Assembly (NCBI RefSeq): GCF_900142435.1
Contig: NZ_LT670846.1
Span: forward strand, 1,302,001 to 1,366,000
Length of the DNA stretch: 64,000 nt
Direction: 5' to 3'
DNA from: Thermocrinis minervae
Lineage (GTDB): Bacteria; Aquificota; Aquificia; Aquificales; Aquificaceae
Part shown: positions 1-64,000 of the stretch, one piece after another
Layout of the letters: every line of letters starts with the position of its first letter
Position numbering within the stretch: position 1 is the stretch's first letter
Program-made: the position numbers and the translations under genes
Notes under the pieces: model-generated
Seen by the model: the letters and a program-made list of their open reading frames with translations, nothing else
The model's database searches: none
Told to the model about the DNA's origin: nothing

Positions 1-833
1 ATGTCCTTGTTGGAAGCACTTACCAGCCTAAAGTCTGAATGTATTACTTGTGTGCCACCAAGCCTTGTAAAGCTCTTCGTCTCTAACACTCTCAGCAGCT
101 TAGCCTGAGCTTTAAGACTCATATCTCCTATTTCATCCAGGAAGAGGGTTCCACCGTGGGAGAGCTCAAGCTTGCCCTGTTTCCTACTAGTTGCCGATGT
201 AAAAGCTCCTTTTTCATAGCCAAAGAGCTCTGCCTCAAGGAGTTCATCAGGTAGGGATGCACAGTTTATGTCTACAAAGGGTCCGTCTTTTCTGTTTGAA
301 AGCTTGTGGATGAGTCTGGCTACAAGCTCCTTACCAGTCCCGCTTTCACCCAGAATCAGCACACTCGCATCCGATTGGGATACTTTCCTTATGAGTTCCT
401 TTACTTGCAGCATCTGCGGACTTTCTCCTATGAGCTGATCCATCTCCTGGAACATCTGGCGCTTCTTTAGCACATCCTCTACAGCTCTCCTTAGGCTTAA
501 GAGTAGTCTCTCTGTAGAGAAGGGCTTTTCTATAAAGTCGTAAGCCCCTTCTCTGATAGCTTTTACGGCGTCCTCTATCTTACCATGGCCTGTGATGACT
601 ATTATGTTCGCATCTGGAAGGTTCTTCTTGGTGTATTCTATTAGTTCAAAACCAAGACCATCGGGCAACCAAAGATCAAGTATGAGTGTATGAAAGTAAG
701 CTTTGGATATCTTCTCCTTCGCTTCCTTTATATCCTGGGCTGTCTCTACAAGGTATCCCTCTTCTTCTAGTATTTCCTTTAGGGTCAGCCTTATAGACTT
801 TTCGTCATCTATTACGAGCACAGAGGCAAGCAT
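1..833 (-). CDS. NtrC-family sigma54-dependent response regulator (3' end outside window)
   Basis: Two-component activator of sigma54 promoters. The N-terminal receiver domain (about residues 1-120) starts with VLVIDDE, has the phospho-acceptor Asp in LILDLWLPDG and a conserved Lys in EKPF. The AAA+ domain follows, with Walker A GESGTGKE and Walker B GGTLFLDEIGD. The sigma54-contact loop reads GAFTSA instead of the usual GAFTGA; I checked this codon by codon (S is TCG at 195-197). The end of the AAA+ domain and the DNA-binding helix-turn-helix lie outside the window. The start ATG (831-833) lies 2 bp after the stop of the flavoprotein gene, so the two are probably cotranscribed. The sensor kinase partner is not visible. 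Confidence 0.9.
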   Translation of the reverse strand, partial: MLASVLVIDDEKSIRLTLKEILEEEGYLVETAQDIKEAKEKISKAYFHTLILDLWLPDGLGFELIEYTKKNLPDANIIVITGHGKIEDAVKAIREGAYDFIEKPFSTERLLLSLRRAVEDVLKKRQMFQEMDQLIGESPQMLQVKELIRKVSQSDASVLILGESGTGKELVARLIHKLSNRKDGPFVDINCASLPDELLEAELFGYEKGAFTSATSRKQGKLELSHGGTLFLDEIGDMSLKAQAKLLRVLETKSFTRLGGTQVIHSDFRLVSASNKD

Positions 834-835
834 CT

Positions 836-2230
836 TTAAAGGTCAAACACCTTCCCAGGATTGAAGAGGTTTTTAGGATCAAAGCTTCTCTTGATGTCCC
901 TTAAAAGCTCCATGCCTACCTGACCAAACTGCCAGCTTAGGAACTTTTTCTTGGTAAGCCCCACACCGTGCTCTCCTGTTATAGAGCCATCGTAGGACAG
1001 GGTGAGTTCAAAGAGCTCATCTACAGCTTGTTCTGCCCTTTCCTCTTCTTCTGGGTTGGACTTATCGTACAGGAAGTTTACATGCAAGTTTCCGTCACCT
1101 ATGTGACCAAAAACTGCCACCATAAGGTTATACTTTTGAGCTATCTGCCTTACCCGTGGAAGGAACTCAGCCAGGCAGCTTCTGGGTACTACAATGTCTT
1201 CGTTTATCTTGCCGCTTTTGAGGTTTCCAAGGGCTGGACCTAAGCTCTTTCTAGCTGTCCAGAGCTTTTCGGAGCTTTCCTTGTCGTAGGAAACTTTTAC
1301 CTCAACACCCATAGACTTCAGTATACCTTCTACCATTCCTATTTCTTCCCTTACGCCGCTTGGTGTCCCATCCACCTCTATTAAGAGTAGTCCCTCTGCA
1401 TCCCTTGGTAGACCTACTCCTTTAAAGTCCTCCACTGCCCTTATAGCATCCCTGTCCATAAACTCAAGAGCTGAAGGGAACACACCGGAGGTAAGTATTT
1501 TGGTCACAGCTTTTCCTACGTCCTCCAAGCTTTGAAACACAGCTAGAGCTGTAAGTCTCTCTTGAGGCTTTGGTATAAGCTTCAGGGTTGCACCTGTTAT
1601 AAGACCAAGAGTTCCCTCCGAACCTACAAACAGACCCATAAGATCATAACCTGCCACGTTCTTTATGACTGGACTACCAAGCTTTATAACCTTACCTTCC
1701 TTTATGACTGCTTCCAGTCCTAGCACGTAGTTGCGAGTCACTCCGTACTTTAAACACCTCGGTCCACCTGCGTTCTCGGCTAAGTTACCCCCTATGGTAG
1801 AGTACTTATAGGAGGAAGGGTCTGGAGGGTAAAAAAGGCCAAGCTTTTCCACATACTCCTGCAGATGCGCAGTTACAACTCCGGGCTCTGCGTACACTAC
1901 ACTGTTCTCAAGGTCCACTTTGAAGGAATCCATCTTTTCAAAGGAGACGACAAAACTCTTTTCCACTGTAGGTACAGCCCCACCTGTTAGACCAGAACCA
2001 GCACCTCTTGGGAATATGGCTATGTTCTCCTCATAGCAGAACTCCACGAGCTTTATCACATCTTCTTTGTTTTCTGGAAACACCACTCCTAGCGGAACAG
2101 ACCTTTCTATGGGTATAGGAGTAGCATCGTAAGAGTAGAGCTTTCTTTCTACTATAGAGGTGTTTACCTTTCTATCACCCAGTAGGGCTCTAAGCCTGTT
2201 TACAGGATCCCTTTTCAAAATCGCAAACAT
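836..2230 (-). CDS. FAD-linked oxidase, GlcD/D-lactate dehydrogenase-type
   Basis: Flavoprotein of the glycolate oxidase GlcD / D-2-hydroxyacid dehydrogenase family (FAD_binding_4 plus FAD-oxidase_C). The FAD-binding motif PRGAGSGLTGG is at about residues 74-84. The C-terminal half carries GHIGDGNLH and GEHGVG, the metal and substrate site motifs of the family. Full length (464 aa). It probably oxidises a 2-hydroxyacid such as glycolate or D-lactate and passes electrons to a quinone or an Fe-S partner; GlcE/GlcF subunits are not adjacent, so the substrate is open. The start ATG has no Shine-Dalgarno but has TATATT 7 nt upstream, suggesting a leaderless transcript. It is divergent from tRNA-Gly, 22 bp away. 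Confidence 0.85.
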   Translation of the reverse strand: MFAILKRDPVNRLRALLGDRKVNTSIVERKLYSYDATPIPIERSVPLGVVFPENKEDVIKLVEFCYEENIAIFPRGAGSGLTGGAVPTVEKSFVVSFEKMDSFKVDLENSVVYAEPGVVTAHLQEYVEKLGLFYPPDPSSYKYSTIGGNLAENAGGPRCLKYGVTRNYVLGLEAVIKEGKVIKLGSPVIKNVAGYDLMGLFVGSEGTLGLITGATLKLIPKPQERLTALAVFQSLEDVGKAVTKILTSGVFPSALEFMDRDAIRAVEDFKGVGLPRDAEGLLLIEVDGTPSGVREEIGMVEGILKSMGVEVKVSYDKESSEKLWTARKSLGPALGNLKSGKINEDIVVPRSCLAEFLPRVRQIAQKYNLMVAVFGHIGDGNLHVNFLYDKSNPEEEERAEQAVDELFELTLSYDGSITGEHGVGLTKKKFLSWQFGQVGMELLRDIKRSFDPKNLFNPGKVFDL

Positions 2231-2243
2231 AGTTTATAATATA
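2212..2243. promoter_or_regulatory. Bidirectional promoter between glcD-like gene and tRNA-Gly
   Basis: Plus strand: TTTTCA (2212-2217), 17-bp spacer, TATAAT (2235-2240), placing transcription start near 2247, just before the tRNA at 2253. Minus strand: TATATT (2238-2243) ends 7 nt before the ATG at 2230. The two -10 elements overlap by three bases. Confidence 0.5.
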
Positions 2244-2252
2244 AATCTGAAA

Positions 2253-2327
2253 GCGGGCGTAGCTCAGTGGTAGAGCGGCTGCTTGCCATGCAGCAGGTCG
2301 CGGGTTCGAGTCCCGTCGCCCGCTCCA
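2253..2327 (+). tRNA. tRNA-Gly (anticodon GCC)
   Basis: A complete cloverleaf is readable: acceptor GCGGGCG pairs with CGCCCGC, D stem GCTC/GAGC, anticodon stem GCTGC/GCAGC around loop TTGCCAT (anticodon GCC), T stem GCGGG/CCCGT with TTCGAGT loop. The discriminator is T and CCA is encoded. The cytochrome gene begins 23 nt downstream with no terminator between, so both are probably on one transcript from the TATAAT at 2235. Confidence 0.97.
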
Positions 2328-2350
2328 AGAAAAAAAAGGAGTTACAAGCC

Positions 2351-3325
2351 ATGAGAAAAAAGCTCCTACTCCTATTGTCCATGTCTGGCATAGCCTTAGG
2401 TCAGCCTTTGATAGACCCTAACTTTGCAGACAGATTATTTCCTTATATAACCTACTCTACAGTTTGGAGTGGAACACCTGCCACACTCTCTGACGTAGCT
2501 GTTCCAAACGTGCTTATAGTTTACGGCAAGAAGGAAGATCCAGATGTGGTTGCCTTGGCTGGTAAGATAGCCTACTACCTAGGCCAGTGGACTGATGACA
2601 TTGGTTTTTCAGTGGAGGACGTAAAGCAGTCTAGAATTCCTGAGCTTCTCGTAAACGATGAAAGACTAAAATCCCTTGATTACAAAAACCTTATAGTAGT
2701 GGGTACCAACAACTCCGTAGTGAAAGAGCTAGGCCTTAAGTTTGAAGGGCCCACCATAAAGGTAATCCAGAAGGATGGCAAGAACATAATGTTAGTAGGT
2801 GGGAAGACCAAGGAGGATGTTATCAAAGCTGGTAAATATCTTGCAGATGTGAGGCTCAACTTCAAAGCGGGTGCATACAAGACTTTCTTCTCCTTCGTAG
2901 CTCTGCGTGGTTACATAGAAAAAGGAGAGTTTGATGCAGCTCTTAGGCTGATAAGAAGTCCTCAAGGGCTTTCTGCATGTGGGAAAAACATGGCTTTGGC
3001 GGCTCCAATGGTGGCAAACTGGAACGATGACATAAAGGCCGTGGTGAAAAAGAGGAACAGCATACTCTATTCGGAACTACCAAAAGCGATAGAATCAAAG
3101 GATAAGAACAAAGCTGTAGAACTCTGGAAGGAGGCCATGTTTACATGCTATCAATGCCACCAGGGTATAGACATACCTCAACTCAGGAAGTTCAAGCCCC
3201 TTGAAAGCATCCACTCAAAACATCAACGTATAGCTGAAAGCTTTGGTTTAATAGTTAAGGCAGGTAATGAAGTATCTTGTGTTGCATGTCACAGCGGTAA
3301 AACAAGCATAAGGGGTTATCAATGA
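2351..3325 (+). CDS. Di-heme c-type cytochrome, unrecognised family
   Basis: Exported protein of 324 aa. The N-terminus MRKKLLLLLSMSGIALG is a signal peptide. Two CxxCH heme-attachment motifs lie near the C-terminus: CYQCH (about residue 266) and CVACH (about 310). The N-terminal ~200 residues show alternating beta/alpha segments (NVLIVYGKKED, NLIVVGTNNS) and no cysteine; I do not recognise this domain. A likely role is periplasmic electron transfer. The start is set by GGAG upstream of ATG 2351; an open frame extends further upstream but only through the tRNA. It overlaps the next gene by 4 bp. The donor and acceptor are unknown. Confidence 0.85.
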   Translation: MRKKLLLLLSMSGIALGQPLIDPNFADRLFPYITYSTVWSGTPATLSDVAVPNVLIVYGKKEDPDVVALAGKIAYYLGQWTDDIGFSVEDVKQSRIPELLVNDERLKSLDYKNLIVVGTNNSVVKELGLKFEGPTIKVIQKDGKNIMLVGGKTKEDVIKAGKYLADVRLNFKAGAYKTFFSFVALRGYIEKGEFDAALRLIRSPQGLSACGKNMALAAPMVANWNDDIKAVVKKRNSILYSELPKAIESKDKNKAVELWKEAMFTCYQCHQGIDIPQLRKFKPLESIHSKHQRIAESFGLIVKAGNEVSCVACHSGKTSIRGYQ

Positions 3326-4179
3326 AAGTAGGTTTCATAGGCTTAGGTTCTTTGGGTAAAGAGATAGCCAAGAGATTATCGTCCCAGGGCGTAGAGCTTT
3401 TAGTCTGGAACAGAACCAAGAAGAAAGCCCAAGAGCTTGGCTTCCAAGTAGCTGACTCGCCCAAGGAGCTCATATCCCAAGTGGATAGGGTGTTCCTGAT
3501 AGTGTTTGACAGTCAAGCATCAGAAGAAGTTATATTCGGCAAGGATGGCCTGGTGGAAGGACCCATTGAAGGAAAGACAATAATAGACATGACCACAAAC
3601 CACTACAGGTACGTGGTAGAAGCTCAGCAGGAACTGGAGAAAAGAGGTGCCTTCTATCTGGATGCCCCTATACTCGGAAGCGTCATACCAGCACGGAAGG
3701 GAGAGCTTACTATACTTGTGGGTGGTGACAAGGAGAAGTTTGAAGAGAACAGACCTGTCTTTGAAAAGTTCTGTAAGGTCATCATGTATGTAGGTCCTGT
3801 AGGTAACGCCACCAAGCTCAAGCTTATAAATAACATAGTACTCGGTGGTTTCATGGAGATTCTTTCCGAAGCCATAGCCGTGGGAGAAAGGGCTGGCCTT
3901 CCCAAGGACCTTATCATAGAGGTGCTTTCCAACGGAGCAGGGAAGTCATACATACTAGACGTAAAAAAGCAGAAGCTTCTGGAAGAAGACTTTGAAACCC
4001 ACTTCTCCGTGGACCTTATATACAAGGATCTACACTATGCCCAGGACTTGGTAAAGGATATAAAAGCTTTCACCATGACCCTTCAGAATGTAAAAGAAGC
4101 CTACGGCTTGGCCAGGTTTAAAGGTTTAGGGGAGTTAGACTTCTCAGCAGTCTACAAGATGTTTAAAGATGAAGATTGA
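3322..4179 (+). CDS. Beta-hydroxyacid dehydrogenase (3-hydroxyisobutyrate dehydrogenase family)
   Basis: NAD(P)-dependent dehydrogenase of the 3-hydroxyisobutyrate / tartronate-semialdehyde reductase / GLYR family (285 aa). The Rossmann motif GLGSLG is at residues 7-12. The helical domain carries GNATKLKLINN with the catalytic Lys at about 167. The likely reaction is reversible reduction of a small aldehyde or keto acid, for example glyoxylate or succinate semialdehyde; the exact substrate cannot be read from sequence. It overlaps the cytochrome gene by 4 bp (ATGA) and the rod-binding gene by 11 bp, so it sits inside a tight operon with no evident common pathway. Confidence 0.85.
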   Translation: MKVGFIGLGSLGKEIAKRLSSQGVELLVWNRTKKKAQELGFQVADSPKELISQVDRVFLIVFDSQASEEVIFGKDGLVEGPIEGKTIIDMTTNHYRYVVEAQQELEKRGAFYLDAPILGSVIPARKGELTILVGGDKEKFEENRPVFEKFCKVIMYVGPVGNATKLKLINNIVLGGFMEILSEAIAVGERAGLPKDLIIEVLSNGAGKSYILDVKKQKLLEEDFETHFSVDLIYKDLHYAQDLVKDIKAFTMTLQNVKEAYGLARFKGLGELDFSAVYKMFKDED

Positions 4180-4435
4180 CTTTATTCTCCCCTCAAGCAA
4201 CTACCTGGATACTGTAAAAAGGGACAAGAAGGAGTTGGCAAAGGAGTTTGAAGCCATCCTACTTAAGGAGTTTCTAAAGGAGGGTCTTAAGCCGGTGCTA
4301 GAAAATAAGAGCTTTCAAGAGAGGATGTACTACGATAGCTTTATAGACAGCCTAAGCAGAAAGCTGGCCGAAGCCGGTGGAGTGGGTATAGCAAAGATGA
4401 TACTAAAGAGTATAAAGGATGAGAAGGATAGATAA
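4169..4435 (+). CDS. flgJ: Rod-binding protein (FlgJ N-terminal domain only)
   Basis: Small protein of 88 aa matching the rod-binding domain of FlgJ, which caps and helps assemble the flagellar rod in the periplasm. The family pattern is visible: AKEFEAILLKEFLK in the first helix and SRKLAEAGGVGIAKMIL at the C-terminus. The muramidase domain of enterobacterial FlgJ is absent, as in many non-enterobacteria. It has no signal peptide. It overlaps its neighbours on both sides and is isolated from other flagellar genes here. It implies a flagellated organism. Confidence 0.75.
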   Translation: MKIDFILPSSNYLDTVKRDKKELAKEFEAILLKEFLKEGLKPVLENKSFQERMYYDSFIDSLSRKLAEAGGVGIAKMILKSIKDEKDR

Positions 4436-5534
4436 GATCTCATCCTTCATAGTGATGGACATCTACCAAGAAGCGCAGCGAATTGATGATGTAATACACA
4501 TGGAGATAGGAGAGCCGGATCTAGATCCACCACCTGGAGTCATAGAAAACCTAAACAGAGCCATAAGGGAAAGGAAGTACTTTTATACACCCTCCCTTGG
4601 TATATGGGAGCTAAGAGAGAAGATAGCTGAACACTACAAGGTGTATTACGGTGTTGAGGTATCGCCTGAGAGGATAGTGATAACCACGGGAACCTCAGGT
4701 GCTTTCCTAGTTGCCTACGCTATACTCACATCTCAAGGCGATAAAGTAGTTTTGGCGGATCCTTCCTATCCTTGCTATAAGAACTTTGCTCACCTTCTTG
4801 ACGTAGAACCAGTGTTTGTGCCAGTGGATGCATCCACTAACTATCAAATACTGCCAGAGATGATAGAAGACCTAGACTTCAATGTCCTTCATATCTCTTC
4901 TCCTTCAAACCCTACAGGAACCATATACTCGGAGGAAAACCTAAAGAAACTTATCGAACTCTGCGAGAGAAAGGGGGCATACTTTATATCGGATGAGATT
5001 TACCACGGACTTGTTTATGAAGGAAAGGAGACAACTGCTTTGCAGTTTTCAGACAGTGCTATAGTTATAAGTGGTTTTTCTAAATTCTTCTGCATGCCAG
5101 GTTTTAGACTAGGCTGGATGGTACTACCAGAACATCTGGTAAGAAGTGCAGACGTGGTAATACAAAACGTTTACATATCCGCACCTGCGCTAAGCCAGTA
5201 TGCTGCGCTTGGGGCCTTTGACTACGAGTACCTTTCTAGAGTGAGAGAGATATACAGAAGGAGGAAAGACATACTATACGAAGGTTTGAAGGACGTTTTC
5301 AACATAGAGGTTAAACCTGAAGGAGCCTTCTACATCTGGGCACGCATAGACAGGTACTCCACAGACTCTTATAACTTTTCGTTGGAACTTCTAAGAAAGG
5401 CCAGAGTTGCTGTAACTCCAGGTGTAGACTTCGGTTTTAACAAGACAAACCTTTACATTAGGTTTTCATACACAAAGGATGAGGATGCCCTTAGAGAGGG
5501 CATCCAGAGGATAAAGGATTACTTAACAAGATAG
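4419..5534 (+). CDS. Class I/II PLP-dependent aminotransferase
   Basis: Fold-type I aminotransferase of 371 aa (AspC/AlaT-like). Visible landmarks: SNPTG near residue 163, the aspartate contacting the pyridine N in ISDEIYHGL, and the Schiff-base Lys in SGFSKFFCMPGFRLGW (K222) followed by the substrate-binding Arg region at the C-terminus (LYIRFSY). It transfers an amino group between an amino acid and a 2-oxo acid; which ones cannot be told. The ATG overlaps the rod-binding gene by 17 bp, and the 3' end overlaps the convergent ompA-like gene by 16 bp. Confidence 0.88.
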   Translation: MRRIDKISSFIVMDIYQEAQRIDDVIHMEIGEPDLDPPPGVIENLNRAIRERKYFYTPSLGIWELREKIAEHYKVYYGVEVSPERIVITTGTSGAFLVAYAILTSQGDKVVLADPSYPCYKNFAHLLDVEPVFVPVDASTNYQILPEMIEDLDFNVLHISSPSNPTGTIYSEENLKKLIELCERKGAYFISDEIYHGLVYEGKETTALQFSDSAIVISGFSKFFCMPGFRLGWMVLPEHLVRSADVVIQNVYISAPALSQYAALGAFDYEYLSRVREIYRRRKDILYEGLKDVFNIEVKPEGAFYIWARIDRYSTDSYNFSLELLRKARVAVTPGVDFGFNKTNLYIRFSYTKDEDALREGIQRIKDYLTR

Positions 5535-6172
5535 ATCTCTACAGCTCTCTGCGCCCTAAACTCTTTTCCAAACTTCTGGGCAAGCTCTTTACCGTAGGCG
5601 GTTATTCTTATCCTACTTTCGTCCACACCAAGCTTTACAAGCTCACTGGCAACCATCTGTGCCCTGTGCATAGAGAGATCAAAGTTATACTTGCTTGTAC
5701 CTCTTTTATCTGCAAAGCCTACAACTAGAACTTCTCCTTTCTCATCTTTCAGCTTTTGTGCCACATTTTTAAGCTCATCAACAGCCTTCTTGGATAGCGT
5801 AAACTTATTGAAAGCAAAGTGAACAGTACCCACCTTTGTTGCTTCAAAGCTACGTGCAGTAGCTTGTTCTGTAGTTGACTTGGTTTCTTGAACTGGTCTT
5901 CCTTCAAGAGCCCTTATCCTTTTCTCATGATCATCAGCTATGTTTTCAAGCTTGCCTACTCTCTTTTCAAGATCGTTTACCTTAGATATGGCTTCGTCAG
6001 CTTTTTTACTTGCTCCAGTTATAGCATCAAAGTAGTTCTTGTAGCACTTGTCCAGAAGGTACTTACTGAAGACTTCCTTTGGGCTTCCACAAGGGTCTGT
6101 AAGTTCCTGAGCGTTGCCCAGGGATAAGGTAAGACCAACGAAGAGTGCGGATGCTAGAGCTATTTTCTTCAT
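5519..6172 (-). CDS. OmpA-family outer membrane / peptidoglycan-binding protein
   Basis: Exported 217-aa protein. The N-terminal signal peptide is MKKIALASALFVGLTLSLGNA. A heptad-rich coiled-coil segment (about residues 50-90, VNDLEKRVGKLENIADDHEKR) follows, then a C-terminal OmpA domain (about 110-217) with HFAFNKFTLSKKAVDEL and the GFADKRGTSKYNFDLSMHRA peptidoglycan-binding region. There is no beta-barrel domain, so it resembles a Pal- or YbgF-like envelope anchor more than OmpA itself; there is no lipobox. It is one of the few genes here with a clear leader and Shine-Dalgarno (GGAGG before ATG 6172). Confidence 0.85.
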   Translation of the reverse strand: MKKIALASALFVGLTLSLGNAQELTDPCGSPKEVFSKYLLDKCYKNYFDAITGASKKADEAISKVNDLEKRVGKLENIADDHEKRIRALEGRPVQETKSTTEQATARSFEATKVGTVHFAFNKFTLSKKAVDELKNVAQKLKDEKGEVLVVGFADKRGTSKYNFDLSMHRAQMVASELVKLGVDESRIRITAYGKELAQKFGKEFRAQRAVEIYLVK

Positions 6173-6193
6173 CTTTTACACCTCCTTATCTCG

Positions 6194-6222
6194 ATTATAG
6201 TACACAATAAAATATACGCCAA
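6194..6222 (-). promoter_or_regulatory. Promoter of the OmpA-family gene
   Basis: On the minus strand TTGGCG (6217-6222), a 17-bp spacer and TATAAT (6194-6199). Transcription would start about 6187, giving a short leader of about 15 nt that contains the GGAGG ribosome-binding site. Confidence 0.65.
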
Positions 6223-6245
6223 CACTGTGAAGATTTCATGAAAAG

Positions 6246-6572
6246 TTAGCTTACCTTTGATCCTTCTTTTACATCTACATCCGGTACTATCAAGGAGAGC
6301 TTCTCTCCGTCTGACAGAGCAAGAACCATTCCTTGAGATTCTATCCCGAATATCTTCCTTGGTTTTAGGTTTGCCAGGAAAAGTATCTTCTTGTTTATTA
6401 GTTCTTCAGGTGTGTAGTGCTTTGCTATACCAGCTACTACTGTTCTTTCTTCATCTCCTATGGATAGTCTTAGTTTAAGAAGCTTTTCCGAGCCTTCTAC
6501 ACGTTCTGCAGACAATACCTTTGCTAGCCTTATGTCAAGCTTTTGGAAATCCTCTATCGTTATAAGCTCCAT
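6246..6572 (-). CDS. Trbp111-type tRNA-binding protein (free-standing MetRS beta subunit)
   Basis: Stand-alone OB-fold protein of 108 aa, matching the C-terminal tRNA-binding domain of methionyl-tRNA synthetase (EMAP-II/CsaA/Trbp111 family). The pattern DIRLAKVLSAERVEGSEKLLKLRLSIGDEERTVVAGI and LKPRKIFGIESQGMVLA is typical. In Aquifex this domain is a separate protein that acts as MetRS beta and binds tRNA as a dimer (family knowledge). No catalytic MetRS gene is adjacent. TATAAT lies 8 nt before the ATG and no Shine-Dalgarno is present. Confidence 0.85.
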   Translation of the reverse strand: MELITIEDFQKLDIRLAKVLSAERVEGSEKLLKLRLSIGDEERTVVAGIAKHYTPEELINKKILFLANLKPRKIFGIESQGMVLALSDGEKLSLIVPDVDVKEGSKVS

Positions 6573-6580
6573 AAGGGTGT

Positions 6581-6586
6581 ATTATA
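6581..6586 (-). promoter_or_regulatory. -10 box of the Trbp111 gene (leaderless)
   Basis: TATAAT on the minus strand ending exactly 8 nt before the ATG at 6572, which would put transcription start at or next to the start codon. No convincing -35 at standard spacing (TTAAAT at 17 bp). Confidence 0.55.
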
Positions 6587-6628
6587 CCAACGAATTCTTC
6601 TCAATTTAATCTTAAGAAGAGGTACCCA

Positions 6629-7999
6629 CTAAAGGCTAAACAAAGGTATATCATGACTGGGATTTGCTAAAGATCTGAGAGCACCGTTTTTTATCACAGA
6701 TAGAACCTTCTGAGTTACTTTTCTGTCCCTGTAGCGCATAAAGTGATGCATGAGAACACCTGAAGCTTCAAGCCCTTGGCCAGTAAACTTAAAGGTAATA
6801 GAATCTTTAAGGAAAGGATTATTCTTGTTTACACTTAGAACCTTCGGCAATCCTACAAATTGATAACCTATAAGAACACCATCCCTTAGGAAAATTTTTA
6901 TTATCTGGTTATCAAGCTCAAAGGTATGGGATTCGTCCGCTTCCTCAAAGAGGCCACCGCTACCCGCAGTCACCATCCTTGTCTTGACTGCGTTGTAGTC
7001 TACTAGACCAGGGTTCTTTACCTTCAAGCCTGCCATGTTATAGCCTGCTATGGCTCCGGCCTGCTGAGCCGTTGGAAATAGGGCTATCCACCTGTGCCTT
7101 CCAAAGACATCTATCCCCGAGCAGATGTCACCAGCTGCATACACGTCCGGATCCGAGGTCCTCTGGTACTCATCTACTAGTACTCCACCTACCACCCTAC
7201 CCTTTATCTCATCCACGTGGAGCCTTATGTCTGTTCCTTCAACGAGGTACGTTCTTGGTCTTACACCGGTAGAGAGTATGACCATATCGGCCGGAAGGTA
7301 TATACTCCTGTCGGAGCCTAGCTTCTTTATCTCTACGGCCTCTACCCAACCGTCCTCACCATGGAAAGCTACCACTTGCGAGTTTAGGTAAAATCTTATG
7401 CCTTCCTCTTCTAAAGGTTTCATGTAAAGATCTGCCATATGTTTGTCCAACATTCTAGGAAGTACTCTATCAAAGACTTCAACCACAGAGACTTCAAGTC
7501 CCATATACCTTAGAGTTTCGGCATCCTCTATACCTATGGGTCCGGCCCCCACTATCACTACCCTTCTTACCCTACCCTCTAAGATCCATTTTCTTATCCT
7601 CTTGGCATCGTCCAGACTCTTAGCTGTGGTCACACCACCCAGTTCAACACCTGGTATGGGTGGTATAAAGGCAGAGGCACCTGCAGCCAGAAGGCACTTA
7701 TCGTAGCTTACCTCCTCCCCACCTTTTACATAGATAATCTTCTTCTTGTTGTCTATGCTTACCACCTCTTTGCCGAGTCTGAGGTCTACCTTATACTTCT
7801 CGTAGAAGGAAAAGCCTCCAGCGTAAAAAAGGGCATCATCACCTATGTCCCCTCTTATGACGTTTTCCATACAGTTTGGGGCGTACGCAGGATACTCTTC
7901 CGCAGAGAGTACTACTATGTCAGAGTCCTTGTCTACTTTTCTGAAAGCCTTTATAGCACTTACTGCGGCAGGTCCGTTCCCTACTATGACTACCTTCAC
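6629..7999 (-). CDS. FAD/NAD(P)-dependent disulfide-reductase-family oxidoreductase
   Basis: Two-dinucleotide-binding flavoprotein of 456 aa (NADH oxidase / CoA-disulfide reductase / NirB-like group). The FAD motif GNGPAAVSA is at residues 7-15, the second Rossmann motif VIVGAGPIGIEDAE is near residues 148-161, and the FAD-closing motif VYAAGDICSG near 288. A single Cys in PNCMENVIRG is at the position of the redox Cys of the CoA-disulfide reductase group, but the surrounding motif differs from the usual NCGLPY. The C-terminal domain is about 130 aa. The substrate is unknown. The start codon is GTG (7997-7999), with TATAAT 10 nt upstream; divergent from mscS by 20 bp. Confidence 0.8.
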   Translation of the reverse strand: MKVVIVGNGPAAVSAIKAFRKVDKDSDIVVLSAEEYPAYAPNCMENVIRGDIGDDALFYAGGFSFYEKYKVDLRLGKEVVSIDNKKKIIYVKGGEEVSYDKCLLAAGASAFIPPIPGVELGGVTTAKSLDDAKRIRKWILEGRVRRVVIVGAGPIGIEDAETLRYMGLEVSVVEVFDRVLPRMLDKHMADLYMKPLEEEGIRFYLNSQVVAFHGEDGWVEAVEIKKLGSDRSIYLPADMVILSTGVRPRTYLVEGTDIRLHVDEIKGRVVGGVLVDEYQRTSDPDVYAAGDICSGIDVFGRHRWIALFPTAQQAGAIAGYNMAGLKVKNPGLVDYNAVKTRMVTAGSGGLFEEADESHTFELDNQIIKIFLRDGVLIGYQFVGLPKVLSVNKNNPFLKDSITFKFTGQGLEASGVLMHHFMRYRDRKVTQKVLSVIKNGALRSLANPSHDIPLFSL

Positions 8000-8006
8000 C
8001 GTGTTG

Positions 8007-8015
8007 TAAATTATA
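8007..8015. promoter_or_regulatory. Overlapping divergent -10 elements (oxidoreductase / mscS)
   Basis: Only 20 bp separate the two start codons. Minus strand: TATAAT (8010-8015), 10 nt before the GTG. Plus strand: TAAATT (8007-8012), 7 nt before the ATG at 8020. Any -35 elements must lie inside the opposite coding regions. Confidence 0.45.
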
Positions 8016-8019
8016 TACC

Positions 8020-9027
8020 ATGAGAGATCTGTTACCTGTAGTAGCTTTTTTGCTCAGCTTTTTGGCTCTTCTTCTTTTGAGGTACACCCTACTAAAATAT
8101 CTAACTAATAGATCTGAAAACGCTGTTTACAATTTGATGTTAAAGACTATAAGATTTCCATCTCTCTTTTTGGTATTTGCTATTCCTCTTTACGTTAGCT
8201 TACAGTTTTTAAGACACACTCAAAAAGAGTACATAGTTCATGTAGAAAAGATCGTACTAGCTAGCTTTATCCTCTCTGTATCTATATTTTTGGCAAATCT
8301 AGCGGTTGAGGCTTTGAAACTTTATGCAGGAAGAGCTGGACTAAAACTACCTTCTGCTAATGTAGTCTTTGCTTTAATAAAGGGCTTTATAGTCCTGCTT
8401 GGTGTTATAAGCGTCTTAAACTTGTTTGGTATACCCGTTGTTCACCTTGTGACCACCTTAGGTGTGGGAGCTTTGGCTGTATCCTTGGCACTACAGAGTA
8501 CCTTGAGCAACTTCTTCTCAGGCTTGAGTATAATCTCCTCAAGGCAGATAGAGATCGGAGACTTTGTAAGGCTTGAAAACGGAGAGGAAGGTTACGTTAT
8601 AGACATAACCTGGATGAACACAGTCATAAAGCGTGCGGATAATAATCTAGTGATAGTTCCCAGCTCAAGGATGGTAAACATGATAGTGATAAACTACAGA
8701 AAGCCTATAGAAAGCATGAACATTACTATTCCAGTAAACGTGAGTTATAACTCAGACCTTGATAAAGTAGAGAGGATTACATTTGGGGTGGCTAAAGAGG
8801 TGCAAAAGTCTGTAGAAGGTGCGGATCCCAACTTTGAACCTGTTGTAAGGTTTACAGAATTTGGAGAAAATAGTATAAAACTAAACGTAACACTGAGAGT
8901 GTTGAATTCAGATTATCAGGGTATTGTAAGACATGAGTTCATAAGAAGACTAAAACAGGCTTACGACGCAGAGGGCGTAAGGATGAACTTTCTTACAGTA
9001 TCTACTACATGTCTAGGAATCACCTGA
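8020..9027 (+). CDS. mscS: MscS-family mechanosensitive channel
   Basis: Inner-membrane channel of 335 aa that opens on membrane tension to release solutes in osmotic downshock. Four hydrophobic segments span about residues 1-165; the last is the pore helix (TTLGVGALAVSLALQSTLSNFFSGLSI region). The MscS beta domain follows (EIGDFVRLENGEEGYVIDITWMNT, VIVPSSRMVN) and then the alpha/beta C-terminal domain. The size fits small MscS proteins. The start has no Shine-Dalgarno; TAAATT lies 7 nt upstream. The 3' end overlaps comEC by 19 bp. Confidence 0.9.
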   Translation: MRDLLPVVAFLLSFLALLLLRYTLLKYLTNRSENAVYNLMLKTIRFPSLFLVFAIPLYVSLQFLRHTQKEYIVHVEKIVLASFILSVSIFLANLAVEALKLYAGRAGLKLPSANVVFALIKGFIVLLGVISVLNLFGIPVVHLVTTLGVGALAVSLALQSTLSNFFSGLSIISSRQIEIGDFVRLENGEEGYVIDITWMNTVIKRADNNLVIVPSSRMVNMIVINYRKPIESMNITIPVNVSYNSDLDKVERITFGVAKEVQKSVEGADPNFEPVVRFTEFGENSIKLNVTLRVLNSDYQGIVRHEFIRRLKQAYDAEGVRMNFLTVSTTCLGIT

Positions 9028-10223
9028 GGGCCTTACTTTTCCTGATTTTTTCTTTGATCTTTTCGCTTTTCGTTAACCTGAAGGATAAACTACCGGATCT
9101 TTCCGATGAGGGTGTTTTTTATCTGAGGGTTGACGGCATTCCGCAGGCAGAAGACTCAGGTTTAAAGGTTAAGGTGCTAGTGGAAGGCGGGGACCTTATG
9201 GACTTACAGGGTAAAATGGCTTATCTCACACTCAGAGGTGTTCACAATCTAGGTAAAGATCACCTCGAAGTGGATGCAAGGGTGAAGATAAAGGATGGAA
9301 GGATATACCTTAGTGCGAACTCCGAGGACATACTAGATGCATGGGACGAGGACGGAATAAGGAAAAGGCTTATAAGCAAGCTTGAAGAGAAGGTAAAGGA
9401 TCCGCTCGTGAGGGACTTTACAAAAGCGTACATCTTCGGAGAGGATGCAGACCTTCTACCCCTAGAGGTACAAAGGTCTTTTTGGGAGAGTGGCCTTCTT
9501 CACATCCTAGTGGTAAGCGGATCTCACATAGCCTTGATATTCATGGTTTTCTACAGATTTCTACCCTACCCTTATGGGCATATACTTTCCCTAATACTTT
9601 CCTTTTTTTACACCTTCTATGTGGTAAGGACAGAACCACCTGTGCTGAGAGCCTTCCTTATGTTCCTTCTTTACGTGATGGCCAAGCTTTCAGACCACAG
9701 GCCCGATTACGTTTCTATACTCTTTGTGTCCGGAGCTATTATACTCTTTGTGTTTCCTGAATATCTCCAGTCTTACTCCTTCTGGCTTTCCTTTTTTGCC
9801 ACCCTCTTCATACTTTTATCGATCAAAGAAGCACCCATCCAGAACAAGGTTTTTATGTCCTTTTGGGTGTCTATATTTGCCTTCCTGGGCACGGCACCAT
9901 TAGTAGCAAGCTTTTCACTGACTACACCCATGAGCATACTGCTCACCGCTCCGGCTTCTCTTATCCTTACGCCTTACACCGTTTATTCCTTCCTTGACCT
10001 TTTTACACTGTTTAGCCTCCCTTCCTTTCCCTTGGAAATACTCGGTAAGCTCGCCATAGAGAGCATAAGGGTTATGTCAAACCTCGGGTTTCTATTAAAT
10101 TTAAAAGCTTCTGCCCTTGGATCCTTCTTCTGCACGACTGCTTCTGCCCTAGTGCTTTACTTTACCAGTGGCTGGTGGAAACTCCTTGCCTTTGTACCAC
10201 TTTTGCTGATTGTTATAATATAG
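9009..10223 (+). CDS. comEC: ComEC/Rec2-family DNA uptake channel
   Basis: Polytopic membrane protein of 404 aa. A single N-terminal membrane anchor is followed by a soluble OB-like region and then the Competence domain, starting with FTKAYIFGEDADLLP and the hallmark LLHILVVSGSHIALIF, with about nine further membrane segments. ComEC imports single-stranded DNA during natural transformation. The C-terminal metallo-beta-lactamase-like domain of many ComEC proteins is missing, so this is the short form. It overlaps mscS by 19 bp. The aconitase promoter lies in its last 30 bp. Confidence 0.88.
   Translation: MSRNHLRALLFLIFSLIFSLFVNLKDKLPDLSDEGVFYLRVDGIPQAEDSGLKVKVLVEGGDLMDLQGKMAYLTLRGVHNLGKDHLEVDARVKIKDGRIYLSANSEDILDAWDEDGIRKRLISKLEEKVKDPLVRDFTKAYIFGEDADLLPLEVQRSFWESGLLHILVVSGSHIALIFMVFYRFLPYPYGHILSLILSFFYTFYVVRTEPPVLRAFLMFLLYVMAKLSDHRPDYVSILFVSGAIILFVFPEYLQSYSFWLSFFATLFILLSIKEAPIQNKVFMSFWVSIFAFLGTAPLVASFSLTTPMSILLTAPASLILTPYTVYSFLDLFTLFSLPSFPLEILGKLAIESIRVMSNLGFLLNLKASALGSFFCTTASALVLYFTSGWWKLLAFVPLLLIVII
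10192..10219 (+). promoter_or_regulatory. Promoter of the acn-mdh-fumA cluster
   Basis: TTGTAC (10192-10197), 16-bp spacer, TATAAT (10214-10219), lying inside the last codons of comEC. Predicted transcription start about 10226. The roughly 32-nt leader holds a short inverted repeat (AGGT...ACCT around GTTTTTGAAAAC) and the strong GGAGG at 10247-10251. Confidence 0.55.
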
Positions 10224-10257
10224 GTCATAAGTTTTTGAAAACCTAAGGAGGAATTCT

Positions 10258-12237
10258 ATGGCGAAGGGTACAGTGGCATACAAGATACTACAAAGTCATT
10301 TAGTAAGCGGTAAGCTCATACCAGGAGAAGAGATAGCCATAAAGATAGACCAAACTCTGACGCAGGATGCGACGGGTACTATGGCCTACCTTCAGTTCGA
10401 AGCAATGGGCGTTGACAGAGTAAAGACGGAGTTATCTGTAAGCTACATAGACCACAACATGCTCCAGACGGACTTTAAAAACCCTGACGATCACAAGTAT
10501 CTTATGACGGTGGCCAAAAGGTATGGAATATACCTATCCAAACCTGGAAACGGTATATGCCACCAAGTACACTTGGAAAGGTTTGCAAAACCCGGTAAGA
10601 CCCTGCTTGGATCAGATTCTCATACACCCACAGCAGGTGGTATGGGCATGCTTGCCATAGGCGCTGGTGGCCTTGACGTTGCAGCGGCTATGGCAGGAGA
10701 ACCCTTCTACTTAAAGATGCCTAGGATAGTAGGAGTCAAGCTAACAGGGAAGCTACCAGACTGGGTGACGGCAAAGGACATAATACTTGAGCTCCTACGA
10801 AGACTTTCTGTGAAGGGTGGAGTGGGCAAGATATTCGAATACTTTGGAGAGGGTATAAAAGAACTCTCGGTACCGGAGAGAGCCACAATAACCAACATGG
10901 GAGCTGAACTAGGAGCTACCACCTCCATATTTCCCTCCGATGAGATAACAAGGGCTTACCTTAGAGCACAAGGGAGAGAGCATGATTGGATAGAGCTTCT
11001 ACCAGATCCAGATGCTGAATACGATGAGATTATAGAGATAAACCTCTCAGAGCTTGAACCGCTTATAGCATGTCCTCACTCCCCTGACAACGTAGTCCCT
11101 GTAAGAGAGGTAGAAGGCATAAAGGTGGACCAGGTGGTCATAGGCTCATGCACCAACTCATCCTTCGTGGATCTTACCCGAGCGGGCAAACTCTTGGAGG
11201 GAAGGAAAGTACACCCAGACGTCATCTTCGCAGTAGCTCCAGGTTCCAAACAAGCCCTTGAGCTCATCACTCAGAACGGTATACTTCTTAACTTCCTTAA
11301 GGCTGGAGCCAGGATACTAGAAAGCGCGTGTGGTCCATGTATAGGTATGGGTTTTGCACCACCAAGCGGTGGAGTATCACTCAGGAGCTTCAACAGAAAC
11401 TTTGAAGGTAGGTCTGGAACACCGGATGCAAAGGTCTACCTTGCATCACCAGAGGTTTGCGTCGCCGCTGCCATAGCAGGCCATATAATAGACCCAAGGA
11501 AGCTAGCAGAGAAGGAAGGTATAAAGTGGATAAGGGTTGAGATGCCCGAAAGGTTCCCGTACGGAGACGAGGCCATAATCGAACCACTATCCGAGGAAGA
11601 AGCCAAGAAGGTAGAGATATACAGGGGGCCAAACATAAAGCCTCTACCCGAGTTTGACAGTCTCCCAGAAAGCATAGACGGTGTAGCCTCTCTTATAGTT
11701 GGAGACAATATAACCACCGACCACATAATGCCAGCTGGTGCAAAGATACTACCGCTGAGGTCCAACATCTACGCCATAAGCGAGTACGTGTACCATTACG
11801 TGGATCCAGAGTTTGTAAGCAGAGCAAAGCAGGTAAGGGACTCTGGAAGGGCAAATGTGATAATAGGCGGTGAGAACTACGGACAAGGTTCTTCTAGGGA
11901 ACATGCAGCGTTGGCACCTAGATTCTTGGGCGTCAGGGTGGTAATAGCTAAGTCCTTCGCACGTATACACCATGCTAACCTAGTAAACTTTGGCGTGTTA
12001 CCCCTAGAGTTCGTGGACAAGAAGGACTATGAAAAGTTTACTCTTGGTGATGAGGTGTTAATACCGGACCTTATACAAAGGTTGCAAGAAGGTAAAGAGA
12101 TCATCGTAGTAAACAAGACCACAGGAGAGGAAATAGTATGCAAGTACAACCTGACACCCAAGCAGATCTCTGTCCTGATGGCTGGTGGACTGCTTAACTG
12201 GATAAAGAACAAGCAGAAGGTGGGGGTACAGACATGA
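10258..12237 (+). CDS. acn: Aconitate hydratase
   Basis: [4Fe-4S] aconitase of 659 aa interconverting citrate and isocitrate. Cluster ligands are visible: Cys in GSCTNSS (about 297) and the pair in SACGPCIGMG (about 357 and 360). The swivel domain is at the C-terminus, with GGENYGQGSSREHAALAPR near residue 540. Length fits the compact bacterial/mitochondrial-like group rather than AcnA (~890 aa). With mdh and fumA next door it belongs to the TCA cycle, which in Aquificaceae runs reductively for CO2 fixation. It has the strong Shine-Dalgarno AAGGAGG (10245-10251). It overlaps mdh by 4 bp. Confidence 0.95.
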   Translation: MAKGTVAYKILQSHLVSGKLIPGEEIAIKIDQTLTQDATGTMAYLQFEAMGVDRVKTELSVSYIDHNMLQTDFKNPDDHKYLMTVAKRYGIYLSKPGNGICHQVHLERFAKPGKTLLGSDSHTPTAGGMGMLAIGAGGLDVAAAMAGEPFYLKMPRIVGVKLTGKLPDWVTAKDIILELLRRLSVKGGVGKIFEYFGEGIKELSVPERATITNMGAELGATTSIFPSDEITRAYLRAQGREHDWIELLPDPDAEYDEIIEINLSELEPLIACPHSPDNVVPVREVEGIKVDQVVIGSCTNSSFVDLTRAGKLLEGRKVHPDVIFAVAPGSKQALELITQNGILLNFLKAGARILESACGPCIGMGFAPPSGGVSLRSFNRNFEGRSGTPDAKVYLASPEVCVAAAIAGHIIDPRKLAEKEGIKWIRVEMPERFPYGDEAIIEPLSEEEAKKVEIYRGPNIKPLPEFDSLPESIDGVASLIVGDNITTDHIMPAGAKILPLRSNIYAISEYVYHYVDPEFVSRAKQVRDSGRANVIIGGENYGQGSSREHAALAPRFLGVRVVIAKSFARIHHANLVNFGVLPLEFVDKKDYEKFTLGDEVLIPDLIQRLQEGKEIIVVNKTTGEEIVCKYNLTPKQISVLMAGGLLNWIKNKQKVGVQT

Positions 12238-13238
12238 AGATGCGTAAGGTAGTCTCGGTAATAGGTGCTGGGAATGTAGGAGAACACGTAGCAAGCCTTC
12301 TGGCACTCAGAGGTCTTGTAGACGTTCGTATGTTTGACATACCAAAGAAGGACGGAGATAGAATCATAGAACCCGTCAAGGGTAAAGCCTTAGATATAAG
12401 ACAGATGCTCGCCGCTATAGACATAGATGCCAAGGTAGAAGGGTACACGGTGACACCCGAGGGTGAAGGTTATGAAGCTCTAGAAGGCAGCGATATAGTA
12501 GTCATCACAGCAGGCTTTCCTAGAAGACCAGGTATGAGCAGAGAAGACCTCCTTGAAAAGAACATATCTATACTCGCCATCATAGCTGAAAGGATAAAGA
12601 AGTATGCACCAGACTCTGTGGTGATAGTGGTCACTAACCCCGTAGACCTTATGACGTACGCCGTCTATAGGATACTCGGATTCCCCAGAAACAGAGTGAT
12701 GGGAATGGCTGGAGTGCTTGACTCTGCACGTTTTAAGACCTTCATATCCCAGGAGATAAAGGTTTCGCCTAAAGACATACATGCCTACGTCATAGGTGGA
12801 CACGGTGACGAGATGGTACCACTCATCTCCATATCCAACGTAGGTGGCATACCCCTGATAAACATGCTGCCTAGAGAAAAGATAGAGGAGCTCATCAGAA
12901 GAACGCGCTTTGGAGGTGGTGAGATAGTGGACCTAATGGGAACGTCCGCTTATTATGCTCCGGCTGCCGCCATAGTGGAGATGGTAGAGGCCATAGTGAC
13001 GGATAACAAGAGGATCCTTCCCTGCTCTGTCTTTTTGGATGAGGAAGATGGGGAGTACTATGGAGCCAAGAACGTATGCGTGGGAGTTCCTGTAAAGTTG
13101 GGCAACTGTGGGGTGGAAGAGGTTATTAAAATACCCATGTTGCCTGAAGAAAGACAGATGTGGGAAAGGTCAGTAGAGTCTGTGAAGAGAAACCTCAAGA
13201 CAGTGGAGGAGCTTTTAAATGCGAGAAGTAAGGTATGA
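12234..13238 (+). CDS. mdh: Malate dehydrogenase (LDH-like type)
   Basis: NAD-dependent malate dehydrogenase, 334 aa, catalysing oxaloacetate to malate in the reductive direction. GAGNVG is at residues 11-16 and the NAD-selecting Asp at about 35 (MFD). The mobile loop is FPRRPGMSRED, with an Arg at the substrate-discriminating position typical of MDH rather than LDH. The catalytic His is in IGGHGDEMVP. The ATGA overlap with acn indicates translational coupling, and the 3' end overlaps fumA by 20 bp. A second Met is two codons in. Confidence 0.93.
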   Translation: MKMRKVVSVIGAGNVGEHVASLLALRGLVDVRMFDIPKKDGDRIIEPVKGKALDIRQMLAAIDIDAKVEGYTVTPEGEGYEALEGSDIVVITAGFPRRPGMSREDLLEKNISILAIIAERIKKYAPDSVVIVVTNPVDLMTYAVYRILGFPRNRVMGMAGVLDSARFKTFISQEIKVSPKDIHAYVIGGHGDEMVPLISISNVGGIPLINMLPREKIEELIRRTRFGGGEIVDLMGTSAYYAPAAAIVEMVEAIVTDNKRILPCSVFLDEEDGEYYGAKNVCVGVPVKLGNCGVEEVIKIPMLPEERQMWERSVESVKRNLKTVEELLNARSKV

Positions 13239-14064
13239 AGATATAGTTCAAGCCGTCAGAAGTATAGCCATAAAGGCCAACTACGAGCTTCCAGAGGATG
13301 TAGTGCATGCTTTTGAAAGGGCTCTCAAAGAAGAAGAGTCTGAGGTGGGAAGGGAAGTCCTAAGCCAGATACTTTTAAACGCCAAGCTAGCTAGAGAAGA
13401 GCAGATGGCTTACTGTCAGGACACGGGCGTGGCCGTGGTTTTTGTTGATTTGGGGCAAGATGTACACGTGGTGGGTGGATCCTTAGAAGATGCCATAAAC
13501 GAAGGCATAAGGAGAGCCTACACAGAAGGCTACCTGAGGGCTTCTATGGTGTACGACCCTGTGTTTGAAAGGAAGAACACCAAGGATAACACACCCGCCA
13601 TAATCCACTACAGGGTTGTACCAGGAGATAGGATAAGGATAACCTTTGCACCGAAAGGTGCAGGTTCAGAAAACATGTCCCGCCTAGCTATGCTCAAGCC
13701 TGCAGACAGTTGGGAGGGTGTAAAAAAGTTTGTCCTAGAGACGGTAAAGCTTGCAGGACCTAATGCATGTCCTCCGCTAACCGTAGGTGTGGGTATAGGC
13801 GGTAACTTTGAATACTGTGCTCTACTTGCCAAGAGGGCCCTTCTTAGACCCATAGGAGAGAGAAGTTCTGACCCAGTCGCAAGAAGGATAGAGGAAGAAC
13901 TCCTTGAGGAAATAAACAAGCTTGGACTAGGTCCTATGGGATTTGGAGGAACAGTCACTGCTGTGGACGTCAAGGTAGAGCTCTACCCTTGCCATATAGC
14001 ATCCCTACCCGTTGCTGTAAACATCCAGTGCCACGCTTCAAGACATGCGGAGATAGAGCTTTGA
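13219..14064 (+). CDS. Fumarate hydratase class I, alpha subunit
   Basis: [4Fe-4S] fumarase alpha subunit (TtdA/FumA N-terminal domain), 281 aa. The cluster cysteines are visible in AYCQDTG (about 64), NACPPLTVG (about 182) and NFEYCALLAKR (about 199). It converts malate to fumarate in the reductive TCA cycle together with a separate beta subunit, which is not in this cluster. It is the third gene of the overlapping acn-mdh-fumA block. No Shine-Dalgarno is obvious inside mdh except GGAGG at 13207, 7 nt before the ATG. Confidence 0.92.
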   Translation: MREVRYEDIVQAVRSIAIKANYELPEDVVHAFERALKEEESEVGREVLSQILLNAKLAREEQMAYCQDTGVAVVFVDLGQDVHVVGGSLEDAINEGIRRAYTEGYLRASMVYDPVFERKNTKDNTPAIIHYRVVPGDRIRITFAPKGAGSENMSRLAMLKPADSWEGVKKFVLETVKLAGPNACPPLTVGVGIGGNFEYCALLAKRALLRPIGERSSDPVARRIEEELLEEINKLGLGPMGFGGTVTAVDVKVELYPCHIASLPVAVNIQCHASRHAEIEL

Positions 14065-14177
14065 AGTACATACTCTTTCTAGCTTTTGTTGGTTTGATCA
14101 CCATCCTTTTCCTCTTTGGGATACCTCTTAGGCTTTCACGTAGCTATAATATGAAGAAACAGAAATGGAAGGTTTAA
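14061..14177 (+). CDS. Possible small single-span membrane peptide
   Basis: A frame opening with TTG (overlapping the fumA stop as TTGA) would encode 38 residues: one strong hydrophobic helix (YILFLAFVGLITILFLFG) then a basic tail ending KKQKWKV. It overlaps the following GGDEF gene by 13 bp. The hydrophobic-then-basic layout fits a real small membrane protein and fills an otherwise empty 100-bp gap, but there is no Shine-Dalgarno and no homologue I recognise. A TATAAT at 14145-14150 inside it may instead serve the downstream gene. Confidence 0.3.
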   Translation: MKYILFLAFVGLITILFLFGIPLRLSRSYNMKKQKWKV

Positions 14178-15244
14178 GGGAACAGCTTAAGCTCTTTGAA
14201 GGCTACGAAGGTTTTGAGATTCTAAAAAAAGCCATTCAAGATTTAGTAGAAAACAGGTGGGACAGAGAGGAACTAAAAAGCTTGGGTGAAATTCTTTACC
14301 AGAACGGTGTTCCGTACGCACTGATTATCAGCCTGTACTCTAACCTGAAGGAGTACTTTGATCAGAGTACACTTTCCGACTTTTTCTACTACCTTCTCCT
14401 ACCTTACATGAAGCACGCGCAAGAGACCTTTAAAGAAGAACTTCATATGGAGAATCTTATAGACAGTGTGTACCGTTTGAAAAGGTTCTACATGGAATTC
14501 TTTCAAAGGTTTTTGGAAGAAAGGTCAGAGGAACTTCTGGAGGCCAACAAAACACCACCCTTCAGAAAAGAATTGTACCTCCTTAATACTTCCATTAAAG
14601 AAAAACATATAGAATATTTAGAGGAACAACGCGAAAAGCTCATAGACCTCCTGCAGGAAGTACTCCATCAAAAAGACCTTATGTACGTTGATTGGTTTAT
14701 AAGAAAGGCGCGCGATCTAGTACTGTTAATTCAATCATGGTTGGACAAACTACTTATAGATAGTCTGAAGGAAAACGTATACAAAGATCCTCTTACCGGC
14801 CTTTACAACAGACTTTACCTGGAGGAAGCCCTTCCTAGGGAAGCGGCAAGAGCCAAAAGGTACGGTATGGCCTTGTCTATAATACTCCTAGACTTAGACA
14901 ACTTCAAGCTTATAAACGACACTTACGGACACCTTTATGGAGACTCGGTGTTAAAAAAGGTAGCGGAGATTATAGTCGGATCTTTGAGGAAGTCCGATGT
15001 GGCCTTTAGGTACGGAGGTGAGGAGTTCGTCATACTACTGCCTTACACAGATATAAGAAGCGCAAAAGTGGTAGCCGAAAGGATAAAGAAGCTGTGTGAA
15101 GAGATGCTTCATATAACTCTTAGTGCAGGTATTAAACAGATAAGCAACTTTGAAGACCCTATGAAGGATGTGGAGTGCGCAGACATGGCCCTTTACACGG
15201 CCAAGAGGGAAGGTAGGAACAGAGTAGTCGTCTTTGATGGATAG
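14165..15244 (+). CDS. Diguanylate cyclase (GGDEF domain)
   Basis: Cytosolic protein of 359 aa. The C-terminal GGDEF domain (about residues 200-358) starts with DPLTGLYNR, has LDLDNFKLINDTYGH and an intact active site RYGGEEF, so it should make cyclic di-GMP from GTP. The inhibitory I-site RxxD is present as RKSD, five residues before GGEEF. The N-terminal ~200 residues are helical and cysteine-free (many Leu/Glu/Lys), probably a sensor or dimerisation region of unknown input; no membrane segment. A TATAAT lies 14 nt before the ATG. Confidence 0.88.
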   Translation: MEGLREQLKLFEGYEGFEILKKAIQDLVENRWDREELKSLGEILYQNGVPYALIISLYSNLKEYFDQSTLSDFFYYLLLPYMKHAQETFKEELHMENLIDSVYRLKRFYMEFFQRFLEERSEELLEANKTPPFRKELYLLNTSIKEKHIEYLEEQREKLIDLLQEVLHQKDLMYVDWFIRKARDLVLLIQSWLDKLLIDSLKENVYKDPLTGLYNRLYLEEALPREAARAKRYGMALSIILLDLDNFKLINDTYGHLYGDSVLKKVAEIIVGSLRKSDVAFRYGGEEFVILLPYTDIRSAKVVAERIKKLCEEMLHITLSAGIKQISNFEDPMKDVECADMALYTAKREGRNRVVVFDG

Positions 15245-15650
15245 GCTGTTGCTTTCCCTGTACACTGGCTCCTTATTTCTTCTGGTGTTCGTAGTGGCTC
15301 CTGTTCTGACACGAAGTACCGATTATAAGAACCTTGCAGGACGTCTGTACGGAAGGATACTGTGGCGCTTTTACCTCCTTGCCCTTTTTCTACTTCTTGC
15401 TTATCTTATACTCTCTGATGAAAAACTTTATTCAACTTTGCTCATTATGGGTCTTTTGAGTAACGTCCTTCTTTCTCATTACATTAAGCTTTACAAAAGG
15501 ACTGAAGTAGGTGACATAGACCTGTTGTCCTACAATGACCCTAAAAGGGCACGCTTTAGGAAACTTTCTTATCTTTCTACTTTCCTTCTTTTCTGTAACT
15601 TTATACTGGCCGTATTTGTTCTATTTACTATTACTAAAACTAAAAACTGA
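15237..15650 (+). CDS. Four-helix membrane protein, DUF4149-like
   Basis: Integral membrane protein of 137 aa with four hydrophobic segments (about residues 4-20, 42-60, 66-82, 112-130). The pattern (LYTGSLFLLVFVVAPVL, LAGRLYGRILWRFY) resembles the DUF4149/TMEM205-like family, function unknown. The ATG overlaps the GGDEF stop region by 8 bp; a TTG one codon upstream is possible but less likely. It ends 11 bp before infC. Confidence 0.65.
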   Translation: MDRLLLSLYTGSLFLLVFVVAPVLTRSTDYKNLAGRLYGRILWRFYLLALFLLLAYLILSDEKLYSTLLIMGLLSNVLLSHYIKLYKRTEVGDIDLLSYNDPKRARFRKLSYLSTFLLFCNFILAVFVLFTITKTKN

Positions 15651-15661
15651 TGGAGGTGTAA

Positions 15662-16180
15662 ATGCAGAACTACAGGGTTAACAGACAGATAAGAGGTGTA
15701 AAGGAGGTAAGGCTAATAGACGAGAATGGCAAGCAGATAGGTATAGTGGACATTGAGACAGCTCTGCGTATGGCTGAAGAAAGGGGGCTTGACCTCGTGG
15801 AGATAGCCCCGCAGGCTAATCCACCTGTATGCAAGCTCTTGGACTATGGAAAGTTCCTCTACGAGCTCAAAAAGAAAGAGAAGGAAGCAAAGAAGAAGCA
15901 GAAAGAGCATGCTATAGAAGTAAAGGATATACAGTTGAGTACTCGCATAGACGAACACGACCTTCAGGTTAAGCTAAAACACATGAGGGAGTTTTTGCAG
16001 GACGGAGATAAAGTAAAGGTGAGGATAAAGTTTAAGGGTAGAGAGATCATGTATCCTGAACTTGGTGAAAAACTCGCCAACAGGATAATATCCGAGCTGT
16101 CTGATGTGGGAGTCTTGGAAGCTCCTCCCAAGAAGGAAGGCCAGTTTTTAATCTTTGCCCTATTGCCTAAAAAGAAATGA
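15662..16180 (+). CDS. infC: Translation initiation factor IF-3
   Basis: IF-3 of 172 aa, which binds the 30S subunit, keeps it apart from 50S and checks initiator tRNA pairing. The N-domain has the family signature (YRVNRQIRG, VRLIDENGKQIGI, LDLVEIAPQANPPVCKLLDYGKF); a lysine-rich linker (LKKKEKEAKKKQKEH) leads to the C-domain with KVRIKFKGREI. It begins with ATG after a clear GGAGGTG, not with the rare AUU start used for autoregulation in enterobacteria. rpmI and rplT, its common neighbours, are not here. It overlaps ttuA by 4 bp. Confidence 0.95.
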   Translation: MQNYRVNRQIRGVKEVRLIDENGKQIGIVDIETALRMAEERGLDLVEIAPQANPPVCKLLDYGKFLYELKKKEKEAKKKQKEHAIEVKDIQLSTRIDEHDLQVKLKHMREFLQDGDKVKVRIKFKGREIMYPELGEKLANRIISELSDVGVLEAPPKKEGQFLIFALLPKKK

Positions 16181-17091
16181 GAAAATGCGTTAAGTGTAAC
16201 AAAAAAGCTGAAGTCTATCTACCTCAGTACAGGCTCTCCCTGTGTAGAGAGCATTACATCGAGTGGTTTGAAAACAGGGTAGAGGGCACAATAAGAGAGT
16301 TTAGGATGTTCTCCAAAAAGGACAGGATACTTGTTGCTGTATCTGGTGGTAAAGATAGCCTATCCCTGTGGAACACACTACACAAGCTAGGCTATCAAGC
16401 TGATGGACTCTATATAGACTTGGGTATAGGTCAATACTCGGAGGATTCAAAGAACTTGGCCATAAAGTTTGCAAACAACATAGGAAGAGAGCTTCATACA
16501 GTAAGCCTTAAGGAAGAGGTTCTTAGCATACCTGAGATAAAAAAGGAAGACCCAAGACCTGCATGCTCCTTCTGCGGGACTCTAAAGAGGTACTACATGA
16601 ACCACTACGCCAAAAAACTAGGCTACAACGTGGTGGCCACGGGCCACAACCTGGACGATGAAGTAGCTGTGCTCTTCTCCAACGTCCTTAGCTGGAACCT
16701 TGATTACTTGAAAAGGCAGTACCCTGTTTTGGAAGAGGGGAAGGGTTTTGTGAGGAAGGTAAAGCCTCTGTGTAAAATGAGCGAAAAGGAAAGTGCCCTG
16801 TATGCTTTTATGGCAGGCATTGAGTATATAGAGTACGAATGTCCCTTTTCGGAAGGTTCGACCAGCATAGAGTACAAAAAGCTCTTGTCGGAGCTTGAAG
16901 AAAGGCATCCTGGTACAAAACTTAGGTTCTACATGGAATTCCTCAGAAAGATCTATCCACTGTTAAACCAAGAGCAAGAGCAAACCAATCTAAGACCGTG
17001 TAAGGTATGCGGAGAGCCTACATCAAGGGATGTGTGCCCTGTATGTGCTTTAAAGGCTAAAGTCGGCAAGGTTACGGAGCCTAACGTATAA
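16177..17091 (+). CDS. ttuA: tRNA-5-methyluridine(54) 2-sulfurtransferase
   Basis: TtuA-type thiolase of 304 aa that puts sulfur on ribothymidine 54 of tRNAs, a heat-stabilising modification in thermophiles. N-terminal zinc site C4, C7, C23, H26; PP-loop SGGKDS at 56-61; the three active-site/cluster cysteines C130 and C133 (ACSFCG) and C222 (ECPF); C-terminal zinc site CKVC...CPVC. All positions agree with the TtuA layout rather than TtcA, which lacks the zinc fingers. The sulfur carrier TtuB is not adjacent. The 3' end overlaps convergent coaE by 42 bp. Confidence 0.88.
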   Translation: MRKCVKCNKKAEVYLPQYRLSLCREHYIEWFENRVEGTIREFRMFSKKDRILVAVSGGKDSLSLWNTLHKLGYQADGLYIDLGIGQYSEDSKNLAIKFANNIGRELHTVSLKEEVLSIPEIKKEDPRPACSFCGTLKRYYMNHYAKKLGYNVVATGHNLDDEVAVLFSNVLSWNLDYLKRQYPVLEEGKGFVRKVKPLCKMSEKESALYAFMAGIEYIEYECPFSEGSTSIEYKKLLSELEERHPGTKLRFYMEFLRKIYPLLNQEQEQTNLRPCKVCGEPTSRDVCPVCALKAKVGKVTEPNV

Positions 17092-17652
17092 ATCACGTAC
17101 TTGCCTCTCGGTCCTTTCAAGGGAGTCTGAGTTGTCCACTATAAAGTGAGCATACCTGAGCTTTTCTTCTATGGGCATCTGCCTTTTCCATCTTCTCTCA
17201 AAGTCTTCTTCCTCCATACCTTTGAGGATGGCTCGTCTCTTACACACTTCGTAAGGAGCATAAACTACCACCAGAAAATCGTAGTTTTTGTAAGTTCCCT
17301 TTTCTACAAGGAGGCTAGCTTCTACAACCACTATGCTACCTTTTGGTAACTTGGAAAACTCCTCATCCAGCTTCCTATACAGAGCATTGTGGGTTATCTC
17401 CTCCAAGATTCTTAGCTTTTCCTCGTCCGAAAAGACAAGATCTGCTAGCTTTTTTCTGTCTATGTTCCCCTCTTGGTCTAACACTTCTCTTCCAAAGATG
17501 GAAACTATTCTTTGATACACCTCTCCCTTCTCTTCGTAAAAGCTCCTTATGATTTGGTCTGCATCAAAGACAACACACGACAGATCTTTTAAGAATCTGG
17601 CTACAGTAGACTTTCCACACCCTATGTTTCCTGTAAGGCCTACCTTTAACAT
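17050..17652 (-). CDS. coaE: Dephospho-CoA kinase
   Basis: Last enzyme of CoA synthesis, phosphorylating dephospho-CoA with ATP; 200 aa. The P-loop GNIGCGKST is at residues 8-16, with FDADQI and the CoA-domain motifs that follow. I chose the ATG at 17652 because the protein then starts MLKVGLTGNIG as in the family; the longer open frame would run through the pdhA promoter. TATAAT is 12 nt upstream. Tail-to-tail overlap of 42 bp with ttuA, the largest in the window. Confidence 0.9.
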   Translation of the reverse strand: MLKVGLTGNIGCGKSTVARFLKDLSCVVFDADQIIRSFYEEKGEVYQRIVSIFGREVLDQEGNIDRKKLADLVFSDEEKLRILEEITHNALYRKLDEEFSKLPKGSIVVVEASLLVEKGTYKNYDFLVVVYAPYEVCKRRAILKGMEEEDFERRWKRQMPIEEKLRYAHFIVDNSDSLERTERQVRDLYVRLRNLADFSL

Positions 17653-17664
17653 CCGTACGTATTT

Positions 17665-17672
17665 ATTATAAT
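17665..17672. promoter_or_regulatory. Shared palindromic -10 for coaE and pdhA
   Basis: The octamer ATTATAAT contains TATAAT on both strands: plus 17667-17672, ending 7 nt before the pdhA ATG; minus 17665-17670, 12 nt before the coaE ATG. The whole gap is 27 bp. A weak TTTAAC (17645-17650) stands 16 bp upstream for the plus direction. Confidence 0.55.
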
Positions 17673-17679
17673 TGTTGGC

Positions 17680-18651
17680 ATGAGTCAACTTTTGGCCGAA
17701 AAGTTTTATTTTCTTATGAAGCTTGGGAGGGAGTTTGAACTCAGGGCAAAGGAAAAGTACCTAAAAGGAAACATATCGGGCTTCCTACACCTAGACATAG
17801 GACAAGAGGCTGTGAGCGTCGGGGCTGTCATTGGTTTTGGTAAGGGAGATCTTTTCTGTCCTTACAGAGAACACGTGCTTGCTTTGGCTAGAGGTATGGA
17901 TCCTAAGCTGATAATGGCAGAACTATTCGGCAAGGTCACAGGTGTATCAAAGGGGAAAGGTGGATCCATGCATCTGTACGAGCCCAAGCTTGACTTCTAC
18001 GGTGGGAACGCTATAGTGGGTGCTCATCTTCCACACGCTGTAGGTGCTGCATACGCAAGGAAGGTTAGGGGTGAAAAGGCTGGAGTCTTAGCTATCTTTG
18101 GAGATGGTGCTACAAACGGTGGGAGCTTCTTTGAGTCCATAAACCTAGCCACAGTCTGGGAAGTACCTGTCCTTTTCCTATGCGTGAACAACTTTTATGC
18201 CATAGGTACGAGGATAGAAAGGGTATCCGCTTTTAAAGACACCTACCTCAAGGTAAAAGACTACATGCCTGCTGTTCAAGTGGATGGTATGGACGTGTTT
18301 GCCGTTTACGAAGCAGTGGTAAAGGCTAAAGAGTACATACAGGAGCATTCAAAGCCTTACTACATAGAGGCCATAACCTACAGGTTTGAAGGTCACTCCA
18401 TGGCTGACAAACCCGATTACAGACCACCGAGGGAAGTGGAGATGTTCAGAAGGAGGGATCCCATAGAGCTGCTTAGGCAGAAAGCTTTGCAGATGGGATG
18501 GCTCACAGAAGAGCAGATAAACATCATAGACAGGAGGGTAGAACAGATAGTAGAAGAGGCTGTAGAGTTTGCCTTGAACTCTCCAGACCCAGATGTAGAG
18601 GAGCTTTACAGGGACGTATACTGCGGGGTGTGTGCTGATGCTCTACCGTGA
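17680..18651 (+). CDS. pdhA: Pyruvate dehydrogenase E1 component, alpha subunit
   Basis: ThDP-dependent E1 alpha (323 aa) of a 2-oxoacid dehydrogenase complex. The ThDP-binding motif IFGDGATNGGSFFESIN with GDG...N is near residues 142-158. It has YREHVLAL and GKGGSMHLYEP, typical of E1 alpha. With pdhB and pdhC it forms a three-gene operon; no E3 (dihydrolipoamide dehydrogenase) follows. The substrate may be pyruvate or acetoin; the alpha/beta split type is common to both. No Shine-Dalgarno; TATAAT lies 7 nt before the ATG, so a leaderless message is likely. Confidence 0.85.
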   Translation: MSQLLAEKFYFLMKLGREFELRAKEKYLKGNISGFLHLDIGQEAVSVGAVIGFGKGDLFCPYREHVLALARGMDPKLIMAELFGKVTGVSKGKGGSMHLYEPKLDFYGGNAIVGAHLPHAVGAAYARKVRGEKAGVLAIFGDGATNGGSFFESINLATVWEVPVLFLCVNNFYAIGTRIERVSAFKDTYLKVKDYMPAVQVDGMDVFAVYEAVVKAKEYIQEHSKPYYIEAITYRFEGHSMADKPDYRPPREVEMFRRRDPIELLRQKALQMGWLTEEQINIIDRRVEQIVEEAVEFALNSPDPDVEELYRDVYCGVCADALP

Positions 18652-19612
18652 TGCTTTAAACCTTGCCCTTGACCACGCTATGGAAAAGGACCCTACGGTG
18701 GTCATCTTAGGGGAGGATGTGGGCTTTTATGGAGGAAACTACAAGGTAACAGAAGGACTTTATGCCAAGTACGGGGACAAGAGAGTTATAGACACTCCCA
18801 TAGCGGAGAATTCTATAGTGGGCACGGCCATAGGCATGGCTACGGTAGGTCTAAGGCCAGTGGCCGAGATAATGACAGCCAACTTCGCCATGCTAGCCAT
18901 GGACCAGATAGTCAACAACATGGCGAAGATAAGGTACATGAGCGGTGGTAAGATAGCCTTACCTATAGTGGTACGCATGCCTCAGGGTGCGGCTAAACAG
19001 CTAGCAGCTCAACACTCTCAAAGCTTGGAGCACATGTTTGCATCCGTCCCAGGTCTTTATGTCTTTTGTGCCTCGGATTCCATAAGCGCCTACCATGGGC
19101 TTCTGTACGCCATAAGGCTTGACGATCCTGTCATATTCCTTGAGCATCCACTCCTTTATCCTATGGACTTTCCCTTTGAGTACGTCAAAGACTTTGATCC
19201 TTTCAAGGTAAGAAGGATCAAAGAAGGCAAGGACGTGACCATAGTGTCTTATCTAAAGATGGTGCACGACGTTATGGCGGCGGTAGATGAGCTCGAAAAA
19301 GAAGGCATCTCCTGTGAAGTCCTAGATCTTGTATCCTTAAGACCTATAGACTTTGAGGGTATATACGAATCGGTAAGGAAGACAAAAAGGCTTGTGGTAG
19401 TTTACGAAGCACCAAAGACTTTAGGGCTTGGAGCGGAGATATCTGCAAGAGTTAGTGAAGAGCTCTTCTACTACCTGGATGCTCCACCCTTGAGGGTAGC
19501 CGGTGAGGATGTTCCCATACCCTACAACAGGAAGCTAGAGCTTATGGCCATTCCAACACCTGAGAGGATATACAGGGAAATACTACAGTGGAGTAGAAGA
19601 CATGGACTATGA
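18638..19612 (+). CDS. pdhB: Pyruvate dehydrogenase E1 component, beta subunit
   Basis: E1 beta subunit (324 aa), completing the ThDP site with the alpha subunit. Typical segments are visible: VVILGEDVGFYGGNYKVTEGL, IDTPIAENSIVGTAIGMA, and AAQHSQSLEHMFASVPGL with the conserved HSQ active-site region. The ATG at 18638 follows GGGGTG at 7-nt spacing; a GTG two codons earlier is the alternative. It overlaps pdhA by 14 bp and pdhC by 11 bp. Confidence 0.88.
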   Translation: MLYRDALNLALDHAMEKDPTVVILGEDVGFYGGNYKVTEGLYAKYGDKRVIDTPIAENSIVGTAIGMATVGLRPVAEIMTANFAMLAMDQIVNNMAKIRYMSGGKIALPIVVRMPQGAAKQLAAQHSQSLEHMFASVPGLYVFCASDSISAYHGLLYAIRLDDPVIFLEHPLLYPMDFPFEYVKDFDPFKVRRIKEGKDVTIVSYLKMVHDVMAAVDELEKEGISCEVLDLVSLRPIDFEGIYESVRKTKRLVVVYEAPKTLGLGAEISARVSEELFYYLDAPPLRVAGEDVPIPYNRKLELMAIPTPERIYREILQWSRRHGL

Positions 19613-20846
19613 AATAGTTATGCCTCAGTTTTCGGATACCATGGAAAGGGGCAAGGTGGTAAGGTGGCTAAAAAAGGAGGGTGAGTTTGTACAGAAGGGG
19701 GATGTGATAGCTGAAATAGAAGCTGAAAAAGCCGTTATGGAGCTTCAGGCCTTCAAGAGCGGCATACTCAAGGCTATCCTTGTTGAGGAGGGTCAAGAGG
19801 TAGAGGTAGGAAAACCTATAGCACTGCTGGAGCTAAAAGGAGAGGCAACTCAAGAGAAGGAACCTACGGTCAAGGAAGTTACCAAACAACCCAAAGAAGA
19901 AAAACCTGTCTTTGAAAAACCCAAGATAAACGTAGAGAGGTTGGAGCTTCCCAGTGGATTTGCATCACCATACGCCAAGGTTCTAGCGAAGGAATACAAC
20001 ATCAACCTGGAGGAGCTTCAAAAGGAAGGCAGGCTTCCTTCACCTGCGCATGCCAAAGATGTGCAAGAGTTTTTAACAGAGAGGTACTTTACACCCAAGG
20101 CTTTAGAGCTCTTAAAAGAATACGAGCTGAACATAAAGGAAGTTCTGGAGGAATTTGGCGAGGTCAAGATAACCGAGGACATGCTTCTGGCCTTCATAGA
20201 GAAGAGGGGAATACCCAGAAAAGTTCCCGTATCTAGTGTTCAAAAGGCTCTCATAGCGAACCTTACAAAAAGTGTACTCAGCTTCCCCTATTTTCACATA
20301 CACGAAGTGTTTGACTTTTCCTTCATACCCAAGATAGAAGGTATTACTCTCACTCACTGGATAGTGAAGATAGTAGGGGACTCCATGCAGGTATTTGAAA
20401 GGCTAAGGGCCATATACAGAGAAGATCACTACCTTATCCTTCCTTCATCTAACGTATCAGTGGCTGTGGCAGTGGGAGAAGATCTATACAACCCGGTAGT
20501 GAAGTCTGTAGAGAAGAAAAACTTAAGACAGATAGCAAACGAACTAAATCAGCTGAGAAAGAGGGCAGAAGAGAAAAAACTCTCCTTAGAGGAAATACAG
20601 GGTGCTACTCTGACTGTCTCAAACCTTGGCATGCTTGGAATAAGATCTTTCGATGCTGTCCTGCCTTACGGACATGCATGCATAGTAGCCGTAGGAGCCA
20701 TGGACCAAGAGGGTAAAGCACACCTCACCTTTACCTTCAACCACGTTGTGCTTAACGGTTTTACCGCTGCTCTTTTCGTCAAGCATCTAAAGGAAAGGTT
20801 TTCAGACAGAGACTATATTAACTTCCTCCTTAGAGAGGTTTCTTAG
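19602..20846 (+). CDS. pdhC: Dihydrolipoamide acyltransferase (E2) with altered catalytic motif
   Basis: E2 core protein of 414 aa. One lipoyl domain (about residues 1-77) has the lipoylated Lys in EAEKAVMEL; a charged linker follows; a peripheral-subunit-binding domain starts near 110 (SGFASPYAKVLAKEYNINLEEL) and a second PSBD-like stretch is near 146; the catalytic domain is about 200-414. The active-site motif, normally HRxxDG, reads HVVLNG here: the His is kept but Arg and Asp are replaced by Val and Asn. Codons checked: CAC GTT GTG CTT AAC GGT. It may still work, or act on an unusual acyl group. Ends tail-to-tail with ygfZ, overlapping 17 bp. Confidence 0.85.
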   Translation: MDYEIVMPQFSDTMERGKVVRWLKKEGEFVQKGDVIAEIEAEKAVMELQAFKSGILKAILVEEGQEVEVGKPIALLELKGEATQEKEPTVKEVTKQPKEEKPVFEKPKINVERLELPSGFASPYAKVLAKEYNINLEELQKEGRLPSPAHAKDVQEFLTERYFTPKALELLKEYELNIKEVLEEFGEVKITEDMLLAFIEKRGIPRKVPVSSVQKALIANLTKSVLSFPYFHIHEVFDFSFIPKIEGITLTHWIVKIVGDSMQVFERLRAIYREDHYLILPSSNVSVAVAVGEDLYNPVVKSVEKKNLRQIANELNQLRKRAEEKKLSLEEIQGATLTVSNLGMLGIRSFDAVLPYGHACIVAVGAMDQEGKAHLTFTFNHVVLNGFTAALFVKHLKERFSDRDYINFLLREVS

Positions 20847-21780
20847 GACCTAAAAGTAAGGTTCCCGCTTTTGGCTTTGGCTTTTCTTCTTGACACTCGT
20901 ATACCTTAAGCAGTCTTACCCTTTTGTCTCCAGCTGTGTAGGTAACACCTTCCTTTACCTTTTCTCTCAGTATGTAACCTAAAGCTAAACTACTCTTTGG
21001 ACTTACAGAGGTTATAAGGCCAACTCTCTGACCTTCTTGGTCTACTATCTCCTGCCCTTCTTGAACACCCTTATCCACCTCAAGCTGAGCCAAAGCTCGT
21101 GGAAGCCTTCCCTTGTAGTAGACTCTAGCTATAGCCTCCTGACCCACATAGCAGCCTTTAGTAAAGCTTATGGCAATACCACCAAGGCATGCCTCAAGGG
21201 GAGAAAATCCTTCCTTAAGCTCTTTACCTATAGCCGGTATACCTTTGGCTATCCTGAGGTCTTCCAAATCTTCCTCATCTATGTACTGAGCTGGTACCTC
21301 TGGAAGGTTCTGACCCATGATTTCATAAGCCTCTTCCTTTATCCTAAGGTCATTCCTGGCCACTATAAGATTGTCTAAAGACTTTAGACTCTGAGGTTCA
21401 AGCTCCAGGCCAAAGGTTTCCTTTATGTACTCCCTAGCCCCATTGCCGAAGATAAGCAGATGCTCGTATGGGAGTTTCTCAAAGTATACACGCAGAGAGA
21501 GCTTTAGCTTTTCCAACTCTGGGATAAGACTGTTAGGATGTTCATCGGTGTCAAGTATGTAGTAATTTCCGAGCTTGTAGACGAAGAAGTCTCTTATGGG
21601 TGAGCCATTCTGCCTTAGCATGAGGTTGTAGGTAAGGGTGCCATCCTTCATAGACTTTATGTCGTTGGTAAGAAGGTTGTGTAAAAAGGCAGTATGTTCC
21701 TCAGAAAGGCCCTTACCCAAAACCTTACCCTGGCTTCCAAAGACCTTTATCTTAAACCTCTTTAGCTTTATACCCTTCAC
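20830..21780 (-). CDS. ygfZ: Folate-binding protein YgfZ/CAF17 family
   Basis: Protein of 316 aa related to the glycine-cleavage T-protein, needed with folate for maintaining some Fe-S enzymes. The family signature KGCYVGQE is near residue 205. The GTG start (21778-21780) is fixed by GGAGG six nt upstream; the open frame continues upstream only through tRNA-Pro. Last gene of the secD operon; the radical-SAM, aconitase and fumarase genes nearby are the sort of clients it serves (inference). The 3' end overlaps convergent pdhC. Confidence 0.88.
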   Translation of the reverse strand: MKGIKLKRFKIKVFGSQGKVLGKGLSEEHTAFLHNLLTNDIKSMKDGTLTYNLMLRQNGSPIRDFFVYKLGNYYILDTDEHPNSLIPELEKLKLSLRVYFEKLPYEHLLIFGNGAREYIKETFGLELEPQSLKSLDNLIVARNDLRIKEEAYEIMGQNLPEVPAQYIDEEDLEDLRIAKGIPAIGKELKEGFSPLEACLGGIAISFTKGCYVGQEAIARVYYKGRLPRALAQLEVDKGVQEGQEIVDQEGQRVGLITSVSPKSSLALGYILREKVKEGVTYTAGDKRVRLLKVYECQEEKPKPKAGTLLLGPKKPL

Positions 21781-21799
21781 GGCTAACCTCCTTTTTTCA

Positions 21800-21872
21800 T
21801 CGGGGCGAGGGGACTCGAACCCCCGACCTTCGGCTCCCGAAGCCGACGCTCTACCACCTGAGCCACGCCCCG
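21800..21872 (-). tRNA. tRNA-Pro (anticodon CGG)
   Basis: Complete cloverleaf on the minus strand: acceptor CGGGGCG with CGCCCCG, D stem GCTC/GAGC, anticodon stem TCGGC/GCCGA around loop TTCGGGA (anticodon CGG), T stem GGGGG/CCCCT with TTCGAGT. Discriminator A; CCA is not encoded. It lies inside a protein operon: the stop codon of atpZ (21873-21875) directly abuts its 5' end and the ygfZ ribosome-binding site follows within 15 nt, so it must be cut out of a polycistronic transcript. Confidence 0.97.
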
Positions 21873-22082
21873 TCAAAGTCTTTTAAGATCTCTGTAAGCG
21901 TTCCTTATACCGGATACTATACCTATGATAAAGAAAAAGATAAGCCCAAAGGGAAAAGTTTTAACCTTGAACAGGCCTTCCATGAGCCATTTGTCAAAGG
22001 CATAACCCACCATGAGGCCCGCTATCACTCCCCCCGCTAGGTTAAAACCCACCGTCAAGGCCAAAAAGTCTTTACCTTTCAT
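21873..22082 (-). CDS. AtpZ/AtpI-family small membrane protein
   Basis: Protein of 69 aa with two membrane segments (LTVGFNLAGGVIAGLMVGYAF and FGLIFFFIIGIVSGIRNAY), matching the ATP synthase gene 1 / AtpZ family (Mg/Ca transport or assembly factor of F0). It is not next to atp genes here. The ATG overlaps pyrF by 11 bp, with GGAG upstream. Its TGA stop is immediately followed by the first base of tRNA-Pro. Confidence 0.75.
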   Translation of the reverse strand: MKGKDFLALTVGFNLAGGVIAGLMVGYAFDKWLMEGLFKVKTFPFGLIFFFIIGIVSGIRNAYRDLKRL

Positions 22083-22737
22083 GGAGTATCTCCAGAGCTC
22101 TGTCTATCCTTCTTAGGTTCTCCAGGAGAGACCTACCCATCACTACCATGTCCACCACACCTTTAGGCAGGTCCTCCAAGAACAAGACCCTCTTCTGGTC
22201 CTGCACCTCATCACCCCTGAACCTTACTCCAGGGACTACCACAAAGGCATGCGGGAAGAGATCCTTTATCTTAGGAGCTTCAAGACCAGAGCATACCACA
22301 CCGTCAATACCCTCAGACATACCTAAAGATACAAGTCTAACCACTTCCTCTTCTAAGCTGCTGCAAAAGCCAAGATCCTCGAGGTCTTCCTCTGTGAGGC
22401 TAGTGAGCACGCTGACACCCAGGAGCTTTGTGTTTCCCTTTACCTTTACAGCTTCCCTCAAGGCCTGTTTTCCAGAGAGTATATGCAGTGTAAGGTAGTC
22501 AGCTCCAAGGTCCCTGGCAGACAGTACACCTTCTTTGACCGTGTTGGGAATGTCATGAAGCTTTAAGTCAAGAAAGAGTTCAAAGCCTAGCTCTTTGACA
22601 AGATCCGTTATGGCCCTATGATGGGAGATGAAGAGTTTGTAACCTACCTTGATCACTAGAGGGTAGCCCTTCAGACTAAAGAGGACTTCCTTGGCCTTTT
22701 CAGAAGGAAGGTCCAAAGCTAAGCAAAGCTTAGCCAT
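22072..22737 (-). CDS. pyrF: Orotidine 5'-phosphate decarboxylase
   Basis: Converts OMP to UMP in pyrimidine synthesis; 221 aa, normal size. The catalytic charge network is visible in FLDLKLHDIPNTV (Asp-x-Lys-x-x-Asp, about residues 57-69); CLALDLPS opens the barrel and VPGVRFRGDE forms the phosphate site. It is translationally coupled with hisH (8-bp overlap) and atpZ (11-bp overlap). Confidence 0.95.
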   Translation of the reverse strand: MAKLCLALDLPSEKAKEVLFSLKGYPLVIKVGYKLFISHHRAITDLVKELGFELFLDLKLHDIPNTVKEGVLSARDLGADYLTLHILSGKQALREAVKVKGNTKLLGVSVLTSLTEEDLEDLGFCSSLEEEVVRLVSLGMSEGIDGVVCSGLEAPKIKDLFPHAFVVVPGVRFRGDEVQDQKRVLFLEDLPKGVVDMVVMGRSLLENLRRIDRALEILHER

Positions 22738-23347
22738 TTAGAACTACCCTTTTGAAGTTCTCCAAGAGTTTTAGACCTGCCTTTTGGCTTTTTTCCGGAT
22801 GGAACTGCACCGAGAATATGTTTTCATACTCTATAGCAGACACGAAATCTATACCGTAGTCTGTGGTACCCACGACTATGCTCATGTCTTTTGGGAGAAC
22901 GTGGTAAGAGTGGACAAAGTAAAAGTACTCTCCATCCTTGATGTCTTCCAAGAGCTTAGACTCCCTCTTCTTCCAGACCTGGTTCCAACCTATGTGAGGT
23001 ACCTTTACCTTCGTGGGCAGGAGCACCACCTCACCCTCAAACACACCAAGACCCCTTTCCTCTCCAAACTCGTAGCTCCTCTCAAACAGAAGCTGATGCC
23101 CCAGACACACGCCTAAAAAGGGCCTTCCAGATTCTATGAACCTGAGTATCTCATCCCAGAGGGACAGAGCCTTTAGGTTCCTTACTGCATCCCTAAAGGC
23201 ACCAACCCCGGGCAGTACCAAAGCTCTCGCCTTCCTGATGACATCGCTGTCCTGGGTAATGACTACGTTAAGACCTACGTGCTCAAGTGCCTTGGATACG
23301 CTCCTTAGGTTGCCCATGAAGTAGTCTACTATCGCCACGAACATCAT
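22730..23347 (-). CDS. hisH: Imidazole glycerol phosphate synthase subunit HisH
   Basis: Glutaminase subunit (205 aa) feeding ammonia to HisF in histidine synthesis. Class I amidotransferase triad: Cys in FLGVCLGHQLLF (about 79), His and Glu in VQFHPEKS (about 183, 185). The N-terminus reads VAIVDYFMGNLRSV. Start ATG at 23347, with a second ATG one codon later. It overlaps ccdA by 4 bp and pyrF by 8 bp. Other his genes are not adjacent. Confidence 0.95.
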   Translation of the reverse strand: MMFVAIVDYFMGNLRSVSKALEHVGLNVVITQDSDVIRKARALVLPGVGAFRDAVRNLKALSLWDEILRFIESGRPFLGVCLGHQLLFERSYEFGEERGLGVFEGEVVLLPTKVKVPHIGWNQVWKKRESKLLEDIKDGEYFYFVHSYHVLPKDMSIVVGTTDYGIDFVSAIEYENIFSVQFHPEKSQKAGLKLLENFKRVVLNG

Positions 23348-24177
23348 GCACCCAGGAGAGTAGAGATTTCGGCGAGTTTACCGCTTGCAAGCAGGTAGCC
23401 CAAAAGGACCAGGAGCAGACCGCCTATCACCTCAACGGCATGGAAGAACCTGCTGAACTTCTTTATGAACTCCAGGAAGATGGACAAGAAAGCTCCTCCT
23501 ACCACAAAAGGTATACCTAGGCCCAGGGAATAAAAGAAGAGGAGGCTTGCACCTTTCAAAGCCGTTTCCTGCTGGCTTGCGTACAAGAGTATGGTGCCAA
23601 GCACGGGGCCTATACACGGGCTCCAACCGAAGGCAAACAGAAGGCCCATCAGAAAAGCCCCCACAAAGGAAGTGCTGCCCTTCACTTCAACCCTCATCTG
23701 CCTGTAGAGAACCTCATGAAGGGAAAAGCTGTAAAGAAAAAAGACCACGCCCACTATACCCAACAGGGTAAAAAGAGTCTCTTGGCTTATCACCTTCAAG
23801 AAGTACAAGGACAAGAAGAGAGCAGCTACTCCAAAAAGCTCCATCAGAAAGTTCTTCCGCAGAAAGACTCCGGCAAAGTGAAGACCAAAGAAAACCACAA
23901 CACCACCGCCCACCTTTACCACTAAGTCTTGGTAGTCCCTGAAGGACTGTCCCAGAAGGGTAGCACCTGCACCCATGAGGGTAAAGGCTATAGAAAAGCC
24001 CATCACGAACAGGAGCGCCGACAGGAATACAGGAAAGTTAAAGCCCTTTGTCTCCTTTTGAGAGGCTCCTACCCCTGAAAGGTAAGAAAGGTAGCCCGGT
24101 ACTATGGGAAGCACACACGGAGAAAGGAAGGACAGAAGACCACCCAAGAAGGCACCTATAAGGGAAATATCACTCAT
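23344..24177 (-). CDS. ccdA: Cytochrome c biogenesis protein CcdA
   Basis: Membrane thiol-disulfide transporter (277 aa) moving reducing power from cytoplasmic thioredoxin to the periplasm, used to keep apocytochrome cysteines reduced. Redox cysteines in FLSPCVLPIVPGYLSYLSG (about 21) and FGWSPCIGPVLGT (about 180). The protein is longer than the usual ~230 aa because of two extra hydrophobic segments around residues 95-150. Its presence agrees with the c-type cytochrome at 2351. Sits between argD and hisH with 8- and 4-bp overlaps. Confidence 0.9.
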   Translation of the reverse strand: MSDISLIGAFLGGLLSFLSPCVLPIVPGYLSYLSGVGASQKETKGFNFPVFLSALLFVMGFSIAFTLMGAGATLLGQSFRDYQDLVVKVGGGVVVFFGLHFAGVFLRKNFLMELFGVAALFLSLYFLKVISQETLFTLLGIVGVVFFLYSFSLHEVLYRQMRVEVKGSTSFVGAFLMGLLFAFGWSPCIGPVLGTILLYASQQETALKGASLLFFYSLGLGIPFVVGGAFLSIFLEFIKKFSRFFHAVEVIGGLLLVLLGYLLASGKLAEISTLLGA

Positions 24178-25300
24178 GTATAATCCTCCCCAGCACTTCC
24201 ATTGCTTCGTCCACGTGTTCCTCCCTTATTATCAAGGGAGGTAAGAGCCTTATAACACTGCCTGCCGTGCAGTTAACAACCAGACCCATCTTTAGCGCCT
24301 TTTCTACAATATGTGTACAATCTCTTCCCAGTTCAAGACCCCACATGAGACCCTTCCCCCTAAGCTCTTTGACCTCCAGCTCCCTTAACCTCATCTCCAG
24401 GTAGCTACCTACCCTTTGTATCTGAGGCAGTAGGTCTATCACCTTCCTGACCACCACCGAAGCAGCCTTGCATGCCAACGGATTGCCGCCGAAGGTAGAG
24501 CCATGGGAACCAGGTACGAAGGCCTTGGCCACTTCACCCGAGGCTATAAGGGCACCTATGGGCACTCCACCACCCAAGCCCTTTGCAAGAGTTACTATGT
24601 CTGGCTTTATGGGATAATGTTCGTAGGCGTAAAACCTTCCAGTCCTTCCTACACCCGTCTGTACTTCATCCACTATAAGTAGAAGACCTTCCTTTTTGCA
24701 GAGTTCTCCAACCTTACCCAAAAACTCCTCCGTGGCTGGGTTTACACCGCCTTCACCCTGGATAACCTCAAGCATGATGCCAGCCGTATCCTTCTTTAGA
24801 GCTTTGAGCACTGAGTCAAAGTTGTTGAGTTCTGCATAGTCAAAACCCTCTAAGAGAGGCTCAAAACCCTTATGTATCTTCTCTTGCGCTGTGGCAGACA
24901 TACTTCCGTAAGTCCTTCCATGAAAACCTTTGTAGAAGGTAATGATCCTGTACCTCTTTCCGTCGAAGTACTTCCTTGCGAGCTTTATGGCTCCTTCGTT
25001 AGCTTCTGTACCGCTGTTGGCAAAGAAGACCTTACCTCCCTTATCCCAGAACCTGTCTATCAGGAGCCCTGCCAGCTCTTCTTGCCAGGGATTTTCAAAG
25101 AGGTTAGACACGTGAAGGAGTTCCTTTGCCTGCTGGCATATAGCATGCACAAGGTCCGGATCCGAATACCCTAGAGAGTTTACAGCTATGCCAGAGAGGA
25201 AATCCAAGTACCTCCTACCCTGCTCATCGTAGAGGTATACTCCCTCACCCCTTACAAACTTAACAGGCAGCCTTTTATAGGTGTTCATAAGGTAACTCAT
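24170..25300 (-). CDS. argD: Acetylornithine aminotransferase
   Basis: Class III PLP aminotransferase of 376 aa in arginine synthesis. The PLP Lys is in VTLAKGLGGGVPIGAL (about 237), the PLP-contact aspartate in LLIVDEVQTGVGRTG (about 208), and FANSGTEANEGAIKLAR forms the phosphate site. Typical length and end-to-end similarity to ArgD; some relatives also act on succinyldiaminopimelate. It overlaps secD by 4 bp and ccdA by 8 bp. Confidence 0.92.
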   Translation of the reverse strand: MSYLMNTYKRLPVKFVRGEGVYLYDEQGRRYLDFLSGIAVNSLGYSDPDLVHAICQQAKELLHVSNLFENPWQEELAGLLIDRFWDKGGKVFFANSGTEANEGAIKLARKYFDGKRYRIITFYKGFHGRTYGSMSATAQEKIHKGFEPLLEGFDYAELNNFDSVLKALKKDTAGIMLEVIQGEGGVNPATEEFLGKVGELCKKEGLLLIVDEVQTGVGRTGRFYAYEHYPIKPDIVTLAKGLGGGVPIGALIASGEVAKAFVPGSHGSTFGGNPLACKAASVVVRKVIDLLPQIQRVGSYLEMRLRELEVKELRGKGLMWGLELGRDCTHIVEKALKMGLVVNCTAGSVIRLLPPLIIREEHVDEAMEVLGRIIHE

Positions 25301-26784
25301 AGCTTAAAGAGCCTTAGCTTATGCAGCACTTCCAGGAAGAACTTGGCATAGTAAACGTTGGATATGAAGGAGGCTATAGTTCCAAGGGTGAGGGTCGTGG
25401 CAAAACCTTTTACAGGACCACTTCCAAACTGGAAGAGTATTAGAGCTGCCACCAACAGTGTTATGTGCGTATCCCATACAGCTCCAAGTGTCCGCCTGTA
25501 GCCTAGTTCTATAGCCTTCCGTGGGCTGTTTCCTAGCCTTAGCTCTTCCCTTATCCTCTCGTATATGAGTACGTTAGAGTCTACGGCTATGCCCATGTTT
25601 AGGATTATGCCTGCTATGCCAGGAAGGGTTAGAGTTGCACCCAGCAGGACAAGAGAACTAAGGAGAAGAAGCACGTTGAAAATTATGCTCACTACAGCAC
25701 TCACTCCCGTAGTTTTGTACCTAGCTATAAGCAAAGCAAAGAGAAGCATAGAACCTAAAAAGCCTGCCTTCTTGGCTTGCTCTATAGCATCCCTACCCAA
25801 AGAAGGTCCTACGACACTCTCTTGGAGGAATTTAACCTCTGTAGGAAGGCTTCCAGACCTTAGCACCAAAGCCAGATCCCTAGCTTCCTCGGGCGTGAAC
25901 CTCCCCGTTATCTGACCTTTGTCTGAGATCTTGCTCCTTATAACAGGAGCAGACATGACCACACCATCCAAAACTATGGCAAGCCTTTTTCCTATGTTCT
26001 TCTCTGTAGCTTCTGCAAAGGCCTTGGCACCTTCAGAGGTAAGCTCAAAGCTCACAGCAGGAGCTCCAAACTCATCTTGGCTCGTGTAGGCAGTCCTTAT
26101 ATCCTTTCCTGTTATGACAGGTGTCTTCTCCACAAGGAACCAAACACCTTCTTTGGAGGGTAAAAGCTCAAGATCCTTAGTAAGTCTCTTCTGTAACTCC
26201 TCCTTGGGACCAGAATCTACCACTAGCTTGAGTTCAAGGACCGCCGTCCTACCTATTATGGACTTTGCCCTTTGTATGTCAAGAACTCCTGGTAGTTCTA
26301 CAAGTATCCTATCCCTACCAAGCTTTGTTATTACAGGCTGGACCACACCAAGCTCGTCTATCCTCCTGCGTAGCACCTCCACCGTCTGAGACACTATGCC
26401 GTTTACCAAGTCTTCTTCCTTAGCGTCCTTCAGCCTTAGGAGTATGTTACCATCGCTTACCGTAAGCTCATAATCCCTTAGGTTTTCTTCTAGTACCTTA
26501 ACCGCCTGTTTTAGCTGATCCTTGTCCAAAAGCTCCACCTTTATACTTTCCTTAGAGGCTGACACATCAAGCACCTTTATACCCTTATCGCTTAGGAGCT
26601 TTTCCACATAGCTGGACTGTCTTTCATATAGGTCCTTTATGGCCTTTTGTATGTCTGGTTCCAAGACTATTGAACTTCCACCCTTCAGATCAAGTCCGAG
26701 GTTTATGGGTTTTAGGGCGAGCACAATCAGGCAAGCAAACACTAGGGCAAAGAATATACCCAAGTTAAGCCACAGGTTTTTCAT
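25297..26784 (-). CDS. secD: Protein translocase subunit SecD
   Basis: Accessory Sec translocon subunit, 495 aa, using the proton gradient to pull proteins through SecYEG. One N-terminal membrane segment precedes KPINLGLDLKGGSSIVLE, then a periplasmic P1 region, and five C-terminal membrane segments with GIAVDSNVLIYERIREEL. SecF is not fused and not adjacent. First gene of the operon secD-argD-ccdA-hisH-pyrF-atpZ-tRNA-Pro-ygfZ. No Shine-Dalgarno; an A/T-rich stretch (TATATA) lies in the 19-bp gap shared with the divergent methyltransferase. Confidence 0.93.
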   Translation of the reverse strand: MKNLWLNLGIFFALVFACLIVLALKPINLGLDLKGGSSIVLEPDIQKAIKDLYERQSSYVEKLLSDKGIKVLDVSASKESIKVELLDKDQLKQAVKVLEENLRDYELTVSDGNILLRLKDAKEEDLVNGIVSQTVEVLRRRIDELGVVQPVITKLGRDRILVELPGVLDIQRAKSIIGRTAVLELKLVVDSGPKEELQKRLTKDLELLPSKEGVWFLVEKTPVITGKDIRTAYTSQDEFGAPAVSFELTSEGAKAFAEATEKNIGKRLAIVLDGVVMSAPVIRSKISDKGQITGRFTPEEARDLALVLRSGSLPTEVKFLQESVVGPSLGRDAIEQAKKAGFLGSMLLFALLIARYKTTGVSAVVSIIFNVLLLLSSLVLLGATLTLPGIAGIILNMGIAVDSNVLIYERIREELRLGNSPRKAIELGYRRTLGAVWDTHITLLVAALILFQFGSGPVKGFATTLTLGTIASFISNVYYAKFFLEVLHKLRLFKL

Positions 26785-26803
26785 CTATCTTATATATTCT
26801 ACT

Positions 26804-27436
26804 ATGCGTGTTTTTGATGAGTACTCTCAGAAGTACGACGAGTGGTACGAAAAGCCCTTCGGAAGGTCAGCCTTTGAGCTTGAGCTTACCTGCCTAAAAG
26901 GACTCTTTGAAGGTGGTTTGTCCCTAGAGGTTGGAGTAGGAAGCGGAAGGTTCGCCCAAGCCCTTGGAATAAGGTACGGAGTGGACACATCCATGGAGCT
27001 TCTCAAGATTGCCAGGAGGAGGGGAACGTTTGGCATCTTGGCAAAGGCCGAAGAACTTCCCTTTAAAGAAGGAACCTTTAAGACCGTCCTTATGGTGGTG
27101 TCCATCTGCTTTTTTGAAGATCCTATTCAAGCCTTTAAGGAAGCCAGAAGGGTCTTAAAAAGAGAAGGTTCCCTACTTCTAGGCCTTGTCCTCTCAGAAA
27201 GTCCTTGGGCAGAGTTTTACAGGAGAAAGTCTCAAGAAGGCCACCCTATATACCAACATGCAAGGTTTTACTCCTACAATGAGCTAAGGTACATGCTGGA
27301 AAAAGCCGGTTTTAGGATAGACACGGTAAGGACCACACTCTTTGACGAGCCACAGGATGTTAAACCTGTCAAAGACAGGAGGATAGAGGATGGATATTAC
27401 CCCGATGGTGGGTTCTTCTGCGTGAGGGCTATCTAA
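26804..27436 (+). CDS. SAM-dependent methyltransferase (UbiE/Methyltransf_11 type)
   Basis: Class I methyltransferase of 210 aa. SAM-binding motif I is LEVGVGSGRFAQALG (about residues 39-53), with later motifs LAKAEELPFKEGTFKTVLMVVSICFFEDP. The N-terminus MRVFDEYSQKYDEWYEK is typical for this group. I chose ATG 26804 because the longer frame runs back into secD on the other strand. The substrate is unknown. Overlaps the convergent FNR-like gene by 4 bp. Confidence 0.82.
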   Translation: MRVFDEYSQKYDEWYEKPFGRSAFELELTCLKGLFEGGLSLEVGVGSGRFAQALGIRYGVDTSMELLKIARRRGTFGILAKAEELPFKEGTFKTVLMVVSICFFEDPIQAFKEARRVLKREGSLLLGLVLSESPWAEFYRRKSQEGHPIYQHARFYSYNELRYMLEKAGFRIDTVRTTLFDEPQDVKPVKDRRIEDGYYPDGGFFCVRAI

Positions 27437-28167
27437 TCGTATTTTTCCTTCTTTATCTGGCTTTTGTCCACGGAAAGCTCCAACAGTATTCTTTCCATGT
27501 CGTCCACGAATTGAGGAGGTCCACACAGGTAGTATAGGTTTGCAGGAATGTCCTCTACTTCATTCAGTATCATCTGAGTGTTTATCCTTCCCGTGTAACC
27601 CTTCCAGTCTTCCGGCCAGGACCTTGTCAACGTATGCACCACCTTTATGTTAGGAAGTTTGTCTAGATCTTCTAACTCCTGTCTATAAATGATCTCTTCG
27701 AAGTGAGTGTTTGAATACAAAAGGGTAGCCTTCACATGATGAAGACCCGCAAGAGCTATATGTCTTAGTATGCTCATAAGAGGCACTATACCACTTCCTG
27801 CACCGATGAGCACAAGGCTTGTACCCATCTGAGGAACCCAGTAGAACTTTCCATAAGGCCCCTTTATGGTAAACTCATCCCCCACCTTGGTGTGTTCTGT
27901 AAGTATCACAGACGCTTTACCGTTAGGTGTCCTCTTTACAGTGAGCTCCAGAACACCCTTCTTTAAGGGTGAGTTAGCTATTGAATAAGCCCTGCGCAAA
28001 ATCTCTCCAGTGGGTGGATACGGAACCTGGAGCATGACATACTGTCCAGGATAAAAGTCAAAGTCTATCCCCTGAAGGTCAAAAACCAACGTCTTTGTGG
28101 TAGGTGTCTCGGTTATTATCTGTTTGATTTTTGCCCTAAACTCTACTACAGGCTTTTTTTCTTCCAT
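27433..28167 (-). CDS. Ferredoxin-NADP reductase-like flavoprotein
   Basis: FAD/NAD-binding reductase of 244 aa. The FAD-binding domain has YPGQYVMLQVP and RRAYSIANSP; the NAD(P) domain has LIGAGSGIVPLMSILRH and ends near YLCGPPQFVDDMERIL. No [2Fe-2S] domain is attached, so it needs an external carrier. Such proteins pass electrons between NAD(P)H and ferredoxin, oxygenases or quinones; the partner is not visible. It follows the GT9 gene after 3 bp. Confidence 0.85.
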   Translation of the reverse strand: MEEKKPVVEFRAKIKQIITETPTTKTLVFDLQGIDFDFYPGQYVMLQVPYPPTGEILRRAYSIANSPLKKGVLELTVKRTPNGKASVILTEHTKVGDEFTIKGPYGKFYWVPQMGTSLVLIGAGSGIVPLMSILRHIALAGLHHVKATLLYSNTHFEEIIYRQELEDLDKLPNIKVVHTLTRSWPEDWKGYTGRINTQMILNEVEDIPANLYYLCGPPQFVDDMERILLELSVDKSQIKKEKYD

Positions 28168-28170
28168 CCT

Positions 28171-28959
28171 TTAAAAAGTATAACTGTTAAAGTAATAAAG
28201 GAACCTATCAAGCAACATGTTTACGTCCAAGCATTCCCTTGCTTCACATACGTTAGGAAAGCATGGAGAACACTCAAGGTTTAGACTTATCTGAAAGACC
28301 CTTTTACCTATTGGCCTCCATACTATAGGATCTGTAGGCCCATAGAAGATAAAGGTTGGTACACCCAAGTAGGCCGAAAGGTGAGAAATACCGCTGTCTA
28401 ACCCTACAAAAAGCTTGGCAGCTTTTAGAGCTTTAGCTATCTCCACCAAGTTTAGACTCTCCCAGAAGTTGCTAACGTAGCCCTTTAGCCACTGGTCCGC
28501 TTCTCCTACAAAGTAGACAACCTTGTAGCCTTTTCTCTTGAGAACTTCCTCTACACTCAAAAAGAGTTCAAGCTTTGGGTTTTTCTTCCATGAACCACTT
28601 GAAGGATGAAGAACCGCCACACCTTCTAACGGACCACCCTTTGAAGCCTGTATGGGTAACTCTTGAGAGAAATCCTCCTTTAGTCCTAAGCTTTCCAGGT
28701 AGTGCTGAACTATCCAAATCCTCTTTTCGGGAAAAGGCTTTACGTTACCCTCGTAGGAAATTATTACCCTTTCTCCGTCCCACGGTGGGAGCTCAGACAG
28801 AACTAAATCAGCCCAACCTACTTCTTCAGCAAGCCTGTAATAGTCCGTGTTTCCAACTGCCACCACTCTATAACCCTTCTTATTGAAGATCTCAAGCAGA
28901 GGGAATACAAGGAGTGTATCTCCAAGACCCCCGCGCCTGTAGATGAGTACAGATCTCAT
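28171..28959 (-). CDS. Glycosyltransferase family 9 (heptosyltransferase-like)
   Basis: GT9 protein of 262 aa, likely transferring heptose or a related sugar to lipopolysaccharide core at the inner face of the inner membrane. Motifs: RRGGLGDTLLVFPLL at the N-terminus, AVLHPSSGSWKKNP in the middle and FVGLDSGISHLSAYLGVPTFIFYGPTDP in the donor site. Shorter than E. coli WaaC (~320 aa). The start lies 60 bp downstream of the end of CRISPR array 1 on the same strand, with no terminator in that gap, so array transcription may run into it. Confidence 0.8.
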   Translation of the reverse strand: MRSVLIYRRGGLGDTLLVFPLLEIFNKKGYRVVAVGNTDYYRLAEEVGWADLVLSELPPWDGERVIISYEGNVKPFPEKRIWIVQHYLESLGLKEDFSQELPIQASKGGPLEGVAVLHPSSGSWKKNPKLELFLSVEEVLKRKGYKVVYFVGEADQWLKGYVSNFWESLNLVEIAKALKAAKLFVGLDSGISHLSAYLGVPTFIFYGPTDPIVWRPIGKRVFQISLNLECSPCFPNVCEARECLDVNMLLDRFLYYFNSYTF

Positions 28960-29018
28960 GAGTATTTATTTTTTTTCTTCCAAATTTTGATGCATGATCC
29001 TACAAACTGCTTTTATTC

Positions 29019-29444
29019 CTTTTAACTCCACCAGGAAGATTAGAAACTATTCAATTATGTGACTAAGTATGTTGAGAAAAATGACTTTCAACTCCACCAG
29101 GAAGATTAGAAACCTAACATCAAACTACCAAAGTAAATACTGAAAGCTTGCTTTCAACTCCACCAGGAAGATTAGAAACGATCCTGGTTTCCTTGTCTTT
29201 AAGCATATCAGCCACCTTTCAACTCCACCAGGAAGATTAGAAACATGGCCTAGTTGGTGCGGTGTCTACACACACCTTTACACTTTCAACTCCACCAGGA
29301 AGATTAGAAACGTTCTATATAGGAATTAACGATACTGACGTAATTGAATCTTTCAACTCCACCAGGAAGATTAGAAACAATTTTTAAGTTACATTTAGAA
29401 TTATGAAAAACTTCACTTTCAACTCCACCAGGAAGATTAGAAAC
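29019..29444 (-). CRISPR. CRISPR array 1: 7 repeats, 6 spacers
   Basis: Repeat of 29 bp, on the transcribed (minus) strand GTTTCTAATCTTCC...GTTGAAAG. Copies start at 29019, 29085, 29151, 29216, 29283, 29350 and 29416 with spacers of 36-38 bp. The first copy (29019-29047) has one mismatch and marks the leader-distal end; the leader is on the high-coordinate side. The repeat ends resemble those of type I-B/III systems with an 8-nt crRNA handle GTTGAAAG, but no cas gene is in the window to type it. Spacers are all different; none obviously matches this window. Confidence 0.98.
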
Positions 29445-29835
29445 CTCAACCTTACCTATCTATCTATTATACACACTTCAAAGATTCTGTCAAGGGGGTA
29501 CCCCCCTCAAATGAAGGTGCATTTCCGGAAACCGCCAGTGGGCCAGAAGGACCCTCAAAAACAGCACTTTCACCCTTCTAAAGTCATTGAGTATCAAGTC
29601 TCAGAAATGCATAAACATGAGAAATCCAGATATCTAAAAATTTAAAAATAAAGACTCTCCATACCCTTCACAAGTCCTTGATTTTCAAGCTTTTTAAAAG
29701 ATACACGTCAGTTTTAGACACCCATAAAGTCAAAAAGTGTAAAAATTGCGTTTTTCCAAAAGTATTCCCAAAAGTACCCCTACAAAACCCCTGTACTACA
29801 AACACCAGAAAGGCAAGAAATCAAAGAGCAGTTTT
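29445..29835 (-). repeat. CRISPR leader, copy A (391 bp, duplicated)
   Basis: This stretch is the same length as 40204-40594 and differs from it at 14 positions that I counted (about 96% identity), all transitions, with no indels. It starts directly after the last repeat of array 1. It contains the promoter and palindrome described separately and A/T-rich sequence beyond. A TTG-started frame (from 29678, plus strand) encodes the same 52 residues in both copies, but I do not regard it as a gene. Confidence 0.9.
29466..29507 (-). promoter_or_regulatory. Array 1 leader promoter with operator-like palindrome
   Basis: On the minus strand TTGACA (29488-29493), 16-bp spacer, TATAAT (29466-29471), then 21 bp to the first repeat: a perfect sigma70-type consensus. 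The palindrome GGGGGTACCCCC (29494-29505) directly abuts the -35. It would drive pre-crRNA toward lower coordinates. Confidence 0.8.
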
Positions 29836-29976
29836 TACTTGGTATAAAGGTGAACTTTTTCGTTTTCTGCTCCAAAGACCCCACTGATCCTGGTGATTTC
29901 CAAAGACTTGAGAAGGGTAAAGTTTAAAGAACCACTCTAAAAAATCCCCTAAGCTAGTGTTGTATACTTTTACACT
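29836..29976 (+). promoter_or_regulatory. gyrA upstream region with -10 box
   Basis: Unique sequence between the leader copy and gyrA. TATACT (29963-29968) ends 8 nt before the gyrA ATG and no Shine-Dalgarno is present, pointing to a leaderless start. No good -35 at 16-18 bp. I see no other feature. Confidence 0.5.
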
Positions 29977-33539
<3,563 letters not shown>

Positions 33540-33542
33540 ACC

Positions 33543-34235
33543 ATGGGTTTTGACTACCTCGTATGGTTGGAAGAGGTAGACTCCACCCAAGATGTACTCA
33601 AGAGTTTTGAGTTTCCCTTTGGTACAGTAGTGGTGGCCAAACGTCAAAGAAAAGGTAGGGGAAGGCAGGGTAGAGAATGGCACTCCCAAGAGGGTGGCCT
33701 ATACTTTTCCTTCCTTCTAAACTCGGAAGAGTTTAAGGAAGTCCCTCCCCTCCCCTTAGTGATAGGCTTGGCCGTATGCAACTACCTTATAGAGTTAGGT
33801 TTCTATCCCTCCATAAAGTGGGTGAACGATGTGTACCTAAAAGGTAAGAAGGTATGCGGCGTGCTTGTAGAAAAACAGAAGGAAAAACTTATCTGCGGTG
33901 TTGGCTTTAACGTAAATCAGGAAACGCTTCCACCCGAAGCCATATCCCTTTACATGGTAGATGGTGTAAAGAGGGACTTAAGGAAAACACTAAGCAGCCT
34001 GCTCGATCACATAGACAAAAGCCTTGAAGAGTTCAAAAGCTCCGGCTTTTCTCCTTTCAAGGATAGGATAGAAGAAAGGCTCATGTTCTTAGGTCAAGAG
34101 GTGATCCTTATGACAGAACCACCCACCGTGGGTATACTCAAGGGTCTTTCGGAAGATGGAAGCCTTATCCTTCAAACCTCAAAGGGAGATGTAAAGGTAA
34201 TCTCGGGAGATATAACCCTGAGGCCCTACGTTTAA
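33543..34235 (+). CDS. birA: Biotin--[acetyl-CoA-carboxylase] ligase
   Basis: Monofunctional biotin protein ligase of 230 aa, attaching biotin to carboxylase carrier domains via biotinyl-AMP. The motif KGRGRQGREWHSQEGGLYFS (about residues 37-56) binds biotinyl-AMP, and KWVNDVYLKGKKVCGVLVE and GVGFNVNQ are typical. No N-terminal helix-turn-helix, so it is not a repressor. In Aquificaceae biotin carboxylases also serve the reductive TCA cycle (family knowledge). It begins 3 bp after serS. Confidence 0.93.
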   Translation: MGFDYLVWLEEVDSTQDVLKSFEFPFGTVVVAKRQRKGRGRQGREWHSQEGGLYFSFLLNSEEFKEVPPLPLVIGLAVCNYLIELGFYPSIKWVNDVYLKGKKVCGVLVEKQKEKLICGVGFNVNQETLPPEAISLYMVDGVKRDLRKTLSSLLDHIDKSLEEFKSSGFSPFKDRIEERLMFLGQEVILMTEPPTVGILKGLSEDGSLILQTSKGDVKVISGDITLRPYV

Positions 34236-34244
34236 AATAATCCA

Positions 34245-35402
34245 ATGGCAAGGGTACTTATAGGAGTGTCCTCAAGCATAGCCATATACAAGATCTGCGA
34301 CCTTGTAAGAGAACTCAAAAAACTCGGACACGACGTTAAAGTTATCATGACACCCTTCTCCGAGAATTTTGTAAGCAGGCTTACCTTTAAGACGCTCACC
34401 AACAACAAAGTTTACATAGATTGGTCCGAGGATTCTCTGGCGCACATAAACCTAGCCAGATGGGCAGATGTGTTCCTAATAGCACCATGCAGTGTCAACA
34501 CTCTATCTAAGATAGCTACAGGTATAGGGGATAACCTGCTTACCACCACAGTTTTAGCTTACGAAAGGCCTTTGCTAATAGCACCTGCCGCCAACGTAGT
34601 CATGTACAAAAACCCTATAGTACAAGAACACCTAAAAAGACTCAAAGAGCTAGGACACATAATCATAGAGCCAGAAGAGGGCTTGTTAGCATGCCAAGAG
34701 GAAGGGCAGGGAAAGCTTGCCAGCAACCAAAGACTAATAGACTGGATAGAGTACTCCATAAGACCTAAACCTTTGCAGGGTAAGAGGATCCTGATAACGT
34801 GTGGTGCCACAAGAGAACACATAGATAGAGTGAGGTTTATCTCCAACGAATCCTCTGGTAAGATGGGATTTTCACTGGCCAGGGTCCTAAGGTGGTATGG
34901 GGCCAGCGTCAAAGTGGTAGCTGGCTTTACTACAGCCCAAGAACCACCAGAGGTAGAGATACATAGGGTTTCTTCCTCCGATGAGATGTACAAAAAGGTC
35001 CTTGAGCTTTTCCCATGGTCCCATGTGGTTATCATGAACGCAGCCGTGTCAGACTTTAAAGTGCTGGAGTCTTTCCAAGGAAAGATAAAGAAAGGAGAGA
35101 AGTTAACCCTAGAGCTTGTCAAAACGGTAGACATCCTTGAAGAGCTAGGAAGGATAAAAGGAGACAGACTCCTCGTAGGGTTTGCCTTAGAGGAAGAAGA
35201 AAAACTGCTGGAATACGGGTGGGAGAAGCTAAAGAAGAAAAACCTGGACGTGCTTGTCGCCAATCCCCTCAAGGTTATGGGAAGTGAAGATTTCGTAGGA
35301 TACGTGCTTTTCAAGGATGGAAGCTACGTATCCATAAAGAGTACAAACAAACTACACGCAGCAGAGGAGCTTGTAAAGATTATACTTAACATAAAGGAGT
35401 AA
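34245..35402 (+). CDS. coaBC: Phosphopantothenoylcysteine decarboxylase / phosphopantothenate--cysteine ligase
   Basis: Bifunctional CoA enzyme of 385 aa. The N-terminal FMN decarboxylase CoaC (about 1-175) has VSSSIAIYKICDLV, the active-site PAANVVMYKNP and the Cys of the flap ACQEEGQGKLA. The C-terminal CoaB (about 180-385) has ITCGATREHIDRVRFISNESSGKMG and AAVSDFK. Complements coaE elsewhere in the window. A TAAAAT lies 6 nt before the ATG; gap from birA 9 bp. Confidence 0.95.
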   Translation: MARVLIGVSSSIAIYKICDLVRELKKLGHDVKVIMTPFSENFVSRLTFKTLTNNKVYIDWSEDSLAHINLARWADVFLIAPCSVNTLSKIATGIGDNLLTTTVLAYERPLLIAPAANVVMYKNPIVQEHLKRLKELGHIIIEPEEGLLACQEEGQGKLASNQRLIDWIEYSIRPKPLQGKRILITCGATREHIDRVRFISNESSGKMGFSLARVLRWYGASVKVVAGFTTAQEPPEVEIHRVSSSDEMYKKVLELFPWSHVVIMNAAVSDFKVLESFQGKIKKGEKLTLELVKTVDILEELGRIKGDRLLVGFALEEEEKLLEYGWEKLKKKNLDVLVANPLKVMGSEDFVGYVLFKDGSYVSIKSTNKLHAAEELVKIILNIKE

Positions 35403-35404
35403 AG

Positions 35405-36790
<1,386 letters not shown>

Positions 36791-38035
36791 TCAAAAGTTG
36801 GCTACCTTCTTTTGAACGGCCTTCTGCTTTATGTACTCTATAGCCTTTTTGAGCTGCACGTCCTTTTCTGGTAGGAGGATAATACCCTCAGTAGCGCCTT
36901 TCATCCTCTTTTCTCTTATGGCTTCCTGAAGCTTTTCCTCTTCCTCCTGGCTCATGGGCACCACTATGTTTGGTTCTATACCCTTCTTGTGTATGAGCCT
37001 ACCTGACGGTGTGTAGTAGTAAGCAACAGTAAGCTTTATCGCAGAGCCATCCTCTAAAGGTATTATGTTCTGCACAGATGCCTTCCCAAAGCTCTTCTCA
37101 CCCATGACTGTGGCAAGCTTGTAATCTTGCAGGGCACCCGTGACTATTTCAGCAGCGCTTGCCGTACCTCTGTTTATGAGAACCACTAGAGGTAAATCCT
37201 TAGGATACACGGGATCCTTCGTAGAGAAGTACTTCACATTCTCCTGGTTCCTTCCTTTAGTGTAGACTATGAGCTTACCCCTAGGTACGAATACCTCTGC
37301 AACGTTTACAGCCTCAGAAAGAAGCCCACCCGGATCGTTTCTCAGATCAAGTATGATACCACTCACATTCTTCTTTGAAAGTTCCCTGACAGCCTTGCTC
37401 ACTTCTTTACCGACTCCGTCACTGAACCTAGACAGCCTTATGTAACCCACACCATCTATGGTGGTCCATTGGACGCTCTTGATCTTTATGAGAGTCCTCT
37501 CTAAGGTAACCTTTACGGGTTTATCTTGGCCCTTCCTTAGTATGGTAAGCTCTACCTTCGTCCCAGGCTTGCCCCTTATGTTCTTCACAACCTCCATAAG
37601 GCTCATGTTGGAGGTGTCTTTGCCGTCAACTTCCAAGATTATGTCCCCTGGCTTTATACCTGCGTTGTAAGCAGGTGTACCCTCTATGGGTGATATGACT
37701 ATAGGTCTTCCCTTTTCAATGCTTATCTCTATCCCCACACCACCAAACTCTCCTTCTGTCTCCTCCATGAATTCCTTGTACTCATCAGGTGTAAAGAAAC
37801 TGGAAAAAGGATCCAAAGCCCTCATCATACCGTTGAGAGCACCGTATATTAGATCCTTTATGTTAGGATCCTCTACATAGTTCTGCTTTACTATCTGGAG
37901 CACATCAGTAAACAGCTTTATGTACCTGTAAGAATCTTCCTGATTCTTAGAACCTTGTGAAGCACCAGCAGTACCAAGCACAAAGCCCAAACCAAAGGAT
38001 GTAAGTAAAAGGAGTATTACCCTTAGCTTTTTCAT
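36791..38035 (-). CDS. ctpA: Carboxy-terminal processing protease (S41)
   Basis: Periplasmic serine protease of 414 aa. Signal/anchor MKKLRVILLLLTSFGLGFVLG; PDZ domain about 90-170 (GGVGIEISIEKGRPIVISPIEGTPAYNAGIKPGD); catalytic Ser in NRGTASAAEIVTGAL and Lys in MGEKSFGKASVQ (about 300 and 325). It trims or degrades proteins with exposed C-termini. I chose ATG 38035 because it starts the signal peptide and has TATTAT 8 nt upstream; the longer frame crosses the scpA start region. Confidence 0.93.
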   Translation of the reverse strand: MKKLRVILLLLTSFGLGFVLGTAGASQGSKNQEDSYRYIKLFTDVLQIVKQNYVEDPNIKDLIYGALNGMMRALDPFSSFFTPDEYKEFMEETEGEFGGVGIEISIEKGRPIVISPIEGTPAYNAGIKPGDIILEVDGKDTSNMSLMEVVKNIRGKPGTKVELTILRKGQDKPVKVTLERTLIKIKSVQWTTIDGVGYIRLSRFSDGVGKEVSKAVRELSKKNVSGIILDLRNDPGGLLSEAVNVAEVFVPRGKLIVYTKGRNQENVKYFSTKDPVYPKDLPLVVLINRGTASAAEIVTGALQDYKLATVMGEKSFGKASVQNIIPLEDGSAIKLTVAYYYTPSGRLIHKKGIEPNIVVPMSQEEEEKLQEAIREKRMKGATEGIILLPEKDVQLKKAIEYIKQKAVQKKVANF

Positions 38036-38043
38036 GAAGATTA

Positions 38044-38084
38044 ATAATAAACTAAGGGAAATTACAAGGCAAGGGTGGTATACT
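38044..38084. promoter_or_regulatory. Divergent -10 boxes of ctpA and scpA
   Basis: Minus strand TATTAT (38044-38049) ends 8 nt before the ctpA ATG. Plus strand TATACT (38079-38084) ends 8 nt before the scpA ATG. Neither gene has a Shine-Dalgarno, and neither -10 has a strong -35 partner. Confidence 0.5.
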
Positions 38085-38092
38085 TTTAGCGC

Positions 38093-38713
38093 ATGTTTGT
38101 AGAGGACCATCCCTTTGCTCTAGCATACAAACTTGTAAGGGAAGGCAAGCTAGACCCCTGGAAGGTGGACATAGTAGAGTTAGCAAACGCTTACTTAGAT
38201 TACATAAGACAGGCAGAACTTTTGGAGCTTAGCATACCCGCAAGGGCCATACTGGCCGCTTCTTTCCTTCTAAGGAAGAAGATGGAAGTACTCTTCCCAC
38301 CATCCCCCAGAAAAGTAGAGAGAAAAAGACATTACACGCTCCAAGAACTTGTGGAACTCTTTCAGGAGGAGTATCCAGAAGTTATTGAAGAGTCTAAGGA
38401 AGACATGCAAAAAAAACTCAAAAATATCAGAAACTCTACGCATACTCTGGCAGTCAAGGTTCAAAGAAGTCAGAGAAAAGAGAAGCAGGAAAGAGTGGTA
38501 CCCTTACACGTATCTAGCTTTGAAGACGCCCTAAAGGAATTACTTGAAGTCCTAAAAGAAAAGAAGAATGTCTATCTTTCTAACCTTGTAAACGGTAAGA
38601 GTATCGCTCCTTACCTTCTTGCTGCTATGACTCTTTACTATGATGGAAAGATTAACCTCTACCAAGAAAAGCCTTACTCTGACATACTCTTGGAGGTTAC
38701 CGATGGTCAGTAA
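38093..38713 (+). CDS. scpA: Segregation and condensation protein A (kleisin)
   Basis: Kleisin of 206 aa that bridges SMC heads with ScpB in chromosome condensation. The N-terminal SMC-binding segment DHPFALAYKLVREGKLDPWKVDIVELANAYLDYI is typical; the middle is charged (about 70-130); the C-terminal winged helix ends LYYDGKINLYQEKPYSDI. Overlaps ubiE by 11 bp. Confidence 0.88.
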   Translation: MFVEDHPFALAYKLVREGKLDPWKVDIVELANAYLDYIRQAELLELSIPARAILAASFLLRKKMEVLFPPSPRKVERKRHYTLQELVELFQEEYPEVIEESKEDMQKKLKNIRNSTHTLAVKVQRSQRKEKQERVVPLHVSSFEDALKELLEVLKEKKNVYLSNLVNGKSIAPYLLAAMTLYYDGKINLYQEKPYSDILLEVTDGQ

Positions 38714-39359
38714 AAGAGTCATATCCGATGTGTTTAACAAGGTAAGCGAAAAGTACGACATTTTTCTAGATCTAGTAACCCTTGGACTTATAAACAGATG
38801 GCAGAAGACACTGATCTCCATGCTGAGCGAAGAAGGCAACAGATTGGACATAGGAACAGGAACAGGAGAGGTCCTTGTAAAGTCTAACAACAGGGGTCTA
38901 AAGGTAGGCATAGACTTGGCCAAGGGCATGCTAATCAAAGCAAAGAAAAAATGCAAAGAATGCTACTTTGTCCTCGCAGATGCCGAAAACCTGCCCTTCA
39001 AAGAAGGCTCTTTTAACACTATAACCTTGTCTCTTGTTTATCGCCATCTTTTGAACAAAGAGGCTTTCCTTTCAGAAGCTAACAGGGTACTAAAACCAGG
39101 GGGACAGATAGGAATCCTGGACTTGAGTAAGAGCAAGATGACCTATCCCCTTTTTATTCTCTTTAAGTACATACTAAAACCTTTGGGTGTACTGCTTTTT
39201 GGACCTGACAAGTGGGAGTTTTTCGTGCATTCTATAGAAAACAGCTTATCAAAGGAAGAGCTCGCAAGGGAAACGAAAAAGTTTGGTTTTGAGCTTGTAG
39301 ATTACAAGGAAAGCTTTTTTGGACTGGTAATGTTTGCAGTTTTCAAAAAGCCTTCTTAA
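38703..39359 (+). CDS. ubiE: UbiE/MenG-type quinone methyltransferase
   Basis: Class I methyltransferase of 218 aa, likely C-methylating demethylmenaquinone (Aquificaceae use menaquinone-type quinones). Motifs: VFNKVSEKYDIFLDLVTLGL at the N-terminus, LDIGTGTGEVLVK (motif I), LADAENLPFKEGSFNTITLS and a UbiE-like NRVLKPGGQIGILDLSK. ATG 38703 has GGAGG six nt upstream (38692-38696). Its stop codon (TAA 39357-39359) overlaps a decayed CRISPR repeat. Confidence 0.85.
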   Translation: MVSKRVISDVFNKVSEKYDIFLDLVTLGLINRWQKTLISMLSEEGNRLDIGTGTGEVLVKSNNRGLKVGIDLAKGMLIKAKKKCKECYFVLADAENLPFKEGSFNTITLSLVYRHLLNKEAFLSEANRVLKPGGQIGILDLSKSKMTYPLFILFKYILKPLGVLLFGPDKWEFFVHSIENSLSKEELARETKKFGFELVDYKESFFGLVMFAVFKKPS

Positions 39360-39381
39360 CACCACCAGAAAGATTAGAAAT
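39358..39381 (-). repeat. Decayed CRISPR repeat at the stop of ubiE
   Basis: Matches the last 24 bp of the array repeat with three mismatches (positions reading AACACCACCAGAAAG then ATTAGAAAT). The remaining five bases are degraded. It lies 329 bp beyond the first full repeat of array 2 and is probably the true leader-distal end of an older array 2. Confidence 0.8.
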
Positions 39382-39387
39382 CCAGCT

Positions 39388-39687
39388 TCATGACCAAAAC
39401 CACTTCCATATGTCTAGCAGGATGCGAATAATGCGCTTAAGGATACCAAATATGACTTCTAGCACTTTTACTAGGAATTCTGCTATGGTGTCGATAACGG
39501 TGTTAAACAGGAAACCGAGCAAAATGTAAATAGCGAAACTTGCAAACACAACGAGAAAAACGAGGAAGGGAAGGAGTAGGATCTCAAAAGGGGAAGGCCA
39601 ATCTACGGAGTGCTTCTTTAGCTTCACCAGTAAGTAGAGAACCATGAAAGCTAGAAGGTAATACTTCCAAGACCCATCTCTATCCAT
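39388..39687 (-). CDS. Small membrane protein encoded inside the distal end of CRISPR array 2
   Basis: Protein of 99 aa, family not recognised. The ATG at 39687 follows AAGGGGGC 7 nt upstream. Two hydrophobic segments (about residues 7-22, YYLLAFMVLYLLVKL; 34-60, FEILLLPFLVFLVVFASFAI) are followed by a long amphipathic, basic, Trp-rich helix (IFGILKRIIRILLDIWKWFW). No cysteines. It lies between the decayed repeat (39358-39381) and a partial plus full repeat (39702-39739), in the same orientation as the pre-crRNA, so leader transcription would read through it. It might be a host gene captured by array growth, or a membrane-active effector or toxin; neither can be told from sequence. Confidence 0.6.
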   Translation of the reverse strand: MDRDGSWKYYLLAFMVLYLLVKLKKHSVDWPSPFEILLLPFLVFLVVFASFAIYILLGFLFNTVIDTIAEFLVKVLEVIFGILKRIIRILLDIWKWFWS

Positions 39688-39701
39688 TGCTCTGCCCCCT
39701 T

Positions 39702-39710
39702 CTTTCAACT
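39702..39710 (-). repeat. Partial tandem copy of the CRISPR repeat end
   Basis: CTTTCAACT, the first nine bases of the repeat (plus strand), is repeated directly before the full repeat at 39711, as if a repeat had been cut or slipped at the boundary with the membrane-protein gene. Confidence 0.75.
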
Positions 39711-40203
39711 CTTTCAACTCCACCAGGAAGATTAGAAACATGCTTGTGTAGTCTCCTGCAAAGATGCGCAGCTTGTCCTTTCAACTCCACCAGGAAGATT
39801 AGAAACGCATATTGCGACTGTGTTTGATGATTTCGATGAAGCAGCTTTCAACTCCACCAGGAAGATTAGAAACATTTTCCACTCAAAGAACTCAAGATAG
39901 AAGCATCAGGCTTTCAACTCCACCAGGAAGATTAGAAACCACACCACGCTTAGACCTTCTTCCTGAACTTTTTCCCTTTCAACTCCACCAGGAAGATTAG
40001 AAACGAAATGCCGCAACTGGGGCATCGCGGATATGATGTGCTTTCAACTCCACCAGGAAGATTAGAAACCAGTCCTACGATTGGATCAAGGCCAAGCCAG
40101 ATGCTCCGCTTTCAACTCCACCAGGAAGATTAGAAACACCCTAACAAGAAATACATAAACGCGGAGACAGGTACCTTTCAACTCCACCAGGAAGATTAGA
40201 AAC
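39711..40203 (-). CRISPR. CRISPR array 2: 8 repeats, 7 spacers
   Basis: Same 29-bp repeat as array 1, all eight copies identical: starts at 39711, 39778, 39845, 39911, 39976, 40041, 40109 and 40175; spacers 36-39 bp, all different from each other and from array 1. Leader on the high-coordinate side, so spacers near 40174 are the youngest. A decayed ninth repeat stands at 39358-39381 beyond the membrane-protein gene. Confidence 0.98.
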
Positions 40204-40594
40204 CTCAACTTTACCTATCTATCTATTATACACACTTCAAAGATTTTGTCAAGGGGGTACCCCCTTCAAGTGAAGGTGCATTTCCGGAAACCGCCAGTGG
40301 GCCAGAGGGACCCTCAAAAATAACACTTTCACCCTCCTAAAGTCATTGAGTATCAAGCCTCAGAAATGCATAAACGTGAGAAATCCAGATATCTAAAAAT
40401 TTAAAAATAAAGACTCTCCATACCCTTCACAAGTCCTTGATTTTCAAGCTTTTTAAAAGATACACGTCAGTTTTAGACACCCATAAGGTCAAAAAGTGCA
40501 AAAATTGCGTTTTTCCAAAAGTATTCCCAAAAGTACCCCTACAAAACCCTTGTACTACAAATACCAGAAAGGCAAGAAATCAAAGAGCAGTTTT
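40204..40594 (-). repeat. CRISPR leader, copy B (391 bp, duplicated)
   Basis: Near-identical partner of 29445-29835 (14 differences in 391 bp, all transitions, no gaps). The match ends abruptly at 40594, after which the sequence is unrelated. The long identity beyond the promoter suggests a recent duplication of the leader-array unit or gene conversion between leaders. Confidence 0.9.
40225..40266 (-). promoter_or_regulatory. Array 2 leader promoter with 16-bp palindrome
   Basis: Minus strand TTGACA (40247-40252), 16-bp spacer, TATAAT (40225-40230). The perfect palindrome AAGGGGGTACCCCCTT (40251-40266) overlaps the first two bases of the -35. Same layout as array 1, where the palindrome is 12 bp. 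Confidence 0.8.
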
Positions 40595-40595
40595 A

Positions 40596-40633
40596 TTGAG
40601 CCTAAAAAATATACATTTACAATTTTTGCTCAA
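40596..40633. repeat. Inverted repeat at the outer edge of leader B
   Basis: TTGAGC (40596-40601) and GCTCAA (40628-40633) with inner complementary A/T runs (AAAAAT / ATTTTT) allow a 12-bp bulged hairpin. It begins two bases after the duplicated leader ends; it is absent at the matching place after copy A. Confidence 0.45.
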
Positions 40634-40780
40634 GGCACCTCATTTATCTTATTGATTCTAAAGGGTTCTAGATGTCAAGGTTAAAAAAGTTATCCTTTAC
40701 AATTGTGTGGAAGGAAAGCTTTGGCAAGCGCCCGTTCTACTGTAATCCTTTTCACGATCCCAGTGCTGGCCTATTATACT
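40634..40780 (+). promoter_or_regulatory. lysS upstream region with -10 box
   Basis: Unique sequence. TTCACG (40751-40756), 18-bp spacer, TATACT (40775-40780), then 8 nt to the lysS ATG with no Shine-Dalgarno. A frame open upstream of lysS has no ribosome-binding site and no family-like sequence. Nothing else seen. Confidence 0.5.
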
Positions 40781-40788
40781 TATTTCTC

Positions 40789-42477
40789 ATGGGAGAAAAT
40801 TCAAGGGTACAAAAGAAGCCAGAAGTTTACCCCTACAAGTACGATGTTACAGGAGACATAGGAGCTATCAAGAGCCAGTACGAGGTAGACCCTAAAGGTC
40901 AGGAAGTAACAGTAAGAGGAGAAGTGAAGAGAGTGTCCAAACTTGAAGATGGATACTTTGTAAGGCTCTCTGACGAACAAGGTCTTGAGCTGGTAGTTCT
41001 CACAAGAGAGGAACTCCTACAGGGTAAAGAGTACAACCTAAGAGGAAGGCTTATAAGGTACGAAGGAAAGCTTGCCCTGGAAGATGCTATACCCGTTGAC
41101 GAAGAGGGGAAGAGTATAGGTGAAGTAAAAGAGTTTTACGATAAGGATCCTCAGTTTAGAGAGGTAAAGCTAGCTGGTAGGCTTGTATCTCTCAGAAGTA
41201 TGGGTAAAGCCATCTTTGGACATATACAAGATTATTCTGGCAAGATCCAGGTGTACATAAAGAAGGACGTGCTGGGTGATGAAAAGTTCTCCATATTTGA
41301 AGAGACTGTAGACGTAGGAGACATACTGGGAGTAGAGGGGAAGCTTTTTAGAACCAAGACGGGAGAGCTAACTATAGAGGTCCAAGACTTTATGCTATTG
41401 GCCAAATGCTTACATCCTCTACCAGAAAAATGGCATGGTCTTAAGGATGTAGAGGTAAGGTACAGGCAGAGGTACCTGGACCTTATATCAAACCCAGAGG
41501 CTAGAAGTATATTTATCCTCAGGAGCAAAATTGTATCCTTACTCAGGCGCTTCTTAGACGAGAGAGGCTTTATAGAGGTAGAAACTCCCATACTACAACC
41601 CATAGCCTCTGGAGCCAATGCCAAGCCCTTTATCACCTATCATAACTACTTAGAACAGAACCTATACCTCAGAATAGCTCCAGAGCTTTACCTCAAGAGG
41701 CTCATAGTAGGAGGCTTTAACAGAGTCTACGAGCTTGGAAAGAACTTCAGGAACGAGGGTGTGGATACTACCCATAACCCAGAGTTTACCATGGTAGAGT
41801 TTTACTGCGCTTACTGGGACTACAAAGACCTCATGAAGTTCACAGAGGAGCTTTTTACTTACATCCTTGACAATATAGTAGGCAGCAGGGCAATCACCTA
41901 CAGAGGTAGAGAGCTTGACTTTAACCCACCCTTCAAGGTTTACAGGTACTTTGACCTTCTGAAGGAAAAGACAGGAAAGGACAAAGACTTTTTCTTAAGG
42001 GATGTGGAAGGCTTGAGAAAGCTTGCCATAGATCTTGGAATACCCAAGGCAGAAAAGCTTACCCACGCCAAGCTTATAGATAAGGTCTTTGACGTGCTGG
42101 TAGAGGACGAGCTCTGGGGCCCTGTGTTTGTGGTGGACTTTCCTAAGATTCTCTCACCGTTGGCCAAAACCCACCGGGAAGATCCAGACCTGGTGGAAAG
42201 GTTTGAGCTCTTCATAGCAGGTAAGGAGATAGCAAACGCTTACACGGAGCTCAACGATCCTTTTGAACAGAGGGAAAGATTTTTAGAACAGCTGAAGGAA
42301 AAGGAAATGGGAGACGAAGAGGCCATGCAGATGGACGAAGATTTCGTAACTGCCCTCGAGTACGGAATGCCACCCACAGCTGGTGAAGGTATTGGCATAG
42401 ACAGATTAGTGATGATACTGGCTGATGTAGATTCCATAAGAGAAGTCATACTTTTCCCAGCTCTTAGAAGTAAATGA
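40789..42477 (+). CDS. lysS: Lysyl-tRNA synthetase (class II) with an extra N-terminal OB domain
   Basis: Class II LysRS of 562 aa, about 60 residues longer than common bacterial forms. Residues about 25-105 form an OB-like strand set (VTVRGEVKRVSKLEDGYFVRLS ... YNLRGRLIRYEGKLALED), followed by the normal anticodon-binding OB domain (about 115-220, VKLAGRLVSLRSMGKAIFGHIQD). The catalytic core has motif 2 NFRNEGVDTTHNPEFTMVE and motif 3 GEGIGIDRLVMILAD. I chose ATG 40789 because TATACT lies 8 nt upstream and the family-like sequence starts there. Confidence 0.93.
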   Translation: MGENSRVQKKPEVYPYKYDVTGDIGAIKSQYEVDPKGQEVTVRGEVKRVSKLEDGYFVRLSDEQGLELVVLTREELLQGKEYNLRGRLIRYEGKLALEDAIPVDEEGKSIGEVKEFYDKDPQFREVKLAGRLVSLRSMGKAIFGHIQDYSGKIQVYIKKDVLGDEKFSIFEETVDVGDILGVEGKLFRTKTGELTIEVQDFMLLAKCLHPLPEKWHGLKDVEVRYRQRYLDLISNPEARSIFILRSKIVSLLRRFLDERGFIEVETPILQPIASGANAKPFITYHNYLEQNLYLRIAPELYLKRLIVGGFNRVYELGKNFRNEGVDTTHNPEFTMVEFYCAYWDYKDLMKFTEELFTYILDNIVGSRAITYRGRELDFNPPFKVYRYFDLLKEKTGKDKDFFLRDVEGLRKLAIDLGIPKAEKLTHAKLIDKVFDVLVEDELWGPVFVVDFPKILSPLAKTHREDPDLVERFELFIAGKEIANAYTELNDPFEQRERFLEQLKEKEMGDEEAMQMDEDFVTALEYGMPPTAGEGIGIDRLVMILADVDSIREVILFPALRSK

Positions 42478-43037
42478 TGGAACTTCCAAGGCTTTATGCC
42501 ATAACAGATCCAAAAGCTTACGGTGAAGACTTTTTTGGAACCTTAAAAAAGGTCCTGGAACGTGGTGTGCGCATGATCCAACTAAGGGAAAAGGAAATAA
42601 GCGCAAGGGAATACTACCAAAAAGCCCTAAAAGCAAGACAGATAACGAGGGAGTATTCAGCACTGCTTTTGATAAACGAGCGTGTGGACATAGCCATAGC
42701 AGTAGAGGCCGATGGTGTACACTTACCTGAGAACTCTTTACCCCCTTCTGTTGTGAAGAAGCTAAAAAAAGACCTAATAGTGGGTTACTCGGCGCATAAC
42801 CTAGAGAGTGCCATATACGCCCAACAGGAAGGAGCTGACTTTGTAACCCTTAGCCCTATCTTCAGAACCGAGTCCCACCCAGAGGTAGAACCTCTGGGAC
42901 CTGGTGCCCTTAAGGAAGTTAGTCAAAGACTCTCCATACCAGTCTTTGCATTGGGTGGTGTAACCTGGGACAGGATAAAGCTCTGCTACAAGAACGGAGC
43001 CTACGGAGTTGCCAGCATAAGAATGTTCCTTTCATGA
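42474..43037 (+). CDS. Thiamine-phosphate synthase / TenI family
   Basis: TIM-barrel protein of 187 aa. ThiE couples thiazole phosphate and HMP-PP to thiamine phosphate; TenI is a thiazole tautomerase. Shared motifs: MIQLREKEISAREY, LLLINERVDIAIAVEADGVHLPE, VGYSAHNLESA and IPVFALGGVTWDRI. The pyrophosphate-site segment reads SPIFRTESHP rather than the ThiE pattern GPxFxTxTK, which favours TenI, so the assignment is open. Overlaps lysS and miaA by 4 bp each. Confidence 0.8.
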   Translation: MMELPRLYAITDPKAYGEDFFGTLKKVLERGVRMIQLREKEISAREYYQKALKARQITREYSALLLINERVDIAIAVEADGVHLPENSLPPSVVKKLKKDLIVGYSAHNLESAIYAQQEGADFVTLSPIFRTESHPEVEPLGPGALKEVSQRLSIPVFALGGVTWDRIKLCYKNGAYGVASIRMFLS

Positions 43038-43945
43038 TAGTCATAGGTGGGCCAACGGCCGTAGGTAAGTCTGAGGTAGCCTGTCTTCTTGCCAAAGAGA
43101 TAGACGGACAGATAATAAGCGCGGACTCCATGAGCGTGTACAAAAAGATGGACATAGGAACGGCAAAACCCTTAGAGTGTATGAAAGAGGTAAAGCATTA
43201 CCTCATAGACGTGGTAATGCCAGGAGAGTACTTTGATGCCAAACTCTTTGAGAAGCTGGCCACACAAGCCATAGAGAACATAAAGTCAGAAGGAAAAGTA
43301 CCCATAGTCTGCGGTGGTACTTACCTCTACATCCAAGCCCTTCTGTACGGCATAGACGATACACCAGAACCAGACTTTAAGCTCAGGGAGAGGCTTTACT
43401 CCATAGCTCAAAAGAAAGGAAAGCATCACCTCTACAAGAAGCTCTGCATAGTTGACCCAGTCTACTGTAAGAAGATACACCCCAACGACCTAAGAAGGGT
43501 AGTGAGAGCCCTCGAAGTATTCCTACAGACAGGAAAGCCCTTCTCTTCCTTCCATAGGTGGTCAAAACCTAGGTACGATTTTGTAGGCTTTTACCTAAAA
43601 AGGTCCTGGAATAGCCTCTCAAAGAGGATAGAAGAAAGAGTCTACCGTATGATAGAAAGCGGTCTACTGCAAGAAGTAGAAGCTTTACTGAAGGAAGGTT
43701 TTGAGAACTTTTTGACCTCTTCCCAGGCCATAGGCTACAAGGAGCTCATACCCTACCTCAAAGGCAACATATCCTTAGAAGAGGCCATAAGGAGAATAAT
43801 AGACAACACCAAGGAGCAAGCAAAGAGACAGATAAGGTGGTTTAGGTCTCAAGGATGGCACGAGATAGACTTAGATGCTTTGGATACAAAACAGGTGGTA
43901 ACCAAAATCATACAGATATACACATCCAGAAGGCATAATTATTAG
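43034..43945 (+). CDS. miaA: tRNA dimethylallyltransferase
   Basis: MiaA of 303 aa, adding dimethylallyl to N6 of A37 in tRNAs reading UNN codons. P-loop GGPTAVGKSEVA at residues 5-16, ISADSMSVYKKMDIGTAKP at 28-46, and QAIGYKELIPYL plus the C-terminal TKEQAKRQIRWFR are all present. Ends one base before the WD40-AAA gene. Confidence 0.95.
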   Translation: MIVIGGPTAVGKSEVACLLAKEIDGQIISADSMSVYKKMDIGTAKPLECMKEVKHYLIDVVMPGEYFDAKLFEKLATQAIENIKSEGKVPIVCGGTYLYIQALLYGIDDTPEPDFKLRERLYSIAQKKGKHHLYKKLCIVDPVYCKKIHPNDLRRVVRALEVFLQTGKPFSSFHRWSKPRYDFVGFYLKRSWNSLSKRIEERVYRMIESGLLQEVEALLKEGFENFLTSSQAIGYKELIPYLKGNISLEEAIRRIIDNTKEQAKRQIRWFRSQGWHEIDLDALDTKQVVTKIIQIYTSRRHNY

Positions 43946-43946
43946 A

Positions 43947-46766
43947 ATGGAGTTTTTAAAGAAGCTCTTTGGAAAGAAAAGAGAGCAATCACAGCAAGAG
44001 TACATAGTACAAACACCAGCAGGAACCTTAGAGCTTGCCATAGACAAAGATATAGAGAAGGATCCTGACGCGCGCATAGACGAGTTTTGGATAGAAACTA
44101 TAGGTGTATCCGAGGACGGTTATTGGGTACTCGTAGGAAGGCGACACGGCATAATCCAACTTTACGACTGGTCTGGTAAGCTTCACAGGCTACCCTCAAG
44201 ACCCGTGGCCCAGGTAATCTCGGATGTAGTCTTCAGTGGCAGTTATCTGGCCCTACTCACACCCCCCTACTTAGTCATCTACAAGATGGAAGACCCCAAA
44301 AGACCCTCCACATGGAAGGTCATGAAGATATCCCAAGAAGGCATAAGGCCTTCAGGAGGACTTGATCTCAAAGGAAACGTACTAGCCTTTGGCGTGGTGG
44401 GAGACAGAGTTTATACCATAGACGTCACATCTGATGCCCTCTTTCAAACGGTGGAGTTTAAAAGCGCTTTTAGCTACAGAGAAGCACAGATAGGTGAGTT
44501 AAGAAGTATAAGGATTTTGGACAACTCTAAGCTTGTTCTATCAGGTACCAACAGAGTTGCCATATACAGCATAGGCGGTAATCTCCTTACCACCCTTGAT
44601 TATCCATCAGGAAAGGCCCTTGAGGTAACTTCCAAAGGTATTCTGGTTGCAAACTCAAACAGGCTAATCCTCTATGACGTAAACCTAGACAGAGAAGTAA
44701 GCGATGCAGAGCTGTCAGTAAACATATCCACCATAAGTATTGATCCTTCCGAGAACTTTGCGTTCTGTGCAGACAAAGAGTCAAACAGGCTGTCCATAGT
44801 CTACCTTCCCGAAATGGCGGAGATATCTCTGATGGAGGGCTTTGGCTATTCGGTGGTGAAGGTAAGCCCCGACGGAAGCCTATACACCTGCACTGTAGAA
44901 GATGTCCAAGACAAAAGGTACTACAACCTAGTAAAGCTAAACACAAATCTTGTAGACTTTTACTACCCTCCCCAAAGGCAAAAGCAGATAATCAGCAACC
45001 TTCAAGACACTTACAAGAAGTTTTTAAAAGCACTTTCACAGGTAAAGACGGAGGAGGAGATAGAAAACATAAAGGAGTACAAAGAGCTCCTCTCGTACGA
45101 TTTTCCCCTCAGGGAAGTAAGGAAGCTCATAAAGGAAGCCCAAGAACAGGTAGATAAAAAAAGGTTAGAGCTCTTCATAGAAAAGATCCAGAAGGCTATA
45201 AATAATAAGGAGATTACAGGTAAGGACCTTTACACCCTTGAGGAGAGAATAAAACATTCCACATCGCCAGAGAGGGAAACCTTAGAGAAGCTAAAGCAGA
45301 AGGTACTAGACTACTTTGAGCAGGAACTTCAAGAGAGGCTCCTCAAAATAAAACATGCACTGTCTAACATCCAAGCTTACAGCCTACAGGACCTCGAGAC
45401 CATAGAGGATATTAAGGAGTTTAGAGCCTTCATATCTACCCTACCCACATCTTTACAGTCAAAGGCCCAGGAGTCGCTTTTGAGAACCCTTCAAGAGAAG
45501 ATAGTACAGGAAAGGTTAAAGAGGTACAGCATAAAGACGGCAGAAGATAGAGTACTCTTTGGAAACGAAGAGTTTCCTAAGTTCTCAGGTCAGAGGAGAA
45601 AGCTAAACTGGCATTTAAAAGTGGAAGAGAGATTTCTGTATGATGGAAGAGAATACGCACGTATAGCCTTTGAGAGGGACGATGGAGTCCTATTAGAGCC
45701 CAAGAGGTACCCTAACATCCTACCCACAGAGGAGCTAAAGCATCCACCTCTTTGGCTTAGGCGATATCTCAGACACCTTAAAGGCCTTTACTCCTACCAG
45801 GAGTACAGGATACCCCTCTTTGTTGCCTATGAAGAAACTCCGTGGTTCGTACAAAACTTAGAGAAGTTCGTCTCTCACATAAAGGAACAGCTAGAGTACC
45901 AAGAGGGCATACTCATACTGGAGGGTGATGCAGGAACTGGTAAGAACTTCCTAGTAGAGGTCTTCTCGGCTCTTACCAACAGACCGCTCTACATAGTCCC
46001 TTGTAACTCCAAGATGGAAAAGGAGGACATCACCTTTACCTACGAGTTTGATGCAAAAAGGGGCACAAGGAGGGTTTACTCGGACCTAGTTAGAGCTTTG
46101 CAAACGCCTGGAGCCGTCATTTACTTTGACGAGATAAACACACTACCTGCCTCCCTGGTAAAGATATTCAACTCCCTGTTTGATTACAGAAGGTACTTAG
46201 TTCTGTCTTCAGGAGAGGTCATAAAGGCAAGGCCTGACGTAATATTGGTGGGTGGGATGAACCCACAGAATTACTTGGGTGTTTCGGAGCTTCCACAGGA
46301 CGTAAAGTCTCGTGCCGATGTGCTTTTTGTAGACTACCCACCCTTTGAAGATCCATCTGGCTTCTACTATCCAGACGAGGCGCTCATACTAAGGAGCTTT
46401 GTACCAGAGGTGTCCTCTCTAACAAAGGAAGACTTTGTTTACCTTTGGTATCACGTGATAAACGGTGTGCCTACAGAGAGGTCCACACAGGTATACACCC
46501 CAGAGAGAGAAAAGTATGCACGGCGCATTTATGAGATCCTAAAGATAGCAAACGCCATAAGGAAGGCCTATAGAGAATATCAAACCCAACAATCAGAAGA
46601 ACCGGTAGAGCTTGTCTTCTCCATAAGGGACACCATAAGGTGTGCAAGAAGGATAGTAAAGTACGAAGACACAAAAAAGCTCGTACTTGAGAGCATGCTT
46701 CCAAAGGTGAGCTCTCCCCTTGAAAGAGAGGTGATAAAGAGTTTAGTAGAGAACGTAGACCTTTAA
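43947..46766 (+). CDS. Beta-propeller / coiled-coil / MoxR-like AAA+ ATPase fusion
   Basis: Large cytosolic protein of 939 aa. Residues about 30-345 look like a WD40/YncE-type propeller (repeated SEDGYWVLVGRRHGIIQLYDWSGK, SPDGSLYTC-like strands). About 350-530 is charged and helical, probably coiled coil. The C-terminal AAA+ module (about 630-930) has Walker A EGDAGTGKN (about 657-665), Walker B AVIYFDEINTL (about 722) and GGMNPQNYLG as sensor 1, as in the MoxR/CbbQ/NorQ group. No von Willebrand A partner gene is adjacent. A remodelling role is likely but the client is unknown. CATAAT lies 7 nt before the ATG. Confidence 0.7.
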   Translation: MEFLKKLFGKKREQSQQEYIVQTPAGTLELAIDKDIEKDPDARIDEFWIETIGVSEDGYWVLVGRRHGIIQLYDWSGKLHRLPSRPVAQVISDVVFSGSYLALLTPPYLVIYKMEDPKRPSTWKVMKISQEGIRPSGGLDLKGNVLAFGVVGDRVYTIDVTSDALFQTVEFKSAFSYREAQIGELRSIRILDNSKLVLSGTNRVAIYSIGGNLLTTLDYPSGKALEVTSKGILVANSNRLILYDVNLDREVSDAELSVNISTISIDPSENFAFCADKESNRLSIVYLPEMAEISLMEGFGYSVVKVSPDGSLYTCTVEDVQDKRYYNLVKLNTNLVDFYYPPQRQKQIISNLQDTYKKFLKALSQVKTEEEIENIKEYKELLSYDFPLREVRKLIKEAQEQVDKKRLELFIEKIQKAINNKEITGKDLYTLEERIKHSTSPERETLEKLKQKVLDYFEQELQERLLKIKHALSNIQAYSLQDLETIEDIKEFRAFISTLPTSLQSKAQESLLRTLQEKIVQERLKRYSIKTAEDRVLFGNEEFPKFSGQRRKLNWHLKVEERFLYDGREYARIAFERDDGVLLEPKRYPNILPTEELKHPPLWLRRYLRHLKGLYSYQEYRIPLFVAYEETPWFVQNLEKFVSHIKEQLEYQEGILILEGDAGTGKNFLVEVFSALTNRPLYIVPCNSKMEKEDITFTYEFDAKRGTRRVYSDLVRALQTPGAVIYFDEINTLPASLVKIFNSLFDYRRYLVLSSGEVIKARPDVILVGGMNPQNYLGVSELPQDVKSRADVLFVDYPPFEDPSGFYYPDEALILRSFVPEVSSLTKEDFVYLWYHVINGVPTERSTQVYTPEREKYARRIYEILKIANAIRKAYREYQTQQSEEPVELVFSIRDTIRCARRIVKYEDTKKLVLESMLPKVSSPLEREVIKSLVENVDL

Positions 46767-46770
46767 GCCC

Positions 46771-48108
46771 ATGGAAAATCCCATCATTATAAGCGGCGAG
46801 GCAAGGACCTTTGATGTACTAAAGACCGTACTAAAGCTTGCCTACCCGGTGATCCTCTCCAACCTACTCTACACCATTGAAAGTGCCTTTTCCATAATAC
46901 TGGTCTCCGGCATATCCTCAACGGCCGTGGCAGCAGTCGGCTATTCCGCCAGTATGCTGTGGTTCATATACTCCTTCATGGCTCTATCCTACACGGGTAC
47001 GTCCGTGCTCGTGGCTCAAAGAAAGGGAGCCCGAAAGGATCCGTCCCCAGCTTTCGTATGGGGTCTTCTTATCTCCTTTCTCATAGCCCTGCCTCTAACC
47101 TTCTGGGGAACTGATCTGGTAGCCATGCTCATGCTTAGCTTTGGAGCCTCAGATCAAGTAGTTTCCTTGGCTAAGAAGTACCTGGATCCCATATTCATGT
47201 TCATAACCGTTGGGTTTATCACAAACACCGTGTACGCAGCCTACAATGGCTACGGAGATACCAAAACTCCCTTCAAGGTGGCCCTCCTTATGAACATCAC
47301 CAACATACTCACCGCTTACCTTCTCATATACGGCAGGTTTGGAATGCCAGCCCTTGGAGTGTATGGAGCCGGCCTTGGAGTCGCTATATCCGAAGTGGTA
47401 GGCCTTTTGGTTTACGTTATCCTTTACCTTTTTTATAGAAAACCCTTCGAGGTAAGTTTTCGCTTTGACCTTTCTGAACTTAAGGAGTTTTTAAGGATAG
47501 GGACTCCTACAGCCTTTGAAAGAGGTATAACAAGTTTGTCCTTTAACATCTTCGTGGGCTTCCTGGCTAGTTTTGGAGATAAGGTACTTGCAGCCCATCA
47601 GGTAGGCCTGAGGGTAGAAAGTGTCTCCTTCATGATAGGCTTCGGCTTTATGGTTGCATCTACGGTCATATCTGGTCAGAACTGGGGTGCTGGAAACTAC
47701 CAGGGTTTGGATAAAGCCGTCAGCGTGATAGCCCATACTACCGCCTTTACGATGGGGCTATTGGCTCTACCTATGCTTATGTTTCCTTCGTACCTATCCA
47801 TGATTTTTACCAAAGACCCAGAGGTGATAAAGTATGCTTCCTACTACCTTATGCTGGTGGCACTTTCCCAACCCCAGATGGCATACGCCAGCATATACTC
47901 GGGTGCACTAAAAGGTATGGGAAAGACAGCCCTCACCATGTGGATAAACATCCTATCCTTTTGGCTCTTTAGGATAGTGCCCTCTTACCTATTACTTCCA
48001 GTCTTTAAAAGCCCTCTTGTACCCTGGATCTTTATGAGCGTGGAGATGACCCTAAGAAGCTTGCTCTTCCATTCGGTATACAAAAGGGTGATGAAGGCTT
48101 ATCTCTAA
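46771..48108 (+). CDS. MATE-family efflux transporter
   Basis: Inner-membrane transporter of 445 aa with about twelve hydrophobic segments in two MatE halves. Recognisable features: LKLAYPVILSNLLYTIESAFSIILVSGISSTAVAAVGYSA in helix 1-2 and FGFMVASTVISGQNWGAGNYQGLDKAV at the start of the second half. Such proteins export drugs or metabolites using Na+ or H+. Follows the AAA gene after 4 bp. Confidence 0.88.
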   Translation: MENPIIISGEARTFDVLKTVLKLAYPVILSNLLYTIESAFSIILVSGISSTAVAAVGYSASMLWFIYSFMALSYTGTSVLVAQRKGARKDPSPAFVWGLLISFLIALPLTFWGTDLVAMLMLSFGASDQVVSLAKKYLDPIFMFITVGFITNTVYAAYNGYGDTKTPFKVALLMNITNILTAYLLIYGRFGMPALGVYGAGLGVAISEVVGLLVYVILYLFYRKPFEVSFRFDLSELKEFLRIGTPTAFERGITSLSFNIFVGFLASFGDKVLAAHQVGLRVESVSFMIGFGFMVASTVISGQNWGAGNYQGLDKAVSVIAHTTAFTMGLLALPMLMFPSYLSMIFTKDPEVIKYASYYLMLVALSQPQMAYASIYSGALKGMGKTALTMWINILSFWLFRIVPSYLLLPVFKSPLVPWIFMSVEMTLRSLLFHSVYKRVMKAYL

Positions 48109-48135
48109 CCTCATACAAAGAACCCACTCAGGGAA

Positions 48136-48141
48136 TAATAT
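48136..48141 (+). promoter_or_regulatory. -10 box of rlmN
   Basis: TAATAT ending 8 nt before the rlmN ATG within a 41-bp gap; no Shine-Dalgarno. Weak -35. Confidence 0.35.
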
Positions 48142-48149
48142 TATCACCT

Positions 48150-49223
48150 ATGAAAAGCTTGCTTTCTTTCACCCTCGAGGAGCTAAAGGATGAGGTAAAG
48201 GCCTTAGGATGGGAAGAGTACAGGGCTTCACAGATACTAAACTGGCTCTACAAAAAGTTTGAGACAGACTTTGACAGAATGACCAACCTATCAAAGGAAC
48301 ACAGGCAGAAGCTAAAGGAGCTCTACACAGTTCACACACTTACCATGGTAGGAAAAGTTCCAGCCTCGGACTCTACCAAGTATCTTTTTAAGACCCACGA
48401 CGGTCACATAATAGAGACAGTACTCATAAGAGAAAGGGACCACCTTACCCTGTGTGTTTCTTCCCAAGTAGGTTGCGCCGTTGGTTGTACCTTTTGCGCC
48501 ACAGCCTTGGATGGTCTAAAGAGGAACCTTACCACCGAAGAAATAGTAGATCAGTTCTTACAAGTCCAGAGGGACATTCCCGAGAGGATAAGAAACGTAG
48601 TCTTCATGGGTATGGGTGAGCCCCTTGCCAACTACGAAAATGTGAGGAAAGCTGTTAGCATACTCGTAAGTCCGTGGGGTGTAGATCTTTCTAAGAGAAG
48701 GGTAAGCATATCCACAAGCGGACTCATAGCACAGCTAAGGAGAATGGCACAAGACCCTCTGATGAGAGAGCTAAATCTTGCAGTTTCCATAAACGCCACT
48801 ACCCAAAGCCAGAGAGAAATACTCATGCCCATCACCAAGACCAACACCCTTGAAGAGCTCTTTAACACCCTAAAGGAGTTTCCATATCCACCAGACAGGA
48901 GGATAATGCTTGAGTACGTTCTGATAGAAGGCGTCAATGACACAAAAGAAGATGCCATAAGGCTTGCAAACCTTATAGGCAGGCATAAGAAGAAGTTCAA
49001 GGTCAACCTGATACCTTACAACCCAGATCCCATCCTTCCCTACAGAAGGCCTACTATGGACAGGGTGTACACCTTCCAGAAGGTACTATGGGACAAGGGA
49101 ATCTCTGCCTTCATAAGGATAAGTAAGGGTATAGAGGTCTTTGGTGCATGCGGTCAGCTTAGGATAAGGAGACATCATGAAGATAGGAGGCTTCTTGATT
49201 ATCTGAGCTTCCACGTTAAATAG
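48150..49223 (+). CDS. rlmN: Dual-specificity RNA methyltransferase RlmN
   Basis: Radical-SAM enzyme of 357 aa, C2-methylating A2503 of 23S rRNA and A37 of some tRNAs. Cluster motif CAVGCTFCAT (Cx3Cx2C, about residues 108-117), FMGMGEPLANYENV, and the methyl-carrying Cys in the C-terminal FGACGQLR. N-terminal HhH-like domain LGWEEYRASQILNWLYKK. Normal length. Confidence 0.95.
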   Translation: MKSLLSFTLEELKDEVKALGWEEYRASQILNWLYKKFETDFDRMTNLSKEHRQKLKELYTVHTLTMVGKVPASDSTKYLFKTHDGHIIETVLIRERDHLTLCVSSQVGCAVGCTFCATALDGLKRNLTTEEIVDQFLQVQRDIPERIRNVVFMGMGEPLANYENVRKAVSILVSPWGVDLSKRRVSISTSGLIAQLRRMAQDPLMRELNLAVSINATTQSQREILMPITKTNTLEELFNTLKEFPYPPDRRIMLEYVLIEGVNDTKEDAIRLANLIGRHKKKFKVNLIPYNPDPILPYRRPTMDRVYTFQKVLWDKGISAFIRISKGIEVFGACGQLRIRRHHEDRRLLDYLSFHVK

Positions 49224-49325
49224 CTTGAAAAGTCCTCTGATAGATCTTTACCTAAAAGCAACGCTGTAAGGAACTTTATCCAGTTTCTTACCTCAAGACT
49301 TGAAATATTATCCACCGTGGATGCA

Positions 49326-49331
49326 TAAATT
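49326..49331 (+). promoter_or_regulatory. -10 box of mnmG
   Basis: TAAATT ending 8 nt before the mnmG ATG; no Shine-Dalgarno. TTGAAA at 49300-49305 is 20 bp away, longer than standard spacing. The 116-bp gap from rlmN holds nothing else I can identify. Confidence 0.4.
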
Positions 49332-49339
49332 ACATTACT

Positions 49340-51184
49340 ATGCTAGTTGAAGAGTTTGACGTAGTGGTAATCGGTGGAGGGCATGCGGGTATAGAAGCAG
49401 CCCTAGCCGCCGCCCGTATGGGCGCAAAGACAGTCATGTTCGTCCTAAACGCCGACAACATAGGCCAGATGTCCTGCAACCCTGCCATAGGAGGTATAGC
49501 AAAGGGTATAGTGGTAAGAGAAATAGACGCTTTGGGTGGCGAGATGGGTAAGGCCATAGATCAAACGGGCATACAGTTTAAGATGCTAAACACCCGTAAA
49601 GGTAAGGCTGTATGGTCTCCGAGGGCTCAGGCAGATAAAAAGCGCTACAGGGAGTACATGAAAAAAGTCTGTGAAAACCAAGAAAACCTTTACATAAAGC
49701 AAGATGAGGTCGTGGACATAATAGTAGAAGATGGAAGGGTTGTCGCTGTAAGAACAAAACTTGGACTCGAGTACAAAACTAAAGCGGTAGTAGTAGCAAC
49801 TGGTACCTTTCTCAACGGTCTTATATACATAGGTGACAAGACCTTCCCGGCAGGTAGAGCATGGGAGCCAAGGTCAGAGGGCCTTTCTGAATTCTACAAG
49901 AGATACGGCTTTACCATGATGAGGTTTAAAACTGGCACACCAGCAAGGTTAGACAAGAGAACCATAGATTTTTCTTCCCTTGAGGTAGCACCAGGAGATG
50001 ACCCGCCGCCTAAATTCTCCTTCTGGACGGATCCAGTAGGCACCTACTACTTTGAAAAGGGGAAACCACAAGTAAACTGCTGGATAACCTACACCACACC
50101 AAAAACGCACGAGATAATAAGGAAAAACCTTCATAGGACTGCACTCTACGGTGGCCTCATAAAGGGTATAGGACCCAGGTACTGTCCTTCCATAGAAGAC
50201 AAGGTGGTCAAGTTTCCAGACAAGGAGAGGCACCAGATATTCTTGGAACCGGAAGGTCTGGACACCATAGAGATATACCCCAATGGCCTTTCCACCTCTC
50301 TACCTGAGGAGATCCAGTGGGAACTATACAGATCCATACCAGGACTTGAAAAGGTGGAGCTTATAAGACCGGCCTACGCCATAGAGTACGACGTAGTTTC
50401 TCCCACAGAGCTATACCCAACCCTTGAAACCAAAAAGATAAAAGGGCTTTTCCACGCTGGAAACTTGAACGGTACCACAGGGTACGAAGAGGCTGCAGGT
50501 CAGGGCATACTAGCAGGCATAAACGCTGCCCTCAGAGCTTTTGGCAAAGAACCCATCTACCTAAGGAGAGACGAGAGTTACATAGGCGTGATGATAGACG
50601 ACCTTACTACCAAAGGTGTATTTGAACCCTACAGACTCTTCACCTCTCGCTCCGAGTGGAGACTATACCTTAGACAAGACAATGCCATCCTAAGACTTGC
50701 TAAGTTGGGTAGGGAGCTAGGTCTTCTGACGGAAGAACAGTACAAGCTAGTCCAGGACAAGGAAAAGCAAATAAGGGAATGGATAGAATTCTACAAAACA
50801 CAGAAGGTAGTAGTAGCAGTAGGCCAAGATTCAAGGCCGTACACACCTTCACAGCTTCTGACGGCCGAATTCACCCTCTCTGATCTTACTTCCTTTGGTT
50901 TTGATGTGCCTAAAGATCCATATGTGGCAGAAGAGGTAGAGATAGAACTAAAGTACGAGCCTTACATAGAAAGAGAAAGGAAGTTAAACGAAAGACTTAA
51001 GAAGCTGGAGGATACACTTCTGCCACCCGATATAGACTACGACAAAGTACCTGGTCTTACGACGGAAGCCAGAGAGAAGCTAAAGAAGTTCAGACCCCTA
51101 ACAGTAGGACAAGCTTCACGCATAGACGGCATAACACCGGCCACAATTACGGCCCTTCTTGCCTACCTTGGCAAACTTGATTGA
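49340..51184 (+). CDS. mnmG: tRNA uridine 5-carboxymethylaminomethyl modification enzyme MnmG
   Basis: FAD and NADH-dependent protein of 614 aa that, with MnmE, modifies wobble U34. FAD motif VVIGGGHAGIEAALAAARMG near residues 8-27, CNPAIGGIAKG, NGLIYIGDKTFPAGR and LNGTTGYEEAAGQG are typical; the C-terminal helical domain ends GITPATITALLAYL. Overlaps the convergent YkgJ-family gene by 38 bp. Confidence 0.96.
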   Translation: MLVEEFDVVVIGGGHAGIEAALAAARMGAKTVMFVLNADNIGQMSCNPAIGGIAKGIVVREIDALGGEMGKAIDQTGIQFKMLNTRKGKAVWSPRAQADKKRYREYMKKVCENQENLYIKQDEVVDIIVEDGRVVAVRTKLGLEYKTKAVVVATGTFLNGLIYIGDKTFPAGRAWEPRSEGLSEFYKRYGFTMMRFKTGTPARLDKRTIDFSSLEVAPGDDPPPKFSFWTDPVGTYYFEKGKPQVNCWITYTTPKTHEIIRKNLHRTALYGGLIKGIGPRYCPSIEDKVVKFPDKERHQIFLEPEGLDTIEIYPNGLSTSLPEEIQWELYRSIPGLEKVELIRPAYAIEYDVVSPTELYPTLETKKIKGLFHAGNLNGTTGYEEAAGQGILAGINAALRAFGKEPIYLRRDESYIGVMIDDLTTKGVFEPYRLFTSRSEWRLYLRQDNAILRLAKLGRELGLLTEEQYKLVQDKEKQIREWIEFYKTQKVVVAVGQDSRPYTPSQLLTAEFTLSDLTSFGFDVPKDPYVAEEVEIELKYEPYIERERKLNERLKKLEDTLLPPDIDYDKVPGLTTEAREKLKKFRPLTVGQASRIDGITPATITALLAYLGKLD

Positions 51185-51884
51185 AAAGCTTTTCAAAGTT
51201 GTCCAAAGAGTTAAGATGTGCATATATGTACCTGAGGTAACCTTTCCTCTGTAATTCCACGAGGATTTTCTTAGGAAGGGCCATGAGCTTCTCCTCGTCC
51301 ACAAAGTTAAAGCTTATCTCCTTCCCTTCCATTACATACTTTCCACCCACTATTATTCCCAATGAGAAGAGCTCTTTCACAAACCTCTTGGTTTCTTCCA
51401 TCTGCTGGTTTATCCTCAAGGAGTACTGGATAAACTCCTCCAGGAAATAAGGGTTTAGATCTTTATCAAGAAAGATAGGCTCACCTTGGTCCTCTGAAAA
51501 ACCAGGACACGTAAAGTCTACAAACAAGCTGTCACCTCTTATAAGAAAAGGGTACTGTCTGCAGGCGTAAGGCTTATCTTTTCCGAGGAGGCAACCCAAA
51601 CCATCCTTCAAGTACACACACCTGTCTGCTTCATCAAGCCTAAAGTAAACACACAGCAGCTTTTCTTCCTCTCCTTCTTTATCCACTTCAACGGTAAAGA
51701 CCACAGGAAAGTACCTTGAAAGTGGTATAAGCTCCTCCAGCACTATAGAGCTTCTGGTAGGTTGTCTACAACACTGAACGCTACACGAACTCTTTAGACA
51801 TTCCCATCTTAGGTTTTTGTGCTTTTCTGGATCTAAAGGTTCTACATGCGAAAAAAGCTCTACTCTATCCCGAGTCTTTTCCAT
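51147..51884 (-). CDS. YkgJ/FliB-type cysteine-cluster protein
   Basis: Protein of 245 aa with the zinc/iron-chelating cysteine pattern of the YkgJ (CxxCxxCC) family: CLKSSCSVQCC near residues 29-39, then CVYLKDGLGCLLGKDKPYACRQYPF and a later CPGF. Members may be Fe-S or zinc proteins; flagellin N-methylase FliB is one, but function here is unknown. Overlaps ubiD by 25 bp upstream and mnmG by 38 bp at the 3' end. Confidence 0.75.
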   Translation of the reverse strand: MEKTRDRVELFSHVEPLDPEKHKNLRWECLKSSCSVQCCRQPTRSSIVLEELIPLSRYFPVVFTVEVDKEGEEEKLLCVYFRLDEADRCVYLKDGLGCLLGKDKPYACRQYPFLIRGDSLFVDFTCPGFSEDQGEPIFLDKDLNPYFLEEFIQYSLRINQQMEETKRFVKELFSLGIIVGGKYVMEGKEISFNFVDEEKLMALPKKILVELQRKGYLRYIYAHLNSLDNFEKLFNQVCQGRQEGP

Positions 51885-53317
51885 ATTTGATCTATCCTCT
51901 TCTTTACTTCTTCAGACATACTTATGACCTTTGGCCACTGTCTTGTGTAACCTTCTTCTTTCCACTTGGTTGTGGCATCCACTATCATCTTGCCACCAAA
52001 GCCTACTTCGTTAGTAGAGTGGTCGAGCACATCTATGGGTCCTTTCAGGATAAGGACATCCCTCGATGGGTCCACGTTGTTACCCCAAGCCCAAAGCACT
52101 TGGCCAAAGTCATGCACATCTATATCTTCATCAAAGACTACTATATGTTTGGTAAGGGACATAAGACCTAGTCCCAAGAGGGCGTAAGCTACCTTAAAGG
52201 CATGTCCTGGATAGCGCTTCTTTATGGATACAAAACAGAAGTTGTGGAAGACTCCCTCTGCCGGTAAGTGGTAGTCTACTACCTCAGGAAGGTTGAACTT
52301 TATAAGGGGTAGAAAGATCCTCTCCGTTGCCCAGCCTATGTACTTGTCCTCCTGCGGTGGTATGCCCACTATAGTAGCCAGGTATATGGGATCCTTCCTG
52401 TGAAGGATGGCCGTTATGTGCATCTTTGGATACTTGTCCACGGGAGTATAAAAGCCCGTATGATCTCCAAAAGGTCCTTCGTCCACTAGTGGTTCCTCAG
52501 GGTCCACGTACCCTTCTATGACTATCTCCGAATAGGCTGGGTATTCAAGGTCTACCGTGATACCCTTTATGAGTTCCACACCCTCTTCTCTTATAAGCCC
52601 CGCAAAGAGATATTCATCTACCTCTGGTGGAAGGGGAGCGGAGGCCACGTAGGACAGTACAGGATCACCACCTATAGCTATGGCAACCTCCAGCTTTTTT
52701 CCAAGCCTTTTTGCCTTCCAGTAGTGATGATTTCCATCTTTGTGGATCTGCCAGTGCAGAGCCAGCTCTGTGGAAGATAAAACTTGAACCCTGTAGAGGC
52801 CCACGTTCCTTATGCCGCTTTCGGGATCTTTCGTGATAACCTGACCAAAGGTAATATACCTTCCACCGTCCTCGGGCCAGCATTTGAGTATAGGAAACTC
52901 AAGCACGTCTATCCTATCCTTTTTTACGTTCTCCCTTACAGGTCCATCCTTTACCACTTTTGGAAGGGAGTCGTTCAACTTTTTAAGCTCTGGAAGCTTC
53001 TTTAGCTTGTCAAGGAAGGTATGGGGTATTTCAGGCCTTAACAGTTTATAGAGCTTCCAGCCTATGTCTTCTAAGTTTTCATAGCCAAGGGCTAGCTTTA
53101 TCCTCCTTTCGGATCCTAGCATGTTGGTAAGGATCCTATGTCCTGGATAATCCTTCACCTTTTCAAAGAGAAGGGCCTTTCCACCACCTTTAAGCTTACA
53201 TGTTCTGTCTGTTATCTCCGTTATCTCCAGTATGGGAGAAACTTCCTCCCTTATCCTGATGAGCTCCTTCTCCTTTTCAAGGACTTTTAGAAAATCCCTC
53301 AGGTCTTTGAAAGGCAA
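51860..53317 (-). CDS. UbiD-family decarboxylase
   Basis: Prenylated-FMN decarboxylase of 485 aa. Family features: FKDLRDFLKVLEKEKELIRI at the N-terminus, the prFMN/metal-binding region RNVGLYRVQVLSSTELALHWQIHKDG, and EGPFGDHTGFYTP with the catalytic acid. In a menaquinone-using bacterium it could decarboxylate an aromatic intermediate of the futalosine pathway or of a ubiquinone-like route (inference). No ubiX-type prenyltransferase is adjacent. Overlaps purF by 19 bp. Confidence 0.88.
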   Translation of the reverse strand: MPFKDLRDFLKVLEKEKELIRIREEVSPILEITEITDRTCKLKGGGKALLFEKVKDYPGHRILTNMLGSERRIKLALGYENLEDIGWKLYKLLRPEIPHTFLDKLKKLPELKKLNDSLPKVVKDGPVRENVKKDRIDVLEFPILKCWPEDGGRYITFGQVITKDPESGIRNVGLYRVQVLSSTELALHWQIHKDGNHHYWKAKRLGKKLEVAIAIGGDPVLSYVASAPLPPEVDEYLFAGLIREEGVELIKGITVDLEYPAYSEIVIEGYVDPEEPLVDEGPFGDHTGFYTPVDKYPKMHITAILHRKDPIYLATIVGIPPQEDKYIGWATERIFLPLIKFNLPEVVDYHLPAEGVFHNFCFVSIKKRYPGHAFKVAYALLGLGLMSLTKHIVVFDEDIDVHDFGQVLWAWGNNVDPSRDVLILKGPIDVLDHSTNEVGFGGKMIVDATTKWKEEGYTRQWPKVISMSEEVKKRIDQIWKRLGIE

Positions 53318-54693
53318 GACTCATCCTCCAAAGGTATAGGATACACATTACTAAAGCAAGCATCGCAAAACTCTTGGTAGTTTTTTACACACGACCTTAA
53401 ACCTTCAAGAGAAAGGTACCTTAAACTATCAGCACCTATAAACTTCCTTATGTCCTCCTGGTTCAATTTACAGGCTATGAGCTCTTCCCTAGTGGGTGTG
53501 TCTATGCCATAGTAACATGGTCCTATAACTGGAGGAGAAGCTATCCTCATGTGTACCTCCTTGGCCCCTGCCTTTCTCAGCATACTCACTATCTTCTTAG
53601 AGGTTGTACCTCTCACCAAAGAGTCATCTATTACCACCACTCTTTTACCTTCAAGTACTGGCCTGTTGGCGTTGAACTTCATCAGGACTTTAACATCCCT
53701 GAGTTCTTGCGTAGGTTCTATAAAGCTCCTTCCCACATAGTGGTTTCTTATAAGGCCAAGCTCTAAGGGTATGGACTTTTCCTGTGAATAACCTATAGCG
53801 GGTACTATGCCCGAGTCTGGTACTGGAACCACTACGTCAGCATCCACATCATCCTCTATAGCCAGCTGTCTTCCCATACTCTTTCTTACGTTATAGACCC
53901 AGTCTCCGAATATGTAACTCTCTGGCTTAGAAAAGTAGACGAACTCAAATATACACATAGCTTTTCTTGGACTCTTAAAGGGAAAGTAGCTCCTTATACC
54001 ATGGAAGTCTACCACTACTACCTCACCAGGTTTTACTTCTCTGAAGAACTGAGCTCCGAGTATATCAAAAGCACAGCTCTCAGAGGCAAAGAGAACAGCG
54101 TCCTTTAGCCTTCCCATGAGAAGCGGTCTAAAGCCGTAAGGATCCCTGGCTGCTATAAGCTTGTCTTTGAAGAGATAGATAAGGCTGTAGGCTCCTTTTA
54201 CCCTGCTAAGTGCATAAAAGATATGAGGTAAAAGCTCTTCATCTAACGGGTTCATGGATATAGACTCTGGTACATACGTTCCCCTACCAAGTAAAGCCAG
54301 AAAGAGCTCACTGTCAGAGGTATGTTCAAAGCTAACTCCTTCTTTTTCTAACTCAGCCTTTAGGCTTGTGTAGTTTACAAGGTTGCCATTGTGGACTAAG
54401 GCTACCTTTCCAAAGGGTGTTTCCTTCAAAAAAGGTTGAGCATTGGTAAGCCCAAGGTCTCCAGCCGTAGAGTACCTCACATGAGCTATTGCTATACTAC
54501 CCTCTAAGCTTTCTATATCTTCCTTACTTATGGCCTCCAATACTAGCCCCGATCTTTTTATGAGCTTGATGTCTGCAAGGTCCGAGACAGCTATTCCCAC
54601 ACTTTCCTGCCCCCTGTGCTGCAAGGCATATATGCCGTAGAAGGCGTACTTCTGCGCATGCTCAACGTTGAAGATTCCAAATATACCGCACAT
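53299..54693 (-). CDS. purF: Amidophosphoribosyltransferase
   Basis: First committed enzyme of purine synthesis, 464 aa. The nucleophile Cys directly follows the initiator Met (MCGIFGIF), with no propeptide. LQHRGQESVGIAV is the glutaminase site and VVVIDDSLVRGTTSKK the PRPP loop. Cysteines in AMCIFEFVYF, IACKLNQED and EFCDACFSN match the [4Fe-4S] form of the Bacillus type. TAAATT (54701-54706) ends 7 nt before the ATG. Confidence 0.95.
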   Translation of the reverse strand: MCGIFGIFNVEHAQKYAFYGIYALQHRGQESVGIAVSDLADIKLIKRSGLVLEAISKEDIESLEGSIAIAHVRYSTAGDLGLTNAQPFLKETPFGKVALVHNGNLVNYTSLKAELEKEGVSFEHTSDSELFLALLGRGTYVPESISMNPLDEELLPHIFYALSRVKGAYSLIYLFKDKLIAARDPYGFRPLLMGRLKDAVLFASESCAFDILGAQFFREVKPGEVVVVDFHGIRSYFPFKSPRKAMCIFEFVYFSKPESYIFGDWVYNVRKSMGRQLAIEDDVDADVVVPVPDSGIVPAIGYSQEKSIPLELGLIRNHYVGRSFIEPTQELRDVKVLMKFNANRPVLEGKRVVVIDDSLVRGTTSKKIVSMLRKAGAKEVHMRIASPPVIGPCYYGIDTPTREELIACKLNQEDIRKFIGADSLRYLSLEGLRSCVKNYQEFCDACFSNVYPIPLEDESCLSKT

Positions 54694-54745
54694 GCCTATT
54701 AATTTAACTCCACAGGACGATGATCGAACACCTTTGTAGTTTGAT

Positions 54746-54763
54746 GATGTTAGTCATAACATC
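54746..54763. promoter_or_regulatory. 18-bp palindrome upstream of the nuo promoter
   Basis: GATGTTAGTCATAACATC: perfect 7-bp arms around GTCA. It ends at the base before the -35 of the nuo promoter, centred about 46 bp before the predicted start, where activators of the CRP/FNR class often bind. The regulator is unknown. Confidence 0.55.
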
Positions 54764-54792
54764 TTGATACGTAAGCCTCTTCTGGATAGAAT
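54764..54792 (+). promoter_or_regulatory. Promoter of the nuo operon
   Basis: TTGATA (54764-54769), 17-bp spacer, TAGAAT (54787-54792); predicted start about 54799, 4 nt before the ATG at 54803. The TTG that could open a longer nuoI frame is the -35 itself. Confidence 0.6.
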
Positions 54793-54802
54793 ATTAAAGG
54801 CC

Positions 54803-55408
54803 ATGGCTATAAAGAAGGTAAACAGAAAGGACTTTCTAAGCTTGTTGGAGACGGTCTTTTTCGTGGATTTTATAAAGGGCCTTTCGGTAACCCTTAGGAA
54901 TCTCCTGAGAAGTCCTATAACCACCAACTACCCTGTAGAGAAGCTCACACCTCCAAAGCGTTACAGAGGGGCACATGGACATTTTGTATGGGATGGTACA
55001 GAACCTCCCTCCCTACAGGCCATAGAAAAGTTCATGTCCTATGAGAAAGGGAAGAGTAGATGCGTGGCCTGCTATATGTGTCAGACGGCCTGTCCCATGC
55101 CTTCTCTGTTCAGGATAGAGGCTGTACAGATGCCAGACGGCAGGAAGAAGGTGGTGAGGTTTGACATGAACCTTTTGAACTGTCTTTTCTGTGGTCTGTG
55201 CGTTGACGCTTGTCCTGTTGGATGTCTTACCATGACAGACCTCTATGAACTTGCCTGCTACTCGAGAAGAGATGCCGTACTTCATAAGGATGACCTTGAC
55301 AGGAATGCCATAGACTGGAAAAAGAGAAGAGGAGATGAACCTGACAGGATATGGATAGACGACAAGCACAGGGAAAAGCTTTGGGGTAAGATAGAATGGA
55401 GTGGTTGA
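54803..55408 (+). CDS. nuoI: NADH-quinone oxidoreductase subunit I
   Basis: Complex I subunit with two [4Fe-4S] clusters (N6a/N6b), 201 aa. Cluster motifs CVACYMCQTACP and CLFCGLCVDACP are complete. The N-terminal helices (FLSLLETVFFVDFIKGLSVTLRNLL) contact the membrane arm. ATG 54803 is preferred over TTG 54764 because the latter is a promoter element. The C-terminus overlaps nuoJ by 13 bp. It heads the operon, which is unusual. Confidence 0.88.
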   Translation: MAIKKVNRKDFLSLLETVFFVDFIKGLSVTLRNLLRSPITTNYPVEKLTPPKRYRGAHGHFVWDGTEPPSLQAIEKFMSYEKGKSRCVACYMCQTACPMPSLFRIEAVQMPDGRKKVVRFDMNLLNCLFCGLCVDACPVGCLTMTDLYELACYSRRDAVLHKDDLDRNAIDWKKRRGDEPDRIWIDDKHREKLWGKIEWSG

Positions 55409-55881
55409 TCTTTGGGTTTCTGAGTCTGTGGGCTGTTCTGTCAGGTCTTGGTGTAGTATTCCTTAGAAATCCAGTACATGCCATACTATCCTTCCTTTCT
55501 TTAGTTCTTGCACTTTCAGGAATGTTCTTGCATCTTAAGGCAGAACTTTTGGCAGGTCTACAGCTCATCATATACGCCGTGGCCATAGTGGTGTTCTACG
55601 TGCTTATAATCACTGCGGTACCTTGGGAGAAGGTAAAGAAGTTTGAGGGTATATACAAGAAGGAACTCCTGGCATCCTTACCCTTCATAACTGTGGCCTT
55701 TTTGGCCATAAGTTACTTGGTTCTCAAAGGTTTTACAGTTCAGAAAATTCAAGAACCACAGAGCGATATAAAAGCCATAGGAAAGCTCTTATTTACTCAA
55801 TATCTTTTCCCTCTTGAGATAAGTGCTGTTATACTATTAGTGGCTATGATAGGAGCAATCCTAATCGGGAGGAAGGAGTGA
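55396..55881 (+). CDS. nuoJ: NADH-quinone oxidoreductase subunit J
   Basis: Membrane-arm subunit of 161 aa with five hydrophobic segments. The conserved helix with the pi-bulge region LLAGLQLIIYAVAIVVFYVLIITAV is present (about residues 52-76). Overlaps nuoI by 13 bp and nuoK by 4 bp. Confidence 0.92.
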   Translation: MEWLIFGFLSLWAVLSGLGVVFLRNPVHAILSFLSLVLALSGMFLHLKAELLAGLQLIIYAVAIVVFYVLIITAVPWEKVKKFEGIYKKELLASLPFITVAFLAISYLVLKGFTVQKIQEPQSDIKAIGKLLFTQYLFPLEISAVILLVAMIGAILIGRKE

Positions 55882-56180
55882 CTATAGAGAAAGCTTATAT
55901 ACTTATAAGCATTTTTTTATTCCTGTTGGGCTTCCTCGGTGTTATCATAAGGAAGAACCTTATAACCATACTACTCAGTACTGAACTTATGCTAAATGGG
56001 ACTAACTTGGCTTTGGTTGTCATGGATAGGATGGTAGGTGCTACAGAAGGGCAGGTTTTTGCTCTGTTTGTGCTAACAGTTGCGGCCGCTGAGGTAGCTG
56101 TAGGCTTGGGACTAGTGGTAGCTATCTTTAGGTTGAAAGGTTATGAAGGTTCTTCCGAGATAACGTACCTGAGGGAGTAG
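55878..56180 (+). CDS. nuoK: NADH-quinone oxidoreductase subunit K
   Basis: Three-helix proton-channel subunit of 100 aa. Conserved Glu residues lie in LLSTELMLNGTNLALV and FVLTVAAAEVAVGLGLVVAIF. Start is GTG (55878), overlapping the nuoJ stop as GTGA, with GGAGG just upstream. Confidence 0.94.
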   Translation: MTIEKAYILISIFLFLLGFLGVIIRKNLITILLSTELMLNGTNLALVVMDRMVGATEGQVFALFVLTVAAAEVAVGLGLVVAIFRLKGYEGSSEITYLRE

Positions 56181-56181
56181 G

Positions 56182-58083
56182 ATGGAGCATGCTCTCATTC
56201 TTTTTTCACCTTTAGTTAGCTTTGTATTGGTAGGTTTATTAGGGAGGAGGATAGGAGACCTTGCCTCTGCTATCCTGACTATACTGGGTGGTGCCTTCGC
56301 CTTCATCTTCTCACTGCAAGCTCTCCCTAAAGCCCTCCAAAACCCTATACACATAAAACTCTACGAATTTTTACCCCTAGGAAACTACACCCTCTCACTA
56401 GGCATATACCTGGATGCCCTCTCCTCCATAACCACTTCCGTGGTCACCTTCGTGGCTACCCTGATATTCATCTACTCCATAGGCTACATGGAAAACCTCT
56501 TCGGCCAATGGACCTACAAGTTCTACGCTTACCTGTCTCTGTTCCTATTTGCTATGCTACTTATAGTCCTCTCTGACAACCTCCTTGGTATCTTCGTAGG
56601 TTGGGAAGGTGTTGGCCTTGCTTCCTACCTACTCATAGGCTACTTCCACACTCAAAAGAAGGCTACAAACGCCTCCTTGGAGGCCTTCGTCCTAAACAGA
56701 ATAGGCGACTGGTTCTTTATCTTCGGTGTTATATTTGCCTTCTACCTGTTTGGAAGCCTTGAGCTTCCTGAAATATTCCAAAAGACTCAGTCTGTGGACA
56801 AGAACCTACTTGGTCTGTGTGCCTTGCTTCTGTTTGGTGGATCTGTGGGTAAGTCTGGTCAGTTGCCTCTTCATACATGGCTCCCTAATGCTATGGCTGG
56901 CCCCACACCTGTCTCTGCCCTGCTCCACGCTGCTACTATGGTCGCCGCCGGTGTGTACCTGGTGGCTAGGGTCTACCCTGTCTTCGAGAGTGCTCCCGAA
57001 AGCCTCAAAGTGGTACTCGTGGTGGGTAGTCTAACCGCCCTCTTCGCAGCCCTTGCAGCTACCTCACACACAGACATAAAGAAGATAATAGCCTTCTCTA
57101 CTATGAGTCAGCTTGGTCTTATGTACGTTGCTCTTGGTGTGGGTAATAAAGTTGCAGCTATGTTCCACCTTACTACCCACGCCTTCTTCAAAGCTCTACT
57201 CTTCTTGGCTGCTGGCTCTGTTATACATTCCTTCCACCACAAGGTTCACGACATATACGAGGTGGGTGCGTTAAAAAGGTACATGCCTGTGACGTATGGT
57301 ATGTTCTTGGTTGGTGCATTGGCCCTTGCTGGAGTATTCCCTCTGTCTGGTTTTTGGAGCAAGGATATGATACTGGCAAGCGCATACGGTATGTCCTTTG
57401 CCCTTGGTGTACTCGTGAGTTTTGTAAGCCTCCTTACGGCTTACTACATATTCAGGGAGTTTTTTGTGATGTTTTATGGAGAAGAAAGGAGTGAGGAGGA
57501 ACCTCATGAGAGTCCTCCTGTGATGTTGGTTCCTATGCTTGTGCTTGCTGTGTTTGCTGTGTTTGCAGGTTTTGCTCATGGTGTGTATTCTGAGTTGTTT
57601 GGTCATAAAGAGGAGCTTCACCTAAACATAGCCCTTATCTCCACCTTTGTAGCTTTAACTGGTATAGCGTTGGCCTACATGGTTTTTGTCAGGAGAAGCC
57701 CAGACCCTGAAAAACTCTACCAAGCCCTTAAACCCTTACACACTACATTAAAAGAACAGTTCTTCACCGAAAAACTCTACCACAAAGTGCTGGCCGCAGG
57801 TTATATGAACCTTTCTAAAGGCCTCTTCCTAGTTGTTGATAGAGTAATGATAGATGGGTTTATAAACCTGCTGAAACACGTGTTCTTAAAAGGTACCAGG
57901 TTCCTATGGATGAAACTTGACATAAAGGTTGTAGACCTTTTAGTCAACGGACTTGCAAAGCTTGCTTTTAAAACAGGTAACAAAACCCGAAACATACAAA
58001 CAGGCTTGCTAAACAACTACGTTACCTTTCTACTCGTAGGTATAATTATCATACTTGCTGTAATAATACTGTCTCTGAGGTAA
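56182..58083 (+). CDS. nuoL: NADH-quinone oxidoreductase subunit L
   Basis: Largest antiporter-like subunit, 633 aa, about 15 membrane segments plus the C-terminal lateral helix region. Conserved stretch FVGWEGVGLASYLLIGY, proton-path KSGQLPLHTWLPNAMAGPTPVSALLHAATMVAAGVY and THAFFKALLFLAAGS. Begins one base after nuoK. Confidence 0.95.
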   Translation: MEHALILFSPLVSFVLVGLLGRRIGDLASAILTILGGAFAFIFSLQALPKALQNPIHIKLYEFLPLGNYTLSLGIYLDALSSITTSVVTFVATLIFIYSIGYMENLFGQWTYKFYAYLSLFLFAMLLIVLSDNLLGIFVGWEGVGLASYLLIGYFHTQKKATNASLEAFVLNRIGDWFFIFGVIFAFYLFGSLELPEIFQKTQSVDKNLLGLCALLLFGGSVGKSGQLPLHTWLPNAMAGPTPVSALLHAATMVAAGVYLVARVYPVFESAPESLKVVLVVGSLTALFAALAATSHTDIKKIIAFSTMSQLGLMYVALGVGNKVAAMFHLTTHAFFKALLFLAAGSVIHSFHHKVHDIYEVGALKRYMPVTYGMFLVGALALAGVFPLSGFWSKDMILASAYGMSFALGVLVSFVSLLTAYYIFREFFVMFYGEERSEEEPHESPPVMLVPMLVLAVFAVFAGFAHGVYSELFGHKEELHLNIALISTFVALTGIALAYMVFVRRSPDPEKLYQALKPLHTTLKEQFFTEKLYHKVLAAGYMNLSKGLFLVVDRVMIDGFINLLKHVFLKGTRFLWMKLDIKVVDLLVNGLAKLAFKTGNKTRNIQTGLLNNYVTFLLVGIIIILAVIILSLR

Positions 58084-58086
58084 CCC

Positions 58087-59589
58087 ATGGAAAAGGTGTA
58101 TGCAACGTTTCCATACCTGTCTATCAGTATGCTGATACCATTGATTGGAGCACTTGTATTACTTAAGCTGAAAGAAACTTATTCTAAATGGATAGCGCTT
58201 ACCTTTTCTGCTTTGACTTTTGGTCTTTCTCTTATAGTTCTCCTTAACTTTGACTTCTCCGATACGTCTAGGGTACAGTTCTACGAAGAGTACAACATAC
58301 TACCCGAGCTAAACATAAAGTTTTCTCTAGGCCTTGATGGCCTTTCGCTGTTAATGTACATGCTCACTACCCTAGTTTCTTTGACAGCTATCATGTGGTC
58401 CATAAGAGATGTTCAAGTTCAGAGAAGACTAAAGGAATATTACCTGTGGTTTTTACTTACAGAGTCCTTTCTTGTGGCTGTGTTCTCGAGCTGGGACCTT
58501 ATCGTCTTTTACGTTTTCTACGAGCTTGTACTCGTTCCCATGTTCTTTGTGATAGGAATATGGGGCTACAAGCTAAGACTTTATTCAGCTTATAAATTCT
58601 TTATATACATTTTTGTTTCATCCCTGTTTTTGCTCTTAGGAATAGTAAGCCTTGCGGTAGAGCATAAAAAACAGTTTGGTACTTATTCGTTTAGCTACTT
58701 TGATTTGATGAAAAATCACTATGATCTTTACTTTGGTATATTCCTGTTTCTTCTATTCTTTATAGCCTTTGCAGTCAAAACACCTATAGTGCCTTTCCAT
58801 ACATGGCTTCCTGATGCTCATGGTGAAGCACCAACGGCTGGTTCCGTAGTTCTTGCTGCCATACTTCTAAAGATGGGTACATACGCACTCCTGAGGTTTA
58901 ACGTAGGATTGTTCCCGGAAGTAACTAAACTACTTTCTCCGTACCTAGTGCTTTGGGGTATAGCTACCACAGTCTTCGCTTCCTGGTTTACCATAAGTCA
59001 GAACAACATAAAGAGATTTGTGGCTTACTCTTCTGTAAGCCATATGGGTTTTGTTGTGACTGGTATGTTCCTACTTAACCTTTCTGGAATGAAAGCAAGC
59101 GTTACAGAGATGTTCGCCCATGGTCTTACATCCTCTGCTCTGTTTATGATGGCAGGCTTTATATACAACAGACTCCACACTTTCAACATGGAGTACCTGA
59201 AGGGCAGCGTGAAGTTTATGCCACTGTTTGCTGTCCTCGTAGTCATAACAGGCTTTTCTTCCATGGGTTTACCTGGTGGTTCTTCCTTCTGGGGTAAGTT
59301 CTTAACCATCGTAGGTGCCAGGGAGTGGTCCACTGTATGGGCCCTGTTGGTTGTGACTGGCGCCTTCTTTAGCGCCATTTACATACTTTATATGTTAAAA
59401 ACCCTCTACCTGGACACAAAAGAAGAAAGTAGGCTTATACACTTTACTGACATAAGAGGGTTTAAGTTAGCAGCCTTCCTATCTGTTGTACTTCTTATGC
59501 CTGTAGTGGGTCTTTTCCCAAGCTTGATTTTTGGGTTCTTTGATCATGTGGTTAAAAAGATTCTTCTACTCGTAGGAGGTTCGCCTTGA
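58087..59589 (+). CDS. nuoM: NADH-quinone oxidoreductase subunit M
   Basis: Antiporter-like proton-pumping subunit of 500 aa with about 14 helices. Conserved FYVFYELVLVPMFFVIGIWG, VKTPIVPFHTWLPDAHGEAPTAGSVVLAAILLKMGTY and SHMGFVVTGMF. Three bases after nuoL; overlaps nuoN by 4 bp. Confidence 0.95.
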   Translation: MEKVYATFPYLSISMLIPLIGALVLLKLKETYSKWIALTFSALTFGLSLIVLLNFDFSDTSRVQFYEEYNILPELNIKFSLGLDGLSLLMYMLTTLVSLTAIMWSIRDVQVQRRLKEYYLWFLLTESFLVAVFSSWDLIVFYVFYELVLVPMFFVIGIWGYKLRLYSAYKFFIYIFVSSLFLLLGIVSLAVEHKKQFGTYSFSYFDLMKNHYDLYFGIFLFLLFFIAFAVKTPIVPFHTWLPDAHGEAPTAGSVVLAAILLKMGTYALLRFNVGLFPEVTKLLSPYLVLWGIATTVFASWFTISQNNIKRFVAYSSVSHMGFVVTGMFLLNLSGMKASVTEMFAHGLTSSALFMMAGFIYNRLHTFNMEYLKGSVKFMPLFAVLVVITGFSSMGLPGGSSFWGKFLTIVGAREWSTVWALLVVTGAFFSAIYILYMLKTLYLDTKEESRLIHFTDIRGFKLAAFLSVVLLMPVVGLFPSLIFGFFDHVVKKILLLVGGSP

Positions 59590-61040
59590 GAGAGCAAGTG
59601 CAGATAGAGTTCCCCAACCTATCCTTGGTAGTACCAGAGCTGATAGTTCTAGTGACGGCTTTTACCCTTTTTACCCTCCACCTTATACATAAAAGAGTAA
59701 ACCATGCTCTGTTCACCACGGTAAGCATTACCGGCTACCTAATTTCCCTACTGTACATACTCCTAAACCCAGGACTTTCTGGATCTACCTTCTACGGCCT
59801 TTATATTAGAGATCCGGTTTCTTCTCTTCTGCAAGCTGTAGCTCTTGTACTAACGATGCTTCTTCTTGCATTTACTTACAACTACTACAAAGCAAAGAGG
59901 TCCCTTTATGGTGAGTTCTACTACATATTGGCCTTCTGCCTTTTAGGTGGTATGTTCTTGACAAGTTCCTACAACTTGATAATACTCTACGTAGCCCTTG
60001 AAGTGGTTTCCATATCCTTCTACATAATGATATCCCTGCTCAGGGGAGACTTCCTTTCAAAGGAGGGTGCCTTTAAGTACCTGATACTCGGAGGCCTTAG
60101 CATAGCCATAGCTTCGTACGGAGCCGGTTTTATGTACCTATACTCGGGATCCTTAGACTTAAGGTACATACTGTCACACATAGGGGAAGACAAACGCTTG
60201 CTTATTCTGGGCCTTGTGTTCTTCCTCTTTGGGTTTGCTATAAAGATAGGTGCTGTGCCTTTCCACTTCTGGCTTCCTGATGCCTATCAAGGAGCACCTA
60301 CTCCTATAACTGGTTACATGGCATCCTTTGGCAAGATAGCCTTCTTTGCACCACTCCTTAGGATAATGCCCCTAGTGCAATCACACTTTGAAAACGCCTG
60401 GGTCTACACCATCTCCATAATCGCAGCCCTTACCATGCTCTACGGAAACCTAGTAGCTTTAGTGCAGAAGGATGTAAAGAGGATGCTTGCCTACTCATCA
60501 ATAGCTCACTCAGGCTACATAATGTCCGCCATAGCTGTGGCAAAGGTTATAGGTCTAAAAGCTGCCCTTTACTTCTTAGTAGCTTATGCCTTTATGGGTA
60601 TAGGGAGTTTTCTAGTCTTGACAGTCCTAGAAAGGTTGCCCGATTGGCAGAATAGGTTAGAAGATTTTTCAGGTATGCGCTTTTGGAACCCCTCTGTAGC
60701 TTCTTACTTTGCCGTGTTTATGTTCGCCCTTCTGGGTGTTCCACCTACGGTGGGTTTTGTAGGAAAGGCGTTGGTCTTCATGAGCCTTTCTGAAAAACAG
60801 CTATGGTGGTTGGCTTTTGTGATGATACTGTCAACAGCTATATCCACGGGCTACTATCTGAGACTTGTGGTCCTTACCTTTATGAAAGAAGGGACACAAG
60901 AAAGTATCCTTAGGCCTAGTTTAAGTGAAAGGTTTTTACTAGGACTTTTATCTGTTTTGGTGGTACTTTTAGGAGCATTACCTTTGCTTATATGGCCTTA
61001 CATAAGCGTAGCAGCTGAAGTTCTCTTTAAGGGGTGGTAG
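59586..61040 (+). CDS. nuoN: NADH-quinone oxidoreductase subunit N
   Basis: Antiporter-like subunit of 484 aa with about 14 helices. Conserved YVALEVVSISFYIMISL, KIGAVPFHFWLPDAYQGAPTPITGYMASFGKIAFF and YSSIAHSGYIM. The start is TTG (59586), overlapping the nuoM stop as TTGA, preceded by GGAGG at 59577-59581. Confidence 0.93.
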   Translation: MREQVQIEFPNLSLVVPELIVLVTAFTLFTLHLIHKRVNHALFTTVSITGYLISLLYILLNPGLSGSTFYGLYIRDPVSSLLQAVALVLTMLLLAFTYNYYKAKRSLYGEFYYILAFCLLGGMFLTSSYNLIILYVALEVVSISFYIMISLLRGDFLSKEGAFKYLILGGLSIAIASYGAGFMYLYSGSLDLRYILSHIGEDKRLLILGLVFFLFGFAIKIGAVPFHFWLPDAYQGAPTPITGYMASFGKIAFFAPLLRIMPLVQSHFENAWVYTISIIAALTMLYGNLVALVQKDVKRMLAYSSIAHSGYIMSAIAVAKVIGLKAALYFLVAYAFMGIGSFLVLTVLERLPDWQNRLEDFSGMRFWNPSVASYFAVFMFALLGVPPTVGFVGKALVFMSLSEKQLWWLAFVMILSTAISTGYYLRLVVLTFMKEGTQESILRPSLSERFLLGLLSVLVVLLGALPLLIWPYISVAAEVLFKGW

Positions 61041-61042
61041 GC

Positions 61043-61417
61043 ATGGAGTACCTTGGTTTACTTGTCTTCTTTTTCATAATGCTAGGTTTGGCCCTTGTGC
61101 TTATCTCCTTGAACTACCTTCTAGGTCCTAAAACTCCCGATCCTATGGAAGACTACCCTTATGAGTGTGGCGTTCCCCTCTACGACAAGAGTGCTCAAAA
61201 TACCTTCCATCAAGGCTATTACCTTCTGGGCCTTATGCTCCTTCTCTTTGATATAGAAGCAGCCTTTCTCTTCCCTTGGGCTGTAGTTTACAAGAATCTA
61301 GGCTTCTTAGGCTTTACTGAGATGGTAATATTTATACTCATACTGACCTACGGTCTTCTCTACGCCTGGAGAACCGGTGCCCTAGATTGGCAGTTTGAGG
61401 AGGAAAGAATTGACTAA
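61043..61417 (+). CDS. nuoA: NADH-quinone oxidoreductase subunit A
   Basis: Membrane subunit of 124 aa, three helices. Conserved loop PMEDYPYECGVPLYDKSAQNTFHQGYYLLGLMLLLFDIEAAFLFPWA contains the quinone-site Cys and the acidic helix motif. I chose ATG 61043 over a GTG at 61034. Normally followed by nuoB; here the next gene is nuoCD. Confidence 0.93.
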   Translation: MEYLGLLVFFFIMLGLALVLISLNYLLGPKTPDPMEDYPYECGVPLYDKSAQNTFHQGYYLLGLMLLLFDIEAAFLFPWAVVYKNLGFLGFTEMVIFILILTYGLLYAWRTGALDWQFEEERID

Positions 61418-61443
61418 ATTTATACTTCCCTGGAGGTTTTTTG

Positions 61444-63162
61444 ATGCCTTGGGCTAGAGCTTCCGACTTTGAGGATCTAAAGGCACGTTTTGAGGGTTTA
61501 AAGGTAGTAGAAGAAAGGACTATAACTTACCTTGAAATCTCAAAGGATAAGCTTATAGACCTTCTCAAAACTCTAAAGGAGGAGAAGGGCTACAAGCTTT
61601 TCTTAGATCACTCGGTCGTAGACTTTCCAGACAGAAAGCCAAGGTTTCAGGCCTTTTACATCCTCTACAACGTACCTGAAAGAAAAAGGGTAGTGGTAAA
61701 GACTTGGACAGATGGTACCCTTCCCACAATAGAGAAACTATGGTTTGCTGGTAAGTGGGCAGAAAGGGAATGCTACGATATGTTTGGCATCTACTACGAA
61801 GGTCACGAAAACCTAGTCAGGGCCTTCATGTGGGAGACATATCCCTACCATCCACTCAGGAAAGACTTTCCCCTTGAGGGTTATCCCAACGAGTATCTAC
61901 CGTCGCTCAACGAAGTAATGAGAGGAGACAACCTCCAGGGTCTTATGAACTATGAACGTATGCATACAGCTGTACCTACACTAGAAGACTTAGAGATAAC
62001 TCAAAAGAAAAGGCTTCAGAAGAAGGCCCAGATAGTCCTCAACTGGGGTCCTTTACACCCAGGGACTCACGGAACTATGTGGTTTTTGTTTGACTTGGAA
62101 GGTGAGAGGGTAGTTCAGTGTGATGTAATCCTTGGCCAGCTTCACAGAGGTGTGGAAAAGTTGGCCGAAAATCAAATGTATAACCAGTTCTTGGTCTACA
62201 CAGATCGTATGGATTATATATCTGCCCTGTGCTCCAACCAAGCTTGGGTAGTAGCTGTCGAAAGGCTTCTCGGCATAGAAGACCTCGTTCCAGAAAAGGC
62301 AAAGTACATAAGGACTATGATGTCAGAACTTCAAAGGATAAACTCTCACCTGCTATGGCTCGGTACGTACGCTCTTGATCTAGGAGCTCTGACTATATTC
62401 CTGTATGCTTTTAAAGAAAGAGAAAAGCTTATGGACATAATAGAAGGTATAACGGGTGCAAGGTTTACCATATCTTACCCGAGGGTGGGTGGTGTTAGAA
62501 TGGATCTACCAGAAGGTGCCCTCGAGGTGATAAAGGCCTTCATAAAGAGGTTTCCAAAAGAGCTTAAGGATTGGGAAACCATACTTAGCAGAAACAGAGT
62601 ATGGCTAAGGAGGAACATAGACGTAGGGATAATAACGGAAGAAGATGTGTACTTCTATGGACTTACTGGTCCAGTAGCCAGGGGATCAGGAGTACCCTAT
62701 GACATAAGAAAGCTGGAACCTTACGATGCTTATGAATGGGTAGAGTTTGACGTGCCTGTAGGAGAAAAAGGAGATGCCTATGACAGGTACTTGGTAAGGT
62801 TAGAGGAAATGAGACAAAGCCTAAGGATAGTAGAACAGTGTGTTGCCAAGCTTGAGTCCATGCCAAAGGATGCGCCCTTCTTTGCAGAATCCCCAGATCC
62901 CAAAAAGATAAAACTCAGCCTGGATGGCATAGGTCTAAAGGTGCCAGAAGGTGAGATATATTCTTCAGGAGAAAACCCGCGTGGAGAGCTAGGCTTTTAC
63001 ATATACTCCACAGGTGGTGTAAAACCTTACAGAGTGAAGATAAGGCCTGGCTCCATGTACAACCTCTGCATATACCCTAAGCTTATGACGGATAGGTTTG
63101 TGGCTGACGCTGTGACCATACTGGCGAGCTTAGATCCCGTGGTGGGAGAGATAGACAGATAG
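61444..63162 (+). CDS. nuoCD: NADH-quinone oxidoreductase fused subunits C and D
   Basis: Fusion of the 30-kDa (NuoC, about residues 1-165, with WFAGKWAERECYDMFGIYYEGHENLVRAFMWETYPYHPLRKDFPLEGY) and 49-kDa (NuoD, about 185-572, NWGPLHPGTHGTMWFLFDLEGERV, LHRGVEKLAENQMYNQFLVYTDRMDY) peripheral-arm subunits, forming part of the quinone site. 572 aa, near the 600 aa of E. coli NuoCD. ATG 61444 has GGAGG 7 nt upstream; a TTG one codon earlier is less likely. Gap of 26 bp from nuoA. Confidence 0.93.
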   Translation: MPWARASDFEDLKARFEGLKVVEERTITYLEISKDKLIDLLKTLKEEKGYKLFLDHSVVDFPDRKPRFQAFYILYNVPERKRVVVKTWTDGTLPTIEKLWFAGKWAERECYDMFGIYYEGHENLVRAFMWETYPYHPLRKDFPLEGYPNEYLPSLNEVMRGDNLQGLMNYERMHTAVPTLEDLEITQKKRLQKKAQIVLNWGPLHPGTHGTMWFLFDLEGERVVQCDVILGQLHRGVEKLAENQMYNQFLVYTDRMDYISALCSNQAWVVAVERLLGIEDLVPEKAKYIRTMMSELQRINSHLLWLGTYALDLGALTIFLYAFKEREKLMDIIEGITGARFTISYPRVGGVRMDLPEGALEVIKAFIKRFPKELKDWETILSRNRVWLRRNIDVGIITEEDVYFYGLTGPVARGSGVPYDIRKLEPYDAYEWVEFDVPVGEKGDAYDRYLVRLEEMRQSLRIVEQCVAKLESMPKDAPFFAESPDPKKIKLSLDGIGLKVPEGEIYSSGENPRGELGFYIYSTGGVKPYRVKIRPGSMYNLCIYPKLMTDRFVADAVTILASLDPVVGEIDR

Positions 63163-63171
63163 GAGGTGAAC

Positions 63172-64000
63172 ATGGATAGCCTTCTGATAAACCTAGCGGT
63201 AATACTGATAAAGATAGTCGTGATACTAGCCATAGTCTTAGGCGTGGGTGCTTACCTCACACTTGTGGAGAGAAAGGTAGCCGCTCACATACAGAGAAGA
63301 CCAGGTCCCATGGTGGTGGGTTGGCATGGTCTTCTACAACCGCTAGCAGATGGTCTAAAACTCATAACCAAGGAAGATCTATTTCCAAGATACGGGAACA
63401 AGTTTCTATACAACCTTGCCCTAATTATGGCGTTGGTACCTGCTACCCTTGTCTTTGCTGTTGTTCCCTTCGGTCCTGAGTTTGAAGTATTTGGAATAAA
63501 GATAAAGCCTATACTTACGGACGTAAACGTAGGGCTTCTTTTGGTGTTTGCCTTAGGCTCTATGGCAGTGTACGGCATAGCCTTAGCAGGATGGGCTTCC
63601 AACTCCAAGTACGCTCTAATAGGCTCTATGAGAAAGGCGGGTATAGTGGTCTCCTATGAGGTGGTTATAACCTTCGCAGTACTAGGTCCTATAATACTCG
63701 CAGGTAGCCTATCCACTTACGAAATAGTCCAAAAGCAGATAGAACAAAAGCTCTGGTATGTGTGGCTTCAACCCCTGGCCTTTGTCCTATACATGTTCTC
63801 CATGCTCGCAGAGACGGGAAGAGTTCCCTTTGATGTACAGGAGGCGGAGGCAGAGCTAGTCACAGGTTTTACCGTCGAGTACGGTGGCATGAAGTTCGGT
63901 CTCTTTCCACTTGTGGAATGGTATGTGGAGGTACTTTCCCTCTCAGCCATAGCTGTAGTCCTTTTCTTTGGCGGATGGTCTCCCATAAACATACCTTTCG
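63172..64000 (+). CDS. nuoH: NADH-quinone oxidoreductase subunit H (3' end outside window)
   Basis: Membrane subunit forming the base of the quinone tunnel; first 276 residues seen. Conserved AYLTLVERKVAAHIQRRPGPMVVGWHGLLQPLADGLKLITKED, GWASNSKYALIGSMRKAGIVVSYE and AETGRVPFDVQEAEAELVTGF all match NuoH. ATG follows AGGAGGTG at ideal spacing. Runs off the window end. Confidence 0.95.
   Translation, partial: MDSLLINLAVILIKIVVILAIVLGVGAYLTLVERKVAAHIQRRPGPMVVGWHGLLQPLADGLKLITKEDLFPRYGNKFLYNLALIMALVPATLVFAVVPFGPEFEVFGIKIKPILTDVNVGLLLVFALGSMAVYGIALAGWASNSKYALIGSMRKAGIVVSYEVVITFAVLGPIILAGSLSTYEIVQKQIEQKLWYVWLQPLAFVLYMFSMLAETGRVPFDVQEAEAELVTGFTVEYGGMKFGLFPLVEWYVEVLSLSAIAVVLFFGGWSPINIPF

Follow-up and report, generated by a model that had tools for sequence, protein, structure and literature searches.

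An orphan 99-codon frame at the leader-distal end of a CRISPR array of Thermocrinis minervae

In the complete 1.37-Mb chromosome of T. minervae, the last spacer of one CRISPR array is replaced by a 329-nt insert, which lies between the last intact repeat and a decayed terminal repeat and carries a 99-codon open frame without homologs above noise in the collections searched. We favor, at about even chances, the explanation that this is a captured or otherwise lineage-restricted orphan frame in the oldest unit of the array, passively transcribed from the leader. No role in immunity is claimed for it. Window positions refer to the whole analyzed stretch of 64,000 nt (positions 1,302,001 to 1,366,000 of contig NZ_LT670846.1); array 2 of the window is array E of the genome (1341711-1342203, window 39711-40203).

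Structure of the distal end of array 2

The features are listed in Table 1. On the minus strand, the last full repeat (39739-39711) is followed by the second AGTTGAAAG copy, 14 nt, the ATG (about 24 nt from the repeat), 99 codons, the TGA, six bases and the decayed repeat. These positions confirm the preliminary description of a gene-sized frame inside the distal end of the array and in its orientation; the gap, given there as 320 bp, measures 329 nt between the last full and the decayed repeat, whereas the 63 ordinary spacers of the genome all measure 36-42 nt. The open frame occupies 300 of the 329 nt. Since the leader and its promoter lie at the high-coordinate side, array 2 is transcribed on the minus strand, the same as the frame.

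The decayed repeat is not a chance match, because the only other non-array sites in the 64-kb window with at most ten mismatches to the repeat (31350 and 39615) both have ten. The erosion of the decayed repeat takes in its last 8 nt, a trait that it shares with other terminal repeats in this genome and in relatives, and this argues that it is a genuine old array end. The stop codon of the convergent methyltransferase gene falls within it.

Table 1. Features at the distal end of array 2, and the other CRISPR arrays of the genome (window positions unless marked as genome)
Feature	Position	Strand	Remarks
CRISPR array 2	39711..40203	-	8 intact 29-nt repeats GTTTCTAATCTTCCTGGTGGAGTTGAAAG and 7 spacers of 36-39 nt
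Leader of array 2, length approximate	40204..40650	-	near-identical leader upstream of all 5 genome arrays
Leader promoter TTGACA-16-TATAAT	40252-40225	-	12/12 consensus
Tandem duplication, AGTTGAAAG twice	39702..39719	-	3' end of last full repeat, 9 bp
329-nt insert replacing last spacer	39382..39710	-	
99-codon open frame, ATG to TGA, predicted small hydrophobic protein, orphan	39388..39687	-	
Weak in-frame repeat-like stretch, possible repeat fossil	39615..39643	-	19/29; codon-shuffle P about 0.01
Second, weaker in-frame repeat-like stretch	39539..39567	-	16/29
Decayed leader-distal terminal repeat ATTTCTAATCTTTCTGGTGGTGTTAAGAA	39353..39381	-	23/29 identical, 6 mismatches
Class I SAM methyltransferase-like gene, convergent neighbor	38709..39359	+	conserved in family
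Array A	558147-559446 (genome)		
Array B	790704-791793 (genome)		
Array C	977304-978329 (genome)		
Array D	1331019-1331444 (genome), 29019-29444		

Other arrays and the genes behind them

All five arrays of the genome have one repeat type (GTTTCTAATCTTCCTGGTGGAGTTGAAAG in the sense orientation) and leaders that are nearly identical over ~400 bp, each with the TTGACA-16-TATAAT promoter immediately before the first repeat. The other four arrays step from repeat to repeat by 65-71 nt throughout, and the stretches read outside these arrays contained no array-oriented repeat with nine or fewer mismatches. The steps at 20 array ends of five related genera range from 64 to 79 nt, save one of 135 nt. 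None of the 24 other arrays examined (four of this genome, 20 of relatives) has a gene between repeats, and the 358-nt step carrying a frame is unique among the 25 arrays.

Genes directly behind arrays are frequent. A same-strand gene starts within about 30-80 nt behind arrays B, C and D, and in relatives this arrangement was seen in 12 of 17 clear cases, some genes beginning 27-66 nt past the last repeat (loci L103, L106, L108-L110, L114-L118, L120 and L121). With arrays B, C, D and E counted as same-strand and A as convergent, same-strand genes make up 16 of the 22 clear cases; a two-sided binomial test against an even split gives P of about 0.05. Leader read-through into downstream genes is thus probably routine here, judging from gene order, and leader-driven expression of ordinary genes in the family looks open to test. 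Arrays in the family sometimes occupy the 5' untranslated region of a gene (L108, L120).

Array 2 and the frame had been proposed to form one RNA. The shared orientation, the consensus leader promoter and the lack of room for a promoter of its own speak for this: no promoter was found upstream of the frame, the sole promoter-like site nearby being inside it, and, because the ATG lies 24 nt past a repeat, read-through from the leader or from a spacer would be the only route of transcription. However, same-strand genes behind arrays are common in the family, so the argument does not single out this frame.

Several further observations concern the arrays themselves. The first 29 bases of one spacer are identical between arrays A and E, and arrays B and C have an identical 39-nt spacer in common; together with the near-identical leaders this hints at array duplication or repeated acquisition. 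In leader-distal repeats the 3' half contains short tandem duplications, close to where Cas6 is expected to cut: GTGGAGT twice (L055:6419-6454), AGTTGAAAG twice (window 39702-39719) and a similar one in the terminal repeat of L113. The repeat is stop-free in several frames, which gives long open frames with repeated FLIFLVELK within arrays (window 29019-29444; L056:4205-5294), and gene callers may annotate them.

Search for homologs

The comparison sets comprised 64 genomes of the family, in which this genome is the sole member of its genus, and 136 of the phylum. The predicted protein had no homolog above noise in its own genome, in the family or phylum genomes, or in GTDB genome contigs, viral contigs, phages and plasmids. 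Profile libraries (Pfam, NCBIfam, PHROGs and PADLOC) gave no match above noise, Rfam gave none, and the product found no match in a viral structure library. At the nucleotide level, the insert has no relative in its own genome or in 63 family genomes beyond short chance matches. Next to the relatives' copies of the neighboring methyltransferase gene other sequence follows, with no counterpart of the small frame; a search of GTDB contigs for close relatives by means of this methyltransferase returned a single protein, 29% identical. Viral contigs searched with the repeat, the leader core and those spacers that recur in a second array yielded no source virus or relative. The earlier statement that no described family fits is thus borne out across the profile, protein and structure collections searched.

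Nothing in PDB rose above noise; a weak hit there was to SecE (E = 0.017), with a V.WPS..E stretch ahead of a membrane helix. Kinship with SecE was rejected: a profile of 31 SecE proteins of the family scores the frame at -2.0, with 264 of 1000 shuffles as good, and PF00584 misses the frame in its own genome at E up to 1, the host's own SecE being elsewhere.

Coding potential and predicted protein

The frame likely codes for a protein, on mixed evidence: its length exceeds chance, and its synonymous codon usage is atypical. When the same 300 bp were shuffled, an ATG frame of at least 99 codons, in any frame, arose 0.04% of the time. The synonymous codon score is -0.045 versus a host mean of 0.134 (sd 0.052), under all 159 host gene chunks, and the synonymous choice resembles wrong frames, no better. 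With stop codons ignored, the codon score of the frame falls inside the range of host genes, at the 10th percentile of their chunks, with 4.9% of spurious open stretches scoring equal or higher. The ribosome-binding site claimed in the preliminary description proved ordinary: AAGGGGG upstream of the frame has four consecutive bases matching the anti-Shine-Dalgarno sequence, as have about one third of all ATGs on the plus strand of the window.

One strong transmembrane stretch is predicted at about residues 31-62 (Kyte-Doolittle mean up to 2.7). Of the two hydrophobic helices described earlier only this one held up well, the first being weaker with a peak of just 1.24, while the amphipathic C-terminal helix agrees with a calculated hydrophobic moment of about 0.7. 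The AlphaFold model of the 99-aa product has helices at 6-28 and 33-98 with a mean pLDDT of 88, helices from a single sequence being an easy prediction.

Since wrong frames score at least as well in synonymous usage, the frame might be no gene and the insert non-coding or decayed DNA that stayed open for 99 codons by accident. The stop-free codon score reached by some spurious stretches, the ordinary Shine-Dalgarno score and the absence of homologs from all collections searched are consistent with this. We nevertheless consider it fairly unlikely, given the rarity of such a length among shuffles, the codon score inside the host gene range, the filling of nearly the whole insert and the coherent membrane-protein pattern with its confidently, if easily, predicted helices.

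Repeat-like stretches inside the frame

Two stretches of the frame resemble the repeat. The intact repeat in the register of the frame reads FLIFLVELK, and the internal stretches read VLYLLVKLK and FLVFLVVFA in the same register. The pair has a joint codon-shuffle P of about 0.003-0.006, and none of the 269 overlapping windows taken from host membrane genes equals the repeat likeness of the frame. This is a weak hint that the frame contains decayed repeats. The frame might then have been born within the array by fusion of decayed repeat-spacer units, its hydrophobic segments descending from the repeat. However, the likeness was noticed post hoc, the matches reach just 19/29 and 16/29, a likeness to this repeat is to be expected of hydrophobic codons in any case, and the spacings (96, 76 and 186 nt) misfit the 65-71 nt array unit; no regular spacing of internal relics was found. 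We regard such an origin as unlikely, and its fuller version, in which a new gene born from decaying units uses the leader promoter to make a small membrane protein, as somewhat less likely still.

CRISPR coupling and the cas locus

The preliminary description had suggested a CRISPR-coupled membrane effector or toxin. In a fuller form of this reading, the protein would be made only when the array is transcribed and processed and would act on the membrane as an abortive or addiction device. The shared strand with a probable common transcription unit, the predicted hydrophobic helix with a basic amphipathic tail, and the presence in the host of apparently complete type I-B genes and Cas10 are compatible with this. 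On the other hand, no homolog of the frame was found at any array end, and none of the 20 arrays of relatives has a gene between distal repeats; none of the 63 genome spacers shares an exact run of more than 8 nt with the insert, shuffles averaging 9.9; and PADLOC gave no defense-family match for the frame. The frame is distant from the cas loci, with Cas1 (76268-77059 of the genome) far from array 2 within a type I-B locus, and the same-strand genes behind the arrays of relatives include ordinary housekeeping genes. Without a spacer match or a PADLOC match, and with same-direction genes behind arrays common, the proposed functional coupling found no backing; the toxin claim had been a guess from hydrophobicity alone, and nothing was found in its favor. 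We consider an effector of this kind very unlikely.

The type I-B locus at ~75.8-87.5 kb (L092:8844-19329, L157:1274-1975) encodes Cas2, Cas1, Cas4, Cas3, Cas8b1/Cst1, Cas5, Cas7 and a probable Cas6. It also encodes a SAVED protein matching CalpL (PDB 7qda, E = 3e-29), beside a 282-aa protein and a sigma-70-like protein, and this gene order suggests a Calp protease-sigma cascade. The Calp-like genes adjoin the type I-B genes, whereas Cas10 is encoded elsewhere (L158:668-2560). Spacer 4 of array B (L056:4432-4469) matches the start of the host calpL-like gene (L092:17846-17867) exactly over 22 nt; the match is partial (27/38 overall) and lies in the 3' portion of the spacer, at the other end from the seed.

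Origin and expression of the frame

The least probable of the readings considered is that array 2 ends at the last full repeat, the frame is simply the next gene and the decayed repeat is left over from an older array or from array-array recombination: the 9-bp duplication does resemble the 7-bp tandem duplication in the last repeat of array A and a similar one in the terminal repeat of one relative, and most family arrays have a gene right behind them, but an independent repeat relic just beyond the gene would be an extra coincidence and the gene is found in none of the relatives.

The option of a captured gene or old insertion, raised in the preliminary description, stays the best reading. 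We counted for capture the 23/29 terminal repeat, the orphan status of both DNA and protein, the frame length, the synonymous score, the 12/12 leader promoter, and the relatives' methyltransferase without such a frame after it. Counted against it were the lack of a donor element, of a target-site duplication and of terminal inverted repeats, and the synonymous usage resembling that of wrong frames. Indeed, no transposase, terminal inverted repeats or target-site duplication were found around the insert, the sole short duplication (9 bp) being tandem, not flanking. The codon choice suggests that the frame is foreign or young.

We infer that foreign or lineage-restricted DNA of 329 nt entered the last spacer, between the last working repeat and the now fossil terminal repeat. 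The worn state of the terminal repeat suggests that the entry was not very recent. Transcripts of the frame would arise by read-through, starting at the CRISPR leader promoter or inside a spacer, and cleavage of the last repeat by Cas6 would leave an mRNA whose 5' end is the crRNA handle GTTGAAAG, about 30 nt upstream of the ATG. Translation, if it occurs, would yield a small protein in which a single strong membrane helix is combined with an amphipathic tail, as modeled; the frame would then be a protein-coding gene with expression hinging on pre-crRNA transcription and processing. If the frame is array-derived, it would represent gene birth inside a CRISPR array. At present it is a single orphan insert in one genome.

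Comparison with known systems

CreTA is a type VIII CRISPR-regulated toxin-antitoxin (PMC9458426, PMC8501985); CreT is an RNA under a promoter that Cascade represses by means of a partially matching pseudo-spacer (PMC9458426). The insert is similar in that degenerate CRISPR repeats lie beside what may be a toxin determinant, in a host with type I-B genes, but CreTA has a separate toxin promoter and a matching pseudo-spacer, whereas the insert has neither, and CreTA-like control was rejected for these reasons. With SecE the frame shares the V.WPS..E stretch before a membrane helix, but it fails the SecE profile. Like arrays interrupted by inserted DNA, array 2 has foreign-looking DNA between two of its repeats; unlike them, it shows one small frame alone, without a transposase, inverted repeats or a target-site duplication. 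Among the Aquificaceae relatives, the genes behind arrays are mostly conserved ones and have no repeat beyond them, in contrast to the frame of the insert, yet the frame resembles them in lying on the strand of the array, in starting within tens of nucleotides of it and in its likely read-through from the leader.
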